NCBI RefSeq assembly: GCF_003865015.1
Contig: NZ_BHVV01000001.1
Coordinates: 558,001 to 622,000 of the forward strand
DNA from: Sulfurisoma sediminicola
GTDB lineage: Bacteria > Pseudomonadota > Gammaproteobacteria > Burkholderiales > Rhodocyclaceae
Length of the DNA: 64,000 nucleotides
Direction of reading: 5' to 3'
The notes under the pieces are model-generated. The model searched no databases. It had not been told where the DNA came from and saw only the letters and a program-made list of their open reading frames with translations. The position numbers were made by a program, and so were the translations under genes. This document shows, in pieces, positions 1 through 64,000 of the stretch. The first letter of the stretch is position 1. Each line of letters begins with the position of its first letter.

Positions 1-1865
1 CATTTCTCGCGTACCTGCTGCGGGTCGAAGTAGCCCTCGCGGCGCAGGCGGTCCTCGGCCAACAGCGACTCGGCCCAGTCGCGCAAGGGGCCGCGCAGCC
101 ACGCATCGATGGGCACGCCGAAGCCCATCTTCGGCCGTTCCACCAGCGTCCGCGGCACGTGGCGATAGAGTAGTTGCCGCAGGATCCACTTGCCGTCGCC
201 GCCCCGCACCTTGAGCGACATCGGCAGGCGCCAGGCGAATTCGACGACGCGATGGTCGAGCAGCGGCACGCGCGTCTCCAGGCTGACGCCCATCGCCGCA
301 CGGTCCACCTTGACCAGGATGTCGTCCGGCAGGTAGCTGACGGTGTCCAGGCACATCATGGTGCTGACGATGTCGGGAAGAACTATGCGCCGGGCAGGGT
401 CGGTCAGCGCCGTCGGCGGCTCGGTGGCGCCGAGGACGAGCTCTGCCGGCTCCTTCCAGTGGGAGACGAGGTCGCGGTAGATCGTCGCCAGGCCGTTGTG
501 ACCGAGGATGTCGGCCAGCTTGTGCAGCTTGTCGCCGGCATTGGCGTGGCGCAGGCGGCGCGGCAGCAACGGCCGGGTCCAGCGGGCGAGCGCGTCGAGC
601 GTGCGCGGCGAAAACGCGTGGATCGACCGCGCCGAGAGGGCGCGCAGGGGCCGCGGCACGCGGGCGATGCCGCGCCACAGTTCGCCGGCGAAGAAGTAGC
701 GGTTGTAGCCGGCGAAAAGCTCGTCGCCGCCGTCGCCCGAGAGGCTGACCGTCACATGGCGACGCGCGAGTTCGGCGACGAGGAAGGTCGGAATCTGCGA
801 GGAGTCGGCGAAGGGCTCGTCGTAGAGATCCGGCAGGCGCGGGATCACCGCCTGCGCCTGCTGCGGCGTGACGTAGAGTTCGGTGTGCTCGGTACCCAGG
901 TGGCGCGCCACTTCCCGCGCGTGTTGCGCCTCGTTGTAGCCTTCCTCGTGGAAGCCGATGGAGAAGGTGCGCACCGGTTGCACGCTCTGCGCCTGCATCA
1001 GCGCCACGACAGTCGACGAATCGATGCCGCCGGAGAGGAAGGCGCCGAGCGGCACGTCGGCCACCATCTGCTCCCGGATCGACCGCGACAGCACGCGTTC
1101 GAGCTCGTCGATCGCCGCAGCATCGTCGCCCTCGAAGCGTTCCGCCTGGCCGCGCGCCGCGATCTCCTGCGCGGACCAATAGCTGCGCAGGGTTTCCGCA
1201 CCGTCGGCGCCGACGCGCAGATAGGACGCGGGCGGAAGCTTGCGCACGCCGCGGTAGATCGAGTACGGCGCCGGGATGTAGTTGTGGCGCATCAGCAGCG
1301 CCAGCGCATCGCGATCGATGTCGGCGCGGAAATCCCGGTGTGCGCGCAGTGCCTTGAGTTCGGAGCCGAACAGCAGCGTCCGGCCGAAGCGCCCGTAATA
1401 GAGCGGCTTCTCGCCGAGCCGGTCGCGAGCGAGGAACAGGGCCCTTTCCCGGCGGTCCCACAAGGCGATGGCGAACATGCCGACCATGCGCTGCAGCGCC
1501 GCCTCGAAGCCCCAGCAGGCGACGGCGGCGAGAATCACCTCGGTGTCGGAATGGCCGCGCCAGGCACGGACGCACTCGGCGAAATACGGCTCGCCCTCCA
1601 CCGCGGCGCGCATGTCCCGCCAGTTGTAGATCTCGCCGTTGAAAACGATGACGTAGCGGCCGCAGGCCGAGTGCATCGGCTGGTGTCCCGCCGGAGACAG
1701 ATCGAGGATGGAAAGACGACGGTGGGCCAGCGCGACCGGGCCTTCGGCCCAGCTTCCGGCATCGTCGGGACCGCGGGTCACGATGCGATCGGCCATGGCC
1801 CGCGCCGCTGAAGCATCGGCCGCAGCCGCGTTGGACAATTGGAAATATCCGGCAATGCCGCACAT
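1..1865 (-). CDS. asnB: Asparagine synthase-like glutamine amidotransferase (first of three), C-terminus cut by window edge
   Basis: The protein begins MCGIAGYF, giving the N-terminal nucleophile Cys2 of class II glutamine amidotransferases. Residues 2 to about 200 form the glutaminase domain, with FNGEIYN and HSDTE visible. The synthetase half follows and carries the PP-loop SGGIDSS near residue 277, then SGDGGDELFAGY. The usual family length is 620 to 650 residues, so roughly 30 are missing beyond base 1. Family members make Asn from Asp, but in polysaccharide clusters relatives such as WbpS and WbtH amidate sugar uronic acids. Its place at the end of a glycosyltransferase operon favours the second role, which is an inference. 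The gene upstream ends 14 bases before its ATG. Confidence 0.93.
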   Translation of the reverse strand, partial: MCGIAGYFQLSNAAAADASAARAMADRIVTRGPDDAGSWAEGPVALAHRRLSILDLSPAGHQPMHSACGRYVIVFNGEIYNWRDMRAAVEGEPYFAECVRAWRGHSDTEVILAAVACWGFEAALQRMVGMFAIALWDRRERALFLARDRLGEKPLYYGRFGRTLLFGSELKALRAHRDFRADIDRDALALLMRHNYIPAPYSIYRGVRKLPPASYLRVGADGAETLRSYWSAQEIAARGQAERFEGDDAAAIDELERVLSRSIREQMVADVPLGAFLSGGIDSSTVVALMQAQSVQPVRTFSIGFHEEGYNEAQHAREVARHLGTEHTELYVTPQQAQAVIPRLPDLYDEPFADSSQIPTFLVAELARRHVTVSLSGDGGDELFAGYNRYFFAGELWRGIARVPRPLRALSARSIHAFSPRTLDALARWTRPLLPRRLRHANAGDKLHKLADILGHNGLATIYRDLVSHWKEPAELVLGATEPPTALTDPARRIVLPDIVSTMMCLDTVSYLPDDILVKVDRAAMGVSLETRVPLLDHRVVEFAWRLPMSLKVRGGDGKWILRQLLYRHVPRTLVERPKMGFGVPIDAWLRGPLRDWAESLLAEDRLRREGYFDPQQVREK

Positions 1866-1879
1866 GGATGGATGGCCCC

Positions 1880-3040
1880 TCAGTGTTTCTCTGTGATCAC
1901 TTCGCGATAAAGCTTCTCGTAGGCGTCGACGCAGGCAGGCAACGAAAACATCTGCTCGACGCGGCTGCGCCCGGCACGGCCCATCCGCACCCGATCGGGA
2001 TCGAGCGCGACCGCCAGCAGCGCAGCGGCCAGCAGCGCGGGTTGGCGGGGTGGCACCACGCGGCCATTGACGCCGTCGGTCACCGCCTCGGCATTGCCGC
2101 CCACATCCGTCACGACCATCGGCAGGCCGGCGGCCATGCTCTCGAGGACCGCATTGGAAAACCCCTCCTCGTGCGAACAGAGTACCCCGATGTCGGCACA
2201 ACCGAGCAGTTCCGGGACGTCGGTGCGGGAACCGAGCCAGCGCACCTCGTCGCCGATGCCGAGAGCAGATGCCCGTTGCCGCAATCCGCCACCGATCGTA
2301 TCGTCGCGACCGACACAGAGGCAAGCCCATGGGCGGCCCAGATTCTGCTTCATCAGCGCCAGCGCCTCCAGCAGGTCCGCGTGCCCCTTGTAGGGGATCA
2401 GGTTGGCGACGATGACGAAGACCAGGGCGTCATCCGACAGGCCGAGTTCGCGCCGTTTGGCGGCCCGGTCGAAACCGGCCGGAAAGCGTTCGAGATCGAT
2501 CCCGTTGTAGATCAGGCGCAGGCGCTCGGGAGCGATGTCCTCCGCGGCCAATTGCGCCATCACCGCGCGCGAGTTGCCGCAGACCCGATCCATGCGGGGA
2601 TGCAGCAGGCGCTCGAAGCGCGCATAGACGGGATGGGTGCTTTGGTAGAGGTTGAGGCTGCGGCGACTCATCAGCCGCGGGCGGGTTCCGGTAAGCACGG
2701 CCGCGATGCCGCCGAGCAGATAGGCGGCCGGCAGGAAGAAATGGGTCGCCGCCGGGCGACGCCGCAGCATCGTCAGCGAGAGGCCGGCAAGCGCGAGCAC
2801 CAGCTGCAGTCGCGCCTTGAACCGGGGACTGCCGATGCGCTCGAGCCAGCGCGGCACGGAAGGCGCGTGGATCGGAATCCCCGCCGCCTGCAGTTTCTCG
2901 GCCAATGGGCCGTGCGGGACGAGCACGAAGAACTCGGGCCCCCATCCGCGTTCCTTCAGGGCGCAGGCCACCTGGACGAGGTGCTGCTCGGCGCCGCCGA
3001 CCTCGAGTGAGCCAATGACATAGAGAAGAATGCCCTTCAC
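1880..3040 (-). CDS. GT4-family glycosyltransferase
   Basis: This 386-residue protein looks like a GT-B fold retaining glycosyltransferase. The N-terminus has the donor-independent glycine-rich motif GSLEVGGAEQH typical of GT4 enzymes. The C-terminal Rossmann half has PYKGHADLLEAL and the EX7E signature in EEGFSNAVLESMAAG, followed by GLPMVVTDVGG. The start is GTG at 3040 (VKGILLYVIG); an open frame continues upstream to 3238 but there it only shadows the preceding gene. It probably adds one sugar to the repeat unit of the surface glycan at the cytoplasmic membrane. The donor and linkage cannot be read from the sequence. Confidence 0.92.
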   Translation of the reverse strand: MKGILLYVIGSLEVGGAEQHLVQVACALKERGWGPEFFVLVPHGPLAEKLQAAGIPIHAPSVPRWLERIGSPRFKARLQLVLALAGLSLTMLRRRPAATHFFLPAAYLLGGIAAVLTGTRPRLMSRRSLNLYQSTHPVYARFERLLHPRMDRVCGNSRAVMAQLAAEDIAPERLRLIYNGIDLERFPAGFDRAAKRRELGLSDDALVFVIVANLIPYKGHADLLEALALMKQNLGRPWACLCVGRDDTIGGGLRQRASALGIGDEVRWLGSRTDVPELLGCADIGVLCSHEEGFSNAVLESMAAGLPMVVTDVGGNAEAVTDGVNGRVVPPRQPALLAAALLAVALDPDRVRMGRAGRSRVEQMFSLPACVDAYEKLYREVITEKH

Positions 3041-3048
3041 CGTATTCC

Positions 3049-4848
3049 CTACGCGGCGTCGGCCTTGTGGGGGCTCCCGTAGCTCTGGAGGGTCTCGTCG
3101 ATCATTCTGCCTTGTCCGAACCGCGCCAGCGCATGGTCCCTTCCCGCCATGGCCGCCCGGGCACGCCAGGCCGGATCCTGCAGCACCGAGACAAGGGCGC
3201 GGGCGATGGTCTCGGGGTCGTCCGAGTCCATCAGCCATCCGGTCTTTCCGCTATCGAGCGTCTCGCCGGCGCCGCCGACATCGACCGTGACCACGGGAAC
3301 CCCCATGGCCTGAGCCTCCACCAGTACGTTGGGCAGCCCTTCCACCCGCGAAGTCAGCAGGAACGCATCCATCGCCGCCAGCGCGGCCACGACCTTTCGC
3401 TCGTGACCCGTGAATCGGAATCGCTCGCTCAACCCCGCATCGGCCACGGCCTGTTCGAGACTCTTCCGCAGCGGGCCGTCGCCGACGACCAAAAACGCCG
3501 CAGCGGGAACCTCGCGGGCGACGCGCACGGCGATCGCCATCCAGAGCAAGGGGCGTTTCTCCTCCGACAGCCTCATCACGGTGCCGACCACCAGGGCTGC
3601 CGCATCGATGCCATGGCGCTGACGATATTCCTGCGCCAGCGGGACACGCGCCGATGGCGTCGGGAAGGCATCGAAGTCGAAGCCGTTTCTCACGACCCTC
3701 ATCCGTTCCGGCGCCACCCCGAGCCAGGCTGCGTAGTCGCGGGCACCGGCTTCGCTGTTGTTCAGGAACACGACGTTGGAATGGCCCGCGAGCAGGCGAT
3801 AGATCGGGCGCATGAACGGCTGGTAAAACGCGAAATGCCGGGGAGACATGCTGCGGCAGCCGAGCACGACGCGCGGCACGCCGGCAATCAGCGCCGCCAG
3901 GCCGGCCGCCACGTTCGTGTGGTCGAGCCATGAATGGACCACGTCGGGCCGCCGGTCGCGAAACTCGAGGACATAGGCCAGAATCGCAACGCCAAGCCCG
4001 TTCCAAGACTTGAGCAGCCCGAGCACATGCCGGTCGATCGTCGCCGCCGTCCGCTCACTGGCACCGCGTGCAAAGATCGGCCGGACGCGTTCGCAACGAA
4101 TCCCCGCCTGCAACAATGGCTGCAAATAGAAATCGTGCGGATGCCGCATCGGCTGCTCGTGGATGAGTTCCAGTTGGTCAAGGCCGCGGCCCCTCAGGCC
4201 GAGCAGGGTATTGCAGAGCTGGCGTTCGGAGCCTCCCGGGCCGAGGCTCGCGGCGACAAACAGGATCTTCGTGGCAGGTAACGGCTTCGCTTCGTTCTTC
4301 GCCCCATTAAGGAGGCGGGCGAATCGCGCGGCCTTGTTCTCGAATCGCCACTCCTGGACGCCAAAGGACATGAATCGACGGGTGAATTGATGGAGGAAGC
4401 GAAAAACCATCGAGTCGAAGAACTTTCTCGCCACGACGACGCGCATGTCCAGGCGCCGTGGCGGCTCGATGGATGCGAGGCAGTGCAGTCCCGCGATCCC
4501 CGCGCGCAGCGCACTAATGGCTGCACGGAACCCGAAGCGCGACCAGTCGCCGACCAGGATCAGATCCCGGCCCAACTGCCCTGGCAGCCTCCAGACTTCC
4601 GGACTGTCGACATACCAGCCGACACGGCCCGGATGTCGCGCCGCCAGGGCGTCGTCTTCGCCCGGCAACACCACGCTGGCAACGGATTTCGACGCCAGCA
4701 GCGCCTCGATTGCGGCGGTGGCCACGGGTACCTCGAAACAGACCGTGCACGGGACGCCGGCGCGACGGATGGCGTCCTCGACGTTGGCGACGACGCCCGC
4801 CGCGAAGTCGTCGCCGGCGGCCTGCCTATTCACGGCTGAAGACTGCAT
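3049..4848 (-). CDS. GT4-family glycosyltransferase with an unassigned N-terminal domain
   Basis: The 599-residue product has two parts. From about residue 194 onward it is a standard GT4 enzyme, with GPGGSERQL, RLSEEKRPLLW, VVGDGPLRKSLE and the EX7E pair in EGLPNVLVEAQAMG. The first 190 or so residues match no family I recognise; they contain GWYVDSPEVWRLPGQL and a basic, aromatic stretch before the GT domain. Most GT4 enzymes are 350 to 420 residues, so this is a clear extension. The ATG at 4848 lies 19 bases inside the end of wecB, consistent with translational coupling. The extra domain could bind acceptor or membrane, but that is a guess. Confidence 0.88.
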   Translation of the reverse strand: MQSSAVNRQAAGDDFAAGVVANVEDAIRRAGVPCTVCFEVPVATAAIEALLASKSVASVVLPGEDDALAARHPGRVGWYVDSPEVWRLPGQLGRDLILVGDWSRFGFRAAISALRAGIAGLHCLASIEPPRRLDMRVVVARKFFDSMVFRFLHQFTRRFMSFGVQEWRFENKAARFARLLNGAKNEAKPLPATKILFVAASLGPGGSERQLCNTLLGLRGRGLDQLELIHEQPMRHPHDFYLQPLLQAGIRCERVRPIFARGASERTAATIDRHVLGLLKSWNGLGVAILAYVLEFRDRRPDVVHSWLDHTNVAAGLAALIAGVPRVVLGCRSMSPRHFAFYQPFMRPIYRLLAGHSNVVFLNNSEAGARDYAAWLGVAPERMRVVRNGFDFDAFPTPSARVPLAQEYRQRHGIDAAALVVGTVMRLSEEKRPLLWMAIAVRVAREVPAAAFLVVGDGPLRKSLEQAVADAGLSERFRFTGHERKVVAALAAMDAFLLTSRVEGLPNVLVEAQAMGVPVVTVDVGGAGETLDSGKTGWLMDSDDPETIARALVSVLQDPAWRARAAMAGRDHALARFGQGRMIDETLQSYGSPHKADAA

Positions 4849-5933
4849 CGCTGCCGCAGGCTGCGGACGATGCGCGAAGACGCCTGCCCATCCCAGAGAG
4901 GGACGCGGCAGGCCATGCGCTCGGTGCCGCGGGACAGGGTCGCGATAGCCTCGGCAGCGATTGCCGTCGGCGAAATCAGCCGGTTGCTGCCAAGCTCGAC
5001 CGTCACCGGCCGTTCGGTCGATTCGCGCGCCGTCAGGCAGGGAATGCCCAGGTAGGTCGTTTCCTCCTGGATGCCACCGGAGTCGGTGACGACGAGGGCG
5101 CAATCGGTGACGAGGCTCATGAATTCTATGTAGCCGAGCGGCTCGATCAGGCGGACGCCGGCAGCGACCAGCCGCTGCCAGAGCCCGAATTCCTCGAGCC
5201 GGTTCCTGGTCCGGGGATGGACCGGAAACACGACGGTGGTCGTGCCGGCCAGCGCCACAAGCTGTTCCGCGATCGTCGTCAGGCTCGCCGCTGTATCGAC
5301 GTTGACCGGCCGGTGCAGCGTCACGACGACATAGGATCGCGGCTCGAGGCCCATCGACCGGGCCGTGGCCACGGCCGCAATGTGGTTGGCAAGCTGGCAG
5401 TAGGCGTCGATCATGACGTTGCCGACCAGTTCGATGCGCGCCTCCGGGATGCCCTCGCGCCGCAGATTGACGTCCGCGTCGGCCGATGGCGTCCACAGCA
5501 GGTCGGCGATGGCGTCTGTCGCTACGCGGTTGATCTCCTCGGGCATGGTGCGGTCGCCGCTGCGCAGGCCGGCTTCGAGGTGCGCCACCGGCAGGTTCAG
5601 CTTCCGCGCCACCAGCGCCGCCGCCAGAGTGGAATTTACGTCGCCGACGACGACGGTCCAGTCGGGCCGGTCGCTCAGGCATAGCGCCTCGTAGGCGGTC
5701 AGTACCGCAGCGGTCTGTTCGGCGTGGGTCTTGCCCGAGGCGCGAAGGTGGAACGCCGGATCGGGCAGGCCGAGGTCGCGCAGAAACACGTCGGACATTT
5801 CGGGGCTGAAGTGCTGGCCCGTGTGGACCAGTACCGGCTCGGCCCAGTCCGTGGCCGCGAGTGCATGGTAGAGGGGGCCGACCTTCATGAAGTTCGGGCG
5901 TGCCCCGGCGACCAGGTGGATGCGCGTTTTCAT
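4830..5933 (-). CDS. wecB: UDP-N-acetylglucosamine 2-epimerase (non-hydrolysing)
   Basis: This enzyme interconverts UDP-GlcNAc and UDP-ManNAc. The 367-residue length is normal for the family. Visible signatures include GARPNFMKVGPL at the N-terminus, the TGQHFSPEMS stretch, HLEAGLRSGDRTMPEE and, near the C-terminus, DSGGIQEE. It could supply ManNAc or, with the TviB-type dehydrogenase of this locus, ManNAc-derived uronic acids. The ATG at 5933 overlaps the stop of the upstream glycosyltransferase (5930) in the ATGA arrangement. Confidence 0.95.
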   Translation of the reverse strand: MKTRIHLVAGARPNFMKVGPLYHALAATDWAEPVLVHTGQHFSPEMSDVFLRDLGLPDPAFHLRASGKTHAEQTAAVLTAYEALCLSDRPDWTVVVGDVNSTLAAALVARKLNLPVAHLEAGLRSGDRTMPEEINRVATDAIADLLWTPSADADVNLRREGIPEARIELVGNVMIDAYCQLANHIAAVATARSMGLEPRSYVVVTLHRPVNVDTAASLTTIAEQLVALAGTTTVVFPVHPRTRNRLEEFGLWQRLVAAGVRLIEPLGYIEFMSLVTDCALVVTDSGGIQEETTYLGIPCLTARESTERPVTVELGSNRLISPTAIAAEAIATLSRGTERMACRVPLWDGQASSRIVRSLRQRCSLQP

Positions 5934-7198
5934 CGTCGTCTCCCTGCGGCAATGCTCTTGGCGAACTCGAGGACGGCTTCGAACTGGGCCGCCACCTCGC
6001 CGATATCAAACCTGCGGATGGCCTGGTCCGAGGGCAGGGGCGCCGCCGCCTGGCCGGAACGCCAGCGCTCGAACGCACCGCGCACGGCCAACGCCAGCCC
6101 GACCTCGTCGGCCGGATCCACCGTCGGGAAGCCGAGATCGCCCAGCACCGTCGCCGTGACGCCCACGGTCGGCGTCACGGCAAGAATGGGACGCCGCAGC
6201 ATCAGGTAGTCGACGATCTTGCTGGGAAAGAACACGCTGCGTTCGGCCGGCGCATCGACGACCAGCAGCAGGTCGCTGGCCTGGCCCAGCGCCAGGCTTT
6301 CCAGGTAGGGCACGTTGGGAGCGAGGGAGACGAAATCGCCGATGCCGAGTTGTTCGACCGCCTCGCGCATGCCCGGCGTCGCATGGCCGACGAACTCGAC
6401 CGCCAGGTGCCGCCGGATGTCGCCGTCTGTAGCCAGGGTGGCCAGCGCCCGCAACAACGCGATGGGTTCGCGGTGGCCGTAGATGTTCCCGGTATGGGAG
6501 ATGCGGAACTTGTCCGAGCATGGCGGCGGCGCGACGGCACTCAGCAGTTCCGCATCGAAGCCGTGCCCTACCACGTGCACCTTGTCTCGCCATGCCGCCG
6601 GGTACTTGGCCATCACCAGATCCGCGGTTTCCGTCGTGGTGAAGATCACCGCGTCGGCGGCTTCGATGATCGCGCGCTCGCGCTCGATCGCCTGCTGCCG
6701 CTTGACGGGATCGGGCACGTCGAAATACGGGCTGTCCACCCAGGGATCGCTGAAGTGTGCGACCCATGGCAGGCGCGGAAACTTGCGCTTCAGCTGCAGG
6801 CCGACCACATGATCGATCCATGGCTGGGCGAAGCTGACGAAGACGTCGGGACGCAGCGCCCGCACATCGCGGCGCAGAACGGCCAGGGAGCGGCGAACCC
6901 AGTTGTCGGGAGTGACGGGTTCCTGCGGCGGCCAGTAACGCCAACAGGCCCGGCGCCAAAGCTCGCTCGGCTCCACCTCCTCGCGCGGCTCGACATGCTC
7001 GAGGTCGTAGCTGTCGCGATAGATTTCCGCGAGCCGCGCGTCCTGAGCGGCATATGGTTCCGCCGCCGGGACCACCGTGACCACCCGTGACCGCCAGTCG
7101 CGGCGGTGCAGTGCCCGCAACAGCCGCGAGACCTGCAGCGAGCGCGGGAAGACGAGCGGCGGCATCATCCACGCCAGTGCCAGGAGTTTGCCGCTCAC
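5930..7198 (-). CDS. Glycosyltransferase, GT4-like
   Basis: The 422-residue protein starts at a GTG that overlaps the stop of the upstream amidotransferase by four bases (GTGA). The N-terminal domain contains WMMPPLVFPRSLQVSRLL, a pattern seen in GT4-like enzymes that receive acceptors near the membrane, followed by AHFSDPWVDSPYF. The donor-binding half has HTGNIYGHREP and FFPSKIVDYLMLRRPIL, where PSK-I-DYL takes the place of the classical EX7E loop. An open frame continues upstream to 7735 but is not conserved-looking protein. It likely adds a sugar to the surface glycan; the specificity is unknown. Confidence 0.88.
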   Translation of the reverse strand: MSGKLLALAWMMPPLVFPRSLQVSRLLRALHRRDWRSRVVTVVPAAEPYAAQDARLAEIYRDSYDLEHVEPREEVEPSELWRRACWRYWPPQEPVTPDNWVRRSLAVLRRDVRALRPDVFVSFAQPWIDHVVGLQLKRKFPRLPWVAHFSDPWVDSPYFDVPDPVKRQQAIERERAIIEAADAVIFTTTETADLVMAKYPAAWRDKVHVVGHGFDAELLSAVAPPPCSDKFRISHTGNIYGHREPIALLRALATLATDGDIRRHLAVEFVGHATPGMREAVEQLGIGDFVSLAPNVPYLESLALGQASDLLLVVDAPAERSVFFPSKIVDYLMLRRPILAVTPTVGVTATVLGDLGFPTVDPADEVGLALAVRGAFERWRSGQAAAPLPSDQAIRRFDIGEVAAQFEAVLEFAKSIAAGRRR

Positions 7199-9084
7199 TG
7201 CAGCCACCTCCGCATCCAGATTTCCAGGATCAGCAGGCTCCACAGGCGGTGTCGCGCCACGGACGGCGCATCGGCCGCGGTGCCGGCAGCCACGGCCGCC
7301 GCGACCGCGTCGGGACGCAGCCAGTCCCGGCAACGCGCCGCGGGGTCGAGCAGCATCTCGCCGACCCATCCCTTGAGAGAGCCCGACAGCCAATCGTATA
7401 CCGGTACCGGAAAGCCCTGCTTCGGCCGCGTCACGATCTCCGCCGGCAGGCGCGAGCCCGCATAGCGGCGCAGAATCTCCTTCGTCCGGTACTCGCCGCC
7501 GGGACCCCGACCGGCCTTCAGCCGCGGCGGCAGGCGGGCGGCCCACTCGACCAGGCGGTAGTCGAGGAATGGGGTGCGAAGTTCCAGTGAATTCGCCATC
7601 GACATGCGGTCCGCCTTCATCAGCAGATCTTCCACCAGCCAGTCCTGGCAATAGGAATAAAGCACCTGATTCAACGGCTCCTGCGCCCCCAGCCGGTCGA
7701 GGCTGCGACGAACGCTGTCGAGGCTGTCGGGCCACTCACCCGGCGACAACAACATCCCGCGCTTTTCTGCCGATGACCAGAGATTGGTCATCGAGATCGG
7801 CTCGGGCACCAGGCGTTGATCGGTGACGGTCGCAGCCAAAGCCCGTTCGCGTCGCAATGATGGAGAAAACGGCGATGCCAGGCCCGAGACAAACCCTCGC
7901 ATCCCGCTCGTCGCCACCCTGGCCGCCGCAACCTGATCCCACAACTTCGCCCATCGATCGAAATCGTAACCTGCCAGGATTTCGTCGGCGCCCTCCCCGG
8001 ACAGCACGACCTTGACCTGCTGCCTTGCCAATCGGGAGACATGGTAAAGGGGAAGGGATGCCAGATCGGCGAGCGGTTCGTCCGTATGCCAGACGAAGTC
8101 CGGCAGAAAGTTCAGGAACTCCTTCTCGTCGATCACGACCTCGTGATGCTGGGTCGAGAACTCCTTCGCCACCATTCTGGCGTAAGCCAACTCGTCGGTA
8201 TCCGGCGCATTGGCGAAGGCGACGGAAAAGGTATGCAGCGAGCGTGCTCCGGCCGCGGCGACTACGGCGCTGGAGTCGAGCCCTCCGCTCAAGGTGATGC
8301 CGACGGGCACGTCCGCCTGGAGCCGCAGCCTGACCGCATCCTCGAAGAGGTCGCGAAACTCGTCCTCGTATTCCCGATCGGCCTTCTCGCTCGCCGGCGC
8401 AGACATGGGCATGTCCCACCAACGGCTTACCCTTGGCTCGGCGTCTCCAAGCCTTAACTCGAGGCGATGCGCCGGTGGCAACTTGAAGATGCCGTCCCAT
8501 ATGGTCTGCGGTGCCGGGACATAACGATAGGTCAGGAAATCCCACACCGCCTGCCGATTGACCGATTTCTCGATCCGCCGGGACGCGAGAATGGACTTGA
8601 TTTCCGATCCGAACAACAGTGCATTTCCCACCCGGGCGTAATAGAGCGGCTTGACACCGAGTCGATCGCGAACAAGGTGCAAGACGCCCTGTCGCTTGTC
8701 CCAGATGACGATTGCGAACATGCCGTTCAATCGCGCCAGGCCGTCGATCCCCATGGCCTCGTAGAGCCGGAGAATGACTTCCGTGTCGGAACGCGTACGG
8801 AACTGCAGGCCGCTCCGGGTCAGGTCGTCTCGCAATTCGACATGATTGAAGATTTCGCCGTTGAAACAGATGACGATCCGGCCATCATCGGTGGCCATCG
8901 GCTGATGGCCACTCTCGAGATCGACGATGCTCAGCCGCTGGAAGCCCAGCCCGCAATCGTCATCGGCGTAGAACCCCTGGTCGTCCGGGCCGCGATGGAC
9001 GATCGCGGCGCACATGTCCCTCAACAACGGGACACGCTGTGCGTGTTCAACATCGAGCCGGAACCATCCGGCGAGGCCGCACAC
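7195..9084 (-). CDS. asnB: Asparagine synthase-like glutamine amidotransferase (second of three)
   Basis: This is a full-length 629-residue member. It begins MCGLAGWF with the catalytic Cys2, has the glutaminase motifs RLSIVDLESGHQPM and FNGEIFNH, and carries the PP-loop SGGLDSS near residue 261. SGEGADEILAGY and the C-terminal region RTPFLDYRLVEW are also typical. It shares only the family framework with the first copy, so the paralogues probably act on different acids. It could make asparagine, but three such genes inside one glycan locus argue for amidation of uronic-acid sugars or a peptide-like substituent. It lies 14 bases after the upstream methyltransferase. Confidence 0.94.
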   Translation of the reverse strand: MCGLAGWFRLDVEHAQRVPLLRDMCAAIVHRGPDDQGFYADDDCGLGFQRLSIVDLESGHQPMATDDGRIVICFNGEIFNHVELRDDLTRSGLQFRTRSDTEVILRLYEAMGIDGLARLNGMFAIVIWDKRQGVLHLVRDRLGVKPLYYARVGNALLFGSEIKSILASRRIEKSVNRQAVWDFLTYRYVPAPQTIWDGIFKLPPAHRLELRLGDAEPRVSRWWDMPMSAPASEKADREYEDEFRDLFEDAVRLRLQADVPVGITLSGGLDSSAVVAAAGARSLHTFSVAFANAPDTDELAYARMVAKEFSTQHHEVVIDEKEFLNFLPDFVWHTDEPLADLASLPLYHVSRLARQQVKVVLSGEGADEILAGYDFDRWAKLWDQVAAARVATSGMRGFVSGLASPFSPSLRRERALAATVTDQRLVPEPISMTNLWSSAEKRGMLLSPGEWPDSLDSVRRSLDRLGAQEPLNQVLYSYCQDWLVEDLLMKADRMSMANSLELRTPFLDYRLVEWAARLPPRLKAGRGPGGEYRTKEILRRYAGSRLPAEIVTRPKQGFPVPVYDWLSGSLKGWVGEMLLDPAARCRDWLRPDAVAAAVAAGTAADAPSVARHRLWSLLILEIWMRRWLQ

Positions 9085-9098
9085 CGTCCTTGGTCCGA

Positions 9099-10004
9099 CT
9101 AACTGGAGCGGCGGGCGATCACGTAGTGACTGCTGGCATTCATGGTACGTCGAATGTCTTCAAAGCCGCTCTGCTGAAGCCACAACACGATCTCATAGTA
9201 CGAATACGTGTCGTTGATCGTCGGACTGACCGCATCGAACCAGCCGCCGACATCCTTGCCCTTGAGCTTTTGCAGGTACTCGTATCTCTCCGCAAACGAC
9301 AAATGGCATGTCTCGCGTCGAAGCTGCTCGACCTCTGCGTAGTAGGCGAACTCGCCCGGATCCTTGCCGGTCGGCTCGCCGTAAAGCATGACGAAAATAT
9401 GCCCCCCGGGCTTGACCAGGCGGGAGACGTTCGAGAATGCGCCAAAGGTATTCCCCGTGTGGTGCAGAACACCGTATGACCAGACCAGGTCGAACGTCGG
9501 TTCCAGTTGCAGCGGCTGTGTCAGGTCGTGCTGAAGAACGGTGACTCTTTCTCCATACTCGGCGCAGGCATGCCTGGTATGAAACACGCCGGCCTCGGAC
9601 TGATCCACCGCGCAGACCTCGGCGCCCAGGGAGGCCATCGCCCAGGAAAAACGCCCGGAACCGCACCCGGCGTCCAGAACCCTCTTGCCTGCGAACCAGT
9701 CCGGCGGGAGTTTCGTATATTCGAGAACCAGCCCCGGCTCGCGTTGTTTCAGTTCGGGGCGGGTTTCGATCCAGTTGCCGTCCGGGCTCTCCCGCCACTG
9801 GTAATCGAAGCTCTCCCTCGTCCGGTAGGTGATCGGCAGGCCATTGATGACGTCCGCGCTCAGATATCTGACCAGGGAGCGAAGGCGGCTGACTTCCAGC
9901 GTCAAGTAGTCGACTGAATGCTGCATGTCACGAACGCGATTTTCGACCGCGGGGGACGCGCCATCCTGTCCGACTATCCGCTTGAGGAGGGTCCGAATGC
10001 CCAT
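9099..10004 (-). CDS. Class I SAM-dependent methyltransferase
   Basis: The 301-residue protein has the SAM-binding motif I VLDAGCGSGRFSWAM, an acidic motif II region AVDQSEAG, and the post-motif segment YGVLHHTGNT followed by LVKPGGHIFVMLYGE. The first 70 residues (a basic start, then a possible short coiled coil around NRVRDMQHSVDYL) lie outside the fold. It is one of five methyltransferases in the locus, and methylation of a sugar hydroxyl or a uronic carboxyl is the likely role. The substrate cannot be predicted. It follows the deacetylase gene by 26 bases and precedes the second amidotransferase. Confidence 0.9.
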   Translation of the reverse strand: MGIRTLLKRIVGQDGASPAVENRVRDMQHSVDYLTLEVSRLRSLVRYLSADVINGLPITYRTRESFDYQWRESPDGNWIETRPELKQREPGLVLEYTKLPPDWFAGKRVLDAGCGSGRFSWAMASLGAEVCAVDQSEAGVFHTRHACAEYGERVTVLQHDLTQPLQLEPTFDLVWSYGVLHHTGNTFGAFSNVSRLVKPGGHIFVMLYGEPTGKDPGEFAYYAEVEQLRRETCHLSFAERYEYLQKLKGKDVGGWFDAVSPTINDTYSYYEIVLWLQQSGFEDIRRTMNASSHYVIARRSS

Positions 10005-10030
10005 GGGAAATTCCTTGAGTGAGTAAAGTG

Positions 10031-10933
10031 CTAGTGCCTGCCGGAGACCAATGCAGCCAACTCTGCACCGGCAACCGACGCGACGCCCGACTTCGCCAAC
10101 AACTCCATCGCGCGAATGAATGGCGGCTGATCGAGCACATGGCAGGGATCCGCGTACCAGGTCAGTACCGCGGGGATCTGTCGATCCAGAAACATCTCGA
10201 CGGTTTCCGTCATCAGTTCCAAATACTGATCGCCGAGCGCATAGCTCTTACGATCCGTCAGATACGTCCATGAATCCAGAATGGTTTCCGGGTAACGTGC
10301 CGAACCGAAGCAGGGGACCTCGACCAAGCCATGCGTTTCATAAGCGGGGCCGAACTTCAGCCCGAACGAGGGGATGGTCGTCGAACAATATCGATAACCC
10401 AGACTGGCCGCGGTGCGATGCAGCAGGTCGACCTGCTGCGGCTTCTGGTAACAACCGAAATGCGGGGCCCTGAAGCCCAGTGGCGCACGGCCGATCACCT
10501 CGGTGACGATCTCGTGGCCGCGCCGGATGTCGGCCTCGACCGCCTCTGGCGTCATGGAGTCGTAGAAGGTGATGCCGGCCCACTGGTCCTCGCGCCACTC
10601 CGCGTGGGGCAGGCCGCCATGGTTCATGAATTCCGCGCCCCGCTCGGCCAACCGCCGGTAGGGCGCGGGGGACTTCAGAAGCTGGGCGCCGGGAACGGCA
10701 TATGTCGCCTTGATCCCCAGAGACTCGAGAAAGTCATGAACCTCTTCCGCGGCATCCGCGTCGAGATCGGTATCGCAATCGAACGAGAGGAAGAGGCAGG
10801 GACGCTCCAGGCCGAGCTTCCGCGCCGCAGCCACGTAGTCGTCCAGTGGCTTCAGCGACGGGAACGTCGCCTCGGGCGCCTGACGGCCGCGCAACGGACG
10901 CAGCAGTTGCCGCAGCAGGCTCACCGCACCCAT
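10031..10933 (-). CDS. Polysaccharide deacetylase-like (NodB-type) protein
   Basis: The 300-residue protein shows a variant NodB fold. Motif 1 reads SFDCDTD in place of TFDDG. A histidine pair in NHGGLPHAEW stands where the metal ligands HxxxxH are expected, and GFRAPHFG matches the third, R-x-P-containing motif. It probably removes N- or O-acetyl groups from a sugar. The family variant with CDTD is common in O-antigen and EPS loci. The ATG at 10933 overlaps the previous stop by one base (TGATG); an in-frame start 14 codons upstream exists but lies inside the preceding gene. There is no signal peptide, so action on a cytoplasmic precursor is implied. Confidence 0.85.
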   Translation of the reverse strand: MGAVSLLRQLLRPLRGRQAPEATFPSLKPLDDYVAAARKLGLERPCLFLSFDCDTDLDADAAEEVHDFLESLGIKATYAVPGAQLLKSPAPYRRLAERGAEFMNHGGLPHAEWREDQWAGITFYDSMTPEAVEADIRRGHEIVTEVIGRAPLGFRAPHFGCYQKPQQVDLLHRTAASLGYRYCSTTIPSFGLKFGPAYETHGLVEVPCFGSARYPETILDSWTYLTDRKSYALGDQYLELMTETVEMFLDRQIPAVLTWYADPCHVLDQPPFIRAMELLAKSGVASVAGAELAALVSGRH

Positions 10934-11829
10934 CAGGCCGCCTTGTCCGCAGTGATCCAGAGGCTCCACCCCCACCGGCGGGCCAAAGCCTTGCGCCAGG
11001 ACAGGGGAAGCCGCTGGCCGAGCCGCGGAAACCAGGTATTGAGCGCCTCCGGCACGTCGGTGCCGAAGACCTTGATCGACACGTTTTCACACATCGGGAG
11101 CAGGTCGCGCAGAACCTCCTCGTGCGTGACGGGCCATGTATGCGGGTTGCCTTCCTGGCGCCCGCCATCGCCGTAGCGACTGCCAAGTCCCAGTTCGTCG
11201 AGGAATTCGCGCTCGAGGTTTACGAAACCCTCCTGGTAGGAGATGAAGTACTTGTAAAGCACCGAGTTGCGGTTGTAGAGCATCAGGGCCAGCCGCCCGC
11301 CGGGCTTGAGTACCCGGTACATTTCGCGGGCCGCCTGTTGAATGCCCGGGGTATGGTGAATCACCCCCCAGGAATAGGCGAAGTCGAACGTACCGTCGGC
11401 GAAAGGGAGCGTCTCGGCGTCGACTTCCCGAATGTCGCCCTTGAGGCCGAAGATCCCGAAGCGCCGGGTCGTCTTTTCGATCGCGACCGGATTCAGGTCG
11501 ATGGCGGTGATGTCCGCGCCGTGCGCGGCCCAATGGCCGGCCATGCATCCCATGCCGCAACCGACCTCGAGAACGCGCTTGCCGCGATACTTCTCGAAGT
11601 CGAAGATGCGGCCGAACTTTCCGGTCGCATCGTGCAGCGGCTCGTTCCAGCGATGGAACACCGCGTCGGCAAGCTCGTAGAAGCGGCGCGACCCGATCTC
11701 CACCCGTTCCATGGTGCCATCGTCGAGGCGGTACTCGACGTGGCCGTGATCTTCCGCATAGGTCATCGGCGCGCCGGCCCACCAGTCGCGAATGGCCTTT
11801 TTCTTGTCGGAGGTATTGTTCTCGTGCAT
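10933..11829 (-). CDS. Class I SAM-dependent methyltransferase
   Basis: The 298-residue protein begins MHENNTSDKKKAIRDWW. It has motif I VLEVGCGMGCMAGHW, a motif II region ITAIDLNPVAIE, and WGVIHHTPGIQ followed by VLKPGGRLALMLYNR. Members of this group often sit in O-antigen and capsule clusters. The start at 11829 was preferred to a GTG/ATG frame reaching 12054, because the extra sequence only mirrors the neighbouring gene. The C-terminal 90 residues include a tryptophan-rich end and may bind acceptor. The substrate is unknown. Confidence 0.9.
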   Translation of the reverse strand: MHENNTSDKKKAIRDWWAGAPMTYAEDHGHVEYRLDDGTMERVEIGSRRFYELADAVFHRWNEPLHDATGKFGRIFDFEKYRGKRVLEVGCGMGCMAGHWAAHGADITAIDLNPVAIEKTTRRFGIFGLKGDIREVDAETLPFADGTFDFAYSWGVIHHTPGIQQAAREMYRVLKPGGRLALMLYNRNSVLYKYFISYQEGFVNLEREFLDELGLGSRYGDGGRQEGNPHTWPVTHEEVLRDLLPMCENVSIKVFGTDVPEALNTWFPRLGQRLPLSWRKALARRWGWSLWITADKAA

Positions 11830-11840
11830 AGGATCGGGAC

Positions 11841-12490
11841 TCAGGACTTGCCTCGCATCGCGTCCCACGCGGCCAGAACGGCGGCAACGGGAACGACGGC
11901 CACGGACGCCGCAAGTTCGGGGATTCGGGTTGTCGCCAAAAGGCGGCGCCAGCGCAGCCGGCGTCGCGCCCGGGCGTCGAACGGCTGGATTCTGCGCCGG
12001 CCGTTCAAGAGATATGCGTTGGCCCCTGCGAGCCGCGCTTCCAGCGGCTCCCACCCCAGGCCGAGGGCATCCGGATATACGACGACGACCGCATCCGCAT
12101 CGTCGCAGCCACGAGCCAGATCGTCCGGATCGCGGAGGCTCACGCTGCCGAAGGGCTCAAGCGTCGACCTTGCCGCATCCGTTTCGAATGCCCTGTCGAG
12201 AGCGATCGTCACCTGGGCAGGGGCGGACATGCCGAGAAGCTCGCCTACCAATCCCGCCTGGTATGCCAGCGTTCTCGCGTTGGCAAAAAAGTCCCGATTC
12301 GCCGCGATGAACTGGCGCAGATTCAAGAACATCAGGCGGTCGGCAAGCCTGCCGAGTCTGCCGGACCAAGGTAGCGTCCTGGCCAGCGAAAAAGGTGGCG
12401 GGTTACCGATCCCCCCCGGTAGCTGCAGACGACGATCAGCAGCCGGCCGTCGAGTTTCGGAAAGGTGGAATGAAGCGGTGCTGTCAGCAT
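11841..12490 (-). pseudogene. Small glycan-locus gene of unknown function, split by a frameshift in a 7-base homopolymer
   Basis: Reading from ATG 12490, the first frame (MLTAPLHSTFPKLDG, then LLIVVCSYRGG) ends at a TGA at 12332 after 52 residues. The remaining sequence continues in another frame down to 11841 with a coherent protein: RQFIAANRDFFANARTLAY, VVVVYPDALGLGWEP and a hydrophobic C-terminus. Adding one base in the run of seven C at 12411-12417 (G on the coding strand) joins both parts into about 216 residues. The TGA also overlaps an ATG (TGATG at 12334-12330), so the second part could be made separately as 163 residues. It resembles no family I can name. Possible explanations are a sequencing error, a real mutation, phase variation or reinitiation. 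Confidence 0.6.
12411..12417. repeat. Homopolymer run of seven C (plus strand) at the frame break
   Basis: The run lies inside the coding region of the split gene, at about codon 26. One additional base would restore a single frame. Runs of this kind are classic sites of slipped-strand change and also of assembly error. Confidence 0.9.
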
Positions 12491-12501
12491 GGAATCCGTT
12501 G

Positions 12502-13386
12502 TTATTTCGTGGCAAGCAGATACAGCGAGGATGCCTGGTTGGGAACGAGCGTGCGTCCCAGGATTTCGAAAAGATCATCGACCCACTTGTGTTGACGCCA
12601 CTTTCCGTCGAGGTGCCAGTCGGGGGGACCCCATCCCATGTGCTCGACCTCGAACACGCTGAAGCCGGCCTGCCGCATTTTCTCGCGAATGCTTTCCGCC
12701 GTGTAGAAATGCACGTGGTCAGTCGTCCTCCGGATTTCCGGGGCGCGCCGGTAGGCCAGCTGCCACCACCAGGAACCTTCGTTCGGCGTACCGAGAATCA
12801 GCAGCCCCCCCGGCGCAAGGATGCGATAAGCCGTTGCCAGAGCGGCGCCGTCATCTGGAATGTGCTCGATGACGTGATTGAAAAACACGACGTCGAAACA
12901 GCCGTCGACGGCCGGATAGTCAAGGATATCGGCCAGAAAGAGCGTTGCTTCGGGGGAACGGGCATGCGCCCGCGCCAAACGGACAGGATTGTAATCGCTG
13001 CCGTAAAGGTTCTCGGCAAAGTCCTTCAGCCACAGCAGGTTGGTGCCGTCGCCGCAACCGAGGTCGAGCAAGCGGGGGGCGCGCGCCCGGCCCCGCTGCG
13101 CCAGCTCACGCTTGAGAACGGATGTGACGTAATGGCGCCGCTTCTTCAGATGATGGCGCCAGGGGCTCGCGGCCTCCGGGGGCTGCTCCGTCCGATACCA
13201 GTCGGGATTGACCGCGCGCGCCTGCGCCATCGCCCCCTCGTGCGCGGCCAGATCAGCCACCAGAAGCGGAACGCCGCCCTCCATTGGAAAGGTCTTGCCG
13301 CACGCGCCACACGACAGCGTGCCCGGCATGGCGACGAGCGGCGCCGAATGGCACGCCGGGCAGCGGAATATCGTCGGATCCGTCAT
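12502..13386 (-). CDS. Methyltransferase with N-terminal zinc-ribbon-like domain
   Basis: The 294-residue protein begins with a Trm112-like four-cysteine module (CPACHSAPL and CGACGKTF) in the first 35 residues. The SAM-dependent methyltransferase fold follows, with motif I LLDLGCGDGTNLLW, a GSDYNPVRL region and NHVIEHIPDDG. The start ATG at 13386 overlaps the stop of the upstream glycosyltransferase (13383) as ATGA. The C-terminal part has FSVFEVEHMGWGPPDW. This architecture is common among polysaccharide methyltransferases. The target sugar is not known. Confidence 0.9.
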   Translation of the reverse strand: MTDPTIFRCPACHSAPLVAMPGTLSCGACGKTFPMEGGVPLLVADLAAHEGAMAQARAVNPDWYRTEQPPEAASPWRHHLKKRRHYVTSVLKRELAQRGRARAPRLLDLGCGDGTNLLWLKDFAENLYGSDYNPVRLARAHARSPEATLFLADILDYPAVDGCFDVVFFNHVIEHIPDDGAALATAYRILAPGGLLILGTPNEGSWWWQLAYRRAPEIRRTTDHVHFYTAESIREKMRQAGFSVFEVEHMGWGPPDWHLDGKWRQHKWVDDLFEILGRTLVPNQASSLYLLATK

Positions 13387-14555
13387 GGGCGACGCCCCAG
13401 GAAGGACCGATAGATCGCGGCATATTTCGCTTCGGTGACCTCCGGAGCCCAATTCGCCCGCGCATGGGCCAACGCCCGCTGCCCCAGCTCGCCGCGCGCG
13501 GCGTCGTCATGCAGGAGGTGATGCAACGCCGCGAAATATTCCTCCTCGGTGTTATCGACCTTCACGGCGAAGTCACCCTCAAGCTCCGGAACAGGCTCGC
13601 CGATCCGCTTGTTGATAACCAAGGGCAGGCCGGTCAGCAGGGCCTCGAGCACGGACTTGCTGATTTCCCAATATTCGGTGTGCACGGCGAAGATGTCCTG
13701 TTCCGCCAACAATTCGCACAACTCGTCGTTGGCGACCGCCGGCCGAAAAATCACCCGATCCGAAATTCCCAGATCGATCGCCTGTTGCTCCAGACGCGGC
13801 CTGATCGGACCGTCGCCGACGATGGTCAACTCGGCGTCCGGCAACCTCACAAGGGCGCGCATGATGTTTTCCGGATTCTTCTCCTCGAGCAATCGCCCGA
13901 CATAGACGATGCGCGCCGGTTGGTGAAGCCGGTAATCGGCTTTCTTCTTCAGGTGCAGCCCGTTCAGTACGTTGTAGCAAACCTCGACGCGAGCCACGCC
14001 CAGGCGCTTCAGGTAGGGCAGGATAGGACGATAGACGGGCATCACGAGGTCGGCATTGCGCAAACCCGTGGCCTCGAGATGCTCGTAGAACCGGTTATGC
14101 CTCGCCTCGGCTGCACTCAGCTGAGGCTTGAGATAGCGGCGCACGGGATTGACATCCGCGTTGATATGCAGGCTGACGACGTAGGGGATACCCAGTTCCG
14201 CCCTGATGCGGCTGGCGAGGTAGGTATTCCAGTCGGCGCCGTGGCAGCGCATCAAGTCGGGCCGGATGCGTCTGGCGATGTCCACACCCCCGCGCGCCCA
14301 ACGCCGCAAGCGCCATTCCGTCATCCATTCCGGGCGACGTCCGACCAGATTGAGGTCGTCCGGATAGTTGTGCAGGGTCAGCGCCGCGCCGCCCACCAGA
14401 TACTTCAACGCCTCCGGGTCCGGTCGGTCATCGTTGCACATCAGAATATGCACATCGTCGAAGACGCGGCCGGGGTTGTAATAGTCCGGCTGCAATTCTC
14501 CCTTGGCGATGATGTCCGACAGGCGATCGGGAATTACGACGAGAAGGCGTGGCAC
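13383..14555 (-). CDS. GT4-family glycosyltransferase
   Basis: The 390-residue protein starts at GTG 14555 (PRLLVVIPDRLSDI). The N-terminal domain includes PDLMRCHGADWNTYLASR and VSLHINADVNPVRR. The donor domain has VYVGRLLEEKNPENIMRAL, TIVGDGPIRPRLE and the acidic loop EYWEISKSVLEALLTG. This is the first gene of the minus-strand block that ends at the amidotransferase at base 1, and a candidate promoter lies just upstream, facing the sulfotransferase gene. It transfers one sugar to the glycan; the specificity is unknown. Confidence 0.9.
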   Translation of the reverse strand: MPRLLVVIPDRLSDIIAKGELQPDYYNPGRVFDDVHILMCNDDRPDPEALKYLVGGAALTLHNYPDDLNLVGRRPEWMTEWRLRRWARGGVDIARRIRPDLMRCHGADWNTYLASRIRAELGIPYVVSLHINADVNPVRRYLKPQLSAAEARHNRFYEHLEATGLRNADLVMPVYRPILPYLKRLGVARVEVCYNVLNGLHLKKKADYRLHQPARIVYVGRLLEEKNPENIMRALVRLPDAELTIVGDGPIRPRLEQQAIDLGISDRVIFRPAVANDELCELLAEQDIFAVHTEYWEISKSVLEALLTGLPLVINKRIGEPVPELEGDFAVKVDNTEEEYFAALHHLLHDDAARGELGQRALAHARANWAPEVTEAKYAAIYRSFLGRRP

Positions 14556-14570
14556 GGCTGGAGGTCCGAT

Positions 14571-14600
14571 TTGACAAGCGCGGGCGCAGCACGCTAAAAG
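14571..14600 (+). promoter_or_regulatory. Candidate promoter for the divergent sulfotransferase gene
   Basis: A perfect -35 box TTGACA (14571-14576) is followed after 18 bases by TAAAAG (14595-14600), four of six matches to TATAAT. It lies 32 bases before the ATG at 14632. An AAGGAGG run at 14598-14604 is too far from that ATG to be its ribosome site. Confidence 0.5.
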
Positions 14601-14606
14601 GAGGAA

Positions 14607-14615
14607 ATTTTACCA
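14607..14615 (-). promoter_or_regulatory. Candidate extended -10 for the minus-strand glycan operon
   Basis: On the minus strand the sequence reads TGGTAAAAT, an extended -10 (TGn followed by TAAAAT, five of six matches). No good -35 box is visible. It would start transcription near 14600, about 45 bases before the GTG at 14555, and it overlaps the divergent promoter region. Confidence 0.4.
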
Positions 14616-14631
14616 TTCATCAGAAATTCCC

Positions 14632-15543
14632 ATGCCGCAACCTGGATACCCGCCCGGCGTCGTCTACATCGGATTGCAGAAGACCGGATCCACCTATCTG
14701 CGCCACTATTTCTACAACCATCCCGAGATCCATTGCACGCGGCATGGCACATTCTTCCAGACGGCGGCCGCCGACGTCGCACGACATGGCGGCGACGCCG
14801 TGCGAAGCCGCTACGAGGCGTTGTTCGCCGACGACCCCGGCAAGCCCTGCCGCATCGACATGTACGAGGCGATCGGCATGGGTTACGTGCTCGAGGGGCT
14901 CGACGCCTGGAACGCGCGGGATTTCATCAAGGTCGATGCCCCGCTGAACGCGGAACACATTTTCACCGCGCCCGTGACTGTCGCTGAACGGGTCCGGGCG
15001 GTGGTGCCCGATGCCAAGGTACTGCTTACCATCCGCAACCAGGCGGGCTGGCTGGACTCGAATTACCGCCACTACTTCGAACAGCTGCCTGCGGGCCGCG
15101 AGACGCTGCTCGACTTCCTGTCGACACCCGAGGGCAAGGTGGTAATGGACGTGGCGATGTTCGATCGCGTGGTGGAAATCTACGACCGGCTGTTCGGCCC
15201 GGAGCGGGTCCTCGTCCTGCCGATGGAACGCATCGAGCGCGACGAGGGGGCAGCACTGCGCGACCTCTGCCAATTTCTCGGCGTCGAGCATCTCCCCTAC
15301 CGTCGTGAAGACAAGGACTTCAACCGCGGCCGCGCGCTGGGGGCACTCATGTCCACGCGCAAGGTCGGGGCAGCAAATCAGTCCGGCGGCCTTTTCGACC
15401 GCCTGCTCGGCCGCAAGCAGCCGCAGTGGCAGATGACGACCGAAGAGGCCCTGAAACACCTGGCCTGCGTCTATGCCGCATCCAACGCACGGCTCTCCCG
15501 GCGCATCGGGGTCGACTTGTCCGCGCTCGGCTACCCTTGCTGA
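14632..15543 (+). CDS. Sulfotransferase family protein
   Basis: This 303-residue protein is the only plus-strand gene in the first 28 kb. It has the PAPS 5'-phosphosulfate loop GLQKTGSTYLRHYF near residue 14, and RNQAGWLDSNYRHYF in the position of the 3'-phosphate-binding segment. The family moves a sulfuryl group from PAPS to a hydroxyl or amino group. Here the acceptor is likely the surface glycan or its precursor. It has no signal peptide or membrane segment, so it acts in the cytoplasm. It is read separately from the flanking minus-strand operons, so its expression could be controlled independently. Confidence 0.87.
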   Translation: MPQPGYPPGVVYIGLQKTGSTYLRHYFYNHPEIHCTRHGTFFQTAAADVARHGGDAVRSRYEALFADDPGKPCRIDMYEAIGMGYVLEGLDAWNARDFIKVDAPLNAEHIFTAPVTVAERVRAVVPDAKVLLTIRNQAGWLDSNYRHYFEQLPAGRETLLDFLSTPEGKVVMDVAMFDRVVEIYDRLFGPERVLVLPMERIERDEGAALRDLCQFLGVEHLPYRREDKDFNRGRALGALMSTRKVGAANQSGGLFDRLLGRKQPQWQMTTEEALKHLACVYAASNARLSRRIGVDLSALGYPC

Positions 15544-15570
15544 CGCTCGAGCGCCGCCGTCGCTCCGCGA

Positions 15571-16563
15571 CTAGCTTGCCGGCCTGATCCGGTCGCGCAG
15601 GCGATTGACGGCCGTATCGAGATACCTGGCCATGGCCACGGCCAGGCCGAGGCAAAGTATCAGCGACAGCAGGAAATGCGCGAAGCTTTGGTGCGCCAGG
15701 CGGTTTCCGGAAAGCAGATTGGCCAGGCCGGCGGCAGCGAAGTGGCTCAGGAATACCGGGTAGGCCAGGTCGCCGAGGAAACGGTCGCCGTTCTTGCCGG
15801 CCCCTGATGGTGCCGCCCGCACCGTCCAGGCGAACAGCGGCAGGAACAGGACGTAGGCGCCGTAGAAACCGATCATGTGCGGATCCCAGCCCAGCGCCTC
15901 GACGGCGATCGGCCAGGCGCAGAAGGCCGCCAGCAGCAGCCACCATCGCAGCGCGTCGGCCGGCGGCGCGCGCCGCGACTTCGCGTAGTGATAGACGACG
16001 GCGCCTGTGCTGAAGAACAGGGACGCCGCCGCTGGCGGCGTGTAGCGCTCGCCGAAAGTCACCCCGGACGCAACGAGGTACGCGGTGTAGCCGGCGCTCG
16101 CCAGCCACCACACCCAGGCTCCGCCCGCCGTCCGGGAGATGCCGGTTCCGATGAGGATATAGAACACCAGTTCGACAGACAGGGACCAGGCCGGTGGGAT
16201 CAGGCGCAGCGGCGCATAGATGAGGTCGAAGAGGGTAAGGTTCTGCAGCCACTCGTAGCCGGACTGCGGAATGCGGATGGCGCTGTGGAAATTGCCGAAG
16301 TGTCCCGGAAACATCGCGAGGCCGGCCAGCGTCAGAATTGCCACGAACCAGTATCCCGGGAAAATCCGCAGGAACCGGTTGGCGAAATAGCGGATTCGTC
16401 CCCCCGGGCCGACATAGACTTCGGAAAGGATGCGGGTCATGAGGAAGCCGCTGATCACGTAGAAGCCGAGGACCGCGTGTGCCCCTACCTTGTTCGCAGT
16501 CGGCAGCCAAAGGTGGTTCATCACCACCAGCACCGCCAGGACGAATCTCAGCGTTCCGAGCAT
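15571..16563 (-). CDS. Acyltransferase 3 family membrane protein
   Basis: The 330-residue protein begins MLGTLRFVLAVLVVMNHL, the first membrane segment of acyltransferase-3 proteins. GFYVISGFLMTRIL follows and contains the SGF motif. RYFANRFLRIFPGYW is the conserved arginine-rich loop, and about ten hydrophobic segments can be counted. Such proteins (for example OafA relatives) move acetyl or other acyl groups across the membrane onto surface sugars. The start at 16563 overlaps the end of the preceding methyltransferase by 16 bases; the longer open frame upstream is a shadow. The acyl group is unknown, but O-acetyl is most likely. Confidence 0.9.
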   Translation of the reverse strand: MLGTLRFVLAVLVVMNHLWLPTANKVGAHAVLGFYVISGFLMTRILSEVYVGPGGRIRYFANRFLRIFPGYWFVAILTLAGLAMFPGHFGNFHSAIRIPQSGYEWLQNLTLFDLIYAPLRLIPPAWSLSVELVFYILIGTGISRTAGGAWVWWLASAGYTAYLVASGVTFGERYTPPAAASLFFSTGAVVYHYAKSRRAPPADALRWWLLLAAFCAWPIAVEALGWDPHMIGFYGAYVLFLPLFAWTVRAAPSGAGKNGDRFLGDLAYPVFLSHFAAAGLANLLSGNRLAHQSFAHFLLSLILCLGLAVAMARYLDTAVNRLRDRIRPAS

Positions 16564-17369
16564 TTCTCGCACACCAGCAGGTGACGAAAGGCCAGCCGGC
16601 GCAGCAGCGGCAGCCCGCACAGCCATTCGTCCACCATGCGGCCGGCGATGCGCGCGCCGAGTATCCGCTTCCAGACGGGATGCAGCAGCGGCCAGAGCCA
16701 GCGGGGACGGCCGGCCCAAAGGGGCAGGATCTGGAATGCCCGATGCTCGACGATTCGGAGACCACTCCTTTCGCAGATCAAGATCATGTCCTTGACCGAA
16801 AGGTGATAGCTCGTAGGCAGCTCCGTGTAGTAATTCCGGACGCAAAAGGAATTAAGGGAGTTCTTGTTGCCGAGATCAAGAATGCAACGGCCGTCCACGC
16901 GCAAGACACGAGCGACCTCGGCTACAACCCTGTCCAGATTTGGCACCAGATAGAGTGCCGAGAGGCTATAGAGCGTAGCAACGCTTCCTGAAACCAGCGG
17001 CAGATCCCTGGCATCGGCGGCCAGATAGGACACGTCTGCGTCCCCCTTCGCCCTGCGCCGGGACTCGGCTTCGGAGAGGTAGGCGACGCTGAAATCTATG
17101 CCAACCGCTTCCGACCCGGCCGGCCGCAGTGTGCCGATATGCTCGCCCGTGGCGCAACACAGGTCCACCAGCAAGCCGGGCTGAAGGTGCCGGCGGATGG
17201 TTTCCAGCTTGTCAAAAAGCAATCGGTCCGTGTATTCCTTCGACTCGCTGTCCTGCGAGCGACACACCGTTTCCACCGGATAGAGCTGCCCGCCCTCGAA
17301 AGCCTCGCGGGCGCCCGTACGGGCGCCCGCGCGGGATGGTTCTCCGTCGTTGCGGTCGTGATGCGGCAT
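16548..17369 (-). CDS. Class I SAM-dependent methyltransferase
   Basis: The 273-residue protein starts MPHHDRNDGEPSR at 17369. Motif I reads LLVDLCCATGEHIGTL, with CC replacing the commoner GxG context. It is followed by GIDFSVAYLSEAE and SYLAADARDLPLVSG. The last 60 residues are basic and aromatic (WAGRPRWLWPLLHPVWKR), suggesting membrane or acceptor contact. It lies 16 bases after the FemAB-like gene and overlaps the acyltransferase, so the three are co-transcribed. The substrate is unknown, and the frame upstream of 17369 is not conserved-looking. Confidence 0.87.
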   Translation of the reverse strand: MPHHDRNDGEPSRAGARTGAREAFEGGQLYPVETVCRSQDSESKEYTDRLLFDKLETIRRHLQPGLLVDLCCATGEHIGTLRPAGSEAVGIDFSVAYLSEAESRRRAKGDADVSYLAADARDLPLVSGSVATLYSLSALYLVPNLDRVVAEVARVLRVDGRCILDLGNKNSLNSFCVRNYYTELPTSYHLSVKDMILICERSGLRIVEHRAFQILPLWAGRPRWLWPLLHPVWKRILGARIAGRMVDEWLCGLPLLRRLAFRHLLVCEKCSER

Positions 17370-17385
17370 GAGCGCCTTCCGGGTC

Positions 17386-18477
17386 CTATTCGCGTCCCAG
17401 CCAAGCCGCGAACCGACCGCCGATCCTGGCGCGGCGGCCCGTCTTGCCGACAACGGCCGCGGGCGCCTCGAGCACCTTGGAACAATTGAAGAAACGGTGG
17501 GGTTCGCCACCGAACCGGGTCTTGAACACGCTGAGTCCGCCGAGCTTGCCCGATGATTCGCCGGCGGAGATGGCACCACAGTCGTACCAGCGGATGCCGC
17601 TTTCCCGCGCGGCGAGCAAAGCACGCCAGAACAGCAGGTAATTGGCCCCCGTCGCCAGCCCTTCCGCCGTCGAACAGCCGGTGTGATAGAAGGCTCCGTC
17701 GCGGAACCACAGCGCGTTGTGAAACGCGATCGGCTCGCCGCGCCCATCGCGCGCTACCCAGAGCACCGAATGGCGTCGCGGCCACAATTCGCGGGCGATG
17801 CCCTCGAAGTAGGCGCGCGGATGGGGTGTCGTGCCGGTTCGGGTGTAGGTCTCGACGTGGATGCGGTAATAGGTATCGACCATCTCCGGCCACGCCGCCT
17901 CTTCCACGACGCAGCCGGCCGCCTCGGCCTTGCGGATCGCCTGGCGAGCGGTCTCGGCAATACCGCGCCGCAGAGTTTCCGTGTCCTGTGCCAGGTCGAT
18001 CACCTGGGCGACGCTCGAGACATCGGTGTAGCCGAAGAAAACGAAGGGGTTCACGCCCCAAGGCGCCTGGATGCTGCTGCGCGTAACGGGCGAGAGCCAG
18101 AAATCGAGCCGCTTCGCGCCGAGATCGCTGCCCACCTTCTCCGCGCGACCAAGAACCGCCTGAAGAACACGCCGGCGATGCTTGGCGGTCTGTCCTGCTG
18201 CAACGATCGGGCCGCTGCCACCCCAGCCGCTTGAAGCAAGTACCTGTCCGGCGGAACTGAATTGCAGGGGCATGACCGCGAGAAGTTTGCCGCGCTGCGC
18301 CAGGCCGAAGCTATGGTCCGTGAGGCCCCAAGGCTCGACCGCAAGGATCATGCGCTGCCAGCCGGCCAGCGCGAACGGCCAGCCGTCGTCCGAGTCGCGC
18401 ACCAAGGCATCCCAGTCCGCCTCGAGCGAGGCGTCCAGTGGCAGGAACTCGATGTCGTCGCCGGTCGAACGGGTCAT
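17386..18477 (-). CDS. FemAB/GNAT-like protein
   Basis: The 363-residue protein resembles the FemAB-type double-GNAT proteins found in exopolysaccharide loci. The second half carries the recognisable ETARQAIRKAEAAGC, YYRIHVETYTRTGT, AFHNALWFRDGAFYHTGCS and GANYLLFWRALLAA. The last of these is typical of the acyl- or aminoacyl-binding fold. FemAB relatives move amino acids from aminoacyl-tRNA to peptidoglycan precursors, while members in glycan loci may attach an amino acid or acyl group to a sugar. Its position between the amidotransferase and a methyltransferase supports glycan decoration. The exact donor is unknown. Confidence 0.83.
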   Translation of the reverse strand: MTRSTGDDIEFLPLDASLEADWDALVRDSDDGWPFALAGWQRMILAVEPWGLTDHSFGLAQRGKLLAVMPLQFSSAGQVLASSGWGGSGPIVAAGQTAKHRRRVLQAVLGRAEKVGSDLGAKRLDFWLSPVTRSSIQAPWGVNPFVFFGYTDVSSVAQVIDLAQDTETLRRGIAETARQAIRKAEAAGCVVEEAAWPEMVDTYYRIHVETYTRTGTTPHPRAYFEGIARELWPRRHSVLWVARDGRGEPIAFHNALWFRDGAFYHTGCSTAEGLATGANYLLFWRALLAARESGIRWYDCGAISAGESSGKLGGLSVFKTRFGGEPHRFFNCSKVLEAPAAVVGKTGRRARIGGRFAAWLGRE

Positions 18478-18483
18478 GGCCTG

Positions 18484-20355
18484 TCAAACATCCGCCACCG
18501 GTCGGGCAGCCCCGCGGTCATGCACCTGCAGCCAGCGGCCGAGCATGAATCCCGCCATCATCACGCCACCGGTCGGTGGGAAAAGCACGCCGGCAAGCTT
18601 GTCGCGGGTGAACGCATCCCATGCGCCCCGAAAACGCTCGGCATCGAGACCCACGCCGGCGACGGCCTGCAAGGCACCCTCGTAGGCGCTGCGGAAATCC
18701 GGGTCGCGGGCGAAACTGTCGCCGAAACGGATGTTCCAGCCCATGCCCTTCTTGTCCGCCCAGGCGAGATCGTCGGCAACATGGCGGGCATAGTATCGCT
18801 TCGGCAACAGCTTGTTGTAGGTCGCGTTGTCGATGTCGCCGATCTTGAACCTGATCGGCAAGCGCGCGGCGAACTCGACCATGCGGTGATCGAGGAAGGG
18901 GCTGCGAACCTCCACCTGGGCTTGCAGGCCGGCGATGTCGGGCATCCGGAAGTTGGCATCGCAGGTGTAGTAGTTCAGCGCCATGAAGGTATAGAGATCG
19001 CCATAGCCGCCGACCCCGCAAGCGTCGATCTCCCTTGCGACGCCATCGAGCATCTCCTCGACCGGAATGTCGCCCGGGTAGCTGCGGAGGTTGGCGCGCA
19101 GGTAGTCGAGCTGATAGGCGGCGAGGCGGGACGACTTCCTGCGCTGTTCCGGCAGGAACCGGGACAGGCGGCGCAACGGGCCGGGCAACGCGGCAGAGTC
19201 GCGCCGCCGCAGGTCCTCGTTTCCCCGATAGCCGAGAAAGATTTCGTCGGCTCCGTTGCCCGACAGCACCACCTTGGCATGGGGCCTGATGGCGTCATAG
19301 AGCCGCTGCGAATAGCTGATGGTCACGTTGTTGAACGGCTGATCGACCGCGGCGAGGGCCGCATCCAGCGCCGGAAACAATTCGTCCGCATACTCGAAAT
19401 GCAGGAAATGCCAGTCGAGGCCCAGCTGCCGTGCCGCCTCGCGCGCGCCGAGCGTCTCTTCGCTGGGATCGGTCTCCGTATGGTAATCGACGGTAAAGCA
19501 TGCCAGACGCGTTTCCAGCTTCCGCGATGCGACCGCGGCGATGGTCCCGGAGTCGACGCCGCCGGAAAAGGTCAGCGCCACCGGCACGTCGGCGCGAAGG
19601 CGCAAGCGGACCGCATCGGTCAGTATCTCTTCGTATTCGGCCAGGGCCGCCTTCCAGGACATCGCGCGTCGGCGCGAGAAATCCAGGCGCCAGTAGCGCT
19701 CGATGATCGGGTCCGCGCCGGGCCGCACGACCGCCGTGGCACCGGGCGGCAGCGACCTCGCCTGCCGAAAGGCGGTCAGGCCGAGCGGGAAACTGCCTAC
19801 GGCGGCGTAGAAATCGAGGGCGCCGCGCGACAATTCGCCGGTCCAACCGGGCAGGCCGGTGAAGGCATCCAGCGTCGAGGCGAAGCAGAAGCGATCGCCC
19901 GCATCCGTCCAGTAGAGCGGCTTCTTGCCGAGGCGGTCGCGGGCCAGGAAGAGTTCGCGCCGCGCCTCGTCCCAGATGGCGAACGCGAACATGCCGATGA
20001 AGTCGTTGACCACCGAGGCCCCCTTGAGCTTGTAGCCTTCGAGGATGACCTCCGTGTCGCTGCTGGTGTGGAAGCGGGCGCCGCGCTTCTCGTATTCCGC
20101 GCGCAACTCGACGTAGTTGTAGATCTCGCCGTTGAAGACGATCGTCAGCCGATCATCGATGTCCTTCATCGGTTGAGCGCCGTCATCGAGGGCGACGATG
20201 CTCAGGCGGCTATGAAAGAGGTGGGCCTGCCGGCCGTCGGTCCATTCGCCGTTGCCGTCGCGGCCGCGATAGGCGATCGCCTGCTTGAACCGGGAGCCGA
20301 TCGCCGCAGGCAATGGTGCGAATTCCCGCGTTAGACACCCCGCAATGCCACACAT
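18484..20355 (-). CDS. asnB: Asparagine synthase-like glutamine amidotransferase (third of three)
   Basis: The 623-residue protein opens MCGIAGCL with Cys2 and has FNGEIYNYVELR in the glutaminase domain. The PP-loop near residue 263 reads SGGVDSG, whereas the other two copies end in SS; this last serine is usually conserved, so its loss is notable. SGNGADEIFLGY and VRSPFLDHRMVEF are present. The gene is followed after six bases by the FemAB-like gene. The functional options are asparagine formation or amidation of a uronic-acid residue, and the context favours the second. The family fold assignment is secure, the acceptor is not. Confidence 0.92.
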   Translation of the reverse strand: MCGIAGCLTREFAPLPAAIGSRFKQAIAYRGRDGNGEWTDGRQAHLFHSRLSIVALDDGAQPMKDIDDRLTIVFNGEIYNYVELRAEYEKRGARFHTSSDTEVILEGYKLKGASVVNDFIGMFAFAIWDEARRELFLARDRLGKKPLYWTDAGDRFCFASTLDAFTGLPGWTGELSRGALDFYAAVGSFPLGLTAFRQARSLPPGATAVVRPGADPIIERYWRLDFSRRRAMSWKAALAEYEEILTDAVRLRLRADVPVALTFSGGVDSGTIAAVASRKLETRLACFTVDYHTETDPSEETLGAREAARQLGLDWHFLHFEYADELFPALDAALAAVDQPFNNVTISYSQRLYDAIRPHAKVVLSGNGADEIFLGYRGNEDLRRRDSAALPGPLRRLSRFLPEQRRKSSRLAAYQLDYLRANLRSYPGDIPVEEMLDGVAREIDACGVGGYGDLYTFMALNYYTCDANFRMPDIAGLQAQVEVRSPFLDHRMVEFAARLPIRFKIGDIDNATYNKLLPKRYYARHVADDLAWADKKGMGWNIRFGDSFARDPDFRSAYEGALQAVAGVGLDAERFRGAWDAFTRDKLAGVLFPPTGGVMMAGFMLGRWLQVHDRGAARPVADV

Positions 20356-20442
20356 GGGTTAGCGATTACCGCGAATGATGAAAATCGGCCGCATTGCCCT
20401 GTGCCAATGGCGGCAAGGATGCTTGGTCGAAGAAGACCCGGT

Positions 20443-20472
20443 CATGCTCCCTCCGAAAACCGGCGGAGCATG
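20443..20472. repeat. Inverted repeat between the last methyltransferase and the third amidotransferase
   Basis: CATGCTCC at 20443-20450 pairs with GGAGCATG at 20465-20472, and CCG with CGG inside the loop region. It lies in the 136-base space after the methyltransferase stop. No T-run follows on the minus strand, so it is not a clear intrinsic terminator. Confidence 0.55.
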
Positions 20473-20491
20473 CCGCCACTCGCCAGGCACG

Positions 20492-21574
20492 TCACTTCTC
20501 TGCGTAGAAGCCGGGATCTTTCGAACACCAGAAGCCGAGACGCCACTCGGACAGGCCACGAATAACGAAGCCACGGTCACGCAGCAGGGGGAATATTTCC
20601 CCTTCGCTCCAACTGTCGCTCCATTTGTTGACATAGCCGTCGTAGTTGTTGATCAGCCGATAAGCGGCGTCCGGATGATCCACCGTCGGGAACCATTGAT
20701 AGAGCCAACGCCATCTGGGACGTTTCACCAGTCGATACATGAAATCGGAGGACATGAAACGCAGTATGTTGACTGTCCAGGCATGGGGTAGGCGGTTACG
20801 GAACAAGCGGATCCACCATTGCACGCGCCTGAAGCGGGTTTGTATTTCCGTGATCGTCCTCATGTTCAGCACGAATCCTCGACTTGGCTCACTGACCGCA
20901 TAGGCAACTGGCTCCGAACCATATATCCAGAAATTGACGTGACCCTGCGGCTTGACGAGATCGAGGATGTTGCCCACTGCGCGGCGCGTATCGCCGGTAT
21001 GCATGAGCACACCCAGCGAAAAGACGAGATCGAACGACTCCTTTTTGAAGGGCATCGCGAAAATGTCCGCCTGGACGATGAGCAGGCGCCGTTTCAACTC
21101 CGGATAACGCTCCTCGACAACTTTCCGGAACACATCGACCCCGCCCGTCAGGTCGAACGAGATCAGCTTGCTTGGCCCATAGTCCTGCAACAGGCGTACG
21201 CTGTATTGGCCGACACCGCAGCCGACATCAAGCGCCACACCGCCTCGTCCATGTTCATAGGCGCCACCGCCATGCGCATTGCGATCGAACAGATCGTGGA
21301 TCTGATAGGCCGGGTCGGACTTGTCTATGATTCTGTAGTTGAGTCCGCGCCCGCCATCCAGGACGCGCCATTTGAAATCCCACGTCGGGTTGTAACCTAT
21401 GTCGTCGACGAAGCGGGGTATGCCATTCCGCACCGCATAGGTGTGTGTCCCATCGCTCGTACGCAGCGTGGCTTCGAGCAATTCGCCATCTGAAGCGCTT
21501 TTCGCGATCTCCGCGATTTCAAGCGAATTCCCCGTCCTGGGGCAAACCAGCAGGGAAACATCCTCTGTGTACAT
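20492..21574 (-). CDS. Class I SAM-dependent methyltransferase with Trm112-like N-terminus
   Basis: The 360-residue protein starts MYTEDVSLLVCPRTGNSLE, a Trm112-like module that keeps only one cysteine and so probably binds no zinc. Motif I is ALDVGCGVGQYSVRLL, followed by SFDLTGGVDVF and GVLMHTGDT. The C-terminus is long and tryptophan-rich (RPRWRWLYQWFP). It shares a stretch of visibly lower G+C content with the next gene, suggesting that both may have been acquired separately from the surrounding genes. The start is supported by AAGGAAG about 10 bases upstream of the ATG. The substrate is unknown. Confidence 0.9.
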   Translation of the reverse strand: MYTEDVSLLVCPRTGNSLEIAEIAKSASDGELLEATLRTSDGTHTYAVRNGIPRFVDDIGYNPTWDFKWRVLDGGRGLNYRIIDKSDPAYQIHDLFDRNAHGGGAYEHGRGGVALDVGCGVGQYSVRLLQDYGPSKLISFDLTGGVDVFRKVVEERYPELKRRLLIVQADIFAMPFKKESFDLVFSLGVLMHTGDTRRAVGNILDLVKPQGHVNFWIYGSEPVAYAVSEPSRGFVLNMRTITEIQTRFRRVQWWIRLFRNRLPHAWTVNILRFMSSDFMYRLVKRPRWRWLYQWFPTVDHPDAAYRLINNYDGYVNKWSDSWSEGEIFPLLRDRGFVIRGLSEWRLGFWCSKDPGFYAEK

Positions 21575-21657
21575 GGTAAATATCTTCCTTCCGCCTTGGC
21601 ATTCGACCGCCCTGCAACAACATATGCATGCACGCGCGGCCTGACTCCTGCAGTTAA

Positions 21658-22497
21658 TCAGTATCCGAAATAGGCTGGCAGCCGATCCTTGATCGCCGCC
21701 TCAAATTCGTTGGCTATCTCAACAGGCAGCTCGTCGCGATAGCCGCCGATCTTGCCTTTGCGAACGTGATAGGCGTCCGGGTTGGACCGATCGCCTGTCG
21801 CAAATATTCCTAGTCCCGACGACTTGAATGTCGGAGCCGTCTTCTGCATTTCCATTTCCCGCATGCTTTCGAATGATCCGAAGCCAACGGCAGCGGTAAT
21901 GAATTCGTCATTGACCGGCAACCCCAAAAATTCGATCACCGAACGAAGAGACGCATGCGGATCGCGCTTCGCATCCTCATACCGCCAAAGCAGGAAGGAT
22001 GGAACAACATTTCGACGCTCGTTCCAAATCGAATAAAACGCGATCAGCTTTTCCAGTCCAAAAACAGGGCTGCGAACGAACGCTTCGAGACTTCCTTGAA
22101 AGACATTCTTCCGCGCCCTATGAACCTGTTGTTTATGAAACGACGCCAGCGTATCCAGTGGGTGACGTACCAGCAAAACCACGCGCCTGTCACAAAACGG
22201 ACGGACAACATTCTCGAAGGACAGGTCGTCGGCTGTCTGGTCCGCCCAGTCAAGCGGCGCATGCGTGAAATAGCCGACCGCTGCCGGGCCGACCATGCGG
22301 AGCAGAGCGTCGCGATCGCCTACGTCAAATAAAGGTAATTCCGTCGATTGAGCGATCTCCTGGACATACTTGCCCATCATGACCCGCAACCACGTATTAC
22401 CCACCTTCGGATAACCTACCGCAACGAATGCGCTCGCCGGCGAAGACTCGCTCGCGCCGCTGCCCATCAGTTTGTGCAGGAGGGGAAGCAGAGCCAT
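21658..22497 (-). CDS. Sulfotransferase domain protein
   Basis: The 279-residue protein has the PAPS-binding loop GYPKVGNTWLRVMM and the 3'-phosphate segment VVLLVRHPLDTLASFHKQ with its conserved R and S. It closes with a typical C-terminal AFxGKxGxWRDEL-like run, here KGKIGGYRDELP. It is closer to the classical sulfotransferase_1 fold than the other copy in the locus. Its start lies one base after the stop of wzt, so it belongs to the exporter operon. In that position it could sulfate the glycan, possibly near the end of the chain. Base composition is lower in G+C than its neighbours (32 of 60 in 21661-21720). Confidence 0.9.
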   Translation of the reverse strand: MALLPLLHKLMGSGASESSPASAFVAVGYPKVGNTWLRVMMGKYVQEIAQSTELPLFDVGDRDALLRMVGPAAVGYFTHAPLDWADQTADDLSFENVVRPFCDRRVVLLVRHPLDTLASFHKQQVHRARKNVFQGSLEAFVRSPVFGLEKLIAFYSIWNERRNVVPSFLLWRYEDAKRDPHASLRSVIEFLGLPVNDEFITAAVGFGSFESMREMEMQKTAPTFKSSGLGIFATGDRSNPDAYHVRKGKIGGYRDELPVEIANEFEAAIKDRLPAYFGY

Positions 22498-22498
22498 C

Positions 22499-23797
22499 TC
22501 AGCCCGCCGCGCTCGTGCTGGTGACGACCGACCAGCGGGCCCGATGCGCGGCCCCCTGGAAGGCGTCGAGGCCGATGCCGCCCAGATAGCCGCCGAGCGA
22601 GACGTCGAACGTCGCTGCGTTGGGAACGCAGTCGGCGGAGGTCATCAGGCCGCGCCCGCCGCCGTATTGGCCGAAGTCGAGCATCATGTAGTAGCTGCCT
22701 TCGCCCAGTCGGAGATCTTCGATCAGGCATTCGGCCACGCCGTTGCCATGGGCGTCCAGATCAGGCGCGAAATGGCTGCTGTTGATGGTCGCCACGCGCT
22801 CGGCGTATTCATTGTGGATGAGGACGGCAAAATAGGGCTGGCGCAGTGTGCAGCGATGGAAGCCGATGCGGACGCGCATCGGCTCGCCCGTGTGGAACTC
22901 CCGTGCCGGAGTGCCGTCGGCCGCATGCAGCGAAACGGAAGTGAGGACGCGCTCACCGCCGTCGTGGAGTCGCGGTGCGTCATCCAGGTTCCAGCGTGTC
23001 GCCGTCAGCTCCTCCTGGGACGGCTGGTAATGGTGGATCTTTTGCAGGTACGTGATCACCGCATCGGCGGCCGAGCCCTGGAAGGTGCACTGTCCCTTGT
23101 CGAGAATGATCCCGGTATGGCAGAGATTGCGTACCGCGCGGGCATTGTGGCTGACGAACAGCACCGTGCGGCCCTCGCCGGCGAGCCGCTCGATGTTGCG
23201 CTGGCTCTTCTCGCGGAACGCCGCGTCGCCCACCGCCATGACCTCGTCGAGAATCAGCACGTCCGCGTGCAACATCGAGGCGACGGCATAGGCCAGGCGA
23301 ACGTACATCCCGCTCGAATAGCGCTTCACCGGAACGTCGATGAAGGGCTCGATGCCCGAAAAATCGATGATCTCGTCGAGCTTGGCGGCGATCTCGCGCT
23401 TGCCGATGCCGAGCAGGACCCCCGACATGAAGACGTTCTCGCGCCCGGTCAGGTCGGGGTGGAAGCCCGTGCCGACTTCCAGCAGGGAACCGACACGGCC
23501 GCGCAGCATCGCCTTGCCCGTCGTCGGCGCCGTAACGCCCGAAAGGATCTTGAGCAGGGTGCTCTTGCCGGAGCCATTGCGCCCGAGGATGCCCATCACC
23601 TCGCCGGGCTTCACCTCGAAGGAGACGTCCCGCAGCGCCCAGAAGTAATCGTCCTCCTGATGGCTGAGAAACGGCAGGAATTCCTTCAGGTGCGCCATGA
23701 TGCGCCCGCCGGTCCCGGTTCCATGGACAGCGTGGGGCATCAGGTAGCGCTTTCCGATGGCGTCGACGCGAACGGTCGGACTTGCGTTACTGGACAT
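22499..23797 (-). CDS. wzt: ABC transporter ATP-binding protein for polysaccharide export
   Basis: The 432-residue protein has Walker A GRNGSGKST, the signature YSSGMYVRLAYAVASM and Walker B VLILDEVMAVGD. About 170 residues follow the nucleotide-binding domain (roughly from residue 270) and end in DVSLGGYLGGIGLDAFQG. In Wzt proteins of the O8/O9 type, this C-terminal domain recognises the modified end of the glycan chain and couples termination to export. The sequence fits that architecture. The gene lies directly after wzm. The ligand for the C-terminal domain is not readable here; sulfated or methylated ends are candidates. Confidence 0.93.
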   Translation of the reverse strand: MSSNASPTVRVDAIGKRYLMPHAVHGTGTGGRIMAHLKEFLPFLSHQEDDYFWALRDVSFEVKPGEVMGILGRNGSGKSTLLKILSGVTAPTTGKAMLRGRVGSLLEVGTGFHPDLTGRENVFMSGVLLGIGKREIAAKLDEIIDFSGIEPFIDVPVKRYSSGMYVRLAYAVASMLHADVLILDEVMAVGDAAFREKSQRNIERLAGEGRTVLFVSHNARAVRNLCHTGIILDKGQCTFQGSAADAVITYLQKIHHYQPSQEELTATRWNLDDAPRLHDGGERVLTSVSLHAADGTPAREFHTGEPMRVRIGFHRCTLRQPYFAVLIHNEYAERVATINSSHFAPDLDAHGNGVAECLIEDLRLGEGSYYMMLDFGQYGGGRGLMTSADCVPNAATFDVSLGGYLGGIGLDAFQGAAHRARWSVVTSTSAAG

Positions 23798-24608
23798 CGA
23801 CGACGATCTTTTCCGTTTTCGCGAACACCATCAGGCCGCCGTAAACGGTCACGCAGACGAAGCCGAGCGACCAGAAGAAGGGGGGCGCGATGTCCACGGG
23901 CTTGTCCATCAGGGCCCAGCGTGAAAGCTCGACCACCCAGTACATCGGATTGAACTGGTAGGCGTAGGCAAAGCGCTCCGGCACCAGGGTCGCCGGATAG
24001 ACGATCGGCGTCGCGTACATGCCCGCCTGCAGCACGAGCCCCATCATCGGGCGCACGTCGCGGAATCGCACCATCACGGTCGCAATCCACAGGCCGACGC
24101 CCAGTCCGATCAGCGCGGCATAGGCGAACAGCGGGACAAGCACCACGATCTTTGCGGTCGGCAGGTAGCCGTAGAGCATGGACAAGCCCACGAGGATCAC
24201 GACCATGACGCCACCGTCGAAGAGTTCCTTCATCGTGGCTGCGAGGGGCAGGATCAGGCGCGGGAAATAGACTTTGGAGATCAGCCCGATGTTGTCCTGC
24301 AGGCTGCCCGCCACGGACATCAGCGTCTTGCTGAACAGCCACCAGCCCGTCATCGCCGAAAAGGCGAACAACGGATAGGGGTAGCCCCCGGTATCGACCC
24401 GCAACAGAAAGCCGAAGACGATGGTGAGCATCGCCAGCTGGGCCATCGGCTCCAGCGCCAGCCAGACGACGCCGAGCAGCATCTGCCGGTATCGCGCGGC
24501 GATCTGGCGCTGGAAAAGCATCCCCAGCAACTCCCGGCGCTGCCAGACATCACCGAAGCCGATGCGGACCCCGGTTTGCGGCTCGACGACGCGATAGGAC
24601 TCGCTCAT
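23787..24608 (-). CDS. wzm: ABC-2 type polysaccharide export permease
   Basis: The 273-residue integral membrane protein has the FQRQIAARYRQMLLG entry segment and about six hydrophobic helices, including AMLTIVFGFLLR and LVPLFAYAALIGLGVG. YQFNPMYWVVELSRWAL is a hallmark of Wzm/KpsM-type permeases. An in-frame GTG at 24617 would add three residues, but the ATG at 24608 has GGAG three bases upstream. It pairs with Wzt to export the finished glycan across the inner membrane. The 3' end overlaps wzt by 11 bases. Confidence 0.93.
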   Translation of the reverse strand: MSESYRVVEPQTGVRIGFGDVWQRRELLGMLFQRQIAARYRQMLLGVVWLALEPMAQLAMLTIVFGFLLRVDTGGYPYPLFAFSAMTGWWLFSKTLMSVAGSLQDNIGLISKVYFPRLILPLAATMKELFDGGVMVVILVGLSMLYGYLPTAKIVVLVPLFAYAALIGLGVGLWIATVMVRFRDVRPMMGLVLQAGMYATPIVYPATLVPERFAYAYQFNPMYWVVELSRWALMDKPVDIAPPFFWSLGFVCVTVYGGLMVFAKTEKIVVDVQ

Positions 24609-24617
24609 CCGCTCCAC

Positions 24618-25906
<1,289 letters not shown>

Positions 25907-25910
<4 letters not shown>

Positions 25911-26251
25911 GGTGTGTTTCCTTGTTCTGCGGTTTCGAGTTCCTGGCGCAACAGGTCGATTTCCCGTCGCAGGGAGCAGTATTCCACCTCCTTGACCTGC
26001 AGGAACTCCGTAGCCAGGCTCAGCTTGGCGGCGATGCCCGAGGGGGTCAGGAGGTAGGCGTAGGCGAGCTTGTTGTCGCTGCGACGGAAGTTGTCGGCCT
26101 TGACCAGGCCCTTCTCGAGCAGGGCCCGCATCAGGTAATGGGTCTTGCCCAGGCTGACGCCGAGCTGGCGCGCGAGCTCACGCTGACTGATCTCCGGCTG
26201 CTCCTCGATCAGTCGCAGTATCCGGTAGTGGCTGGCGTCCCGCGGTGTCAT
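25907..26251 (-). CDS. MarR-family EPS-associated transcriptional regulator
   Basis: The 114-residue protein has a winged-helix segment, EISQRELARQLGVSLGKTHY, then ALLEKGLVKADNFRRSDNK and LTPSGIAAK, followed by a predicted coiled coil (VEYCSLRREIDLLRQEL). Length and motifs match the small EPS-associated MarR group that sits at the head of polysaccharide operons. The start ATG 26251 follows the palindrome GTTCAAcgaTTGAAC by about ten bases. A TTG 15 bases upstream is possible. It likely represses its own operon (regulator, tviB, wzm, wzt, sulfotransferase). Confidence 0.9.
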
Positions 26252-26260
26252 CAATATCGT

Positions 26261-26287
26261 GTTCAACGATTGAACAGGCGGACTATA
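26261..26287 (-). promoter_or_regulatory. Promoter -10 and operator of the exporter operon
   Basis: On the minus strand TATAGT (26287-26282) is a five-of-six -10 box. Seven bases downstream lies a perfect inverted repeat, GTTCAA-cga-TTGAAC (26261-26275), at the expected start of transcription. This position suits a repressor such as the MarR protein encoded directly after it. The -35 is weak (TTGTGC near 26306-26311). Confidence 0.6.
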
Positions 26288-26318
26288 GCATGGGCGTGTT
26301 GCCCCGCACAAACCGCCG

Positions 26319-27326
26319 TCAGGCGCCGTAATATCCGCGGTACCACTCGACGAAACGGCGTACGCCCTCGGTTACCGGGGTCGCCGGAGCGAAGCCGGTA
26401 TGGGCGCGCAGTTCGTCGGTCGCGGCAAAGCTCGCCGGGACATCGCCGGCCTGCAGGGGCAGGAAATTCTTCTTCGCTTCCTTGCCCAGGGCTTTTTCCA
26501 GGGCGCCGATGTAGTCCATCAGGCCGACCGGGTCGTGATTGCCGATGTTGAACACGCGGTAGGGCGCCCAACTGGTGCCGGGGTCGGGCTCATCCGCGAC
26601 GAAGGCGGGGTTCGGCTGCGCCAGACGATCGATGACACGCACCGTGCCTTCGGCGATGTCGTCGATATAGGTGAAATCGCGCCGCATCTTGCCGTGATTG
26701 AACACATCGATCGGCCGATCCTCGAGAATCGCCTTGGCAAAGAGGAACAGCGCCATGTCGGGACGGCCCCAGGGGCCATAGACGGTGAAGAAGCGCAGGC
26801 CGGTCGTCGGCAGGTTGAAGAGATGGCTGTAGGTATGGGCCATCAGTTCGTTGGACTTCTTGGTCGCCGCGTAGAGGCTCACCGGGTGGTCGATGTTGTC
26901 GTGCTCGGAGAACGGCATCTTGGTGTTGCCGCCGTAGACGCTGGAGCTGCTGGCGTAGACCAGGTGTTCGACGCCGTTGTGGCGGCAGCCTTCGAGCACA
27001 TTGACGAAGCCGACCACGTTGGTATCGACATAGGCGTGGGGATTCTCCAGTGAGTAGCGCACGCCGGCCTGGGCCGCGAGGTTGAGCACCCGCTGCGGCT
27101 TTTCCTTTTCGAACAGGGCCGCCATGCCGGGACGATCGGCGATATCGAGCAGCACGTGCTTGAAGCCCGGATACTTCGCCAGGCGGGCGAGGCGGGCCTT
27201 CTTGAGGTTGACGTCGTAGTAGTCGTTGAGGTTGTCGATGCCGACGACCTCGTCGCCGCGGGCCAGAAGAATCTGTGCGACGTGCATGCCGATGAAACCG
27301 GCAGCGCCGGTGATGAGGACTTTCAT
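26319..27326 (-). CDS. UDP-glucuronate 4-epimerase-like NAD-dependent epimerase
   Basis: The 335-residue protein is a short-chain extended epimerase. It has the NAD motif [26 protein letters not shown] and the catalytic YxxxK in [27 protein letters not shown] is typical for the UDP-glucuronate or UDP-HexNAcA epimerase group. It would interconvert C4 epimers of a nucleotide-linked uronic acid, feeding the locus together with tviB. The start ATG overlaps the GT2 stop (27323) as ATGA. Two long upstream open frames are shadows. The exact sugar is undetermined. Confidence 0.92.
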
Positions 27327-28084
27327 GATTTTTCCGCGCGAAAAGAACGCATTTTCCCATACTTGGCGTAGCTGTTCCGACAACCGATCAGGATATGGAC
27401 GAAACCCGGCCAGCCGTCGAGAAACCCCAGGCGCAGGAAATAGAACTTGGCAAAGCGCACGAGCGGCGAGAGCAGCTGCCGGACGAGCGAAGCGCGCCTG
27501 CCGTCGGCCAGGGCGGCCTCGGCCGCGAGCGTGGTGTAGCGGTCCTGTTTGGCAAGGTAGGTCGCCAGTGTCTCGGCCGAGTCGTGCAGCAGATCGCCGG
27601 CGAGCGTGCCGACCGGACCATCGGGGATGACCTTTTCGTGCACCGCGTCGTCGGACCAGCGCGCATCGCGGCGATCGAACAGGCGCAGGCTCCAGTCGGG
27701 ATAACCCTCGCCGTGGCGCAGATAGCGGCCCATGAAACGATTGCAGCGGGCGAAGCGGTAGGCATGACAATTTGGCTCGGGCAGTATGGCGAGGATACTC
27801 GCCCGCAGTTCGGGCGTCACCCGTTCGTCGGCATCGACGCAGAGCACCCAGTCGTGAGCGGCCTGCTCGACCGCGAACTGCTTCTGCGGGCCGTAGCCGA
27901 GCCAGTCCTGGTGGATCACGCGGGCGCCGTGCGTGCGCGCGATCTCGCGCGTGGCGTCCCGGCTGCCGGAATCAACCACGAGGATTTCATCGCAGAAGGA
28001 GACGCTGGCGAGGCATTCGGCTATCGACGCAGCGGCGTCGCGCGTGATCAAGACGGCGGAGAGCGGCTGCCGGGACGGCGGCAT
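27323..28084 (-). CDS. GT2-family glycosyltransferase, LPS core type
   Basis: The 253-residue protein has the GT2 opening [19 protein letters not shown] and the metal motif [10 protein letters not shown] (DxD). The bulky pattern [21 protein letters not shown] with VHEKV is seen in WaaE/KdtX-like inner-core transferases. The start at 28084 was preferred to GTG 28108. It is transcribed away from waaC, with 56 bases between the starts. It probably adds a sugar such as glucose to the inner core or to the glycan primer. It is followed without a break by the epimerase, so it may bridge core and polysaccharide synthesis. Confidence 0.9.
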
Positions 28085-28092
28085 CGGCTGGC

Positions 28093-28098
28093 TATAAT
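28093..28098 (+). promoter_or_regulatory. Candidate -10 box for waaC
   Basis: A perfect TATAAT lies 43 bases before the waaC start, with no recognisable -35. It is the only such box in the divergent space between the GT2 gene and waaC. Confidence 0.45.
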
Positions 28099-28140
28099 CG
28101 TGGCCCACGCGCCATTGTAAGGGGTGGCGCCCCTCCCGCC

Positions 28141-29094
28141 ATGCGCATCCTCCTCGTCAAGACCTCCTCCCTCGGCGACGTCATCCACAACCTGCCGGTC
28201 GCCACGGACCTGCGGCGCCGCTTCGCCGACGCCGCCATCGACTGGGTGGTCGAGGAAAGCTTCGCCGACCTGCCGCGCCTGCATCCGGCGGTGCGGCGGG
28301 TGATCCCGGTCGCCGTGCGGCGCTGGCGCAAGGCGCTGCTGTCGCCTGCGACCTGGTCCGAAATCGGCGCCTTCCGCCGCACCGCGAAGAACGAGACCTA
28401 CGATGGCGTCCTCGACACCCAGGGACTGCTGAAGAGCGCGCTGATCGCGGCCCGGGCCCGCGGCCCGAAATTCGGGCACGCCGCCGGCTCTGCGCGCGAG
28501 CCGCTAGCGGCACGCTTCTACGACCGGACCTTCGCCATCCCCGGGAATCTCCACGCCGTCGAGCGCAACCGGCGCCTGGCCGCCGCGGCCTTCGGCTATT
28601 CGGTCGAAGACCTGCCGCTCGACTACGGCATCGCCGCGCCGCCGCTGGCCGCGCCCTGGCTGCCGGCCGGAGACTACGCGGTGCTGCTCACCGCCACCTC
28701 GCGCGCCGACAAGGAATGGCCGGAGGCCGACTGGCTGGCGCTGGGTCAGGCGCTGATCACCATGGGCATGCGTTGCGTGCTGCCGGCAGGCAGCGCCGCC
28801 GAGCGTGCCCGCGCCGAGCGCCTCACCGCCACGCTGGGCCGCGCCGTGGCTGCTCCGCCGCTGGGCCTGACCGAACTCGCAGGGCTGATGGCCGGGGCAC
28901 GCATCGTCGTCGGCGTCGATACGGGCCTCACCCATCTCGCCGCCGCACTCGAGCGGCCTACGGTGGCCATCTTCTGTGGCTCCGACCCGACCCTGACCGG
29001 CGTGTTCGCCGGTGCGCGCGCCGTCAACCTCGGCGGCATCGGCAAGCCGCCGGGTGCCGGCGAAGTGCTCGAGTCCTGCCGCCGCCTGGCATGA
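28141..29094 (+). CDS. waaC: Lipopolysaccharide heptosyltransferase I
   Basis: The 317-residue protein starts MRILLVKTSSLGDVIHNLP, the diagnostic opening of WaaC. The GT9 pattern continues with DTQGLLKSALIA, LLTATSRADKEWP and, near the end, VVGVDTGLTHLAAAL followed by FCGSDP. WaaC adds the first L-glycero-D-manno-heptose to Kdo in the LPS inner core. The stop overlaps the start of waaA (ATGA), so the two core enzymes are translated together. Confidence 0.96.
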   Translation: MRILLVKTSSLGDVIHNLPVATDLRRRFADAAIDWVVEESFADLPRLHPAVRRVIPVAVRRWRKALLSPATWSEIGAFRRTAKNETYDGVLDTQGLLKSALIAARARGPKFGHAAGSAREPLAARFYDRTFAIPGNLHAVERNRRLAAAAFGYSVEDLPLDYGIAAPPLAAPWLPAGDYAVLLTATSRADKEWPEADWLALGQALITMGMRCVLPAGSAAERARAERLTATLGRAVAAPPLGLTELAGLMAGARIVVGVDTGLTHLAAALERPTVAIFCGSDPTLTGVFAGARAVNLGGIGKPPGAGEVLESCRRLA

Positions 29095-30353
29095 GCCGCC
29101 GCCTCTACACCCTGGCACTGTGGCTGCTGCTGCCCTGGGGCCTGCTGCACCTGCTCTGGCGCGCGCGGCGGCAGCCGGACTATCTCCGCCACTGGGGCGA
29201 GCGCTTCGGCTTCCATGCCGCCGCACCCATCGCGCCGCTGATCTGGATCCACGCCGTCTCGGTCGGCGAAACGCGGGCGGCCCAGCCGCTGGTCACCGAG
29301 CTCAAGGAACGCTACCCGGGCCATCGCATCCTGCTCACCCACATGACGCCGACGGGCCGGCAGACATCGGAAGCGTTGTTCGGCGACGGCGTCGATCGCA
29401 TCTACCTGCCCTACGACTATCCCTTTGCCGTGCGCCGCTTCCTCGACCATTTCCGGCCGCGCATCGGCCTGATCATGGAAACCGAGCTATGGCCCAACCT
29501 CATCGCCGCCTGCAAGGCGCGCGGCGTGCCTCTGGCACTGGTCAATGCGCGGCTGTCGGAGAAATCGGCGCGCGGCTACGCGCGCTTTCCCCGCCTCGCG
29601 CGCGAAGCGCTCGGGAATCTCGCCGCGATCTCCGCGCAGGGCGAGGCCGACGCCGCGCGCCTGAGCGGCCTCGGCGCGCCGCGGGTCGAAGTTTTCGGCA
29701 ACATCAAGTTCGATATCGCTCCACCCGCCGATCAACTGGCCAAGGGCGAGGATTTCCGGCGGCGCATCGGGCAACGCAAGGTGTTCCTCGCCGCCAGCAC
29801 GCGCGAGGGGGAGGAAGCGCTGATCCTCGACGCGTGGCGACAGGCTGCTGCCGATGCGACGGCGCTGCTCGTCATCGTGCCGCGCCACCCGCAACGCTTC
29901 GACGAAGTCGCGGCGCTGGTCGCTTCCCGCGGCCTGCGCCTGCAACGGCGCTCCGACGAGGTGGCGGTCGGCGCGGACACGCAGGTCTGGCTCGGCGACA
30001 GCATGGGCGAGATGTTCCCCTACTATGCGGCGGCCGACGTCGCCTTCGTCGGCGGCAGCCTGCTGCCCTATGGTAGCCAGAACCTGATCGAGGCCGCGGC
30101 ATGCGGCACGCCGGTGCTGCTCGGACCCTCGACCTACAATTTCGCCGAGGCGGCGCGGGGCGCCATCGCCTGCGGTGCGGTGCGGCAGTGCGAAACGGCT
30201 GAAGAAATCGCGGCGGCAGCGGCCGGGCTGCTGGAAAACGCCGGGGAAAGCCGGCGCATGCGCGAAGCGGGGCTGGCCTTCGTCGCGCGCCACCGCGGCG
30301 CGACGCAGCGCACACTGGCGCTGATCGAGAAGCTTAATCCAGCAGGGCGTTGA
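29091..30353 (+). CDS. waaA: 3-deoxy-D-manno-octulosonic acid (Kdo) transferase
   Basis: The 420-residue protein has an N-terminal membrane anchor (YTLALWLLLPWGLLHLLW) and the signature HAVSVGETRAAQPL. THMTPTGRQT, METELWPNL and NARLSEKSARGY follow, then VGGSLLPYGSQNLIEAAACG in the donor domain. It adds Kdo to lipid A. The predicted start ATG 29091 shares four bases with the waaC stop. Its 3' end overlaps the convergent tolC-type gene by 20 bases (30334-30353), which could allow antisense interference. The order waaC-waaA is consistent with betaproteobacteria. Confidence 0.96.
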   Translation: MSRRLYTLALWLLLPWGLLHLLWRARRQPDYLRHWGERFGFHAAAPIAPLIWIHAVSVGETRAAQPLVTELKERYPGHRILLTHMTPTGRQTSEALFGDGVDRIYLPYDYPFAVRRFLDHFRPRIGLIMETELWPNLIAACKARGVPLALVNARLSEKSARGYARFPRLAREALGNLAAISAQGEADAARLSGLGAPRVEVFGNIKFDIAPPADQLAKGEDFRRRIGQRKVFLAASTREGEEALILDAWRQAAADATALLVIVPRHPQRFDEVAALVASRGLRLQRRSDEVAVGADTQVWLGDSMGEMFPYYAAADVAFVGGSLLPYGSQNLIEAAACGTPVLLGPSTYNFAEAARGAIACGAVRQCETAEEIAAAAAGLLENAGESRRMREAGLAFVARHRGATQRTLALIEKLNPAGR

Positions 30354-31686
30354 TCGCCGCCACGTCCTCATCGGACAGGGTGCCGGCGGCGCTCTTGAGC
30401 TTGAGCAGCGCGGTCAAGGTGTCGAGCCGCGCCTTGGCGAGTTTCTGCCGGGTGTCGAAGAGCTGGCTCTGGGCGTTGAGGACGTCGATGTTGATGCGCA
30501 CGCCGACCTCGTAGCCGAGCTTGTTCGAGTCCAGTGCCGACTGCGACGACACCAGCGCCGCCTCGTAGGCATTCACCTGGGAGAGGCCGGAGGTCACGCC
30601 GAGATAGGACTGCCGTGCCGCCAGCGCCGACTGGCGGCGGGCGTTGTCGAGGTCGGCCAGCGCCTTTTCGCGTAGGGCCACGGCCTCGCGGTCCTTGGAA
30701 ACGACATAGCCGCCTGCGAAGATGGGCAAGGACAGCTGCAGGCCGACGGTGCTCCTGTCGGTGTCGTAGCCGAAGCCGAGGGTGGCGCTTTGCTGGGTGG
30801 CCGAGTCGCGGCCGCGCGTCGCCACCACATCGAGCGTCGGATAGTGGCCGGCGCGCTGTTTCGAGACTTCCTTGTCGGCGATCTCGAGGCCGAGCTGGCC
30901 GAGCTGGACGTTGAGCCCTCCCTGCTCCGCCGACTCGACCCACTTGCCGATGTCGTTGGGCTGCGGCGGCGACAGTTTGACGCCGCTTCTCAACGTCTTG
31001 AGGTTTTCGTATTCCTTGCCGACCACCGCGCGCAGGGCCTGGCGCTTGACGACGAGATCGCTCTGCGCGGCGATTTCCTGCGCGGTGGCGAGGTCGAAGC
31101 GCGCCTGCGCCTCGTGGGTGTCGGTGATGGTGGCGGTGCCGACCTCGAAGTTGCGCTTGGCCGACTCGAGTTGCTCGGCGATCGCCGTCCGCTGCGCCTC
31201 GGTGGTGGCGACGGCCTCCTGCGCCAGCAGCACATCGAAGTAGGCCTGGGCCACGCGCACGATGAGGTCCTGGCGGGCCAGGCCGAACTGCACGCCGGCC
31301 TGGGCGGCGCCGAGTTCGCCCTGACGGTAGGCCATGAAGTTCTGCCAGCGGAAGATCGGCTGCGTCAGTTGCACCAGCCAGCGATTGCTGTTGTAGTTGG
31401 CGCTGACGGTGATGTTGCCGCCGCCGCGGCGCGTCGAGTCCTCCTCGTTCCAGGTCGTGTTGGCGGTCAAGCCGATGGTCGGCAGCAAGCCGGCCAACCC
31501 CTGCGATTCCCTTTCCTTGCCGGCGGCGAGGCTGGCCCTGGCCGCAGCGAACTGGGCGTCGTAGGCGAGCGCCTCGCGATAGACGGTCAGCAGATCGTTG
31601 GCCCGGACCGGGCCCGCATGCAGGGTGGCCCCTGCACCGAAGGCGGCGGCAATCAGGATGGAAAGGAGGGCCGGTGTCTTCTTCAT
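30334..31686 (-). CDS. TolC-family outer-membrane channel protein
   Basis: The 450-residue protein has a signal peptide (MKKTPALLSILIAAAFGAGA, then cleavage after the VRA region). Two similar repeats of about 200 residues follow, each rich in coiled-coil helix and strand: LTQPIFRWQNFMAYRQGE in the first, LSLPIFAGGYVV in the second. TolC proteins form the trimeric outer-membrane exit duct for RND and other tripartite pumps. It stands at the end of the operon with the adaptor, pump, pcm and rhodanese, 11 bases after the rhodanese. It may serve both RND systems of this window, which otherwise have no outer-membrane partner nearby. Confidence 0.94.
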   Translation of the reverse strand: MKKTPALLSILIAAAFGAGATLHAGPVRANDLLTVYREALAYDAQFAAARASLAAGKERESQGLAGLLPTIGLTANTTWNEEDSTRRGGGNITVSANYNSNRWLVQLTQPIFRWQNFMAYRQGELGAAQAGVQFGLARQDLIVRVAQAYFDVLLAQEAVATTEAQRTAIAEQLESAKRNFEVGTATITDTHEAQARFDLATAQEIAAQSDLVVKRQALRAVVGKEYENLKTLRSGVKLSPPQPNDIGKWVESAEQGGLNVQLGQLGLEIADKEVSKQRAGHYPTLDVVATRGRDSATQQSATLGFGYDTDRSTVGLQLSLPIFAGGYVVSKDREAVALREKALADLDNARRQSALAARQSYLGVTSGLSQVNAYEAALVSSQSALDSNKLGYEVGVRINIDVLNAQSQLFDTRQKLAKARLDTLTALLKLKSAAGTLSDEDVAAINALLD

Positions 31687-31697
31687 AGGGTGAAGCC

Positions 31698-32021
31698 TCA
31701 GTAGGTGGGCATGGCCGGATCAACCTGCTGCGCCCAGGCGGCGACACCGCCATAGAGATTGAAGATGTTGGTAAATCCCTGATGCTCGAGGAACATGCAG
31801 ACTTGGTAGCTGCGTGCGCCGTGATGGCAGATCACCACGGTTTCGGCGTTGCGGTCGAGTTCCATGAAGCGGGCCGGGATCGCGCTCATCGGCAGCGGCT
31901 TCGAGCCGTCGATGCGGCAGACGTCGAATTCCCACGGCTGGCGCACGTCGACCAGGACCGGTTTGGTACGTTCGGCATCGTCGAGCCAGGTCTTGAGCTG
32001 CGGTGCGGAAATCTGCTGCAT
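31698..32021 (-). CDS. Single-domain rhodanese-like protein, cytoplasmic
   Basis: The 107-residue protein is a single rhodanese domain with VLVDVRQPWEFDVCRI and the active-site loop CHHGARSYQVCMFL, in which the first cysteine is the expected catalytic residue. There is no signal peptide. The start ATG 32021 lies five bases after the pcm stop. Genes of this type often sit with tolC or sulfur-transfer functions in betaproteobacteria. The open frame to 33830 upstream runs through pcm and part of the pump in another frame and is discarded. Function: sulfur transfer or thiol sensing. Confidence 0.92.
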   Translation of the reverse strand: MQQISAPQLKTWLDDAERTKPVLVDVRQPWEFDVCRIDGSKPLPMSAIPARFMELDRNAETVVICHHGARSYQVCMFLEHQGFTNIFNLYGGVAAWAQQVDPAMPTY

Positions 32022-32026
32022 GCTGG

Positions 32027-32677
32027 TCAGAAAGTGAATTGGGCGGCGACCGGCGCGTTCTGCAGCGGATCGACGAGGGTTTCGAACAGCTTGACGCTGC
32101 GATAGCCATCCTCGGTCCGGGTTATCACCTGCGCCGTCATCACCGGCGCGGCGCCGACGATGGCGAACAGGCGCCCGCCGACCTTGAGCTGGGCCAACAG
32201 ATCCTGCGGCACGGCCGGCAGGGCGGCGGAGACCATGATGGCGTCGTAGGGCGCATGCGCCGGCAGGCCGGCGATGCCGTCGCCGGTCTCGACGCTGACG
32301 TTGCCGATGCCGTGGCGGGCGAGGTTGTCGCGCGCCATGGCAGCCAGCTCGGGCACGATCTCCAGCGACCAGACGTGGTCGGCATGGGCCGCGAGCAACG
32401 CCGCCATGTAGCCGGAGCCGGAGCCGATCTCGAGCACCTTCTCGTGACGCTTGAGCTGCAGCGCCTGCAGCGCGTGGGCCTCGATCTTCGGCGCGAACAT
32501 GGTCGCGCCGTGGCCGAGCGGGATCTCGGCATCGGCGAAGGCGAGATTGCGCCAGGCGGCCGGCACGAACTCCTCGCGCTTGACGATGGACATCAGGTCC
32601 AGCACGTCCTGATCCAGCACTTCCCAGGTACGGATCTGTTGCTCGACCATGTTGAAACGGGCTTGTTCGAGATTCAT
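32027..32677 (-). CDS. pcm: Protein-L-isoaspartate O-methyltransferase
   Basis: The 216-residue protein opens MNLEQARFNMVEQQIRTWE. It has the SAM motif VLEIGSGSGYMAALLA, with RDNLARHGIGNVSVETGDG and VGGRLFAIVG, the standard order for L-isoaspartyl methyltransferases. The enzyme repairs isomerised aspartyl residues in aged proteins. An in-frame ATG 11 codons upstream was rejected because the family begins near the chosen methionine. Its place between the RND pump and the rhodanese is unusual for a repair enzyme, but the tight spacing (40 bases after the pump) implies co-transcription. Confidence 0.93.
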   Translation of the reverse strand: MNLEQARFNMVEQQIRTWEVLDQDVLDLMSIVKREEFVPAAWRNLAFADAEIPLGHGATMFAPKIEAHALQALQLKRHEKVLEIGSGSGYMAALLAAHADHVWSLEIVPELAAMARDNLARHGIGNVSVETGDGIAGLPAHAPYDAIMVSAALPAVPQDLLAQLKVGGRLFAIVGAAPVMTAQVITRTEDGYRSVKLFETLVDPLQNAPVAAQFTF

Positions 32678-32716
32678 GGCTGCACAAATGGGGTCGGGTT
32701 GCATGAACACAACATT

Positions 32717-35700
32717 TTACTCCTCCTTGACCCGGTACCACGCCGCGTACAGCGCCGGCAGGAACAGCAGGGTCAGCGCCGTGGCGACGATGAGGCCGCC
32801 CATGATGGCGACGGCCATCGGCCCCCAGAAGATCTGGCGCGACAGCGGGATCATCGCCAGCACCGCGGCGGCGGCGGTGAGCATGATGGGACGGAAGCGG
32901 CGCACCGCCGAGCCGACGATGGCCTCCCAGCGGCTCTTGCCCGCCTTCTCGTCCTGCTCGATCTGGTCGAGCAGGATCACCGAGTTGCGGAGGATCATGC
33001 CCATCAGCGCGATGACGCCGAGGTTGGCGACGAAGCCGAAGGGCTTGCCCAGGGCCATCAGCGCCAGCGCGACGCCGATCAGGCCCAGCGGCGCCGTCAG
33101 CAGCGCCATCACCGTCCGCCTGATGCTCTGCAACTGCATCATCAGCAGGGTGATGACGCCGACGATGGTCAGCGGGAACACCGCCTTGAGCGCACCGGCA
33201 TTCTTTTCCGACTCCTCGATGGTGCCGCCGATCTCGACGCGGTAGCCGGGCGGCAGCTTGGCGCGGATGGCGTCGAGCTTCGGGTCGATCTGCGAAGATG
33301 CTGTCGGCCCGGTGACGTTGGGGTTGGCCAGATCGGCTCGCACCTGGATCGTCGGCAGGCGGTCGCGGCGCCAGATGATGCCTTCCTCCAGCACCGGCTC
33401 CAGCTTGGCCACCTGCGCCAGCGGCACCCATTTGCCGCCCGCCGGCACGGGCAGGTCGGCAAGGCGGTCGAGGTTGCCGCGGTCGACGCCGCCGGCGCGC
33501 CAGACGACGTCGATGAGCTGGTCGCCCTCGCGGTACTGCGTCAGCGTCGCACCGACCTGGTGGGCCTGCAAGGCGAAGGCCACGTCCTGGCTCGAGACGC
33601 CGAGCAGGCGTGCCCGATCCTGGTCGATCCTGACCTTTACCGCCTTGGCCTTCTCGTTCCAGTCCAGGTGCACGTCCTTCACGTTGGGATTCGCGCGCAT
33701 CACCGCCGCCACCTCGCCGGCGATCGCGCGTACGTTCTCGACGTTCTCGCCGATGACGCGGAACACCACCGGATAGCCCACCGGCGGGCCGTTCTCCAGC
33801 CGCTGCACGCGTGCGCGCAGATGGCTCCACGAGCCGTCGGGGACCTCGAAGGCGGCAATCAGCTTCGTCCGCACCGCCTCGCGCTCCTCGAAGCCCTTGG
33901 TCACGATCACCAGTTGGCCGAAGTTGTCGTTGAACAGCTGCTGGTCGAGCGGCAGGTAGAAGCGCGGGGCGCCATTGCCGATATAGGAGGCATAGCTGGC
34001 GATCCCGTCCCGGATCGGGTCACCCTTGAGCAGTGTCTCGACCCGCCTGACCTCCGTCTCGGTGGCCTTGAGCGAAGCCCCCTGCGGCAGCCACAGATCG
34101 ACGAGCAACTCGGGGCGATTCGACGGCGGGAAGAACTGTTTCTGCACACCGGTGGCGAAGGCGACGATGCCCAGAACGAAGGCGATGACGGTGATGGCGA
34201 TGGTCTTCCAGCGGTTGCGCAGGCACCAGACCAGCAGCGCACGGAAACGGCGGTAGAACGGGGTGTCGTAGACATCGCCATGGTGCTCCTCGCCGTATTT
34301 TCGCAACGCCTTCTCGTCGAGCAGCTTGTAGCCGAGGTAGGGCGTGAAGATTACGGCGACCACCCACGAGGTCAGCAGCGCGATGGTGGTCACGGCGAAG
34401 ATGGCGAAGGCGTATTCGCCGGCGCCCGACTTGGCGAAGCCGACCGGCGTGAAGGCGGCGGCGGTGATCAGCGTGCCGGTGAGCATCGGAAACGCCGTCG
34501 AAGTGTAGGCGAAGGTGCCCGCCTTGAACTTCTCCCAGCCCTGCTCGATTTTCACCACCATCATCTCGACCGCGATGATGGCGTCGTCGACCAGCAGGCC
34601 AAGCGCGATGATCAGCGCGCCCAGCGAAATGCGGTGCAAGTCGATGCCGAAGGCCTTCATCAGCAGGAAGGTCAGCGCCAGCACCAGCGGAATCGACAGT
34701 GCCACCACGAGGCCGGTGCGGAAGCCCAGCGAGAGGAAGCTCACCGCCAGCACGATGATCAACGCCTCGGCCAGACTCTGCATGAAGAGTTTGAGGGACA
34801 CCCTGACGATGTTGGGCTGGTCGGCGACCGTGGCCACCACCATGCCCGCCGGCAGGTCGCGCGACAGGCGCTCGATGTTGACGCGCAGATGGTCGCCGAG
34901 CTTGATGACGTCGCCGCCCTTGGCCATCACCACGGCGATGCCGACGGCGTCCCGGCCCATGAAACGCATGCGCGGGTTGGCCGGATCGGCGCTGCCGCGC
35001 GTGACGGCGGCAATGTCGCCGAGCCGCAGGTGACGCCCGCCGAGCGCGAGGTCGGCGTTGCGCACCTGCTCGACCGAATCGAAGCCTCCGCTTACGCGCA
35101 GGCGCACGCGGTCGGATGGCGTCTCGACGAAACCGGCCGGGGCGACGGCGTTCTGCCTGGCCAGCGCATCCGCCACCTGCGCCGGCGTGATGCCGAGGCT
35201 GGCGAGCCTAGCCGGCGCCACCTCGACGTAGATCTTCTCGTCCTGCACGCCGAGCAGGTCGACTTTCTTGATGTCGGGCAGGGCGCGCAACTCGCGCGAT
35301 ATGCGCGTCGCTTCCTGCCGCAGCTGGCCCACGTCGTAGCCGTCGCCGGTCAGCGCGTAGATGTTGACGTAGACATCGCCGAATTCGTCGTTGGGGTACG
35401 GCCCCTGCACGCCGGCGGGCAGCTGGTGCCTGATGTCGTCGAGCTTCTTGCGCACCTGCCGCCACGATTCCGGCACCTCGGCCTTCGGCGTGTAGTCCTT
35501 GACCTGGATGAACACGAGCGACTCGCCGGCGCGCGAGGCCGACTTGATGACGTCGATGTAGGGCGTCTCCTGCAGCTTCTTCTCGATGCGTTCGGTCAGT
35601 TCGGATTCGACTTCGCTCGCCGTCGCGCCCGGCCACTGCGTGCGCACCACCATGACCTTGAAGGTGAAATCGGGATCCTCGGCGCGGCCGAGGTTGAGGA

Positions 35701-35794
35701 AGGCCAGCACGCCGCCGATCATCAGCACGATGATCAGGTAGAGCACCATCGAGGGGTGCTCGAGCGCCCATTCGGAAAGATTGATGTGCTTCAT
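32717..35794 (-). CDS. RND efflux pump inner-membrane subunit (first pump)
   Basis: The 1025-residue protein is an AcrB-like RND transporter. The N-terminal helix is MVLYLIIVLMIGGVLAFL. Proton-relay acids DD occur in GLLVDDAIIAVEMM, and the second repeat has LGVIALMGMILRNSVILLD. In AcrB the last stretch has a lysine (K940) where this protein has arginine, a known alternative in some RND groups. Large periplasmic loops follow each first helix. Export of hydrophobic drugs, solvents or metals is typical, and the substrate is unclear. It partners with the lipoprotein adaptor directly upstream (stop/start overlap at 35791-35794). Confidence 0.95.
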   Translation of the reverse strand: MKHINLSEWALEHPSMVLYLIIVLMIGGVLAFLNLGRAEDPDFTFKVMVVRTQWPGATASEVESELTERIEKKLQETPYIDVIKSASRAGESLVFIQVKDYTPKAEVPESWRQVRKKLDDIRHQLPAGVQGPYPNDEFGDVYVNIYALTGDGYDVGQLRQEATRISRELRALPDIKKVDLLGVQDEKIYVEVAPARLASLGITPAQVADALARQNAVAPAGFVETPSDRVRLRVSGGFDSVEQVRNADLALGGRHLRLGDIAAVTRGSADPANPRMRFMGRDAVGIAVVMAKGGDVIKLGDHLRVNIERLSRDLPAGMVVATVADQPNIVRVSLKLFMQSLAEALIIVLAVSFLSLGFRTGLVVALSIPLVLALTFLLMKAFGIDLHRISLGALIIALGLLVDDAIIAVEMMVVKIEQGWEKFKAGTFAYTSTAFPMLTGTLITAAAFTPVGFAKSGAGEYAFAIFAVTTIALLTSWVVAVIFTPYLGYKLLDEKALRKYGEEHHGDVYDTPFYRRFRALLVWCLRNRWKTIAITVIAFVLGIVAFATGVQKQFFPPSNRPELLVDLWLPQGASLKATETEVRRVETLLKGDPIRDGIASYASYIGNGAPRFYLPLDQQLFNDNFGQLVIVTKGFEEREAVRTKLIAAFEVPDGSWSHLRARVQRLENGPPVGYPVVFRVIGENVENVRAIAGEVAAVMRANPNVKDVHLDWNEKAKAVKVRIDQDRARLLGVSSQDVAFALQAHQVGATLTQYREGDQLIDVVWRAGGVDRGNLDRLADLPVPAGGKWVPLAQVAKLEPVLEEGIIWRRDRLPTIQVRADLANPNVTGPTASSQIDPKLDAIRAKLPPGYRVEIGGTIEESEKNAGALKAVFPLTIVGVITLLMMQLQSIRRTVMALLTAPLGLIGVALALMALGKPFGFVANLGVIALMGMILRNSVILLDQIEQDEKAGKSRWEAIVGSAVRRFRPIMLTAAAAVLAMIPLSRQIFWGPMAVAIMGGLIVATALTLLFLPALYAAWYRVKEE

Positions 35795-36831
35795 TTCCGG
35801 GCTTCTTCGGCGAGGCGGACCTTCTCGCCGGCGGTGAGCTTGAAGGCGCCGGCTGCGACGATCAGCTCGCCGGGATTCAGGCCGCTTTTCAGAACGGCAC
35901 CGCCGTCACCGAAGCGTTCGACCTCGACGGGGCGCTGCACCACCGTGGCGTCCTTCCCGATCACCCACACCGAGGCGGCATCGCCCTTCTGGATGAGGGC
36001 CGCCAGCGGCACCACGATGCGATCTGCGCCCGCGTCGGTGAAGGTCGCCGTCGCCGTCATGCCCAGCGCGATCGCCGGATCGGCGTCGACGATGCTGATC
36101 CGCGCGGCGAAGGTGCGGGTGGCCGAATCGGCGGCCGGAGCGAGTTCGCGCAGCACGCCCTTGTAACTCTTGCCGGCCCACAGCTCCACCGTAGCGCCGG
36201 CGCCGACTTTCAATCCGGCGATGCGGCTTTCCGGGATGCCGATCGCGACTTCGCGTTCGCCGTCGCGGGCCAGGCGGAACACGCCCTGCCCCGCGGAAAC
36301 CACCTGCCCCGGCTCGGCCAGTACGGCCGCGATGACGCCGGCGGCGTCCGCCGTCAGCATCGTATAGCCGGCCTGGTTCCTGGCAAGACCCGCCTGGGCG
36401 TCGGCGGCCTTGGCGGCAGCTTCCTTGGTATCGAGAGCGGCCTGGCTGATGAAGTTCTTCGCCCTGAGGTCCTGGGTGCGCTTGAGATCGGCCGCGGCCA
36501 ACGCACGGTTGGCTTCTGCCTGCGTGGCGGTGAGTTGCGCGTCGGCCGGATCGAGACGGGCCAGGGGCTGGCCGGCCCTGACATGCGCGCCGGCATCGAC
36601 CAGGCGCTCGACGATCTTGCCTCCCGTGCGGAAGCCCAGCGTCGATTCGTAGCGCGCGCGCACTTCGCCGCTGTAACGGTTCGATTGCGCCGTGTCGCCG
36701 GCGCCGACTTTCAGGGCCTTGACCAGCTTCGGCCCGGCCTGCTGCGCCTCGGGTGGCGGCGATTTCTCGCCGCATCCGGCCAGTGTCAACACGGCCGCAA
36801 TGGAAACGGCGAATGCGCTCAGGTTCATCAT
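35791..36831 (-). CDS. RND periplasmic adaptor lipoprotein (first pump)
   Basis: The 346-residue protein has a lipoprotein signal ending LTLAGC. It shows the lipoyl-type domain (GEVRARYESTLGFRTGGKIVERLVDAGAHVRAG), a coiled-coil hairpin (residues about 90 to 160) and a beta-barrel region with IVPLAALIQKGDAASVWV. It is a membrane-fusion protein joining the RND pump to the outer-membrane channel. The start is the first of two ATGs (36831); the overlap with the TetR stop reads ATGATGA. It is a direct target for the upstream repressor. Confidence 0.93.
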   Translation of the reverse strand: MMNLSAFAVSIAAVLTLAGCGEKSPPPEAQQAGPKLVKALKVGAGDTAQSNRYSGEVRARYESTLGFRTGGKIVERLVDAGAHVRAGQPLARLDPADAQLTATQAEANRALAAADLKRTQDLRAKNFISQAALDTKEAAAKAADAQAGLARNQAGYTMLTADAAGVIAAVLAEPGQVVSAGQGVFRLARDGEREVAIGIPESRIAGLKVGAGATVELWAGKSYKGVLRELAPAADSATRTFAARISIVDADPAIALGMTATATFTDAGADRIVVPLAALIQKGDAASVWVIGKDATVVQRPVEVERFGDGGAVLKSGLNPGELIVAAGAFKLTAGEKVRLAEEARK

Positions 36832-37481
36832 GATTCGTCCTTTTTCCTGGCGACGAGGCCATAGGTGAGAATTGCCAGCGCCTCGTCGAGAAACCGCCGG
36901 GGCTCGGGCAGGTCGGGCATGAAATGGCCGAAGGCGCGGCGCCAGATGATGATCGCGAACATCGGCGAGAACACGACGCGCGCCGCGAGCATCGGATCGA
37001 CCGGGTGAAATTCGCCGCGCTCGATGCCGATCTGGATCAGGCGCGCCACCGCGCGCTGGGCGCGTGAAATGATGGTCTCGTGAAACCAGCGTGCCACTTC
37101 CGGAAAGTTGCCCGATTCGGCGACCAGGATTTTCGGCACCGCGCCGAGCTGGGTCGTGCCGATGCGTTCCCACCAGCCGACGACGAAGCAGCGGAGCATT
37201 TCGGCTGCCGGCCGGGTGGGATCGTTGGCGATCGCCTCGACGGCCTCGACCGCCGGCGTCATCGCGGTCTCGATCGCCGCCTTGAACAGCGCTTCCTTGC
37301 TCTCGAAGTAGAGATAGACGGTGCCCTTGGAAACGCCGGCGCGGGCGGCGATCTCCTCGAGTCGCGTCGCCGCGAAACCCTTCTCGGCGAAGACCTCGAG
37401 CGCGGCCGCCAGCAGTTCGGCCGGCCGCGCTTCCTTGCGCCGCTGCCGCGGCTTGATCGCCGCATCCATGACTTCTGCCAT
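36828..37481 (-). CDS. TetR/AcrR-family transcriptional repressor
   Basis: The 217-residue protein has an HTH of the TetR type near residues 20 to 65: LAAALEVFAEKGFAATRLEE, IAARAGVSKGTVYLYFESKE. The ligand domain after it contains VGWWERIGTTQLG. Several start codons are possible (TTG 37502, GTG 37490, ATG 37481, ATG 37469). I chose ATG 37481 because the TTG lies inside the operator palindrome and close to the predicted start of transcription. It heads the adaptor-pump operon and most likely represses it, releasing DNA when it binds a pump substrate. Confidence 0.9.
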   Translation of the reverse strand: MAEVMDAAIKPRQRRKEARPAELLAAALEVFAEKGFAATRLEEIAARAGVSKGTVYLYFESKEALFKAAIETAMTPAVEAVEAIANDPTRPAAEMLRCFVVGWWERIGTTQLGAVPKILVAESGNFPEVARWFHETIISRAQRAVARLIQIGIERGEFHPVDPMLAARVVFSPMFAIIIWRRAFGHFMPDLPEPRRFLDEALAILTYGLVARKKDES

Positions 37482-37497
37482 TGCCGCCACATCCCGC

Positions 37498-37533
37498 CTC
37501 AATAAATTACCGACCGGTCAGTAATTTATTGAG
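37498..37533. promoter_or_regulatory. 36-bp palindromic operator of the TetR-efflux operon
   Basis: The arms ctcaataaattac (37498-37510) and gtaatttattgag (37521-37533) are exact inverses, and the core gaccggtc (37512-37519) is itself a palindrome. Only one base pair of 18 differs (c at 37511, a at 37520). The core matches the GACCGGTC type used by many TetR repressors. It covers the -10 region of the predicted promoter, as expected for repression. No T-run follows, so a terminator is unlikely. Confidence 0.85.
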
Positions 37534-37551
37534 GACCGGCCGCCCTGTCAA
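37523..37551 (-). promoter_or_regulatory. Predicted promoter of the TetR-RND operon
   Basis: On the minus strand TTGACA (37551-37546) is followed by exactly 17 bases and then TAAATT (37528-37523), four of six matches. The -35 overlaps the stop codon of the second RND pump, and the -10 lies in an arm of the palindrome. Transcription would start near 37516. Confidence 0.7.
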
Positions 37552-40500
37552 GCGTGGGGTTTGGGCAGCAGCTTCTGGAGACGGTGGATGGCGTCGTCGA
37601 CGTAGGTGAAAACGACCGGGATGACCAGCAGGCTGAGGAAGGTCGAGGTGATCAGGCCGCCGATGACCACGATGGCCATCGGCGCGCGGAAGCTGGGGTC
37701 CGTGCCCAGCCCGATGGCGATGGGGATCATGCCGGCGCCCATGGCGACGGTGGTCATCACGATGGGCCGGGCGCGCTTGCGGCAGGCGTCGAGCAGGGCA
37801 TGCCAGCGGTCCAGCCCGTGCTCGCGGCGGGCGAGCACGACGTAGTCGATCAGCAGGATGGAGTTCTTGGTGGCGATGCCCATCAGCATGATCAGGCCGA
37901 TCATCGACGGCATCGACAGCGCCGACTGCGTGACGAACAGCGCGAGGAAGGCGCCCGGCACGGAAAGCACCAGCGCGGCGAGGATGGTCGCCGGCTGCAC
38001 GAAGTCCTTGAACAGCAGCACCAGCACCACGTAGATGCAGAGCACGCCGGTCGCCATGGCGAGGCTGAAGCTGGCGAACAGCTCGCCCATCGCCTCGGCG
38101 TCGCCGACCGTGGTCTGCAGGATGCCCGGCGGCAGCTGCTTGAGGCTGGGCAGGGCCAGCGCCAGTTTTTCCACGTCGCCCAGCGGCTGCTGGTTGAGCT
38201 CGATCTCGAAGTTGATGTTGCGCAGCCGGTCGTAGCGGTCGATCTCGGCCGGGCCGCCGGTGATCGAGAGGCTGGCGACGTTGCCTATCATCACCGGCCC
38301 GTGCTTGCCGGGCACGGTCAGCCGCTCGAGCAGGTTCAGGTCCTGGCGGGCTTCGACCGGCAGCTTGACGACGATGGGCACCTGCCGCTGGGCGAGGTTG
38401 AGCTTGGCGATGCTCTGGTCGTAATCACCAGCCGTGGCGATGCGCAGCACGTCGGCGATGGCCGCCGAGGTGACGCCGAGGTCGGCCATGCGGGCAAAGT
38501 CGGGGCGCACCAACAGCTCGGGCCGGGTCAGGCTGGCCGTGGAGGTGACGGCGCCGATGCCAGGGAGGGTGCGCAGTTCGCGCTCGACGGTACGGGCATG
38601 TTCGGTGAGCAGCGGCCCGTTCTCGCTCGCCAGCACCAGCACGTACTTCTGCCCGCTGGAACCGCCGAAACCGACCTTGACCTGAGCGCCCGGCAGCAGC
38701 GCCAGCGCCTCGCGCAACTGGCCTTCCACCGCCTCCTTCTTGACGCCGCCGCGATCCTTGCGCGGTGTCATGTTGATGGTCAGCGTGGCCTTGCGCACCT
38801 CCGATGCACCGCGCGGCGCGAAGGGGTCGGAACCGGACGCACCGCCGCCGATCGCGGTATAGACCATCTTCACGTGCGGATGCTTCTCGACGATGCGGCG
38901 CGCGGCCTCGGCGGCGGCAAAGGTTTCCTTGAAGGTGCTGCCGGGTTGCAGCGAGATATAGACCTGCGTCTGCGACAGGTCGTCCGGAGGCATGAAGCCG
39001 GTGGGCAGCAGCGGCACCAGCGCGAAGGAGCCGAAGAAGAAAACGAGCGCGCCCAGCGTGGTCTGCAGGCGATGCCTGAGGCACCACGCCGCCCAGCCGG
39101 TGTAGATCTCCATCCAGCGCGGCTCGTGGTGGTCCTTGCCCGGCGGGCGCAGGATGTAGGCGGCCATCATCGGCGTCAGCATGCGCGCGACGACCAGCGA
39201 GAAGAAGACGGCGATGGCCGCGGTCCAGCCGAACTGGACGAAGAACTTGCCCGCCACGCCGCTCATGAAGGCCGTGGGCAGGAAGACCGCGATGAGTGTA
39301 AACGTCGTGGCGATCACGGCCAGGCCGATTTCGTCGGCCGCCTCCATCGCTGCCTGGTAGGGCGTCTTGCCCAGCGCCAAGTGGCGCATGATGTTCTCGA
39401 TCTCGACGATGGCGTCGTCGACGAGGATGCCTACGATCAGCGACATCGACAGCAGCGTCACCACGTTGAGCGAAAAGCCCATCAGGTACATCACGCCGAA
39501 GGTCGGGATGGCCGACAGCGGCAGGGCCGTGGCCGAAACCACGGTGGCCCGCCAGTCGCGCAGGAACAGCCAGACCACGAGCACGGCGAGCAGCGCTCCC
39601 TCGATCAGCAGCGCCATCGAGCCCTCGAAGTTCTCCACCACGGGATCGACGAAGTTGAAGGCTTCGGTGATGGTGATGTCGGCGTGTTCGGACTTGAGCT
39701 TTGCCAGCGCGGCGCGCACGCCGTCGGCGACCTCGACCTCGCCGGCGCCGCGGCTGCGGACGATCTCGAAGCCGACCACCGGCTTGCCGTTGAGCAGCGC
39801 CGCCGAGCGCTGCTCGGCCACGGTGTCGCTGACGGTGGCCAACTCGTTCAGCCGCACGCGGCGCCCGTCGGCCAGCGCGATTTCCATGGCGCCGATTTCC
39901 TCGGCGGACTGCACGGTGGCGATGGTGCGCACCGACTGCTCGGCGCCGCCGACATCGGCGCGCCCACCCGAGGCCTCCTGCTGGATCTGCCGCAGCTGGC
40001 GCGAAACGTCGGACGCCGTGGCGCGCAGCGCCAGCAGCCGCGCCGGGTCGAGCTCGACGCGGATCTCGCGGGTGGCGCCGCCGACGCGCGACACAGCACC
40101 GACGCCGCGCACGCTGAGCATGGCCTTGGTCACCGTGTTGTCGACGAACCACGACAGGGCCTCGTCGTCCATGCGGGATGACGCGACGGTATAGGTGAGG
40201 ATGGGCGAACCGGAGAGGCTGACCTTGGTGATCACCGGGTCCTTCAGATCGCCCGGCAGATCGGCGCGGATGCGCGAGATGGCATCGCGGACATCGTCGA
40301 CAGCCTCCTGCGGCAGCTTTTCCAGGCGGAATTCGACCGTGACGGTGGCCGTGCCGTCCTGCACCTTGGTGTAGATGTGCTTGAGATTCTGCAGCGTGGC
40401 CACCGAGTTCTCGATTTTGCGCGCCACCTCGGTTTCCATCTGCGCCGGCGCGGCACCGGGCAGGCTGGCGGTGACGGTGACCGTCGGCAGGTCGATGTCC

Positions 40501-40613
40501 GGGAACTGCTGGATCTTCATGCCCTTGAAGGCCATCACCCCGAACAGGGTGATCATGATGAACAGCAACACCGCCGGGATCGGGTTGCGGATCGACCAGG
40601 CGGAGACGTTCAT
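37548..40613 (-). CDS. RND efflux pump inner-membrane subunit (second pump)
   Basis: The 1021-residue protein opens MNVSAWSIRNPIPAVLLFIM, close to HAE-1/MdtB-type pumps. Relay acids appear in VGILVDDAIVEIENI and the conserved lysine in MGIATKNSILLIDYV. There is the large periplasmic domain pair and twelve hydrophobic helices. It is therefore a complete pump with the canonical charge residues, unlike the first pump where arginine replaces lysine. The start overlaps its adaptor's stop by four bases. Substrate not predictable; multidrug or solvent efflux is typical. Confidence 0.95.
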   Translation of the reverse strand: MNVSAWSIRNPIPAVLLFIMITLFGVMAFKGMKIQQFPDIDLPTVTVTASLPGAAPAQMETEVARKIENSVATLQNLKHIYTKVQDGTATVTVEFRLEKLPQEAVDDVRDAISRIRADLPGDLKDPVITKVSLSGSPILTYTVASSRMDDEALSWFVDNTVTKAMLSVRGVGAVSRVGGATREIRVELDPARLLALRATASDVSRQLRQIQQEASGGRADVGGAEQSVRTIATVQSAEEIGAMEIALADGRRVRLNELATVSDTVAEQRSAALLNGKPVVGFEIVRSRGAGEVEVADGVRAALAKLKSEHADITITEAFNFVDPVVENFEGSMALLIEGALLAVLVVWLFLRDWRATVVSATALPLSAIPTFGVMYLMGFSLNVVTLLSMSLIVGILVDDAIVEIENIMRHLALGKTPYQAAMEAADEIGLAVIATTFTLIAVFLPTAFMSGVAGKFFVQFGWTAAIAVFFSLVVARMLTPMMAAYILRPPGKDHHEPRWMEIYTGWAAWCLRHRLQTTLGALVFFFGSFALVPLLPTGFMPPDDLSQTQVYISLQPGSTFKETFAAAEAARRIVEKHPHVKMVYTAIGGGASGSDPFAPRGASEVRKATLTINMTPRKDRGGVKKEAVEGQLREALALLPGAQVKVGFGGSSGQKYVLVLASENGPLLTEHARTVERELRTLPGIGAVTSTASLTRPELLVRPDFARMADLGVTSAAIADVLRIATAGDYDQSIAKLNLAQRQVPIVVKLPVEARQDLNLLERLTVPGKHGPVMIGNVASLSITGGPAEIDRYDRLRNINFEIELNQQPLGDVEKLALALPSLKQLPPGILQTTVGDAEAMGELFASFSLAMATGVLCIYVVLVLLFKDFVQPATILAALVLSVPGAFLALFVTQSALSMPSMIGLIMLMGIATKNSILLIDYVVLARREHGLDRWHALLDACRKRARPIVMTTVAMGAGMIPIAIGLGTDPSFRAPMAIVVIGGLITSTFLSLLVIPVVFTYVDDAIHRLQKLLPKPHA

Positions 40614-41731
40614 GGCTTGGCGGCTGGCGTCGTTGGGGCTGCGGCCTGGGCGGGAACGATGCGTACGGTGTCGCCGTCGGCGAGGAAGCCGACGCCGCCG
40701 GCCACGACCTGGGCCTTGGCGTCGAGCCGGCCGATCTCGATGCGCTCGGCGCTACGGCGGCCCGTGGTCACCTTGAGCTGGGCAACCTTGTCACCCTCGA
40801 CGCGGAAGACGTAGGCGAAACCTTCGCGCAGCAGCACGGCCGACTGCGGCAGGGTCATCGCCGGGCTCTGGCCGAGGCGGAATTCGCCCCGCGCGAACAT
40901 GCCGGCGCCGAGCTTGCCGGCGGCCTCCGCCGGCAGGTCGACATAGACCAGCGCGTTGAGCGTCTGCGGATCGACGGTCGGCGCCACGGCGCGCACCACG
41001 CCCGCGACTTCCTCGCCGTTCGGACTGGTCAGCGTCGCCGCCTGGCCCGGCTTGAGCCGCGCGACTTCGGCCGCGGTGACTTCGGCGCGCCATTCCAGCC
41101 GGCCGCCGCGGATCAGGCGGAACAGTTCCTGCCCCGGCTGGGTCAGCGTGCCGACCGTCGCGCTGCGCGCCGAGATGATGCCATCGTCGGGCGCCAGCAC
41201 CGTGGCCTTGGAACGCTTCAGTTCGGCCGAGTGCAGCCGCGCCCTGGCGGCATCGAGGCGGGCCAGCGCGGTGTCGGCGGCAGTCTGGGTCTGGGTGTTC
41301 TGCTGCGCGCTGTAGAAGCCCTTCGCCGTCAGCTGCTTCGCCCGCTCATGATTGGCCCGCGCTTCGGCCAGCGTGGCCTCGGCTTCGGCGACGCTGGCGC
41401 GGACCTCGGCGAATTCGCTTTCCACCGTGTCCGCTGCGATGCGTGCCAGCACCTGGCCCTTCTTCACCACGTCGCCGACGCTGGCGCGCACCTCGGTGAT
41501 GCGGTAGTTGCTGATCTCCGGGCCGATGACCGCCTCCTGCCAGGCCGCGACGTTGCCGCTGGCCTTGAGGGTCTGCGGCCAGTCGAGCGGCTGCGGCGTC
41601 GTGGTCGCCACGGTCAGCGCCGGCTTGGCGGCGGCCTTGGCTTGCATTGCCGACGGCTTGGCGCCTTCCTTTGGTGCTTCGCCGCAGGCGGCGAGCATCA
41701 GCGCTAGCAGCGCCGTGAGGGTGTATTTCAT
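40610..41731 (-). CDS. RND periplasmic adaptor lipoprotein (second pump)
   Basis: The 373-residue protein has a lipoprotein signal (LTALLALMLAAC). The membrane-fusion domains follow in order: VAAWQEAVIGPEISNYRI and VGDVVKKGQVLARI for the lipoyl half, an alanine-rich coiled coil, then LEWRAEVTAAEVARLKPGQ and TLPQSAVLLREGFAYVF. The start is ATG 41731; an open frame to 41770 is less likely because it precedes the signal. It is the first gene of the second RND operon, and 60 bases separate it from the LON-domain gene. No separate outer-membrane component is found, so it may share the TolC-type protein downstream. Confidence 0.92.
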   Translation of the reverse strand: MKYTLTALLALMLAACGEAPKEGAKPSAMQAKAAAKPALTVATTTPQPLDWPQTLKASGNVAAWQEAVIGPEISNYRITEVRASVGDVVKKGQVLARIAADTVESEFAEVRASVAEAEATLAEARANHERAKQLTAKGFYSAQQNTQTQTAADTALARLDAARARLHSAELKRSKATVLAPDDGIISARSATVGTLTQPGQELFRLIRGGRLEWRAEVTAAEVARLKPGQAATLTSPNGEEVAGVVRAVAPTVDPQTLNALVYVDLPAEAAGKLGAGMFARGEFRLGQSPAMTLPQSAVLLREGFAYVFRVEGDKVAQLKVTTGRRSAERIEIGRLDAKAQVVAGGVGFLADGDTVRIVPAQAAAPTTPAAKP

Positions 41732-41791
41732 GTTCGAACCTGGATCGAGATACGCCGCATTTTCCCGCATCCCGGCTGCCGGCGCGAAGGC

Positions 41792-42379
41792 TCAGGCCAG
41801 CTTCTTTTGCATCAGGTACTTTTTGACGATGGCCAGCAACGAGGACGCGTCGTCGAGCTCGAGCAGCATCTGCCGCGCGGTGTTCGGAATGGGCAGCACC
41901 TCGCAGAAGCGGTGGCCGACCCACGCCGCGTCGTCGAAGCGGTGCGGCGCCGGCGGCCCGGCCGCGCCCAGATCCGCGACGATGGCGCGCAGCAGCGCCA
42001 CCAGCCCGGCGCAGTCGGGTGGTATCGGCTGCCGCGGCAGATCCGGCAGCAGCTCGATCTCGCCCTGGACCAGGCCCGAGGACTCGGCCCAGTGGCGCCG
42101 CACGCGAAAACGTTCGCCGCCGTGCACCACCACCTGCAGCACGCCGAACTGTTCCATGTCCCACTTCGCGATCCGCGCCAGCGTGCCCACGGCATACGGC
42201 TCGGCCGCCGCGCCGACTTCCTGGCCCTGCGCGATCAGGCAGACGCCGAAGGGCGCCTCGACCTTGAGGCAGGTCTTGGCCATGTCCATGTAGCGCTGCT
42301 CGAAGATCTTCAGCGGCAGCGCGCCGCCGGGGAAGAGCACCGTTTGCAGCGGGAACAGCGGGATCGTCAGCGAACTCAC
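41792..42379 (-). CDS. LON N-terminal-domain (peptidase S16-like) protein
   Basis: The 195-residue protein consists of one LON substrate-binding domain: SLTIPLFPLQTVLFPGGALPL, KIFEQRYMDM, FGVCLI and GTLARI. It lacks the AAA+ and peptidase parts of Lon, so it cannot act as a protease. The start GTG 42379 overlaps the ubiX stop (GTGA). Such stand-alone proteins are common in proteobacteria and their role is not known. Confidence 0.9.
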   Translation of the reverse strand: MSSLTIPLFPLQTVLFPGGALPLKIFEQRYMDMAKTCLKVEAPFGVCLIAQGQEVGAAAEPYAVGTLARIAKWDMEQFGVLQVVVHGGERFRVRRHWAESSGLVQGEIELLPDLPRQPIPPDCAGLVALLRAIVADLGAAGPPAPHRFDDAAWVGHRFCEVLPIPNTARQMLLELDDASSLLAIVKKYLMQKKLA

Positions 42380-42978
42380 TCGCCCCACCGCGCCATGAGT
42401 TGGTGCGGCACGTCGAGCTGGTCGAGAATGCGGGCGACGACGAAGTCGACGACGCCCTGCACGTCCCGCGGATGGTGGTAGAAGCCGGGGTTGGGCGGCA
42501 GGATCACGGCGCCGGCCCGCGTCAGCTTGAGCATGTTCTCGAGATGGATGGCCGAGAACGGCGTCTCGCGCGGCACCAGGATCAGCTTGCGGCCCTCCTT
42601 CAGCACCACGTCGGCGCCACGCGTCACCAGGTCGCGCGCCATGCCCGCCGCCACCTCGGCCAGCGTGCCCATGGTGCAGGGGCAGATCACATAGGCGTCG
42701 GGCGGGTTCGAACCCGAGGCCAGCGGCGCGTTCCAGTCGTCGCGACCGAAGACGCGCAGCTGGTCGTCGGCCGCGCCGAACATCTCGGCGAACAGCCGCT
42801 GCGCCTCGCGCGGCTGCGCCGGCAGTACCAGATCCATCTCCTGCCTGGCGACGATCTGCGCCGCCTGCGAATAGATGAGCCAGACGCGGACGCCCGCCTT
42901 GAGCAGGCATTCGACGAGGCGCACGCCGTAGGGCATGCCGGAGGCGCCGGTGAAGGCGACGGCGACGGTTTGGGTCAT
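42376..42978 (-). CDS. ubiX: Flavin prenyltransferase
   Basis: The 200-residue protein has the UbiX opening VAVAFTGASGMPYGVRL. It also has CPCTMGTLAEVAAGMARDL, VLVPRETPFSAIHLENML, and the end PGFYHHPRDVQGVVDFVVARILDQL. The enzyme joins dimethylallyl phosphate to FMN to make the prenylated cofactor needed by UbiD decarboxylases, for ubiquinone synthesis and aromatic catabolism. The start overlaps the stop of the Gx-transporter gene as ATGA. Confidence 0.95.
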   Translation of the reverse strand: MTQTVAVAFTGASGMPYGVRLVECLLKAGVRVWLIYSQAAQIVARQEMDLVLPAQPREAQRLFAEMFGAADDQLRVFGRDDWNAPLASGSNPPDAYVICPCTMGTLAEVAAGMARDLVTRGADVVLKEGRKLILVPRETPFSAIHLENMLKLTRAGAVILPPNPGFYHHPRDVQGVVDFVVARILDQLDVPHQLMARWGE

Positions 42979-43505
42979 TTTTCGGATTCCAGCAGCTTGG
43001 CGGCGATCAGGCCATTGACGATGCCGAACAATAGCGCAGCGCCGGCGAAAACGGGGACCAGGTGGAACACGCCGTCGTGCGGCACCAGCCACAGCCGCAC
43101 CAGCACGAGTTGCCCGGCGATGTGGGCGAAGGCCGAAGCCACGCTGTGGCTGACCGGGCCGAACAGGCCGCGCGGCAGGCGGCTGGCGACCGCCAGCACG
43201 GCGAGGCTGAGCAGTGCGCCGGTCAGCGACAGCCAGAATCCCGGTGCCAGGAACTGCCCCACCAGCAGGCTGCCGGCCAGCACCCGCAGCAACGTCACCC
43301 ACGCCGCCTCGCGCCAGCCGTGGCGCCAGAGCACGATCAGCGTCACGATGTTGGCCAGCCCCGGCTTGACGCCGGGCAGCGGCGAGGGAATCGCCGCCTC
43401 GGCGATGGTCAACACGATGGCCGCCGCCGCATAGCGCGCGATGCGGCGGTCGGCCGCCGTGACCTCCAGCTCAATAGTTGAGGCTGTCAAAGCCGCTCCC
43501 TTCAC
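42975..43505 (-). CDS. Gx-transporter-family membrane protein
   Basis: The 176-residue protein has five or six hydrophobic helices. The pattern IPSPLPGVKPGLANIVTLIVLW is characteristic of the Gx transporter (heptaprenyl-diphosphate-synthase-component-I-like) family, a small S-component-like membrane protein. The start is GTG 43505; this overlaps the NusG-II gene by 35 bases, and a TTG at 43490 would shorten that. It forms a tight pair with the NusG-II protein, as seen in many bacteria. The substrate is not known; a prenyl or flavin-related small molecule is suggested only by the ubiX neighbour. Confidence 0.85.
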   Translation of the reverse strand: MKGAALTASTIELEVTAADRRIARYAAAAIVLTIAEAAIPSPLPGVKPGLANIVTLIVLWRHGWREAAWVTLLRVLAGSLLVGQFLAPGFWLSLTGALLSLAVLAVASRLPRGLFGPVSHSVASAFAHIAGQLVLVRLWLVPHDGVFHLVPVFAGAALLFGIVNGLIAAKLLESEK

Positions 43506-43863
43506 CTCTCGACCCGGAAAGCTGCAGGCTCACGTGGTTGGGAGCGCAGATCGCGATGGAATTGGGCCTTGTGAGCCAGCCCTGCAGCACGCAGTACTGG
43601 CGCGGCCCGGGGTCGGAAGCCACGCGGGCACGGCCCGGCTGCACCTCGATCACCGTGTTGCCGAGCGGCCCCTTGACCTCCAGCTTGCGCGGTGCGGTGA
43701 GCGGCAGCTCCGCCACCACCGTGCCGTCGCGCTTGATCACCGCCAGGGCGGCGGCTCCGCTGCTCCAGAGCAATGGCACCGAAGCGCCGACCGCCGCCAG
43801 CCCGGCCAGCATCACCAGCCAGTCGCCGGGCCGCAGCAGCGCGAGCCAGGGGCGCACGCTCAA
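43471..43863 (-). CDS. NusG domain II-containing protein
   Basis: The 130-residue protein has an N-terminal membrane helix ([19 protein letters not shown]) and a NusG-II beta domain: [13 protein letters not shown], then [11 protein letters not shown] and [21 protein letters not shown]. The start is a TTG at 43863 that overlaps the rapZ stop by four bases. It is probably a periplasm-facing, membrane-anchored domain. It commonly occurs next to the Gx-transporter protein, and its function is uncharacterised. Confidence 0.85.
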
Positions 43864-44705
43864 CCGGCCAGCGTGCGGTGGCGCACCAGCACCCGCAGCG
43901 ACGCTTTGAAACGCGCGGCGAGGTGTTCGGCGAAATACACCGAGCGGTGCTGGCCGCCGGTGCAGCCGACGGCGACGGTGAGATAGGAGCGGTTGTCGCG
44001 TATGTAGTTGGGCAGCCAGCGCTCGATGAAGTCGCCGATGTCGCCGAGCATGCGCGCCACCTCGGGCTGCGCCTCGAGGAAACTGACCACGTCGGCATCG
44101 CGCCCGGTCAGCGGCCGCAGCAGCGGGTCGTAGTGCGGATTGGGCAGGCAGCGCACGTCGAACACCAGGTCGGCGTCGAGCGGAATGCCGTGCTTGAAGC
44201 CGAAGGACTCGAACAGCAGCGTGAGCCCCGCGCGCTCGTCGAGCTCGGCGAAGTCCTTGATCATCGCCCGCAGCGCATTGGGACGGATGTTGCTGGTGTC
44301 GATGCGGTGGCCCAGCGAGGCCAGGTTCTCCAGCGCGTCGCGCTCGTGGCGGATCGCCTCGGCCAGCGTCGTGTCTTCGCCCGCCATCGGGTGGCGCCGC
44401 CGCGTCTCGGAAAAACGCTGGATCAGCACCTCGTCGCGCGCGTCGAGAAACACGAAGCGCAGCTCGATGCCCGGCCGCTGCTGCAGCTCGCGCAGCTGCG
44501 CCGGCAGCCCGGCGATGCTCGCCCCGCCGCGCATGTCCATCGCCACCGCCACCCGCGTCGAACCCTCGCCATGGAGCTGCCCCACCAGCTGCGGCAGCAG
44601 CGGCGACGGCAGGTTGTCGACGCAGAAATAGCCGGCGTCCTCGAGCACGTTGAGGGCGATCGACTTGCCGGAACCGGAGAGGCCGCTGATGAGAAGGAGC
44701 TGCAT
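43860..44705 (-). CDS. rapZ: RNase adapter protein RapZ (YvcJ-like)
   Basis: The 281-residue protein has the P-loop [17 protein letters not shown]. The conserved middle [13 protein letters not shown] and the C-terminal half with [23 protein letters not shown] and [17 protein letters not shown] are intact. In Enterobacteria RapZ senses glucosamine-6-phosphate and directs RNase E to GlmZ; in betaproteobacteria the target is less clear. The start ATG 44705 lies 11 bases after the higA stop, so the toxin-antitoxin pair sits directly upstream. An open frame to 44852 is a shadow of higA. Confidence 0.95.
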
Positions 44706-44716
44706 GCGATGTTCGA

Positions 44717-45031
44717 TCAGGCGTGCGCTGCCGCGCCGACCCAGGGCTTGATCTTCGCCAGGGTCTCGGCCAGCGCGTCCTTGGCGCACTCGGTGTCGTA
44801 ACGCACCTGACCGCGCAGCCACCATCCTTCGGAAAGGCCGAAGAAGCGGCACAGCCGCAAGTCAGTATCGGCGGTGATCGCGCGGCGACCCGCGACGATT
44901 TCGCCGATGCGCTGCGCCGGCACGCCGATCTCCTTCGCCAGCCGATACTGGGAGATGCCCATCGGCTTCAGGAATTCCTCCAGCAGCATCTCGCCCGGGG
45001 AAACCGGAGCCAGCTTCTTAGCCCTGCTCAT
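44717..45031 (-). CDS. higA: HigA-family antitoxin
   Basis: The 104-residue protein starts [23 protein letters not shown] and has an HTH ([27 protein letters not shown]) with [11 protein letters not shown] after it. HigA binds HigB and represses the operon. The gene follows the toxin after 12 bases, the toxin-first order typical for higBA. It is encoded on the same strand as rapZ and may be read together with it. Confidence 0.92.
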
Positions 45032-45043
45032 TTTTCCGCTCCA

Positions 45044-45325
45044 TCAGTGGTAATCGACAATCTCCACATTCTTTGCGCCTTCCGCCGTCCACACGAAGCA
45101 CACCCGAAACTGGTCGTTGATGCGGACGCTGTGCTGACCGGCCCGAGCACCCTTCAGCGCCTCCAGTCGGTTGCCCGGCGGCACTCGCAAGTCGTCGAGC
45201 ACTTCCGCCCACTCAAGTTGTTCCAGCTTGCGCCGCGCCACCGCCTCGATGTTCGCGAAGCGCTTCACGCGCAGACGCTTGAACAGGCTCTCGGTGTCAG
45301 GGCACTTGAACGACTTGATGGCCAT
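45044..45325 (-). CDS. higB: HigB-family toxin (RelE-like mRNA interferase)
   Basis: The 93-residue protein starts MAIKSFKCPDTESLFKR and has the RelE-like fold signatures RKLEQLEWAEVLDDLRVPPGNRLEAL (given here as its position, residues about 30 to 55), HSVRINDQFRVCFVW and the C-terminal VEIVDYH. HigB cleaves mRNA on the ribosome. The ATG at 45325 was chosen because the predicted -10 ends six bases upstream, leaving almost no leader. A TTG two codons earlier is possible but lies closer to the -10. Confidence 0.92.
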   Translation of the reverse strand: MAIKSFKCPDTESLFKRLRVKRFANIEAVARRKLEQLEWAEVLDDLRVPPGNRLEALKGARAGQHSVRINDQFRVCFVWTAEGAKNVEIVDYH

Positions 45326-45330
45326 GGGCA

Positions 45331-45360
45331 ATAGTAACGCGACGCATGATTAACGTCAAT
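45331..45360 (-). promoter_or_regulatory. Promoter and possible operator of higBA
   Basis: On the minus strand TTGACG (45359-45354) and TACTAT (45336-45331) are 17 bases apart, a good promoter. The -10 ends only five bases before the higB ATG, so the transcript would be leaderless or nearly so. The imperfect palindrome ATTAACGTCAAT (45349-45360) overlaps the -35 and could bind HigA. Confidence 0.6.
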
Positions 45361-45453
45361 CGTGATTACGGAGGAAGTCAGCGATAGGCTGGCCGCCGTG
45401 CCGCCAGCGCGCCCCGCAGGAAGTACCCTTGGGGTGCCGACTTTTCGGCCACG

Positions 45454-45633
45454 CTACTTGAGGATGCAGTGCTTGGCGTAATCCACCGCCTCATTGGCCG
45501 ACCAGTCCGCCTTCGCCTTGGCTTTCATGTTCGAGCACCACCGCTCGCTGCCCACCTCCCGCGCACAGGCGGACAGCGCGAGCAGCGCCGCGCCGGCCAT
45601 GCCGCCGTAAAGATATTTCCTGATCGTGTCCAC
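45454..45633 (-). CDS. Small DUF3012-type lipoprotein
   Basis: The 59-residue protein starts at GTG 45633 (MDTIRKYLYGG after initiation). It has a lipoprotein signal with ALLALSAC, then EVGSERWCSNMKAKAKADW and AVDYAKHCIL, the pattern of the DUF3012 family. GGAG lies nine bases before the start. The product would be a small lipoprotein anchored by its first cysteine; two more cysteines could form a disulfide. Its function is unknown. Confidence 0.85.
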   Translation of the reverse strand: MDTIRKYLYGGMAGAALLALSACAREVGSERWCSNMKAKAKADWSANEAVDYAKHCILK

Positions 45634-45720
45634 TGCAGAAGGTCTCCGGTTTGAGGATATTTGGTCTATCCCCGAATGTTGTTGGAGGAAAGCCAGCCGC
45701 ACGCGATGACGCAGACTGCT

Positions 45721-45900
45721 TCAGGCTGCGGGAGTGTCATCCTTCCCGGGCGGTGGCGTTGCCGGCGCCGCGGGCATCACCACCGGTTCGCCCCATGGCC
45801 GGCCGCAGCCGATGCAGTAGGCCTCGTCCGCATCCGGCAGGCAGATGCCGACGCAGGGATAGACCTCGTCGATGTCCGTTGGGGGCGTGTTCTCGCTCAC
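45721..45900 (-). CDS. DUF1289-type small cysteine-rich protein
   Basis: This 59-residue protein is too short for most gene calls. It starts at a GTG (45900) that overlaps the stop of the HMG-CoA lyase gene by four bases. The sequence shows YPCVGICLPDADEAYCIGCGRP, that is C-x3-C-x8-C-x2-C, which is the DUF1289 signature, followed by a proline- and alanine-rich tail. The four cysteines suggest a small metal or cluster site. The role is unknown. The overlap places it in the same transcript as the lyase. Confidence 0.85.
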   Translation of the reverse strand: MSENTPPTDIDEVYPCVGICLPDADEAYCIGCGRPWGEPVVMPAAPATPPPGKDDTPAA

Positions 45901-46817
45901 GCGGCGAGGGCAGCCGTTCCTTTGGCGAGCAGCGCCCGTGCCACTTTCGATTGCGGCTCGCGGCCGAGCTCTTGCGATATCCAGCCGGCGGCATCGACCA
46001 GCTTGGCGAGGTCGAGGCCGCTCTTGAGGCCCAGCCCTTCGAGCAGCCAGACCACGTCCTCCGTGGCGACGTTGCCCGAGGCGCCGGCGGCGTAGGGGCA
46101 GCCGCCCAAGCCGCCGACCGAGGCGTCGAACACGGAGACGCCAAGCTGGAGCGCGGCATAGATGTTGGCGATGGCCATGCCGTATGTGTCATGGAAATGG
46201 CCGGCGATCTTCTTCAGCGGCATGCGCTTGGCCACGGCCTCGATCATCGCCTTGGTCGCTTCGGGCGTGCCGGTGCCAATGGTGTCGCCGAGGCTCACCT
46301 CGTAGCAGCCCATGTCGAAAAGCGCCCACGCCACCTCGGCCACCGTCGTCGGCTTGACCTCGCCCTGCCAGGGGCAGCCGAGCACACAGGAGACGTAGCC
46401 GCGCACATTGATGTCGGCTTCCTTGGCGGCGGCGACCACGGGGCGGAAACGCTCGAGCGATTCCGCAATGGAGCAGTCGATGTTCTTCCGCGAAAAAGCC
46501 TCGGAGGCGGCGCCGAGCACCGCGATCTCCTTGGCGCCCGCGGCCAGCGCGGCCTCGAAGCCCTGCATGTTCGTCACCAGCACGGGATAGCCGACACCCT
46601 CGCGGCGCTCGATCTTCGCCATCACCTTGGCGGCGTCGGCCATTTGCGGCGCCTCCCTGGGCGAGACGAAGGCTGTTGCCTCGATGCTTTTCAGACCGGC
46701 ATCGCCGAGGCGGCGGATCAGTTCGACCTTGGTCGCGGTGGGCACGGACTGCTTTTCGTTCCGCAGGCCGTCGCACGGGCCGACTTCGACGATCTTGACT
46801 TTGCTGGGGAGAGCCAT
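45897..46817 (-). CDS. mvaB: Hydroxymethylglutaryl-CoA lyase
   Basis: The 306-residue protein has the TIM-barrel lyase opening VKIVEVGPCDGLRNEK. ATAFVSPREAPQMADA follows, with GHFHDTYGMAIANIYAAL (metal histidines) and the signature SVGGLGGCPYAAGASGN with its catalytic cysteine. It splits HMG-CoA into acetyl-CoA and acetoacetate in leucine and acyl-CoA breakdown. In this region it could feed acetyl-CoA into PHA, together with the nearby phaC, but no direct link is visible. The start ATG has no clear promoter nearby. Confidence 0.95.
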   Translation of the reverse strand: MALPSKVKIVEVGPCDGLRNEKQSVPTATKVELIRRLGDAGLKSIEATAFVSPREAPQMADAAKVMAKIERREGVGYPVLVTNMQGFEAALAAGAKEIAVLGAASEAFSRKNIDCSIAESLERFRPVVAAAKEADINVRGYVSCVLGCPWQGEVKPTTVAEVAWALFDMGCYEVSLGDTIGTGTPEATKAMIEAVAKRMPLKKIAGHFHDTYGMAIANIYAALQLGVSVFDASVGGLGGCPYAAGASGNVATEDVVWLLEGLGLKSGLDLAKLVDAAGWISQELGREPQSKVARALLAKGTAALAA

Positions 46818-46965
46818 TGGGTTGGGGTTCGGTTCTTATTGGCTGTGAATTCTACGGGTTCGGCAGCGTTGGCAGCGAAAATTGCTGCACCGCACCACGA
46901 GAGATTATTTCAGGTGTAGAATGATTTGTCGATGCCTCAGGCACCCTTGCGGCGGCGGATCGAAC

Positions 46966-47997
46966 TTGAGCCAGGACATCTCCTACCCCCACGAAGAACT
47001 CCCCGCGGCCGGCACCACGACGGCCGTCGCGCCCGGCATCGAATGGCTGCGCATGCCGCTGCCGTTCGCGCTCGACCACATCAATTTGTGGCTGCTCGAG
47101 GATGGCGCCGGCTGGACCGCGGTGGACACCGGCATCGCGCTCGAGCCGGTCATGGATGCCTGGAAGTCGGCGCTGGCGGGACGGCGACTCAGACGCCAGA
47201 TCGTCACCCATTTCCATCCCGATCACCTCGGCCTGGCCGCCTGGCTGGAGCAGGAAACCGGGGCGCCGCTGGCCATGACGCTGGGCGAATACACCGTGGC
47301 CCAGCTCGTCGCCCACCAGGTACCCCCCTACGACCTCGCCTCGATGGTCGGCTTCTTCCGCCTGCACGGCCTCGACGCCGAGCGCATCGCCGCGCTGCAG
47401 CGGCGCGGCAACGTCTACCGCAGCGGCGTGCCGGCCATCCCCGCCAGCTACCGGCGGCTGATCGACGGCGACGTGCTCGCCATCGGCGGCCGCGACTGGC
47501 GCGTCATCACCGGCTACGGCCATGCGCCCGAGCATGCCAGCCTCTATTGCGACGCGCTGCGCGTACTGATCTCCGGCGACATGCTGCTGCCGCGCATTTC
47601 GACCAACGTCAGCGCCTTCGCCTCGAGCCCCGACTGCGACGCGCTCGGCCTCTTCCTCGCATCGATCAAGGCGCTCAAGGCGCTGCCTGCAGACACGCTG
47701 GTGCTGCCCTCGCACGGACGCCCGTTCCGCGGCTTGCACGCCCGCGTCGACGAGCTCGTCACCCACCATGCCGCGCGCTGCGAGGACCTGCTCGGCGCCT
47801 GCGCCACGCCGCAAAGCGCCGCCGAGCTGATCCCGGTGCTGTTCCCGCGCGAGATCAGCGACGCCCACCAGACTATGTTCGCGATGGGCGAAGCCATCGC
47901 GCACCTCACGCATCTAGAACAGGCGCGCCCGGCTCCACGATTGGAGCGCGTCACCGAGAATGGCATCGTCCGTTTCAGAAAAGTCCACCAGGAGTAG
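46966..47997 (+). CDS. MBL-fold metallohydrolase
   Basis: The 343-residue protein has the metallo-beta-lactamase motif THFHPDHLGLAAWL, and later HAPEHASLYC and LISGDMLLPR. LVLPSHGRPFRGL follows, so all metal-binding segments are present. The start is probably TTG 46966 (LSQDISYPHEELPA), because related proteins begin there. ATG 46921 is also in frame but overlaps a TAGAAT -10-like box. It is followed by phaC after ten bases. It may be a thioesterase or glyoxalase-like enzyme connected to acyl-CoA or PHA metabolism, though this is inference. Confidence 0.9.
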   Translation: MSQDISYPHEELPAAGTTTAVAPGIEWLRMPLPFALDHINLWLLEDGAGWTAVDTGIALEPVMDAWKSALAGRRLRRQIVTHFHPDHLGLAAWLEQETGAPLAMTLGEYTVAQLVAHQVPPYDLASMVGFFRLHGLDAERIAALQRRGNVYRSGVPAIPASYRRLIDGDVLAIGGRDWRVITGYGHAPEHASLYCDALRVLISGDMLLPRISTNVSAFASSPDCDALGLFLASIKALKALPADTLVLPSHGRPFRGLHARVDELVTHHAARCEDLLGACATPQSAAELIPVLFPREISDAHQTMFAMGEAIAHLTHLEQARPAPRLERVTENGIVRFRKVHQE

Positions 47998-48007
47998 GAG
48001 AAAGAAC

Positions 48008-49825
48008 ATGTCCGCAGAAACCAAAGAGCACGCGCCGCTGCCCGATCCCAAGGAAGTCGCCAAGACCTACGCCGAGGTCGCCCAGCGCGCCTCCAAGCTG
48101 CTGCACGACCACATCCAGCGCCAGGTCAAGAAGGGCGTCGCCGCGCCGCAGGACGAACTGGGGCTGGCCCAGGCCTTCATGGACATGATGGCGAAGATGC
48201 TGGCCAATCCGTACAAGCTGGCCCAGGCGCAGATGAACCTGGTGTGGGACTACTTCTCGCTGTGGCAGCACTCGACGATGCGCTTCATGGGCGTCCATTC
48301 CGCCCCGATCGCCGCGCCGATCAAGGGCGACAACCGCTTCAGGGGCGAGGCCTGGGAGGAGCATTTCCTCTTCGACTTCATCAAGCAGAGCTACCTCATC
48401 ACCGCGCGCCACATCCACGACTCCGTGAGCACGGTCGAGGGCCTCGACGACAAGACGCAGGGCAAGGTGAATTTCTTCACCCGCCAGTTCATCGACGCGC
48501 TGTCGCCGTCGAACTTCGTCATGACCAACCCCGAGGTTTTCAACGAGACGGTCAAGAGCCACGGCCAGAACCTGATCAAGGGCTTCAACAACCTGCTGCG
48601 CGACATCGAGGAAGGCGACGGCCAGCTGCGCGTCAAGATGTCCGACACCACGGCCTTCGAGCTGGGCAAGAACGTCGCCACCACGCCGGGCAAGGTGGTA
48701 TTCCAGAACGAACTGCTTCAACTTCTGCAATTCACCCCGAGCACCAAGCAGCAGTTCAAGCGGCCGCTGCTGATCGTGCCGCCGTGGATCAACAAGTACT
48801 ACATCCTCGACCTGCGCGAGAAGAATTCCTACATCAAGTGGGCGACCGACCAGGGCCACACGGTGTTCTGCATCTCCTGGGTCAATCCCGACGAGAAGCT
48901 GGCGGAAAAAAGCTTCGAGGACTACCTGCTCGACGGCGCGCTGGCCGCCATCGACCAGGTCTGCGAGCAGACCGGCGAAAAGGAAATCAACGCCGTCGGC
49001 TACTGCCTCGGCGGCACGCTGCTGGCCTCGACCGCCGCCTACATGACGGCGAAGAAGGACAAGCGCCTGGCCTCGACCACCTTCTTCACCACCATGCTCG
49101 ACTTCTCGATCCCAGGCGAGCTCGGCGTCTTCATCGACGAGCAGCAGGTGTCCAGCCTCGAGAAGAAGATGGAGCAGCGCGGCTTCCTCGAAGGCTCGGA
49201 GATGGCCGGCACCTTCAACATGATGCGCGCCAACGACCTGATCTGGTCTTTCGTGGTGAACAACTACCTGATGGGCAAGGACCCCTTCCCCTTCGACCTG
49301 CTGTTCTGGAACTCCGACTCGACGCGCATGCCCTACAGGATGCACAGCTTCTACCTGCGCAGCATGTACATGGACAACCTGCTCAAGGAGCCGGGCGGCG
49401 TGACGCTGGACGGCGTGGCGATCGACCTCGGCAAGATCAAGACGCCGGCCTACTTCATCTCCACCATCGAGGACCACATCGCGCCGTGGAAGAGCACCTA
49501 CCTCGGCGCGCAGCGCTTCAGCGGCCCGGTGCGCTTCGTCCTCGGCGGTTCCGGCCACATCGCCGGCGTCGTCAATCCGCCGGCGGCCAACAAGTACGGC
49601 TACTGGCTCAACGACGCGGCGACCCTGCCCGACACCGCCGACGAATTCCTCGCCGGCGCGACGCAGACCCATGGCTCGTGGTGGACGGACTGGCAGGCCT
49701 GGGTCACCGGCATGAACGACGCCAAGGTTCCCGCGCGCGATCCGGTCAAGGGCAAGCTCGGCGTGCTCGAGGACGCGCCGGGTTCCTTCGTCAAGTTCCG
49801 CCTCGACGCCCAAAAGAAGAGTTGA
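48008..49825 (+). CDS. phaC: Class I poly(3-hydroxyalkanoate) synthase
   Basis: The 605-residue protein polymerises 3-hydroxyacyl-CoA into PHA granules. The lipase-like box GYCLGGTLL holds the catalytic Cys333. The other triad members are readable as Asp489 (in EDHIAPW) and His517 (in SGHIAGV). The length suits class I enzymes, which act on short-chain monomers. GGAG lies eight bases before the ATG. The gene closes with a strong terminator at 49849-49884, so it is transcribed with the MBL gene but separately from the kinase block. No phaA, phaB or phasin is seen here. Confidence 0.97.
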   Translation: MSAETKEHAPLPDPKEVAKTYAEVAQRASKLLHDHIQRQVKKGVAAPQDELGLAQAFMDMMAKMLANPYKLAQAQMNLVWDYFSLWQHSTMRFMGVHSAPIAAPIKGDNRFRGEAWEEHFLFDFIKQSYLITARHIHDSVSTVEGLDDKTQGKVNFFTRQFIDALSPSNFVMTNPEVFNETVKSHGQNLIKGFNNLLRDIEEGDGQLRVKMSDTTAFELGKNVATTPGKVVFQNELLQLLQFTPSTKQQFKRPLLIVPPWINKYYILDLREKNSYIKWATDQGHTVFCISWVNPDEKLAEKSFEDYLLDGALAAIDQVCEQTGEKEINAVGYCLGGTLLASTAAYMTAKKDKRLASTTFFTTMLDFSIPGELGVFIDEQQVSSLEKKMEQRGFLEGSEMAGTFNMMRANDLIWSFVVNNYLMGKDPFPFDLLFWNSDSTRMPYRMHSFYLRSMYMDNLLKEPGGVTLDGVAIDLGKIKTPAYFISTIEDHIAPWKSTYLGAQRFSGPVRFVLGGSGHIAGVVNPPAANKYGYWLNDAATLPDTADEFLAGATQTHGSWWTDWQAWVTGMNDAKVPARDPVKGKLGVLEDAPGSFVKFRLDAQKKS

Positions 49826-49848
49826 GCGAATCTCCTCAAACGGCAACG

Positions 49849-49884
49849 ACGGGCGCAATCCTCGCGGATGCGCCCGTTTTGCTT
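49849..49884 (+). terminator. Intrinsic terminator after phaC
   Basis: ACGGGCGCA (49849-49857) pairs with TGCGCCCGT (49869-49877), and TCC with GGA inside, with one bulged A and a TCGC loop. TTTTGCTTT follows. It closes the phaC transcript and argues that the PIN gene begins downstream at 49900. Confidence 0.85.
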
Positions 49885-49899
49885 TCGCCGTCGCCCATC

Positions 49900-50328
49900 G
49901 TGCGCGTGGTGCTGGACACCAACGTGGTGCTGTCGCTGTTCGTCTTCGCCGACAGCCGGTACGGTGCACTCCGCAGGGCCATCGAAGGCGGTGCCTGGCT
50001 GGCGCTGACCGACGCGCGCTGCCTCCATGAATTCCGCCGCGTCCTCGCCTACGACATGTTTGGCCTCGACGCCGGCGCACAGGAGGCAGCATATGCCGCT
50101 TTTGCCGCGCTGGCACAGACGGCCGCGTCGGCCCCGGCCGCGTCCGCGGTCCTGCCGCTTTGCAAGGATCCGGACGACCAGAAGTTCCTCGAACTCGCCC
50201 GCGACGGCGGCGCACAGATCCTCGTCACCTCGGACAAGGCCCTGCTCAAGCTCGCCCGCCGCCGGCGCCTCGCCCACCTCTTCCGCATCCTCACCCCCGA
50301 CCAGGCGATGGCAGAATTGTCCGCGTGA
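49900..50328 (+). CDS. PIN-domain protein, possible toxin
   Basis: The 142-residue protein has the PIN acid set: VVLDTNVVLS at the start, ARCLHEFRRVL, then DPDDQKFLELA and ILVTSDKALLKL. It fits the TIGR00305-type PIN toxin group. The start GTG 49900 was chosen because a strong terminator ends at 49884; a TTG at 49822 would put the terminator inside the coding region. No antitoxin gene is visible next to it, and the next gene overlaps it by four bases. It may therefore act as a nuclease in its own right. Confidence 0.85.
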   Translation: MRVVLDTNVVLSLFVFADSRYGALRRAIEGGAWLALTDARCLHEFRRVLAYDMFGLDAGAQEAAYAAFAALAQTAASAPAASAVLPLCKDPDDQKFLELARDGGAQILVTSDKALLKLARRRRLAHLFRILTPDQAMAELSA

Positions 50329-51065
50329 AGACCGCGATACTTTCCGACGTCCATGCCAACCTCGAAGCGCTGAGCGCGTGCATGGCCCACGCCCGGCGGC
50401 AGGGTGCCGCGCGCTTCGCCTTTCTCGGCGACCTGGTCGGCTATGGCGCCGATCCGCTCGCCTGTCTCGACCTGATCCGTGGCGAAGTGGCGCGCGGCGG
50501 CCTCGCCGTGCGCGGCAACCACGACGACGCGGCGCTGGGCGGCCTCTGCGAGGACTTCAACTTCATCGCCCGCGACTCCGCCTACTGGACGCGCGCGCAG
50601 CTCGGCGCCGCAGAGCGCGAATTCCTCGCCGCGCTGCCGCTGCAACAACGCGACGGCGATGCGCTCTACGTCCATGCCAGCGCGGCCGATCCGGCCGCCT
50701 GGGAGTACATCACCGGCCTCCTGGCGGCACGGCGCTGCCTCGCCGCCACCGATGCCGCCATCGTTTTCGCCGGCCACGTTCATCAGCCGCTGCTGTTCTA
50801 CACGTCGGGCGATGGCGTCAAGTCGTTCGGGGCGAGAAGCGGCGTCGCCGTGCCACTGTCGGCGCGGCGACGCTGGCTCGCGCTGCTCGGCGCGGCCGGA
50901 CAGCCGCGCGATGGCAACCCGGCCGCGGCCTACGCGCTGTTCGACGCGGCGGCACGCCAGCTGACCCAACATCGCGTGCCCTACGATCATGCGACGGCGG
51001 CACGCAAGATCCTCGCCGCCGGTCTGCCTGCTATGCTGGCGCGACGCCTTGCCTATGGAGAGTAG
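50325..51065 (+). CDS. Calcineurin-like metallophosphoesterase
   Basis: The 246-residue protein starts at GTG 50325, overlapping the PIN stop (GTGA). All metal motifs are visible: ILSDVHANLEAL, FLGDLVGYGADP, RGNHDDAALGG and FAGHVHQPLLF. It matches the YfcE/MPE group of phosphodiesterases or phosphatases. Its 3' end overlaps the kinase by 11 bases, so a kinase and a phosphatase are co-transcribed; a regulatory pair on one target protein is possible. The substrate is unknown. Confidence 0.92.
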   Translation: MKTAILSDVHANLEALSACMAHARRQGAARFAFLGDLVGYGADPLACLDLIRGEVARGGLAVRGNHDDAALGGLCEDFNFIARDSAYWTRAQLGAAEREFLAALPLQQRDGDALYVHASAADPAAWEYITGLLAARRCLAATDAAIVFAGHVHQPLLFYTSGDGVKSFGARSGVAVPLSARRRWLALLGAAGQPRDGNPAAAYALFDAAARQLTQHRVPYDHATAARKILAAGLPAMLARRLAYGE

Positions 51066-52461
51066 ATTGCCCACCTTGCCAGTGGCCGGCCATCGCATCG
51101 AAGACAGGATCGCCGAGGGCGCGATGGCGACGCTGTGGCGTGCCGTCGGCCCCGACGGCACGGTGCGGCTGCTCAAGCGCCCCAAGCTCGGTCCGGGCAG
51201 CCATCCGGCCTGCTTCGCCGGCTTCGAAACCGAGCGCATGGTCCTTGCCCGGCTTGTCGGCCCGAATGTGCCCGCGCTGATCGCGGCCGGCGACGACGGC
51301 CCGGACGACAGCGGACCCTGGCTGCTCGAGGAATGGATAAGCGGCCCCTCGCTGGTCGAGGCCGCACGGCGCGCGCCGCTGCCCGAAACCGAGGTCGTCC
51401 GGCTCGGCATGGCCGTGGCGACGGCGTTGCACGCCGTGCATCGCCAGAACGTCGTGCACCACGATCTCAAGCCGCAGCACATCCTTTTCCGCGACGACGG
51501 TACGGCCGTCCTGATCGACTTCGGCCTCGCCGCCCACGGCGAGTTGCCCGACTTCGCCGCCGATGCCGCCGACGGCGCCCGCGAAATGCCGCTCGGCACC
51601 CCAGCCTACATCGCCCCGGAGCCGCTGCGCGGCGAGCGCGGCAACCCGAAGAGCGACATCTTCTCCCTCGGCGTCATCCTCTACCTGCTGGCGACCGGCC
51701 GGCTGCCCTTCGGTGCGCCCGAGAGCCGGGGCGGCATGCGCCGGCGCCTGTGGCTCGACCCGCCGCGACCGCGCGCGCTGCGCCCGGAGCTGCCCGAATG
51801 GCTGCAGGAAATCATCATGCGCTGCCTCGCCGTGCTGCCGGAAAACCGCTACGCCACGGCCGCGCAGGTTGCCCACGATCTCGCCCACCCCGAGCAGGTG
51901 GTGATCACGGCGCGCGGCCGCAATCTGCAGGGCGGCGGCTGGCGCGCCGCCGCGCGGCGCTGGTGGAAGACCGTGACCGCACCGCCGCCCGTGCGGCGAG
52001 CCGCGGCGGAGCAACTCGCCCGGGCGCCGCACGTCCTCGTCGCCATCGACACCGAGCATGAAACGGCGGCGCTGGCGGCGGCGATGCGGCAGGTCGTGCG
52101 GCGTGCCGCCAGCGCCGACTCCCTGGCGCGCATCACCTGCGTCAACGTGATCGACGCCACGCTGTCGGCCGGTCAGGAAGAGGCCGCCGAACTCGAAAGG
52201 GGGCAGCGCACGCAGCGGCTGATGGCTCTCCACCACTGGGCGCGTGAATTGGCGCTGGCGCCGGAACGGCTGCGCTTCCATGTCCTCGAAGGCGGCGACG
52301 CCGCCGCTGCGCTGCTCGACTACGCGCACACCCAGCACGTCGACCAGATCGTCATCGGCGCGCGCGGCAGCTCGGCGCTGCGGCGCCTGCTCGGCAGCGT
52401 CTCGGCACGCATCGCCGCCGAGGCGCCCTGCACGGTGACGGTGGTGCGAATTACGGCCTGA
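51055..52461 (+). CDS. Serine/threonine protein kinase fused to a universal stress domain
   Basis: The 468-residue protein has a Hanks-type kinase domain in residues 1 to about 280. The Lys is in VRLLKRP, the catalytic loop HHDLKPQH has Asp137, IDFG has Asp155, and GTPAYIAPE and PENRYATA complete it. From about 320 to 468 follows a UspA domain with VLVAIDTEHETAAL and IGARGSSALRRLLGSVS, which fits ATP-binding stress proteins. The fusion suggests that kinase activity responds to ATP or to a stress ligand. The start ATG 51055 overlaps the phosphoesterase; TTG 51067 is possible. Confidence 0.92.
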   Translation: MESRLPTLPVAGHRIEDRIAEGAMATLWRAVGPDGTVRLLKRPKLGPGSHPACFAGFETERMVLARLVGPNVPALIAAGDDGPDDSGPWLLEEWISGPSLVEAARRAPLPETEVVRLGMAVATALHAVHRQNVVHHDLKPQHILFRDDGTAVLIDFGLAAHGELPDFAADAADGAREMPLGTPAYIAPEPLRGERGNPKSDIFSLGVILYLLATGRLPFGAPESRGGMRRRLWLDPPRPRALRPELPEWLQEIIMRCLAVLPENRYATAAQVAHDLAHPEQVVITARGRNLQGGGWRAAARRWWKTVTAPPPVRRAAAEQLARAPHVLVAIDTEHETAALAAAMRQVVRRAASADSLARITCVNVIDATLSAGQEEAAELERGQRTQRLMALHHWARELALAPERLRFHVLEGGDAAAALLDYAHTQHVDQIVIGARGSSALRRLLGSVSARIAAEAPCTVTVVRITA

Positions 52462-52503
52462 AGCGGCCGATCGGGCATCGCCGCCGCGGAATATCATGAT
52501 TTC

Positions 52504-52517
52504 TTGATATAGATCAT
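52504..52517. promoter_or_regulatory. FNR/ANR-like binding site before the rhodanese gene
   Basis: TTGAT-atag-ATCAT matches the FNR consensus TTGAT-N4-ATCAA at nine of ten positions. A TTGACA lies at 52531-52536 downstream and could be the -35 of a promoter with a poor -10. It lies 105 bases before the ATG at 52622 and suggests oxygen-dependent expression of the secreted rhodanese. Confidence 0.6.
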
Positions 52518-52621
52518 GTCGCCGTTTTGATTGACATGGCTGGAAAGTATGGGGTTAAACTGCCGCGGCCATGGCGAATGCCAGTGGAAGGTTCGTCCAA
52601 CACCCCAAGGAGAATTGCAGA

Positions 52622-53077
52622 ATGAACATGTTCAAGCGCTTGTTCCTCAACACTGCCGGTCTCGCCTTCCTCGCTGCCGCGGGCGGCGCCCTGGCGCAGG
52701 AAACCCCCACCGCGGCGCCGGCCGGCGTCAAGCTGGTCGAAGCCAAGGATGTCCAGGCCCTGCAGGCCAAGGGCGCCGTGCTGATCGACACGCGCAAGGC
52801 CAACGAATACGCCGACGGCACCATCAAGGGCGCGATCTCGGTGCCCTACGATCCGGAGAAGAGCGCCAAGGATGCCGGCTTCGATGCCGCCCAGGACAAG
52901 TACGACATGGGCAAGATCGCCGACAAGGCCAAGGACTACGTGCTGTTCTGCAATTCCGGCACCTGCTGGAAGTCCTACAAGGCCGCCGTCGTGATGGCCA
53001 AGGCCGGCTACAAGAACGTGCATTGGTATCGCAACGGTTTCCCCGACTGGAAGGCGCGCAAGCTGCCGACGGAATAA
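52622..53077 (+). CDS. Secreted single-domain rhodanese
   Basis: The 151-residue protein has a signal peptide (MNMFKRLFLNTAGLAFLAAA, cleavage after GALAQ). One rhodanese domain follows, with VLIDTRKANEYADGTIKGA and the loop FCNSGTCWKSYKA. The cysteine at the loop start is the likely sulfur-bearing residue, and the second cysteine two residues later is unusual and may form a disulfide. AAGGAG lies 12 bases before ATG 52622. It ends in an intrinsic terminator. It belongs to the periplasm and likely handles sulfane sulfur; the FNR-like box suggests anaerobic control. Confidence 0.92.
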   Translation: MNMFKRLFLNTAGLAFLAAAGGALAQETPTAAPAGVKLVEAKDVQALQAKGAVLIDTRKANEYADGTIKGAISVPYDPEKSAKDAGFDAAQDKYDMGKIADKAKDYVLFCNSGTCWKSYKAAVVMAKAGYKNVHWYRNGFPDWKARKLPTE

Positions 53078-53099
53078 GTTTGGGCTGTTGAACGTCTAG

Positions 53100-53133
53100 A
53101 AAACCAGAGCCGCGGCGCGGCCCTGGTTTTTTT
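53100..53133 (+). terminator. Intrinsic terminator after the secreted rhodanese
   Basis: AAAACCAG-a-GCCGC and GCGGC-c-CTGGTTTT form a stem of about 13 pairs around GGC, followed by more T. It separates the rhodanese from the transporter gene that starts at 53161, although read-through is possible. Confidence 0.8.
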
Positions 53134-53160
53134 CATCGTGCGGCAAGGGAGGAGACACCC

Positions 53161-54915
53161 ATGATTTACACGAAAAAATCGCCGGCACTTCTGATCATCG
53201 GCGTGATGATGCTGCTTTGGGGCTGGCTCAATGCCAGCGGCGGCATCGACGGCATGCAGCGGTATCTACAGAAGAGCGCCTATTCCGACCACATGAAGGT
53301 CAAGGAGAAGTTCGACGCGGAACTGCGCGTCGCCACCGAGATCGCCACGGCCGAGGGCAAGCCGGCGCCGGTCATGAAGATGCCGAAGTCGAAGTTCGAC
53401 GCGGCCAAGGCTTCCCAAGCCAATCTGTCCTACATCTTCGGCGGCATCGCCACCGTCCTTGGGCTGCTGATCATGGTGTGGACGCCGAAGGAGGGTCAGT
53501 TCGACTACTACCTGTCGATCTTCCCGGGAATGGCCTTTATCCTGCTCATCGCCTTCATCGTGCGCTGGGGGCTGGACCCGATCTTCGCCAACTGGGGCAA
53601 GGATGCCAAGGACACACTGGGCTTCGACTTCGCCCACATTTTCAACCTGAACTACGTGGTGCTGGGCATCGTCATCGGCATTGTCATCGTCAACGTCTTC
53701 AAGATCCCCGCCTGGGCGGCCAACGGCGTGCGCACCGCGCGTTTCTTCCTCAAGACCGGCGTCATCCTGCTCGGCGCGCTCTACAGCGCGACCGAGCTGG
53801 CGCAGCTCGGCGGCCTGTCGGTGATCATGATCGGCATCTTCGTGCTCGGTTCGGTCGGGGTCGTGCTGTACATGGGCAAGCGGATGAAATCCGGCAACTC
53901 GATGACGGCCGTGCTTTCCGCCGGCATGGGCGTCTGCGGCGTATCGGCAACGGTGGCGGCATCGCCGGTGGTCAATGCCAAGGCCGGCGAGATCGCCTAC
54001 ACCATCGGCACCATCCTCATCTGGGGCGTGGGCTGCATGTTCCTGTTCCCGACCATCGGCCACATGCTCAACATGGGCCCGGTGCAGTTCGGCGCCTGGG
54101 CCGGCACCGGCATCCTCAACTCGGCGCAGGTCGCCGGCGCGGCGCTGGCCTTCGATCCGCACGGCATCGAGACGCTGAAGGTCGCCGAGATCTTCAACAT
54201 CACCCGCGTGTTGTTCCTGCCCATCATCGTGCTCTGGCTCGCCGCCTGGTACGTCAAGCACGAAGCGGGCGCGCAGAAGGTCGATCTGGGCAAGGTGCTG
54301 CTCGCCAAGTTCCCGCTGTTCGTGCTCGGCTTCATCCTGTTGTTCATCCTGTCGACCCTGGGTGTTTTCACCCCGTCCGGCCACTACCAGGGCAAGTACT
54401 TCAGCAGCGAGGAGATCAAGGAAGACAAGCTGCTCAAGGGCAAGGAAACCCGCGCCATCGAAGGTGAACTGGCACGACTCAAGGAACCCGCCGGCGCCAA
54501 GCAACTGCAGGACCACTTCGCCGAGAAGGCCATCAACATCGGTCAACGCCACGCCACGCCCGATGACGCCTACAAGGGCCTGGCCGACCTGATCGCCAAC
54601 AAGAAGATGACCACCCGCGAGCAGGAAACCCTGCTCGCGGCGGTCGGCAAGATGAAAGGCCTGGATGCGGTCGCCGCGAGTTCCATCGACAAGGCGAGCA
54701 AGGCGGCCTACCACAGCTCGAAGACGATCAGCGCCTTCCGCGACTGGCTGGCCTGGCTGTTCGCCTTCGGCCTGATCGGCCTCGGCATGCAGATCACCAT
54801 GGCCGCGCTGAAGCAGGCCGGCGGCACGCCGCTGATCATCGGCGGCGTGGTGGGAACGGGCAAGGCGGTCGGCTCGCTGATCGTGGTGCTGCTGTTCGTC
54901 AAAGAGTTCATTTAA
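53161..54915 (+). CDS. PSE-family (YeiH-like) putative sulfate exporter
   Basis: The 584-residue protein has about twelve hydrophobic helices, including LLIIGVMMLLWGWL at the start and DYYLSIFPGMAFILLIAFI. MGVCGVSATVAASPVVNAKAGE and GAWAGTGILNSAQVAGAAL are hallmarks of the PSE/YeiH family. Between residues about 410 and 525 there is a charged soluble segment, and another early near residues 40 to 85; both are longer than in the usual 330-residue family members. Sulfate export is the family label only. It is followed 11 bases later by a 42-residue membrane protein. Confidence 0.88.
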   Translation: MIYTKKSPALLIIGVMMLLWGWLNASGGIDGMQRYLQKSAYSDHMKVKEKFDAELRVATEIATAEGKPAPVMKMPKSKFDAAKASQANLSYIFGGIATVLGLLIMVWTPKEGQFDYYLSIFPGMAFILLIAFIVRWGLDPIFANWGKDAKDTLGFDFAHIFNLNYVVLGIVIGIVIVNVFKIPAWAANGVRTARFFLKTGVILLGALYSATELAQLGGLSVIMIGIFVLGSVGVVLYMGKRMKSGNSMTAVLSAGMGVCGVSATVAASPVVNAKAGEIAYTIGTILIWGVGCMFLFPTIGHMLNMGPVQFGAWAGTGILNSAQVAGAALAFDPHGIETLKVAEIFNITRVLFLPIIVLWLAAWYVKHEAGAQKVDLGKVLLAKFPLFVLGFILLFILSTLGVFTPSGHYQGKYFSSEEIKEDKLLKGKETRAIEGELARLKEPAGAKQLQDHFAEKAINIGQRHATPDDAYKGLADLIANKKMTTREQETLLAAVGKMKGLDAVAASSIDKASKAAYHSSKTISAFRDWLAWLFAFGLIGLGMQITMAALKQAGGTPLIIGGVVGTGKAVGSLIVVLLFVKEFI

Positions 54916-54926
54916 GGAGATAGATC

Positions 54927-55055
54927 ATGTCGGAACAAAAGTTCGAGCGCGGCACCAGCCTGTCGATCTTCGTCAGCGACCGCAAGGAAGACCTCGGCTC
55001 CCTCGTCTTCGCGCTGATCATCGCCCTCGGCATCGTCCTGGTCGTCGGCAAGTAA
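54927..55055 (+). CDS. 42-residue single-helix membrane protein
   Basis: This gene is too short for most gene callers. ATG 54927 has AAGGAG ten bases upstream. The protein starts MSEQKFERGTSLSIFVSDRK and ends in a hydrophobic helix LGSLVFALIIALGIVLVVGK, a polar N-terminus and one membrane span. It lies 11 bases behind the PSE transporter and just before a strong terminator, so both must be in one transcript. Its role is unknown; a small regulatory or assembly partner of the transporter is plausible. Confidence 0.8.
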   Translation: MSEQKFERGTSLSIFVSDRKEDLGSLVFALIIALGIVLVVGK

Positions 55056-55077
55056 GCACGTTATTCCCGCACCAGAC

Positions 55078-55112
55078 AGTCCCGTCCCGCCCAGCGGGGC
55101 GGGACTTTTCTT
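55078..55112 (+). terminator. Intrinsic terminator after the small membrane protein
   Basis: AGTCCCGTCCC and GGGGCGGGACT form an 11-pair stem with one wobble, around a loop of seven bases, followed by TTTTCTTT. It ends the transporter operon, with the UspA gene starting nine bases later. Confidence 0.85.
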
Positions 55113-55120
55113 TCCGAGAC

Positions 55121-55585
55121 ATGAAAACACCACTGAAACTGCTGCTCTGCCACCACGGCACGGCAGGCGCCAATCGCGCCGAAGCGCTCGCCCATGAACT
55201 CACCGTGCCAGGGACCACCATGATCGTCCACTGCCTCGTCGTGCCCGAACTGTGGGCGGGCATGCAGGGCGACGACTGGCTCAACAACGCCTCGACGCGC
55301 GACACCTTCGGCAGCTACGTCGAGAACATGCTCGAAAACGACGCCAGGCGCGAACTCGCCGGCGTCGCGGGCCGATGCAAGGAACGCGGCATTGCCTACG
55401 AGGCTGTGATGCGGCTGGGCGAGCCGGCGGATGTCGTTCTCGCCGTCGCCACCGAGACCGGCGCCGACCTCGTCGTCATCGGCCCGCCGCGCCGCAAGGG
55501 CGAAGAAGGCCTGCGCTCGCGCATGGATCTCGAGAAGCTGGTGCGAGGGCTCAAGTGCCCGCTGCTGATCGCGCCGCGCCCGTAG
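55121..55585 (+). CDS. Universal stress protein (UspA family)
   Basis: The 154-residue protein opens with LKLLLCHHGTAGANRAEALAH and has the C-terminal ATP-type pattern DLVVIGPPRRKGEEG followed by MDLEKLVRGLKCPLLIAPRP. The GPPRRK stretch replaces the usual G-x2-G-x9-GS/T motif, so ATP binding is uncertain. The start lies just after the terminator of the transporter operon, so it needs its own promoter, which I cannot identify. A SRPBCC-like gene follows 11 bases later. Confidence 0.88.
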   Translation: MKTPLKLLLCHHGTAGANRAEALAHELTVPGTTMIVHCLVVPELWAGMQGDDWLNNASTRDTFGSYVENMLENDARRELAGVAGRCKERGIAYEAVMRLGEPADVVLAVATETGADLVVIGPPRRKGEEGLRSRMDLEKLVRGLKCPLLIAPRP

Positions 55586-55596
55586 CCGGGGAGATA

Positions 55597-56178
55597 ATGG
55601 AAGTCCCCGCGGGGGACAGCGCACGCGCCGAGACGGTGCTGCCGCTGTCGGTCGCCGAATTGGCCGACTTCGTCCGCGATGCCGAGCGGCTGTGGCGCCT
55701 CAACCCCCACCTCGACATCCGAGACTGGCGGCCGCGCGAGGACGGCTTCGCCTACGCCGCGCATGACGAACTCGGCGGCCGCGACGTGGAGGCCTGGGTC
55801 ACGGTCGGTGGCGACAATGGCCGCCTGACGCTGCGCTACGCCACCGGCCTGCGCCAGGCCACGGAAATCATCGTCGAGGCCGCGGCGGACGGCGCGCACC
55901 TCATCGTCATCGACCACTACCCGCGCATCGAGGACCCGCAAGACCCGCGCTTGGCCGAGGTCGACCGCACGCTGGTGCCATGGGTCGCGGCGATCCGCCG
56001 CCACCTGCTGGCGCGGCGGCGTTGGCGCTGGCTGCCCGGCTGGCGCTGGTGGAACGAGCGTTTCCTTCTGCACATGGCACCGCGCAGCCGGCGCATCGTG
56101 CGCCTGCTGGTGTGGATCAGCGTGCTCGAGTTCCTGGTGTTCCTCGGTGCCGTCGCGGTGCTGCGCCTCGCCTCATAG
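55597..56178 (+). CDS. SRPBCC-like (polyketide cyclase-type) membrane-anchored protein
   Basis: The 193-residue protein has an N-terminal beta-rich domain with LPLSVAELADFVRDAERLWRLNP. The LIVIDHYPRIEDPQDPR stretch resembles SRPBCC (START-like) proteins. A C-terminal membrane helix (LLVWISVLEFLVFLGAVAVLR) follows a basic, tryptophan-rich loop. The start ATG 55597 has GGAG nearby. The 3' end overlaps the convergent SDR gene by six bases. The ligand is unknown. Confidence 0.8.
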   Translation: MEVPAGDSARAETVLPLSVAELADFVRDAERLWRLNPHLDIRDWRPREDGFAYAAHDELGGRDVEAWVTVGGDNGRLTLRYATGLRQATEIIVEAAADGAHLIVIDHYPRIEDPQDPRLAEVDRTLVPWVAAIRRHLLARRRWRWLPGWRWWNERFLLHMAPRSRRIVRLLVWISVLEFLVFLGAVAVLRLAS

Positions 56179-56943
56179 CTCCAGACTGCGCGGCTTGCGC
56201 GCCGCCCGGGCGAACAGCGCATCGAACAGCGCATTGGGCAGCAGCCGCAGCAGCTTGGCGACGATCGCCATCTGCCAGGGGATCACCGCGTAGCTCGTTC
56301 CCGCATCGATGGCACGGGCGAAGCGGCGCGCCGCCACATCGGCCGGCAACAGGAAGGGCATGGCGTAGGGATTGACGGCGGTCATCGGCGTTGCGATGTA
56401 GCCGGGGGCGAGGGTGACGACCTTGACGCCGCTGCCGCGCAACTCGACGCGCAGGCTCTCGAGATAGGATATCGCCGCCGCCTTCGACGCCGAGTAGGCG
56501 CCGGCGCCGGGCAGGCCGCGAATGCCGGCGACCGAGCCGATGCCGACCAGCCGCCCGGCCCCCGCCTGCTTCATCGCTTCGAGGAAGGGATGGAAGGTGT
56601 GCACCATGCCAAGCACGTTGGTCTCGAACACCTTGCGGAAGGCCGGGATGTCCTCGCGCTCGCCGGTCAGGGTGCCCACCGAGATGCCGGCATTGGCGAT
56701 GACGATGTCGGGGATGCCGGCACGGGCGATGAAGTCCTGCCCGGCGGCAAGCAGCGCGCCGGCATCGGCAACGTCGGCGACATAGAGGTGATGGGTGCCC
56801 GGCAGCTCGCGGGCCAGCGCGTTGAGCAACTCCTCGCGCCGCGCCACGAGTCCGAGCGTGGCGCCGCGGGCGGCGTAGTGGCGCGCCAGCGCGGCGCCGA
56901 TGCCCGACGAGGCGCCCGTCAAAAAGACGCGCTCGCCGGCCAA
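56173..56943 (-). CDS. Short-chain dehydrogenase/reductase
   Basis: The 256-residue protein has the cofactor motif TGASSGIGAALARHY and the IANAG segment. GSVAGIRGLPGAGAYSASKAAA contains the catalytic YxxxK. A tail of about 40 hydrophobic residues (PWQMAIVAKLLRLLPNALFDALF) may bind membrane. The start is TTG 56943, four bases after the dsbA stop; no ATG fits. It is probably NAD(P)H-linked. The substrate is unknown. It closes the argS-SPOR-dsbA operon. Confidence 0.88.
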   Translation of the reverse strand: MAGERVFLTGASSGIGAALARHYAARGATLGLVARREELLNALARELPGTHHLYVADVADAGALLAAGQDFIARAGIPDIVIANAGISVGTLTGEREDIPAFRKVFETNVLGMVHTFHPFLEAMKQAGAGRLVGIGSVAGIRGLPGAGAYSASKAAAISYLESLRVELRGSGVKVVTLAPGYIATPMTAVNPYAMPFLLPADVAARRFARAIDAGTSYAVIPWQMAIVAKLLRLLPNALFDALFARAARKPRSLEL

Positions 56944-56947
56944 GGTC

Positions 56948-57583
56948 CTACTTCTTGCGGGACATGACGACCAGGCCGTCGACGACCTTGAGCAGCTCCT
57001 CGTAGGTGCCGTTGAAGGAGCCCGAGCTGCGGTACTTGCCGTCGACGACCATCGCCGGCACGCCCTGGATGCCGTGTGCCTCGGTCAGTTGCTTGGCGCG
57101 GGCGATCTTGCTCTGCACGGCGAAGGAATGGTAGGTGTCCATGAACTTCTTCGGATCGAGGCCCTTCTTCGCCACCCAGCCCTCGAGCGTCTTCTCGTTG
57201 TTGAGGTCGATGCGCTCGAAGTGCATCGCATCGAAGACCTCCTTGTGCACGCGATCGACCTCGCCCAGTGCCTCGAGCGCGTAGTAGATCTTCGCCGTCG
57301 GCGCCCAGCTGTCGCGGAACACGACGGGGACGCGCCGGAAACTGACATCCTTGGCCATCCCGCTCTTCACCCACTTGGCGAGCGTCGGCTCGAACTCGAA
57401 GCAGTGCGAACACATGTATGAAAAGAATTCGGTGACCTCGACCTTGCCCTTGGCATCGGTCGGCACCGGCGGATTGATGGTCGCGTAATCGCGACCCTCC
57501 TTGAGCTCCGCCGCGAACGCGGGTGCGGCGGCAACGGCGAACAGCACGAGCAGCGAAGACAGCAACGACTTGAAGCGGGACAT
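56948..57583 (-). CDS. dsbA: Thiol:disulfide interchange protein DsbA
   Basis: The 211-residue protein has a signal peptide (cleavage near AFA-AEL). The thioredoxin-fold active site MCSHCFEF holds Cys58 and Cys61, separated by SH instead of the E. coli PH. GVPAMVVDGKYR is the cis-proline region. DsbA forms disulfide bonds in the periplasm. It follows the SPOR protein by 13 bases. The CSHC variant is common in betaproteobacteria. Confidence 0.95.
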   Translation of the reverse strand: MSRFKSLLSSLLVLFAVAAAPAFAAELKEGRDYATINPPVPTDAKGKVEVTEFFSYMCSHCFEFEPTLAKWVKSGMAKDVSFRRVPVVFRDSWAPTAKIYYALEALGEVDRVHKEVFDAMHFERIDLNNEKTLEGWVAKKGLDPKKFMDTYHSFAVQSKIARAKQLTEAHGIQGVPAMVVDGKYRSSGSFNGTYEELLKVVDGLVVMSRKK

Positions 57584-57596
57584 GCAGACCTCCTGT

Positions 57597-58184
57597 TTAT
57601 TGGGGCTTGACCTTGACCAGCGCGGCCTGGATTCCGTTCTGTGACAGCTGGGTGCGCGCGCGGTTCATTTCATCCGGGCTGGCGAAGGGTCCGACGCGGA
57701 CGCGATGCATGGTGCCCTTTTCGGGCACCGCCAGTTCCTGCACCCCGGCTTCGAAGCCGAGCATGGTCAGCTTGGCCTTGAGGTTGTCGGCGTCCTGCGC
57801 CTTCTGGAAAGCGCCGGCCTGCAGGTAGAGCAGTTCGGCAGGTGCTGCAGGCGCCGGGGCGGACTTGTCGGTGACCAGCGGCGCTGCCGGAGCCGCCGGG
57901 GCCGTTCCCTGCGGCGTGGCCTGCTGCTCGCCCGGCAGGATCTTGTAGAACTCGAAGCGCGGCTTCTCCGCGACCTTGTCGCCCGGCTTGCCCGGCAGTG
58001 GCTGCGGCGTCCTGGCGGCATCGCCGGCCGCCGGTTCGTGTCGATCGGCGCGCGGCGACTTGTCCTGGAAGGGCAGCGGCGTCTTGTTCAGGTACCAGAC
58101 CACGCCGAAGGCGATGCCGACGCCGATCACCAGGCCGATGAACATGCCGAGGATCGTCCCACCGTGCTGCTTGTACGCCGTCAT
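57597..58184 (-). CDS. SPOR-domain membrane protein
   Basis: The 195-residue protein has one N-terminal membrane helix (GTILGMFIGLVIGVGIAFGVVWYL), a proline- and alanine-rich linker of about 80 residues, and a C-terminal SPOR domain. Signatures are YLQAGAFQKAQDADNLKAKL, HRVRVGPF and the closing AALVKVKPQ. SPOR domains bind denuded peptidoglycan at the septum, so the protein is probably related to FtsN-type division factors. The start overlaps the argS stop by one base (TAATG). Confidence 0.93.
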   Translation of the reverse strand: MTAYKQHGGTILGMFIGLVIGVGIAFGVVWYLNKTPLPFQDKSPRADRHEPAAGDAARTPQPLPGKPGDKVAEKPRFEFYKILPGEQQATPQGTAPAAPAAPLVTDKSAPAPAAPAELLYLQAGAFQKAQDADNLKAKLTMLGFEAGVQELAVPEKGTMHRVRVGPFASPDEMNRARTQLSQNGIQAALVKVKPQ

Positions 58185-59917
58185 TACATGTGCTCCGGAG
58201 CGGAAACGCCGAGGATGTGCAGACCGTTGGCGATGACGCGGCGCACCGCGACGGCCAGGGCCAGGCGCGCCTTCTTCTGGGCGTCGTCCTCGACCAGCAG
58301 GCGCTCGGCGTTGTACCAGGCGTGGAACTCGGCGGCAAGCTCGCGCAGGTAGAAGGCAATGGCGTGCGGCGCGTAGTCGCGCGCGGCGGACTCGATCATG
58401 TCCGGGAACTCGCGCAGGCGTCCGCACAGCGCCAGTTCGCGCTCGCTGGCCAGCGGCGCGAGATCGGCAGCGTTCAACGACCTGACCTCGCCGCCCCACT
58501 GTTGCAGCACCGAGCAGACGCGGGCATGGGCGTACTGCACGTAATAGACGGGGTTGTCGTTGGACTGCGACTTGGCCAGGTCGAGGTCGAAGTCCAGCGC
58601 CTGGTCCTGCTTGCGCAGCATGTAGAAGAAGCGGCAGGCGTCGTTGCCGACGTCGTCGCGCAGCTCGCGCAGCGTGACGTACTCGCCGGCACGCGTGGAC
58701 ATCGCCGCCTTGGCGCCGTTGCGGAAGAGGCTGACGAACTGCACCAGAGAAACATCGAGGCGCTCGACCGGCAGCCCCAGCGCCGTGAGCGCGCCCTTGA
58801 CCCGCGGAATGTAGCCGTGGTGGTCGGCGCCCCAGACGTCGATGACCTTGTCGAAGCCGCGCTCGAACTTGTTCCAGTGGTAGGCGATGTCGGAGGCGAA
58901 GTAGGTGTAGAGGCCGTTCTCGCGCTGGACGACGCGATCCTTCTCGTCGCCGAAGTCGCCCGAGCGGAACCACTTGGCCCCGTCCTGGAGGTAGATATGG
59001 CCGCGCTTCTCCAGCTCGGCCACGGCCTTGGCCACCATGCCGGTGTCGAACAGGCTGCGCTCGGAGAACCAGCAGTCGAAGTGCACGCCGTATTCCTCGA
59101 GGTCCTCGCGGCTGTCGGCAAGCTGCTCGGACAGCGCGTGCTGGTGGATGTAGTGCCACTCTTCGCCGAGCAGGTCCTTGCCGGCGGCGATGAGGCCGTC
59201 GAGATGGGCTTCGGCGTCCGGCTCCGGCGGCGGCACGCAGGCCAGCACGGCGGCGGCCGGATGGACATAGCGCTCGCCGTGGGCCTGGCGGATCTGCTCG
59301 GCCATGTCCTTGACGTAGTCGCCCTGGTAGGCGTTGGGCGGGAAGGGCACCTTCTCGCCATGGAGTTCGAGATAGCGCAGCCAGGTGGATGCCGCGAGGA
59401 TGTCCATCTGGCGACCGGCGTCGTTGACGTAGAACTCGCGCGTCACGTCGTTGCCGGCGTAGGTCAGCAGGCAGGCGAGGCTGGCGCCGTACGCCGCGCC
59501 GCGGCCATGGCCGACGTGCAGCGGGCCGGTCGGGTTGGCCGAGACGAACTCGACCTGCACCTTCGGCCGCTTGCCGCCGACGTGCTTGCCGTAGTCGGGG
59601 CCGCGCGCCAGCACCTCCTTCACCACCTGGGTCTTGGCGGCGGCGGCGAGGCGGAAATTGATGAAGCCGGCGCCGGCGACCTCGGCCTTGTCCACCCAGC
59701 CCGACACCGGCAGTTCATGGACGAGGCGGTCGGCGATCTGGCGCGGGTTGGCCTTGAGTTCGCGCGCGAGCTGCAGCGCCAGGTTGCTGGCGAAGTCGCC
59801 GTGCGAAGGGTCGCGCGGGCGCTCGATGACGATGTCGGCGACTTTCTGCCCGGGCGCGACGCTGGCCAGCGCCGCGCGCAGCAATTCGGAAAGGTGGGAT
59901 TTCGGGTCGAAGGACAT
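58184..59917 (-). CDS. argS: Arginyl-tRNA synthetase
   Basis: The 577-residue protein has the class I HIGH-type motif in SANPTGPLHVGHGRGA and the DALR-type anticodon domain from about residue 450. It charges tRNA-Arg with arginine. The start at ATG 59917 is supported because a perfect TATAAT ends just upstream of a possible earlier start (59950), which would then lie inside the promoter. The operon argS, SPOR, dsbA and SDR is a common betaproteobacterial order. Confidence 0.96.
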   Translation of the reverse strand: MSFDPKSHLSELLRAALASVAPGQKVADIVIERPRDPSHGDFASNLALQLARELKANPRQIADRLVHELPVSGWVDKAEVAGAGFINFRLAAAAKTQVVKEVLARGPDYGKHVGGKRPKVQVEFVSANPTGPLHVGHGRGAAYGASLACLLTYAGNDVTREFYVNDAGRQMDILAASTWLRYLELHGEKVPFPPNAYQGDYVKDMAEQIRQAHGERYVHPAAAVLACVPPPEPDAEAHLDGLIAAGKDLLGEEWHYIHQHALSEQLADSREDLEEYGVHFDCWFSERSLFDTGMVAKAVAELEKRGHIYLQDGAKWFRSGDFGDEKDRVVQRENGLYTYFASDIAYHWNKFERGFDKVIDVWGADHHGYIPRVKGALTALGLPVERLDVSLVQFVSLFRNGAKAAMSTRAGEYVTLRELRDDVGNDACRFFYMLRKQDQALDFDLDLAKSQSNDNPVYYVQYAHARVCSVLQQWGGEVRSLNAADLAPLASERELALCGRLREFPDMIESAARDYAPHAIAFYLRELAAEFHAWYNAERLLVEDDAQKKARLALAVAVRRVIANGLHILGVSAPEHM

Positions 59918-59948
59918 TGCAGCGTGTCCGGTGGATGCGGAAGCCGGC

Positions 59949-59954
59949 ATTATA
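59949..59954 (-). promoter_or_regulatory. -10 box of argS
   Basis: On the minus strand TATAAT lies 32 bases before the argS ATG, with a weak -35. Transcription would begin near 59942, giving a leader of about 25 bases. A GC-rich palindrome (59955-59971) lies directly upstream. Confidence 0.6.
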
Positions 59955-59999
59955 GCGGCGGCGGCCGCCGCAATCAGGCGAACGGCCGGACCGGTTCCT

Positions 60000-60962
60000 T
60001 CACTCCGGCTGGCAGATCTCGCCGCGGCCGACGGCCATGAAGCTGCGCACCGTCAGCAGCACCAGCACCACGCTGAGGACGCCGAGCAGCACCAGGCTCA
60101 GGCTGGCGAAGGCGCCGCCGACGCGCTCCGTCATCGCCAGGGTGGCGATGGTGATCGCCGCCAGCGGGAAGGAATAGGCCCACGAAGACAGGAAGAAGGG
60201 CAGGCGGAAGAAGCGCGCGGCATTGCTCGCCAGCAGCAGCGTCAGGAACAGGGCCGTGTAATAGAGGATGCGGGCGAAGGCGTCCAGTTCGCCGGCAAGC
60301 TTGAGATAGGCGATGAAGCCCACGGCCGGCGGCGCGATGAGGATGAACAGCATGGGGGTCAGCCGCGCCGGCAGCGGCTCGTGGAAGAACAGGCGGTAGA
60401 GCACGATGGTGAACAGCGCCAGCCAGAAGACGATGCCGATGCTGAAGAAGAACCAGGAGAGCTCGGCCGGGGCGAACCCCACGCCCGCCACCGGCACGAT
60501 CACGTTGCCGACGACCGGGATGAACCACGCCGGGTTGGCATGCTGGATCTGGTAGTGGGTGTGGTGGATCCAGCTGCTCATCACGTACAGCGTGAAGGCC
60601 AGGTGCAGCGCGGCGCCGGCCACCCAGAAGCCGTACGCCATGCCCGGCAGCTCGGCGAGGAAGGCGACGGACAGCAGCAGCAGCGAAATCGACGATGCCG
60701 CGAAGAAGTTGAGCTTCACCGGGTGGCCCAGTTCGGCCCGCACCGCCGCGGGATGCCCGGCCCACTTGGCCGCGTAGATGAGCACGACCAGCGCGAACAG
60801 GGCCAGGGCCCACCAGGCCAGCGCCTGGCCGATGAGCTGCGGCGCACCCAGCACGGCATGCGCCTTCTGCCAGGCGATGGCGAGGCCGGCGGTACCCATC
60901 ACGGTGGCGAAAAACGAGATCGGGAAGTGTTCGAGGCGATTGTGGGAGCGCTTGTCGGTCAT
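60000..60962 (-). CDS. SLAC1/TehA-family anion channel or tellurite-resistance protein
   Basis: The 320-residue protein opens MTDKRSHNRLEHFPISFFATVMG and has ten hydrophobic helices (for example ALFALVVLIYAAKWAG and FFFSIGIVFWLALFTIVLYRL), with AHANPAWFIPVVGNVIVPVAG-like conservation near residue 148. TehA-type proteins form trimeric anion channels. Its 5' end is 140 bases from the divergent ChaN gene. The substrate (nitrate, chloride, sulfite or tellurite) cannot be told. Confidence 0.9.
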   Translation of the reverse strand: MTDKRSHNRLEHFPISFFATVMGTAGLAIAWQKAHAVLGAPQLIGQALAWWALALFALVVLIYAAKWAGHPAAVRAELGHPVKLNFFAASSISLLLLSVAFLAELPGMAYGFWVAGAALHLAFTLYVMSSWIHHTHYQIQHANPAWFIPVVGNVIVPVAGVGFAPAELSWFFFSIGIVFWLALFTIVLYRLFFHEPLPARLTPMLFILIAPPAVGFIAYLKLAGELDAFARILYYTALFLTLLLASNAARFFRLPFFLSSWAYSFPLAAITIATLAMTERVGGAFASLSLVLLGVLSVVLVLLTVRSFMAVGRGEICQPE

Positions 60963-61008
60963 GTGATTTCTGCCGGAAGGGAATACGGGGAATGATAGAC
61001 CCTCCCCC

Positions 61009-61036
61009 CGGCCGCGGGCAAAGTGACCCGCGGCCG
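61009..61036. repeat. Perfect 10-bp inverted repeat in the divergent SLAC1/ChaN space
   Basis: CGGCCGCGGG at 61009-61018 and CCCGCGGCCG at 61027-61036 surround an eight-base loop. No T-run follows on either strand, so it is not a clear terminator. Possible roles are an operator or a stable hairpin. Confidence 0.6.
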
Positions 61037-61102
61037 ATAGCGGGAACGATCGACGCGATAGCGAACGGAAGATTGCCGCCGGCCGCGGCTGGCGGGTAGT
61101 CT

Positions 61103-62305
61103 ATGGGTCGGATCCTTGCCGTCGAGCCGCAAATGCCCATGCCCGGAATATCCCTGTTGCCCCTGTCGCGCTTCGCCGTGGCTGCCCTGGTGCTGACCGC
61201 CGCCGCCTCCTGTTCCGGCGCGTCGGGCCCGGCCGGAGACTGCGGTGAGCCCGGGCAATGGCTGATCGCCACGAAAGCGGGCGTCGCGCCGACCGGCGCC
61301 GCCCCCCTGCTCGATCGCATGGCCGCGCAGCAGGCGGTGCTGCTCGGCGAGGCTCACGACAGCGCCGAGGACCACCGCTGGCAGCTGCACGTCCTGGCGC
61401 AGTTGCACTCGCGCCGGCCGCAGCTCGCGATCGGTTTCGAGATGTTCCCGCGGCGACTGCAGCCGGTGCTGGACCAGTGGGTGGCCGGCACGCTGTCCGA
61501 AGCCGAATTCCTGAAGCGCTCCGAATGGGACAAGGTCTGGGTCTACGACGCCCGCGACTACCTGCCACTGTTCCACTATGCGCGCATGAACCGCATCCCG
61601 ATGCTGGCGCTCAACGTCGAGCGCAGCCTGGTCGAGGCCGTCGGCAGGCAGGGCTGGGACGCGGTGCCCGCGGCGCAGAAGGAAGGCGTCAGCCGTCCCG
61701 CCGCGCCCACGCCCGAATACCGCAAGACCTTGCGCACGGTGTTCGACCACCATCCGGCGAAGCAGCGGGGAGAGGAGACCTTCCCCCGCTACGTCGAGGC
61801 GCAGACGGTGTGGGACCGCGCGATGGCGCAGCCCATCGCCGACCATCTCAAGAAACAGCCGGGGGCGCTCGTCGTCGCCATTCTCGGCGTCGGCCACGTC
61901 CGCCACGGCCACGGCGTCGCCCACCAGCTCAAGGACCTCGGCGTCGCACGCGTCGGCGCCCTGCTGACCTGGGACCAGGCCGATGCCTGCGCCGGCATCG
62001 TGCCGGGGCTGGCCGACGCCGTCTATGTCGTCAAGGCGCCGGCCGCCAACCCGCCGCGCCTGGGCGTGGCGATGGAACCGGCGAAGGAAGGCATCCGCAT
62101 CGCCAGCGTGCAGGCCGGCAGCGTGGCCGAGCAGGCCGGGCTCAAGGGCGGCGACATCATCGTGACGGCCGCCGGCCAGCCGGCGAAGATCGATGCGCTG
62201 CGCGCGCTGGTGCAGCGCCAGCCGCCCGGCACTTGGCTGCCGCTGAAGGTGAAGCGCGGGACCGAGGAGATCGAGATCGTCGCGCGCTTTCCGGCGCAGC
62301 CATGA
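61103..62305 (+). CDS. ChaN-family lipoprotein with C-terminal PDZ domain
   Basis: The 400-residue protein has a lipoprotein-type signal ending AAASC, and so is probably anchored in the outer membrane. The ChaN-type (haem-binding) domain shows VLLGEAHDSAEDHRWQL, GFEMFPRRLQPV and VAILGVGHVRHGHGVA. The last 90 residues form a PDZ domain (RIASVQAGSVAEQAGLKGGD, WLPLKVKRG). Starts at 61133 and 61139 are also possible and would shorten the signal. The stop overlaps the M1 peptidase start as ATGA, so the two are probably translated together. Confidence 0.88.
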   Translation: MGRILAVEPQMPMPGISLLPLSRFAVAALVLTAAASCSGASGPAGDCGEPGQWLIATKAGVAPTGAAPLLDRMAAQQAVLLGEAHDSAEDHRWQLHVLAQLHSRRPQLAIGFEMFPRRLQPVLDQWVAGTLSEAEFLKRSEWDKVWVYDARDYLPLFHYARMNRIPMLALNVERSLVEAVGRQGWDAVPAAQKEGVSRPAAPTPEYRKTLRTVFDHHPAKQRGEETFPRYVEAQTVWDRAMAQPIADHLKKQPGALVVAILGVGHVRHGHGVAHQLKDLGVARVGALLTWDQADACAGIVPGLADAVYVVKAPAANPPRLGVAMEPAKEGIRIASVQAGSVAEQAGLKGGDIIVTAAGQPAKIDALRALVQRQPPGTWLPLKVKRGTEEIEIVARFPAQP

Positions 62306-64000
62306 GGCGCCTGCTGCTGGCCGCATTGCTCTGGCCGCTGTTCGCGGCGGCCGCGCCGCGGATCGACCTCGAGGTGCGCATCGATCCAGCGAGCCGCCGC
62401 ATGGAGGCGACGGCGACGCTGGCCGACGACAAGGGACTCGCCGACTTCGCGCTGGCGCCGGCATTCGAGATCACCTCGCTGAGCGTCGACGGCCGCAGCA
62501 TGCAGGCGAAGCGCGACGCCCGCGGCCGTTACTCGCTGCCGCCCGGCAGCCGCGAGGCCCGCATCGCCTACCGCGCCACGCTGCAGCCGGCAGCGACGCT
62601 CGACCACCGCGATGTGCTGAGCCACCGTGTGGCCACCGCCGCCCCCGACGGCAGCTTCCTGCCTGGCGCCGCGGGCTGGTACCCCGACCCCGGCAAACCC
62701 TTCGCCTACCGCGTCGCGCTGACGCTGCCCGCCGGCCAGAAGGGCCTGGTGCCGGGCGACCTGGTCAATGAAGCCGATGGCCCGAACGGCTACCGCGCCG
62801 AATACGACTTTCCGCATCCGACCGAGGGCATCGACCTGATGGCCGGGCCCTACGTCGTCGGCGAGCGCGCGCTGAAGCTGCCGAGTGGCCGCAGCATAAG
62901 GCTGCGCACCTGGTTCCATGCCGACCTCGCCGGGCTGTCTGCCGGCTACCTCGAGGACTCGGCGCGCTACATCGAGCGTTACAGCCGGCTCGTCGGCGAC
63001 TACCCGTTCGGCAGCTTCAGCATCGTGGCCAGCCCGACGCCGACCGGATTCGGCATGCCGAGCCTGACCTACCTCGGCCGCGACGTCATTCGCCTGCCCT
63101 TCATCCGCGCCACCTCGCTCGGCCATGAGGTGCTGCACAACTGGTGGGGCAACGGCATCACCCCCGACTGGGCGAGCGGCAACTGGTCCGAGGGCCTGAC
63201 AACCTTCCTCGCCGACTACGCCTACAAGGAAGACGAGGGCGAGGACGCCGCGCGCGAGATGCGCCTCGGCTGGCTGCGCGATCTCGCCGCCGTGCCGCCC
63301 GGCGAGGACACCGCGCTCAGGGACTTCACCTCGCGCCGCCACGGCATCTCGTCCATCGTCGGCTACGACAAGTCGGCGATGGTGTTCCTGATGCTGCGCG
63401 ACGCGATCGGCCGCGAGGCGTTCGAGCGCGGCCTGCGGCTGCTGTGGGAAGGCAGGCGCTTCCGCAGCGCAAGCTGGCGCGACCTCGAGGCCGCCTTCGC
63501 CCAGGCCGCGAGGCGGCCGCTGCGCGGCTTCTTCCGCCAGTGGGTGGAACGGCCCGGCGCACCGGCGCTGCGGATCGAGGCGGCCGAGCGCAGCGGCGCC
63601 TCGATTCGGCTGCGTATCGCACAGTCGGGCGACTACGCGCTGCGCGTTCCCGTACGGCTGGTCCGCGCCGAAGGCAGCGAGACGCGCACCATCGAGACCG
63701 GGCCGGGCACGAAGGCATACTCGCTCGCCGCCGACGCCGGCATCGAGACCGTCGAACTCGATCCCGACTACCGCTTGTGGCGCCGGGTCGATGCCGCGCT
63801 GCTGCCGCCGATCCTGCGCGAGACCTTCGTCTCGCCGCAGACGCGCGCCGTGCTCGCCGGAGAAGACGGGGACGTTCGCGCCGCGGCGCTTGCCCTCGCG
63901 GCTCGCGTGCTCGACGCGCGGCCCGAGCGTCTGGAAGCCGGACCGCCCGGCGGCCCCCTGCTGCTGCTCGGCCTGGCGCCGGCCGTCGATGCCTGGCTCG
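62302..64000 (+). CDS. M1-family metallopeptidase, C-terminus cut by window edge
   Basis: The visible 566 residues start with a signal peptide (MRRLLLAALLWPLFAAAAPR). The M1 zinc motif HEVLHNWW (HExxH) follows, and NWSEGLTTF supplies the third ligand, Glu. The GxMxN motif is not in the usual place; FGMPSLTYLGRD stands where it would be. Since the protein is open at base 64000, the full length is unknown. It lies behind the ChaN-PDZ gene with a four-base overlap, suggesting a joint secreted or periplasmic role, perhaps peptide processing. Confidence 0.9.
   Translation, partial: MRRLLLAALLWPLFAAAAPRIDLEVRIDPASRRMEATATLADDKGLADFALAPAFEITSLSVDGRSMQAKRDARGRYSLPPGSREARIAYRATLQPAATLDHRDVLSHRVATAAPDGSFLPGAAGWYPDPGKPFAYRVALTLPAGQKGLVPGDLVNEADGPNGYRAEYDFPHPTEGIDLMAGPYVVGERALKLPSGRSIRLRTWFHADLAGLSAGYLEDSARYIERYSRLVGDYPFGSFSIVASPTPTGFGMPSLTYLGRDVIRLPFIRATSLGHEVLHNWWGNGITPDWASGNWSEGLTTFLADYAYKEDEGEDAAREMRLGWLRDLAAVPPGEDTALRDFTSRRHGISSIVGYDKSAMVFLMLRDAIGREAFERGLRLLWEGRRFRSASWRDLEAAFAQAARRPLRGFFRQWVERPGAPALRIEAAERSGASIRLRIAQSGDYALRVPVRLVRAEGSETRTIETGPGTKAYSLAADAGIETVELDPDYRLWRRVDAALLPPILRETFVSPQTRAVLAGEDGDVRAAALALAARVLDARPERLEAGPPGGPLLLLGLAPAVDAWL

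Follow-up and report, generated by a model that had tools for sequence, protein, structure and literature searches.

The 64,000-nucleotide stretch of Sulfurisoma sediminicola DNA analyzed here (the window) carries, on its minus strand, a glycan cassette with genes for a glycosyltransferase (13383..14555), a methyltransferase (12502..13452), a further methyltransferase (10933..11829), a polysaccharide-deacetylase-type protein (10031..10975) and an asparagine-synthase-type protein (7195..9084). Between the two methyltransferase genes lies a gene that is split at a run of seven G residues (C7 on the plus strand, 12411..12417). Its upstream frame (12332..12490, minus strand) begins with an ATG at 12490 and extends for 52 codons to a TGA at 12334-12332; codons 1-24 match a homologue, and the remainder are out of frame. 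The downstream frame (11841..12410, minus strand; 189 codons and a stop) stays open, with no further damage, until the stop at 11843-11841. The TGA overlaps an ATG (12332-12330) that is in the downstream frame and from which a putative restart frame of 163 codons can be read (11841..12332, minus strand). The preliminary description had reported a single gene split by a seven-base run, with 52 residues leading to a TGA, the rest in another frame and a TGATG overlap; both the split and the overlap were confirmed on the minus strand. Frame arithmetic gives an offset at the run of one missing base or two extra ones, and the gene read across the break encodes 216 residues.

The nearest homologue, at locus L113, is uninterrupted and also 216 residues long, so the earlier proposal that one added base restores a 216-residue protein was borne out and the whole homologue for which a search had been suggested was found. 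The window sequence departs from the L113 frame exactly at the G7 run, with 62% identity over the 24 upstream codons and 54% over the downstream piece. Because both pieces match this one homologue, comparison at the sequence level indicates that the split gene is a real gene, that both pieces belong to it with the frame changing at the run, and that the break is more than chance, the pieces lying on either side of the run. In L113 the Arg-Gly-Gly at the break site is encoded without a homopolymer, and neither there nor in L112 and L115 is there a run of at least five bases at the site. In L003, a more distant homologue, the break site carries a G6 that is in frame; close to their starts, L116 has an in-frame G6 and a C7, and L110 a C6. 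The L003 and L116 genes are whole despite their runs. The runs in L003, L116 and L110 lend slight support to the idea of a recurring run, although codons rich in G and C produce such runs anyway.

The L113 locus has the same nine-gene order as the window: glycosyltransferase, methyltransferase, split-gene homologue, methyltransferase, deacetylase, methyltransferase, asparagine-synthase type, glycosyltransferase and epimerase. In 17 of 17 loci examined (L003, L108-L110 and L112-L124, with two pairs of loci sharing the same protein) the downstream methyltransferase gene adjoins the split gene or its homologue. A scan of named genomes for homologues gave 13 loci, with labels that include Acidobacteriota, Sphingomonadales, Oxalobacteraceae, Pseudorhodoplanes, Thiobacillaceae, Rhodocyclaceae, Holospora and Odyssella, among others. 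The class-level search matched 2 of 369 genomes (the genome itself and one relative at E 1e-19), and a sample of the phylum matched 4 of 398, the genome itself and three further relatives. Of 61 near genomes one carries the split gene, and of 41 one carries the neighboring methyltransferase at E 1e-40; in each case it is the genome itself. On this distribution the glycan cassette is accessory. A search of plasmids returned no match, and PADLOC, run on three proteins, gave no hit. A match at L002 (E 4e-4, inside a frame of 1498 codons) was taken for chance. The DNA of L113 and L114 is identical over the 2 kb that was compared (9001-11000), and the two come from metagenome-assembled genomes labelled Sphingomonadales and Oxalobacteraceae; this identity under different class labels suggests that one of the two was misbinned.

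The restored protein appears to be a normal member of an uncharacterized glycan-cassette family with the motifs YPD[AS][IL]G and NGRxR. Seventeen columns are invariant across 15 aligned rows, the window piece included, and the methyltransferase neighbor is present. Members have a long C-terminal helix and a small predicted alpha/beta fold. Neither piece of the split gene matched Pfam or NCBIfam, and a Pfam scan of 15 family members gave two weak matches only, in one member each (E 0.043 and 0.2). Foldseek found no match to the predicted fold at E 0.001; in a second look at structures the best matches reached Z 8.2 (105 residues, 3.2 A) and 8.0 (103 residues, 2.8 A), which is the level of common arrangements and not a confident relationship. 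Searching solved structures by sequence gave a single weak match for each profile, one of them a designed protein (E 0.0027) and the other at E 0.35. The constant gene company of the family would fit a part in the synthesis or modification of the cassette glycan, and a family that extends from Acidobacteriota to Holospora with neither a Pfam nor an NCBIfam entry represents a real annotation gap.

Runs of this kind are not enriched in the window. It contains two exact G/C7 runs, where about 7.9 would be expected under a first-order Markov model, and since runs do not exceed chance expectation we did not count a run as evidence in itself. The second C7 run (12805..12811, minus-strand gene) lies inside the whole methyltransferase gene next to the split gene and serves as an internal control; that gene has an uninterrupted frame and aligns with L113 along its full length. 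Across the whole 3.0 Mb genome there are 82 exact G/C7 runs (about 1.75 per 64 kb), together with 14 distinct runs of greater length. The genome's ratio of exact 8-runs to 7-runs is 9/82, whereas three genus-mates together give 103/267 (p 2e-4; p 0.04 against G001 alone); it is the third lowest of 31 genomes, two being lower. No G/C run in the genome is longer than an intergenic G14 (L013:1501-1514; G000 contig C4, 68694-68707), flanked by what we take to be hemerythrin-like and htpG-like genes, and if length variation is sought this G14 would be a stronger candidate than the G7 site in the glycan gene.

Other genes of the same assembly also appear out of frame at runs. We scored the gain from a frame shift at each run with a codon-based gene model, retrained on fetched loci, and flagged gains above 13. 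The sites were 96 distinct G/C runs of at least 7 in the genome itself and 85 sampled in three order-mates, whose exact 7-runs were taken in listed order (G039, 40 of 77; G045, 20 of 274; G043, 20 of 25). Five of the 96 exceeded the threshold (L094, 58.3; L072, 35.6; L007, 29.5; L073, 22.9; L069, 14.7), all with breaks at about 1501-1508 and G/C runs of 7-8; three of the five lie in the coding path of the model. None of the 85 order-mate sites did so (highest 11.9), a difference with a Fisher p of 0.06, and G043, which was sampled and has one of the lower 8:7 ratios, likewise had no site over 13. Control deletions scored above 13 in 32 of 45 cases in the genome itself and 33 of 59 in the order-mates. 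In the retrained null, 7 of 495 random coding positions off runs exceeded 13: four in L051, two in L064 and one beside the L094 break. When trained on the window the model had flagged 6 of 96 run sites, among them L009, which fell to 5.8 after retraining. Six of 288 random positions in the window also passed, lying in two areas, 29888-30788 and 56372-56491. The frames suggest that these null peaks are artefacts of the gene model, presumably arising from an opposite-strand gene and a whole dehydrogenase-like gene; the one at 30788 is not separately explained. A scan of about 206 kb gave model peaks away from runs too, including L031, L037, L067, L073 at 912, L080 and L090. As frame breaks we rejected the peaks at L051, L057 and L077, which look like opposite-strand overlaps, and L099 (10.3), where by reading of the sequence two genes overlap; a codon score computed for each side over 150 bases was discarded as too noisy. 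The G7 site in the glycan gene is not flagged (0.0 after retraining, 4.9 before) because its upstream piece is short, and there homology is the proof.

Domain matches and genus-mates support several of the flagged breaks. Both pieces of L072 match Isochorismatase in Pfam; the upstream piece of L094 matches Formyl_trans_N and the start of Formyl_trans_C, ending inside the latter; the downstream pieces of L007 and L069 match CheW-like and HupE/UreJ domains, respectively. We take the L094 formyltransferase to be of ArnA type and the L007 CheW gene to be PilI. Genus-mates were compared at two of the five flagged sites, L094 and L007, and in 3 of 3 mates each gene reads across the site: for L094 two mates are without the run and one has a longer one, and for L007 all are without it. 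In the formyltransferase gene the mate with the longer run (L127, G002) has an in-frame C8, the genome itself has a C7 and the two other mates are runless. At the seven sites where both frames were read, the G7 site included, frame arithmetic makes six one base short and one long.

The explanation that we tentatively place first, with a chance that falls just short of even, is a one-base run-length error in the consensus of this genome at G7. The glycan gene would then be normal, the consensus would have miscounted a G/C stretch by one base, and the DNA of the organism itself would be in frame at the site. In favor of such an error are the position of the break exactly at the run in a gene that is otherwise open and whole in the nearest homologue, and the other genes of the assembly that are out of frame at runs, two of which (L094 and L007) are whole in genus-mates. 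The preponderance of sites that are one base short, the scarcity of exact 8-runs relative to 7-runs and a whole MutS also count for it. Against it, the comparison of run sites with order-mates has a p of 0.06, the gene model flags some random positions off runs but not the G7 site itself, two genomes have lower 8:7 ratios, and the G14 run indicates that long runs are not always shortened; moreover, genuine frameshifts at several sites would give the same picture as run-length errors. We consider a genetic on/off switch somewhat less likely than the run-length error. The preliminary description had offered a contingency gene, a mutation and a sequencing error; all three are kept, and we would tentatively rank them as error, true frameshift and contingency switch. 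If the error reading is right, several genes that the genome seems to have lost are in fact present, and the supposed switch does not belong in phase-variation catalogues.

A recent true frameshift in this strain, arising at the G stretch through slippage in replication or a small deletion and with no evolved switching, is an unlikely but serious competitor. The glycan gene has a single break and no other damage, its cassette is accessory and loss may thus be tolerated, and G/C runs are described as hot spots (PMC1891110). On the other hand, runs in this assembly also break other genes, some of them with conserved functions, and MutS, the mismatch-repair gene that was examined, is whole in this genome, which speaks against a simple mutator.

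The preliminary description was headed by an on/off switch, that is, a contingency gene in which the G7 run slips reversibly in the population and toggles a glycan step. We find this improbable. The setting is a surface glycan, the run lies near the 5′ end, the gene changes frame at a simple internal run, and L003 and L116 hold their in-frame runs in whole genes; some surveys, moreover, accept runs of 6, the cut-off given in a Neisseria survey (PMC5084427) and the length of the C6 in bvgS that is called phase-variable in Bordetella (PMC1891110). The run is short, however, and belongs to a class below chance in the window, and in relatives, whose run lengths had been proposed earlier as a check, the picture is mixed: the nearest homologue and two others have no run of five or more at the site, L003 has a G6. 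In the Bordetella account, C/G tracts were in excess of chance when longer than 8, and a single G8 tract appeared stable (PMC1891110). Were the switch real, a glycan step common to distant bacteria would be under chance control. Extending the idea to a multi-gene contingency set, in which G/C runs of 7-8, shorter than usually credited, act as switches, is more doubtful still: the glycan gene, the formyltransferase, the CheW-type gene and others would all have been off in the sampled line, and G6-G7 at one site in two distant homologues would be the evolutionary seed. The names in such a set would presumably be a lipid-A-type formyltransferase and a CheW-type pilus-control gene.

Two further explanations leave the break in place. 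Reinitiation at the TGATG, raised in the preliminary description, would yield a shorter working protein and make the break matter little; it stands on paper, since 17 of 17 invariant columns lie downstream of the ATG, whole homologues of 147 residues exist and the codon model picks the overlapping ATG as a start, but the 163-residue product would lose the predicted first strand of the fold (L113 residues 14-21; model mean pLDDT 83.3), which by reading of the alignment is kept in 14 of 14 locus-derived rows, and we regard this route as very improbable. Least probable of all is that programmed -1 ribosomal frameshifting or transcriptional slippage joins the frames: the direction fits, and the G run plus the next base forms an in-phase heptamer, which we take to be an X XXY YYZ motif, but there is no unusual structure downstream of the run (z -1.19) and the heptamer is absent in L113.

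Each of the leading readings resembles a known system in part. As in the G/C phase variation described for Bordetella (PMC1891110), a coding G/C run would toggle the frame of a gene with a surface function; unlike there, the run is 7, is not over-represented, is absent in L113 and is known from a consensus. The position near the 5′ end of the gene recalls the homopolymeric tracts reported at 5′ ends (PMC2831843), although poly(A) and poly(T) are the subject there. The errors reported for long-read assemblies are mainly homopolymer indels, which fragment genes (PMC12007338). The case here differs in that a G14 run survives, and it is alike in its one-base breaks, mostly short by one, at runs in genes that are otherwise whole.
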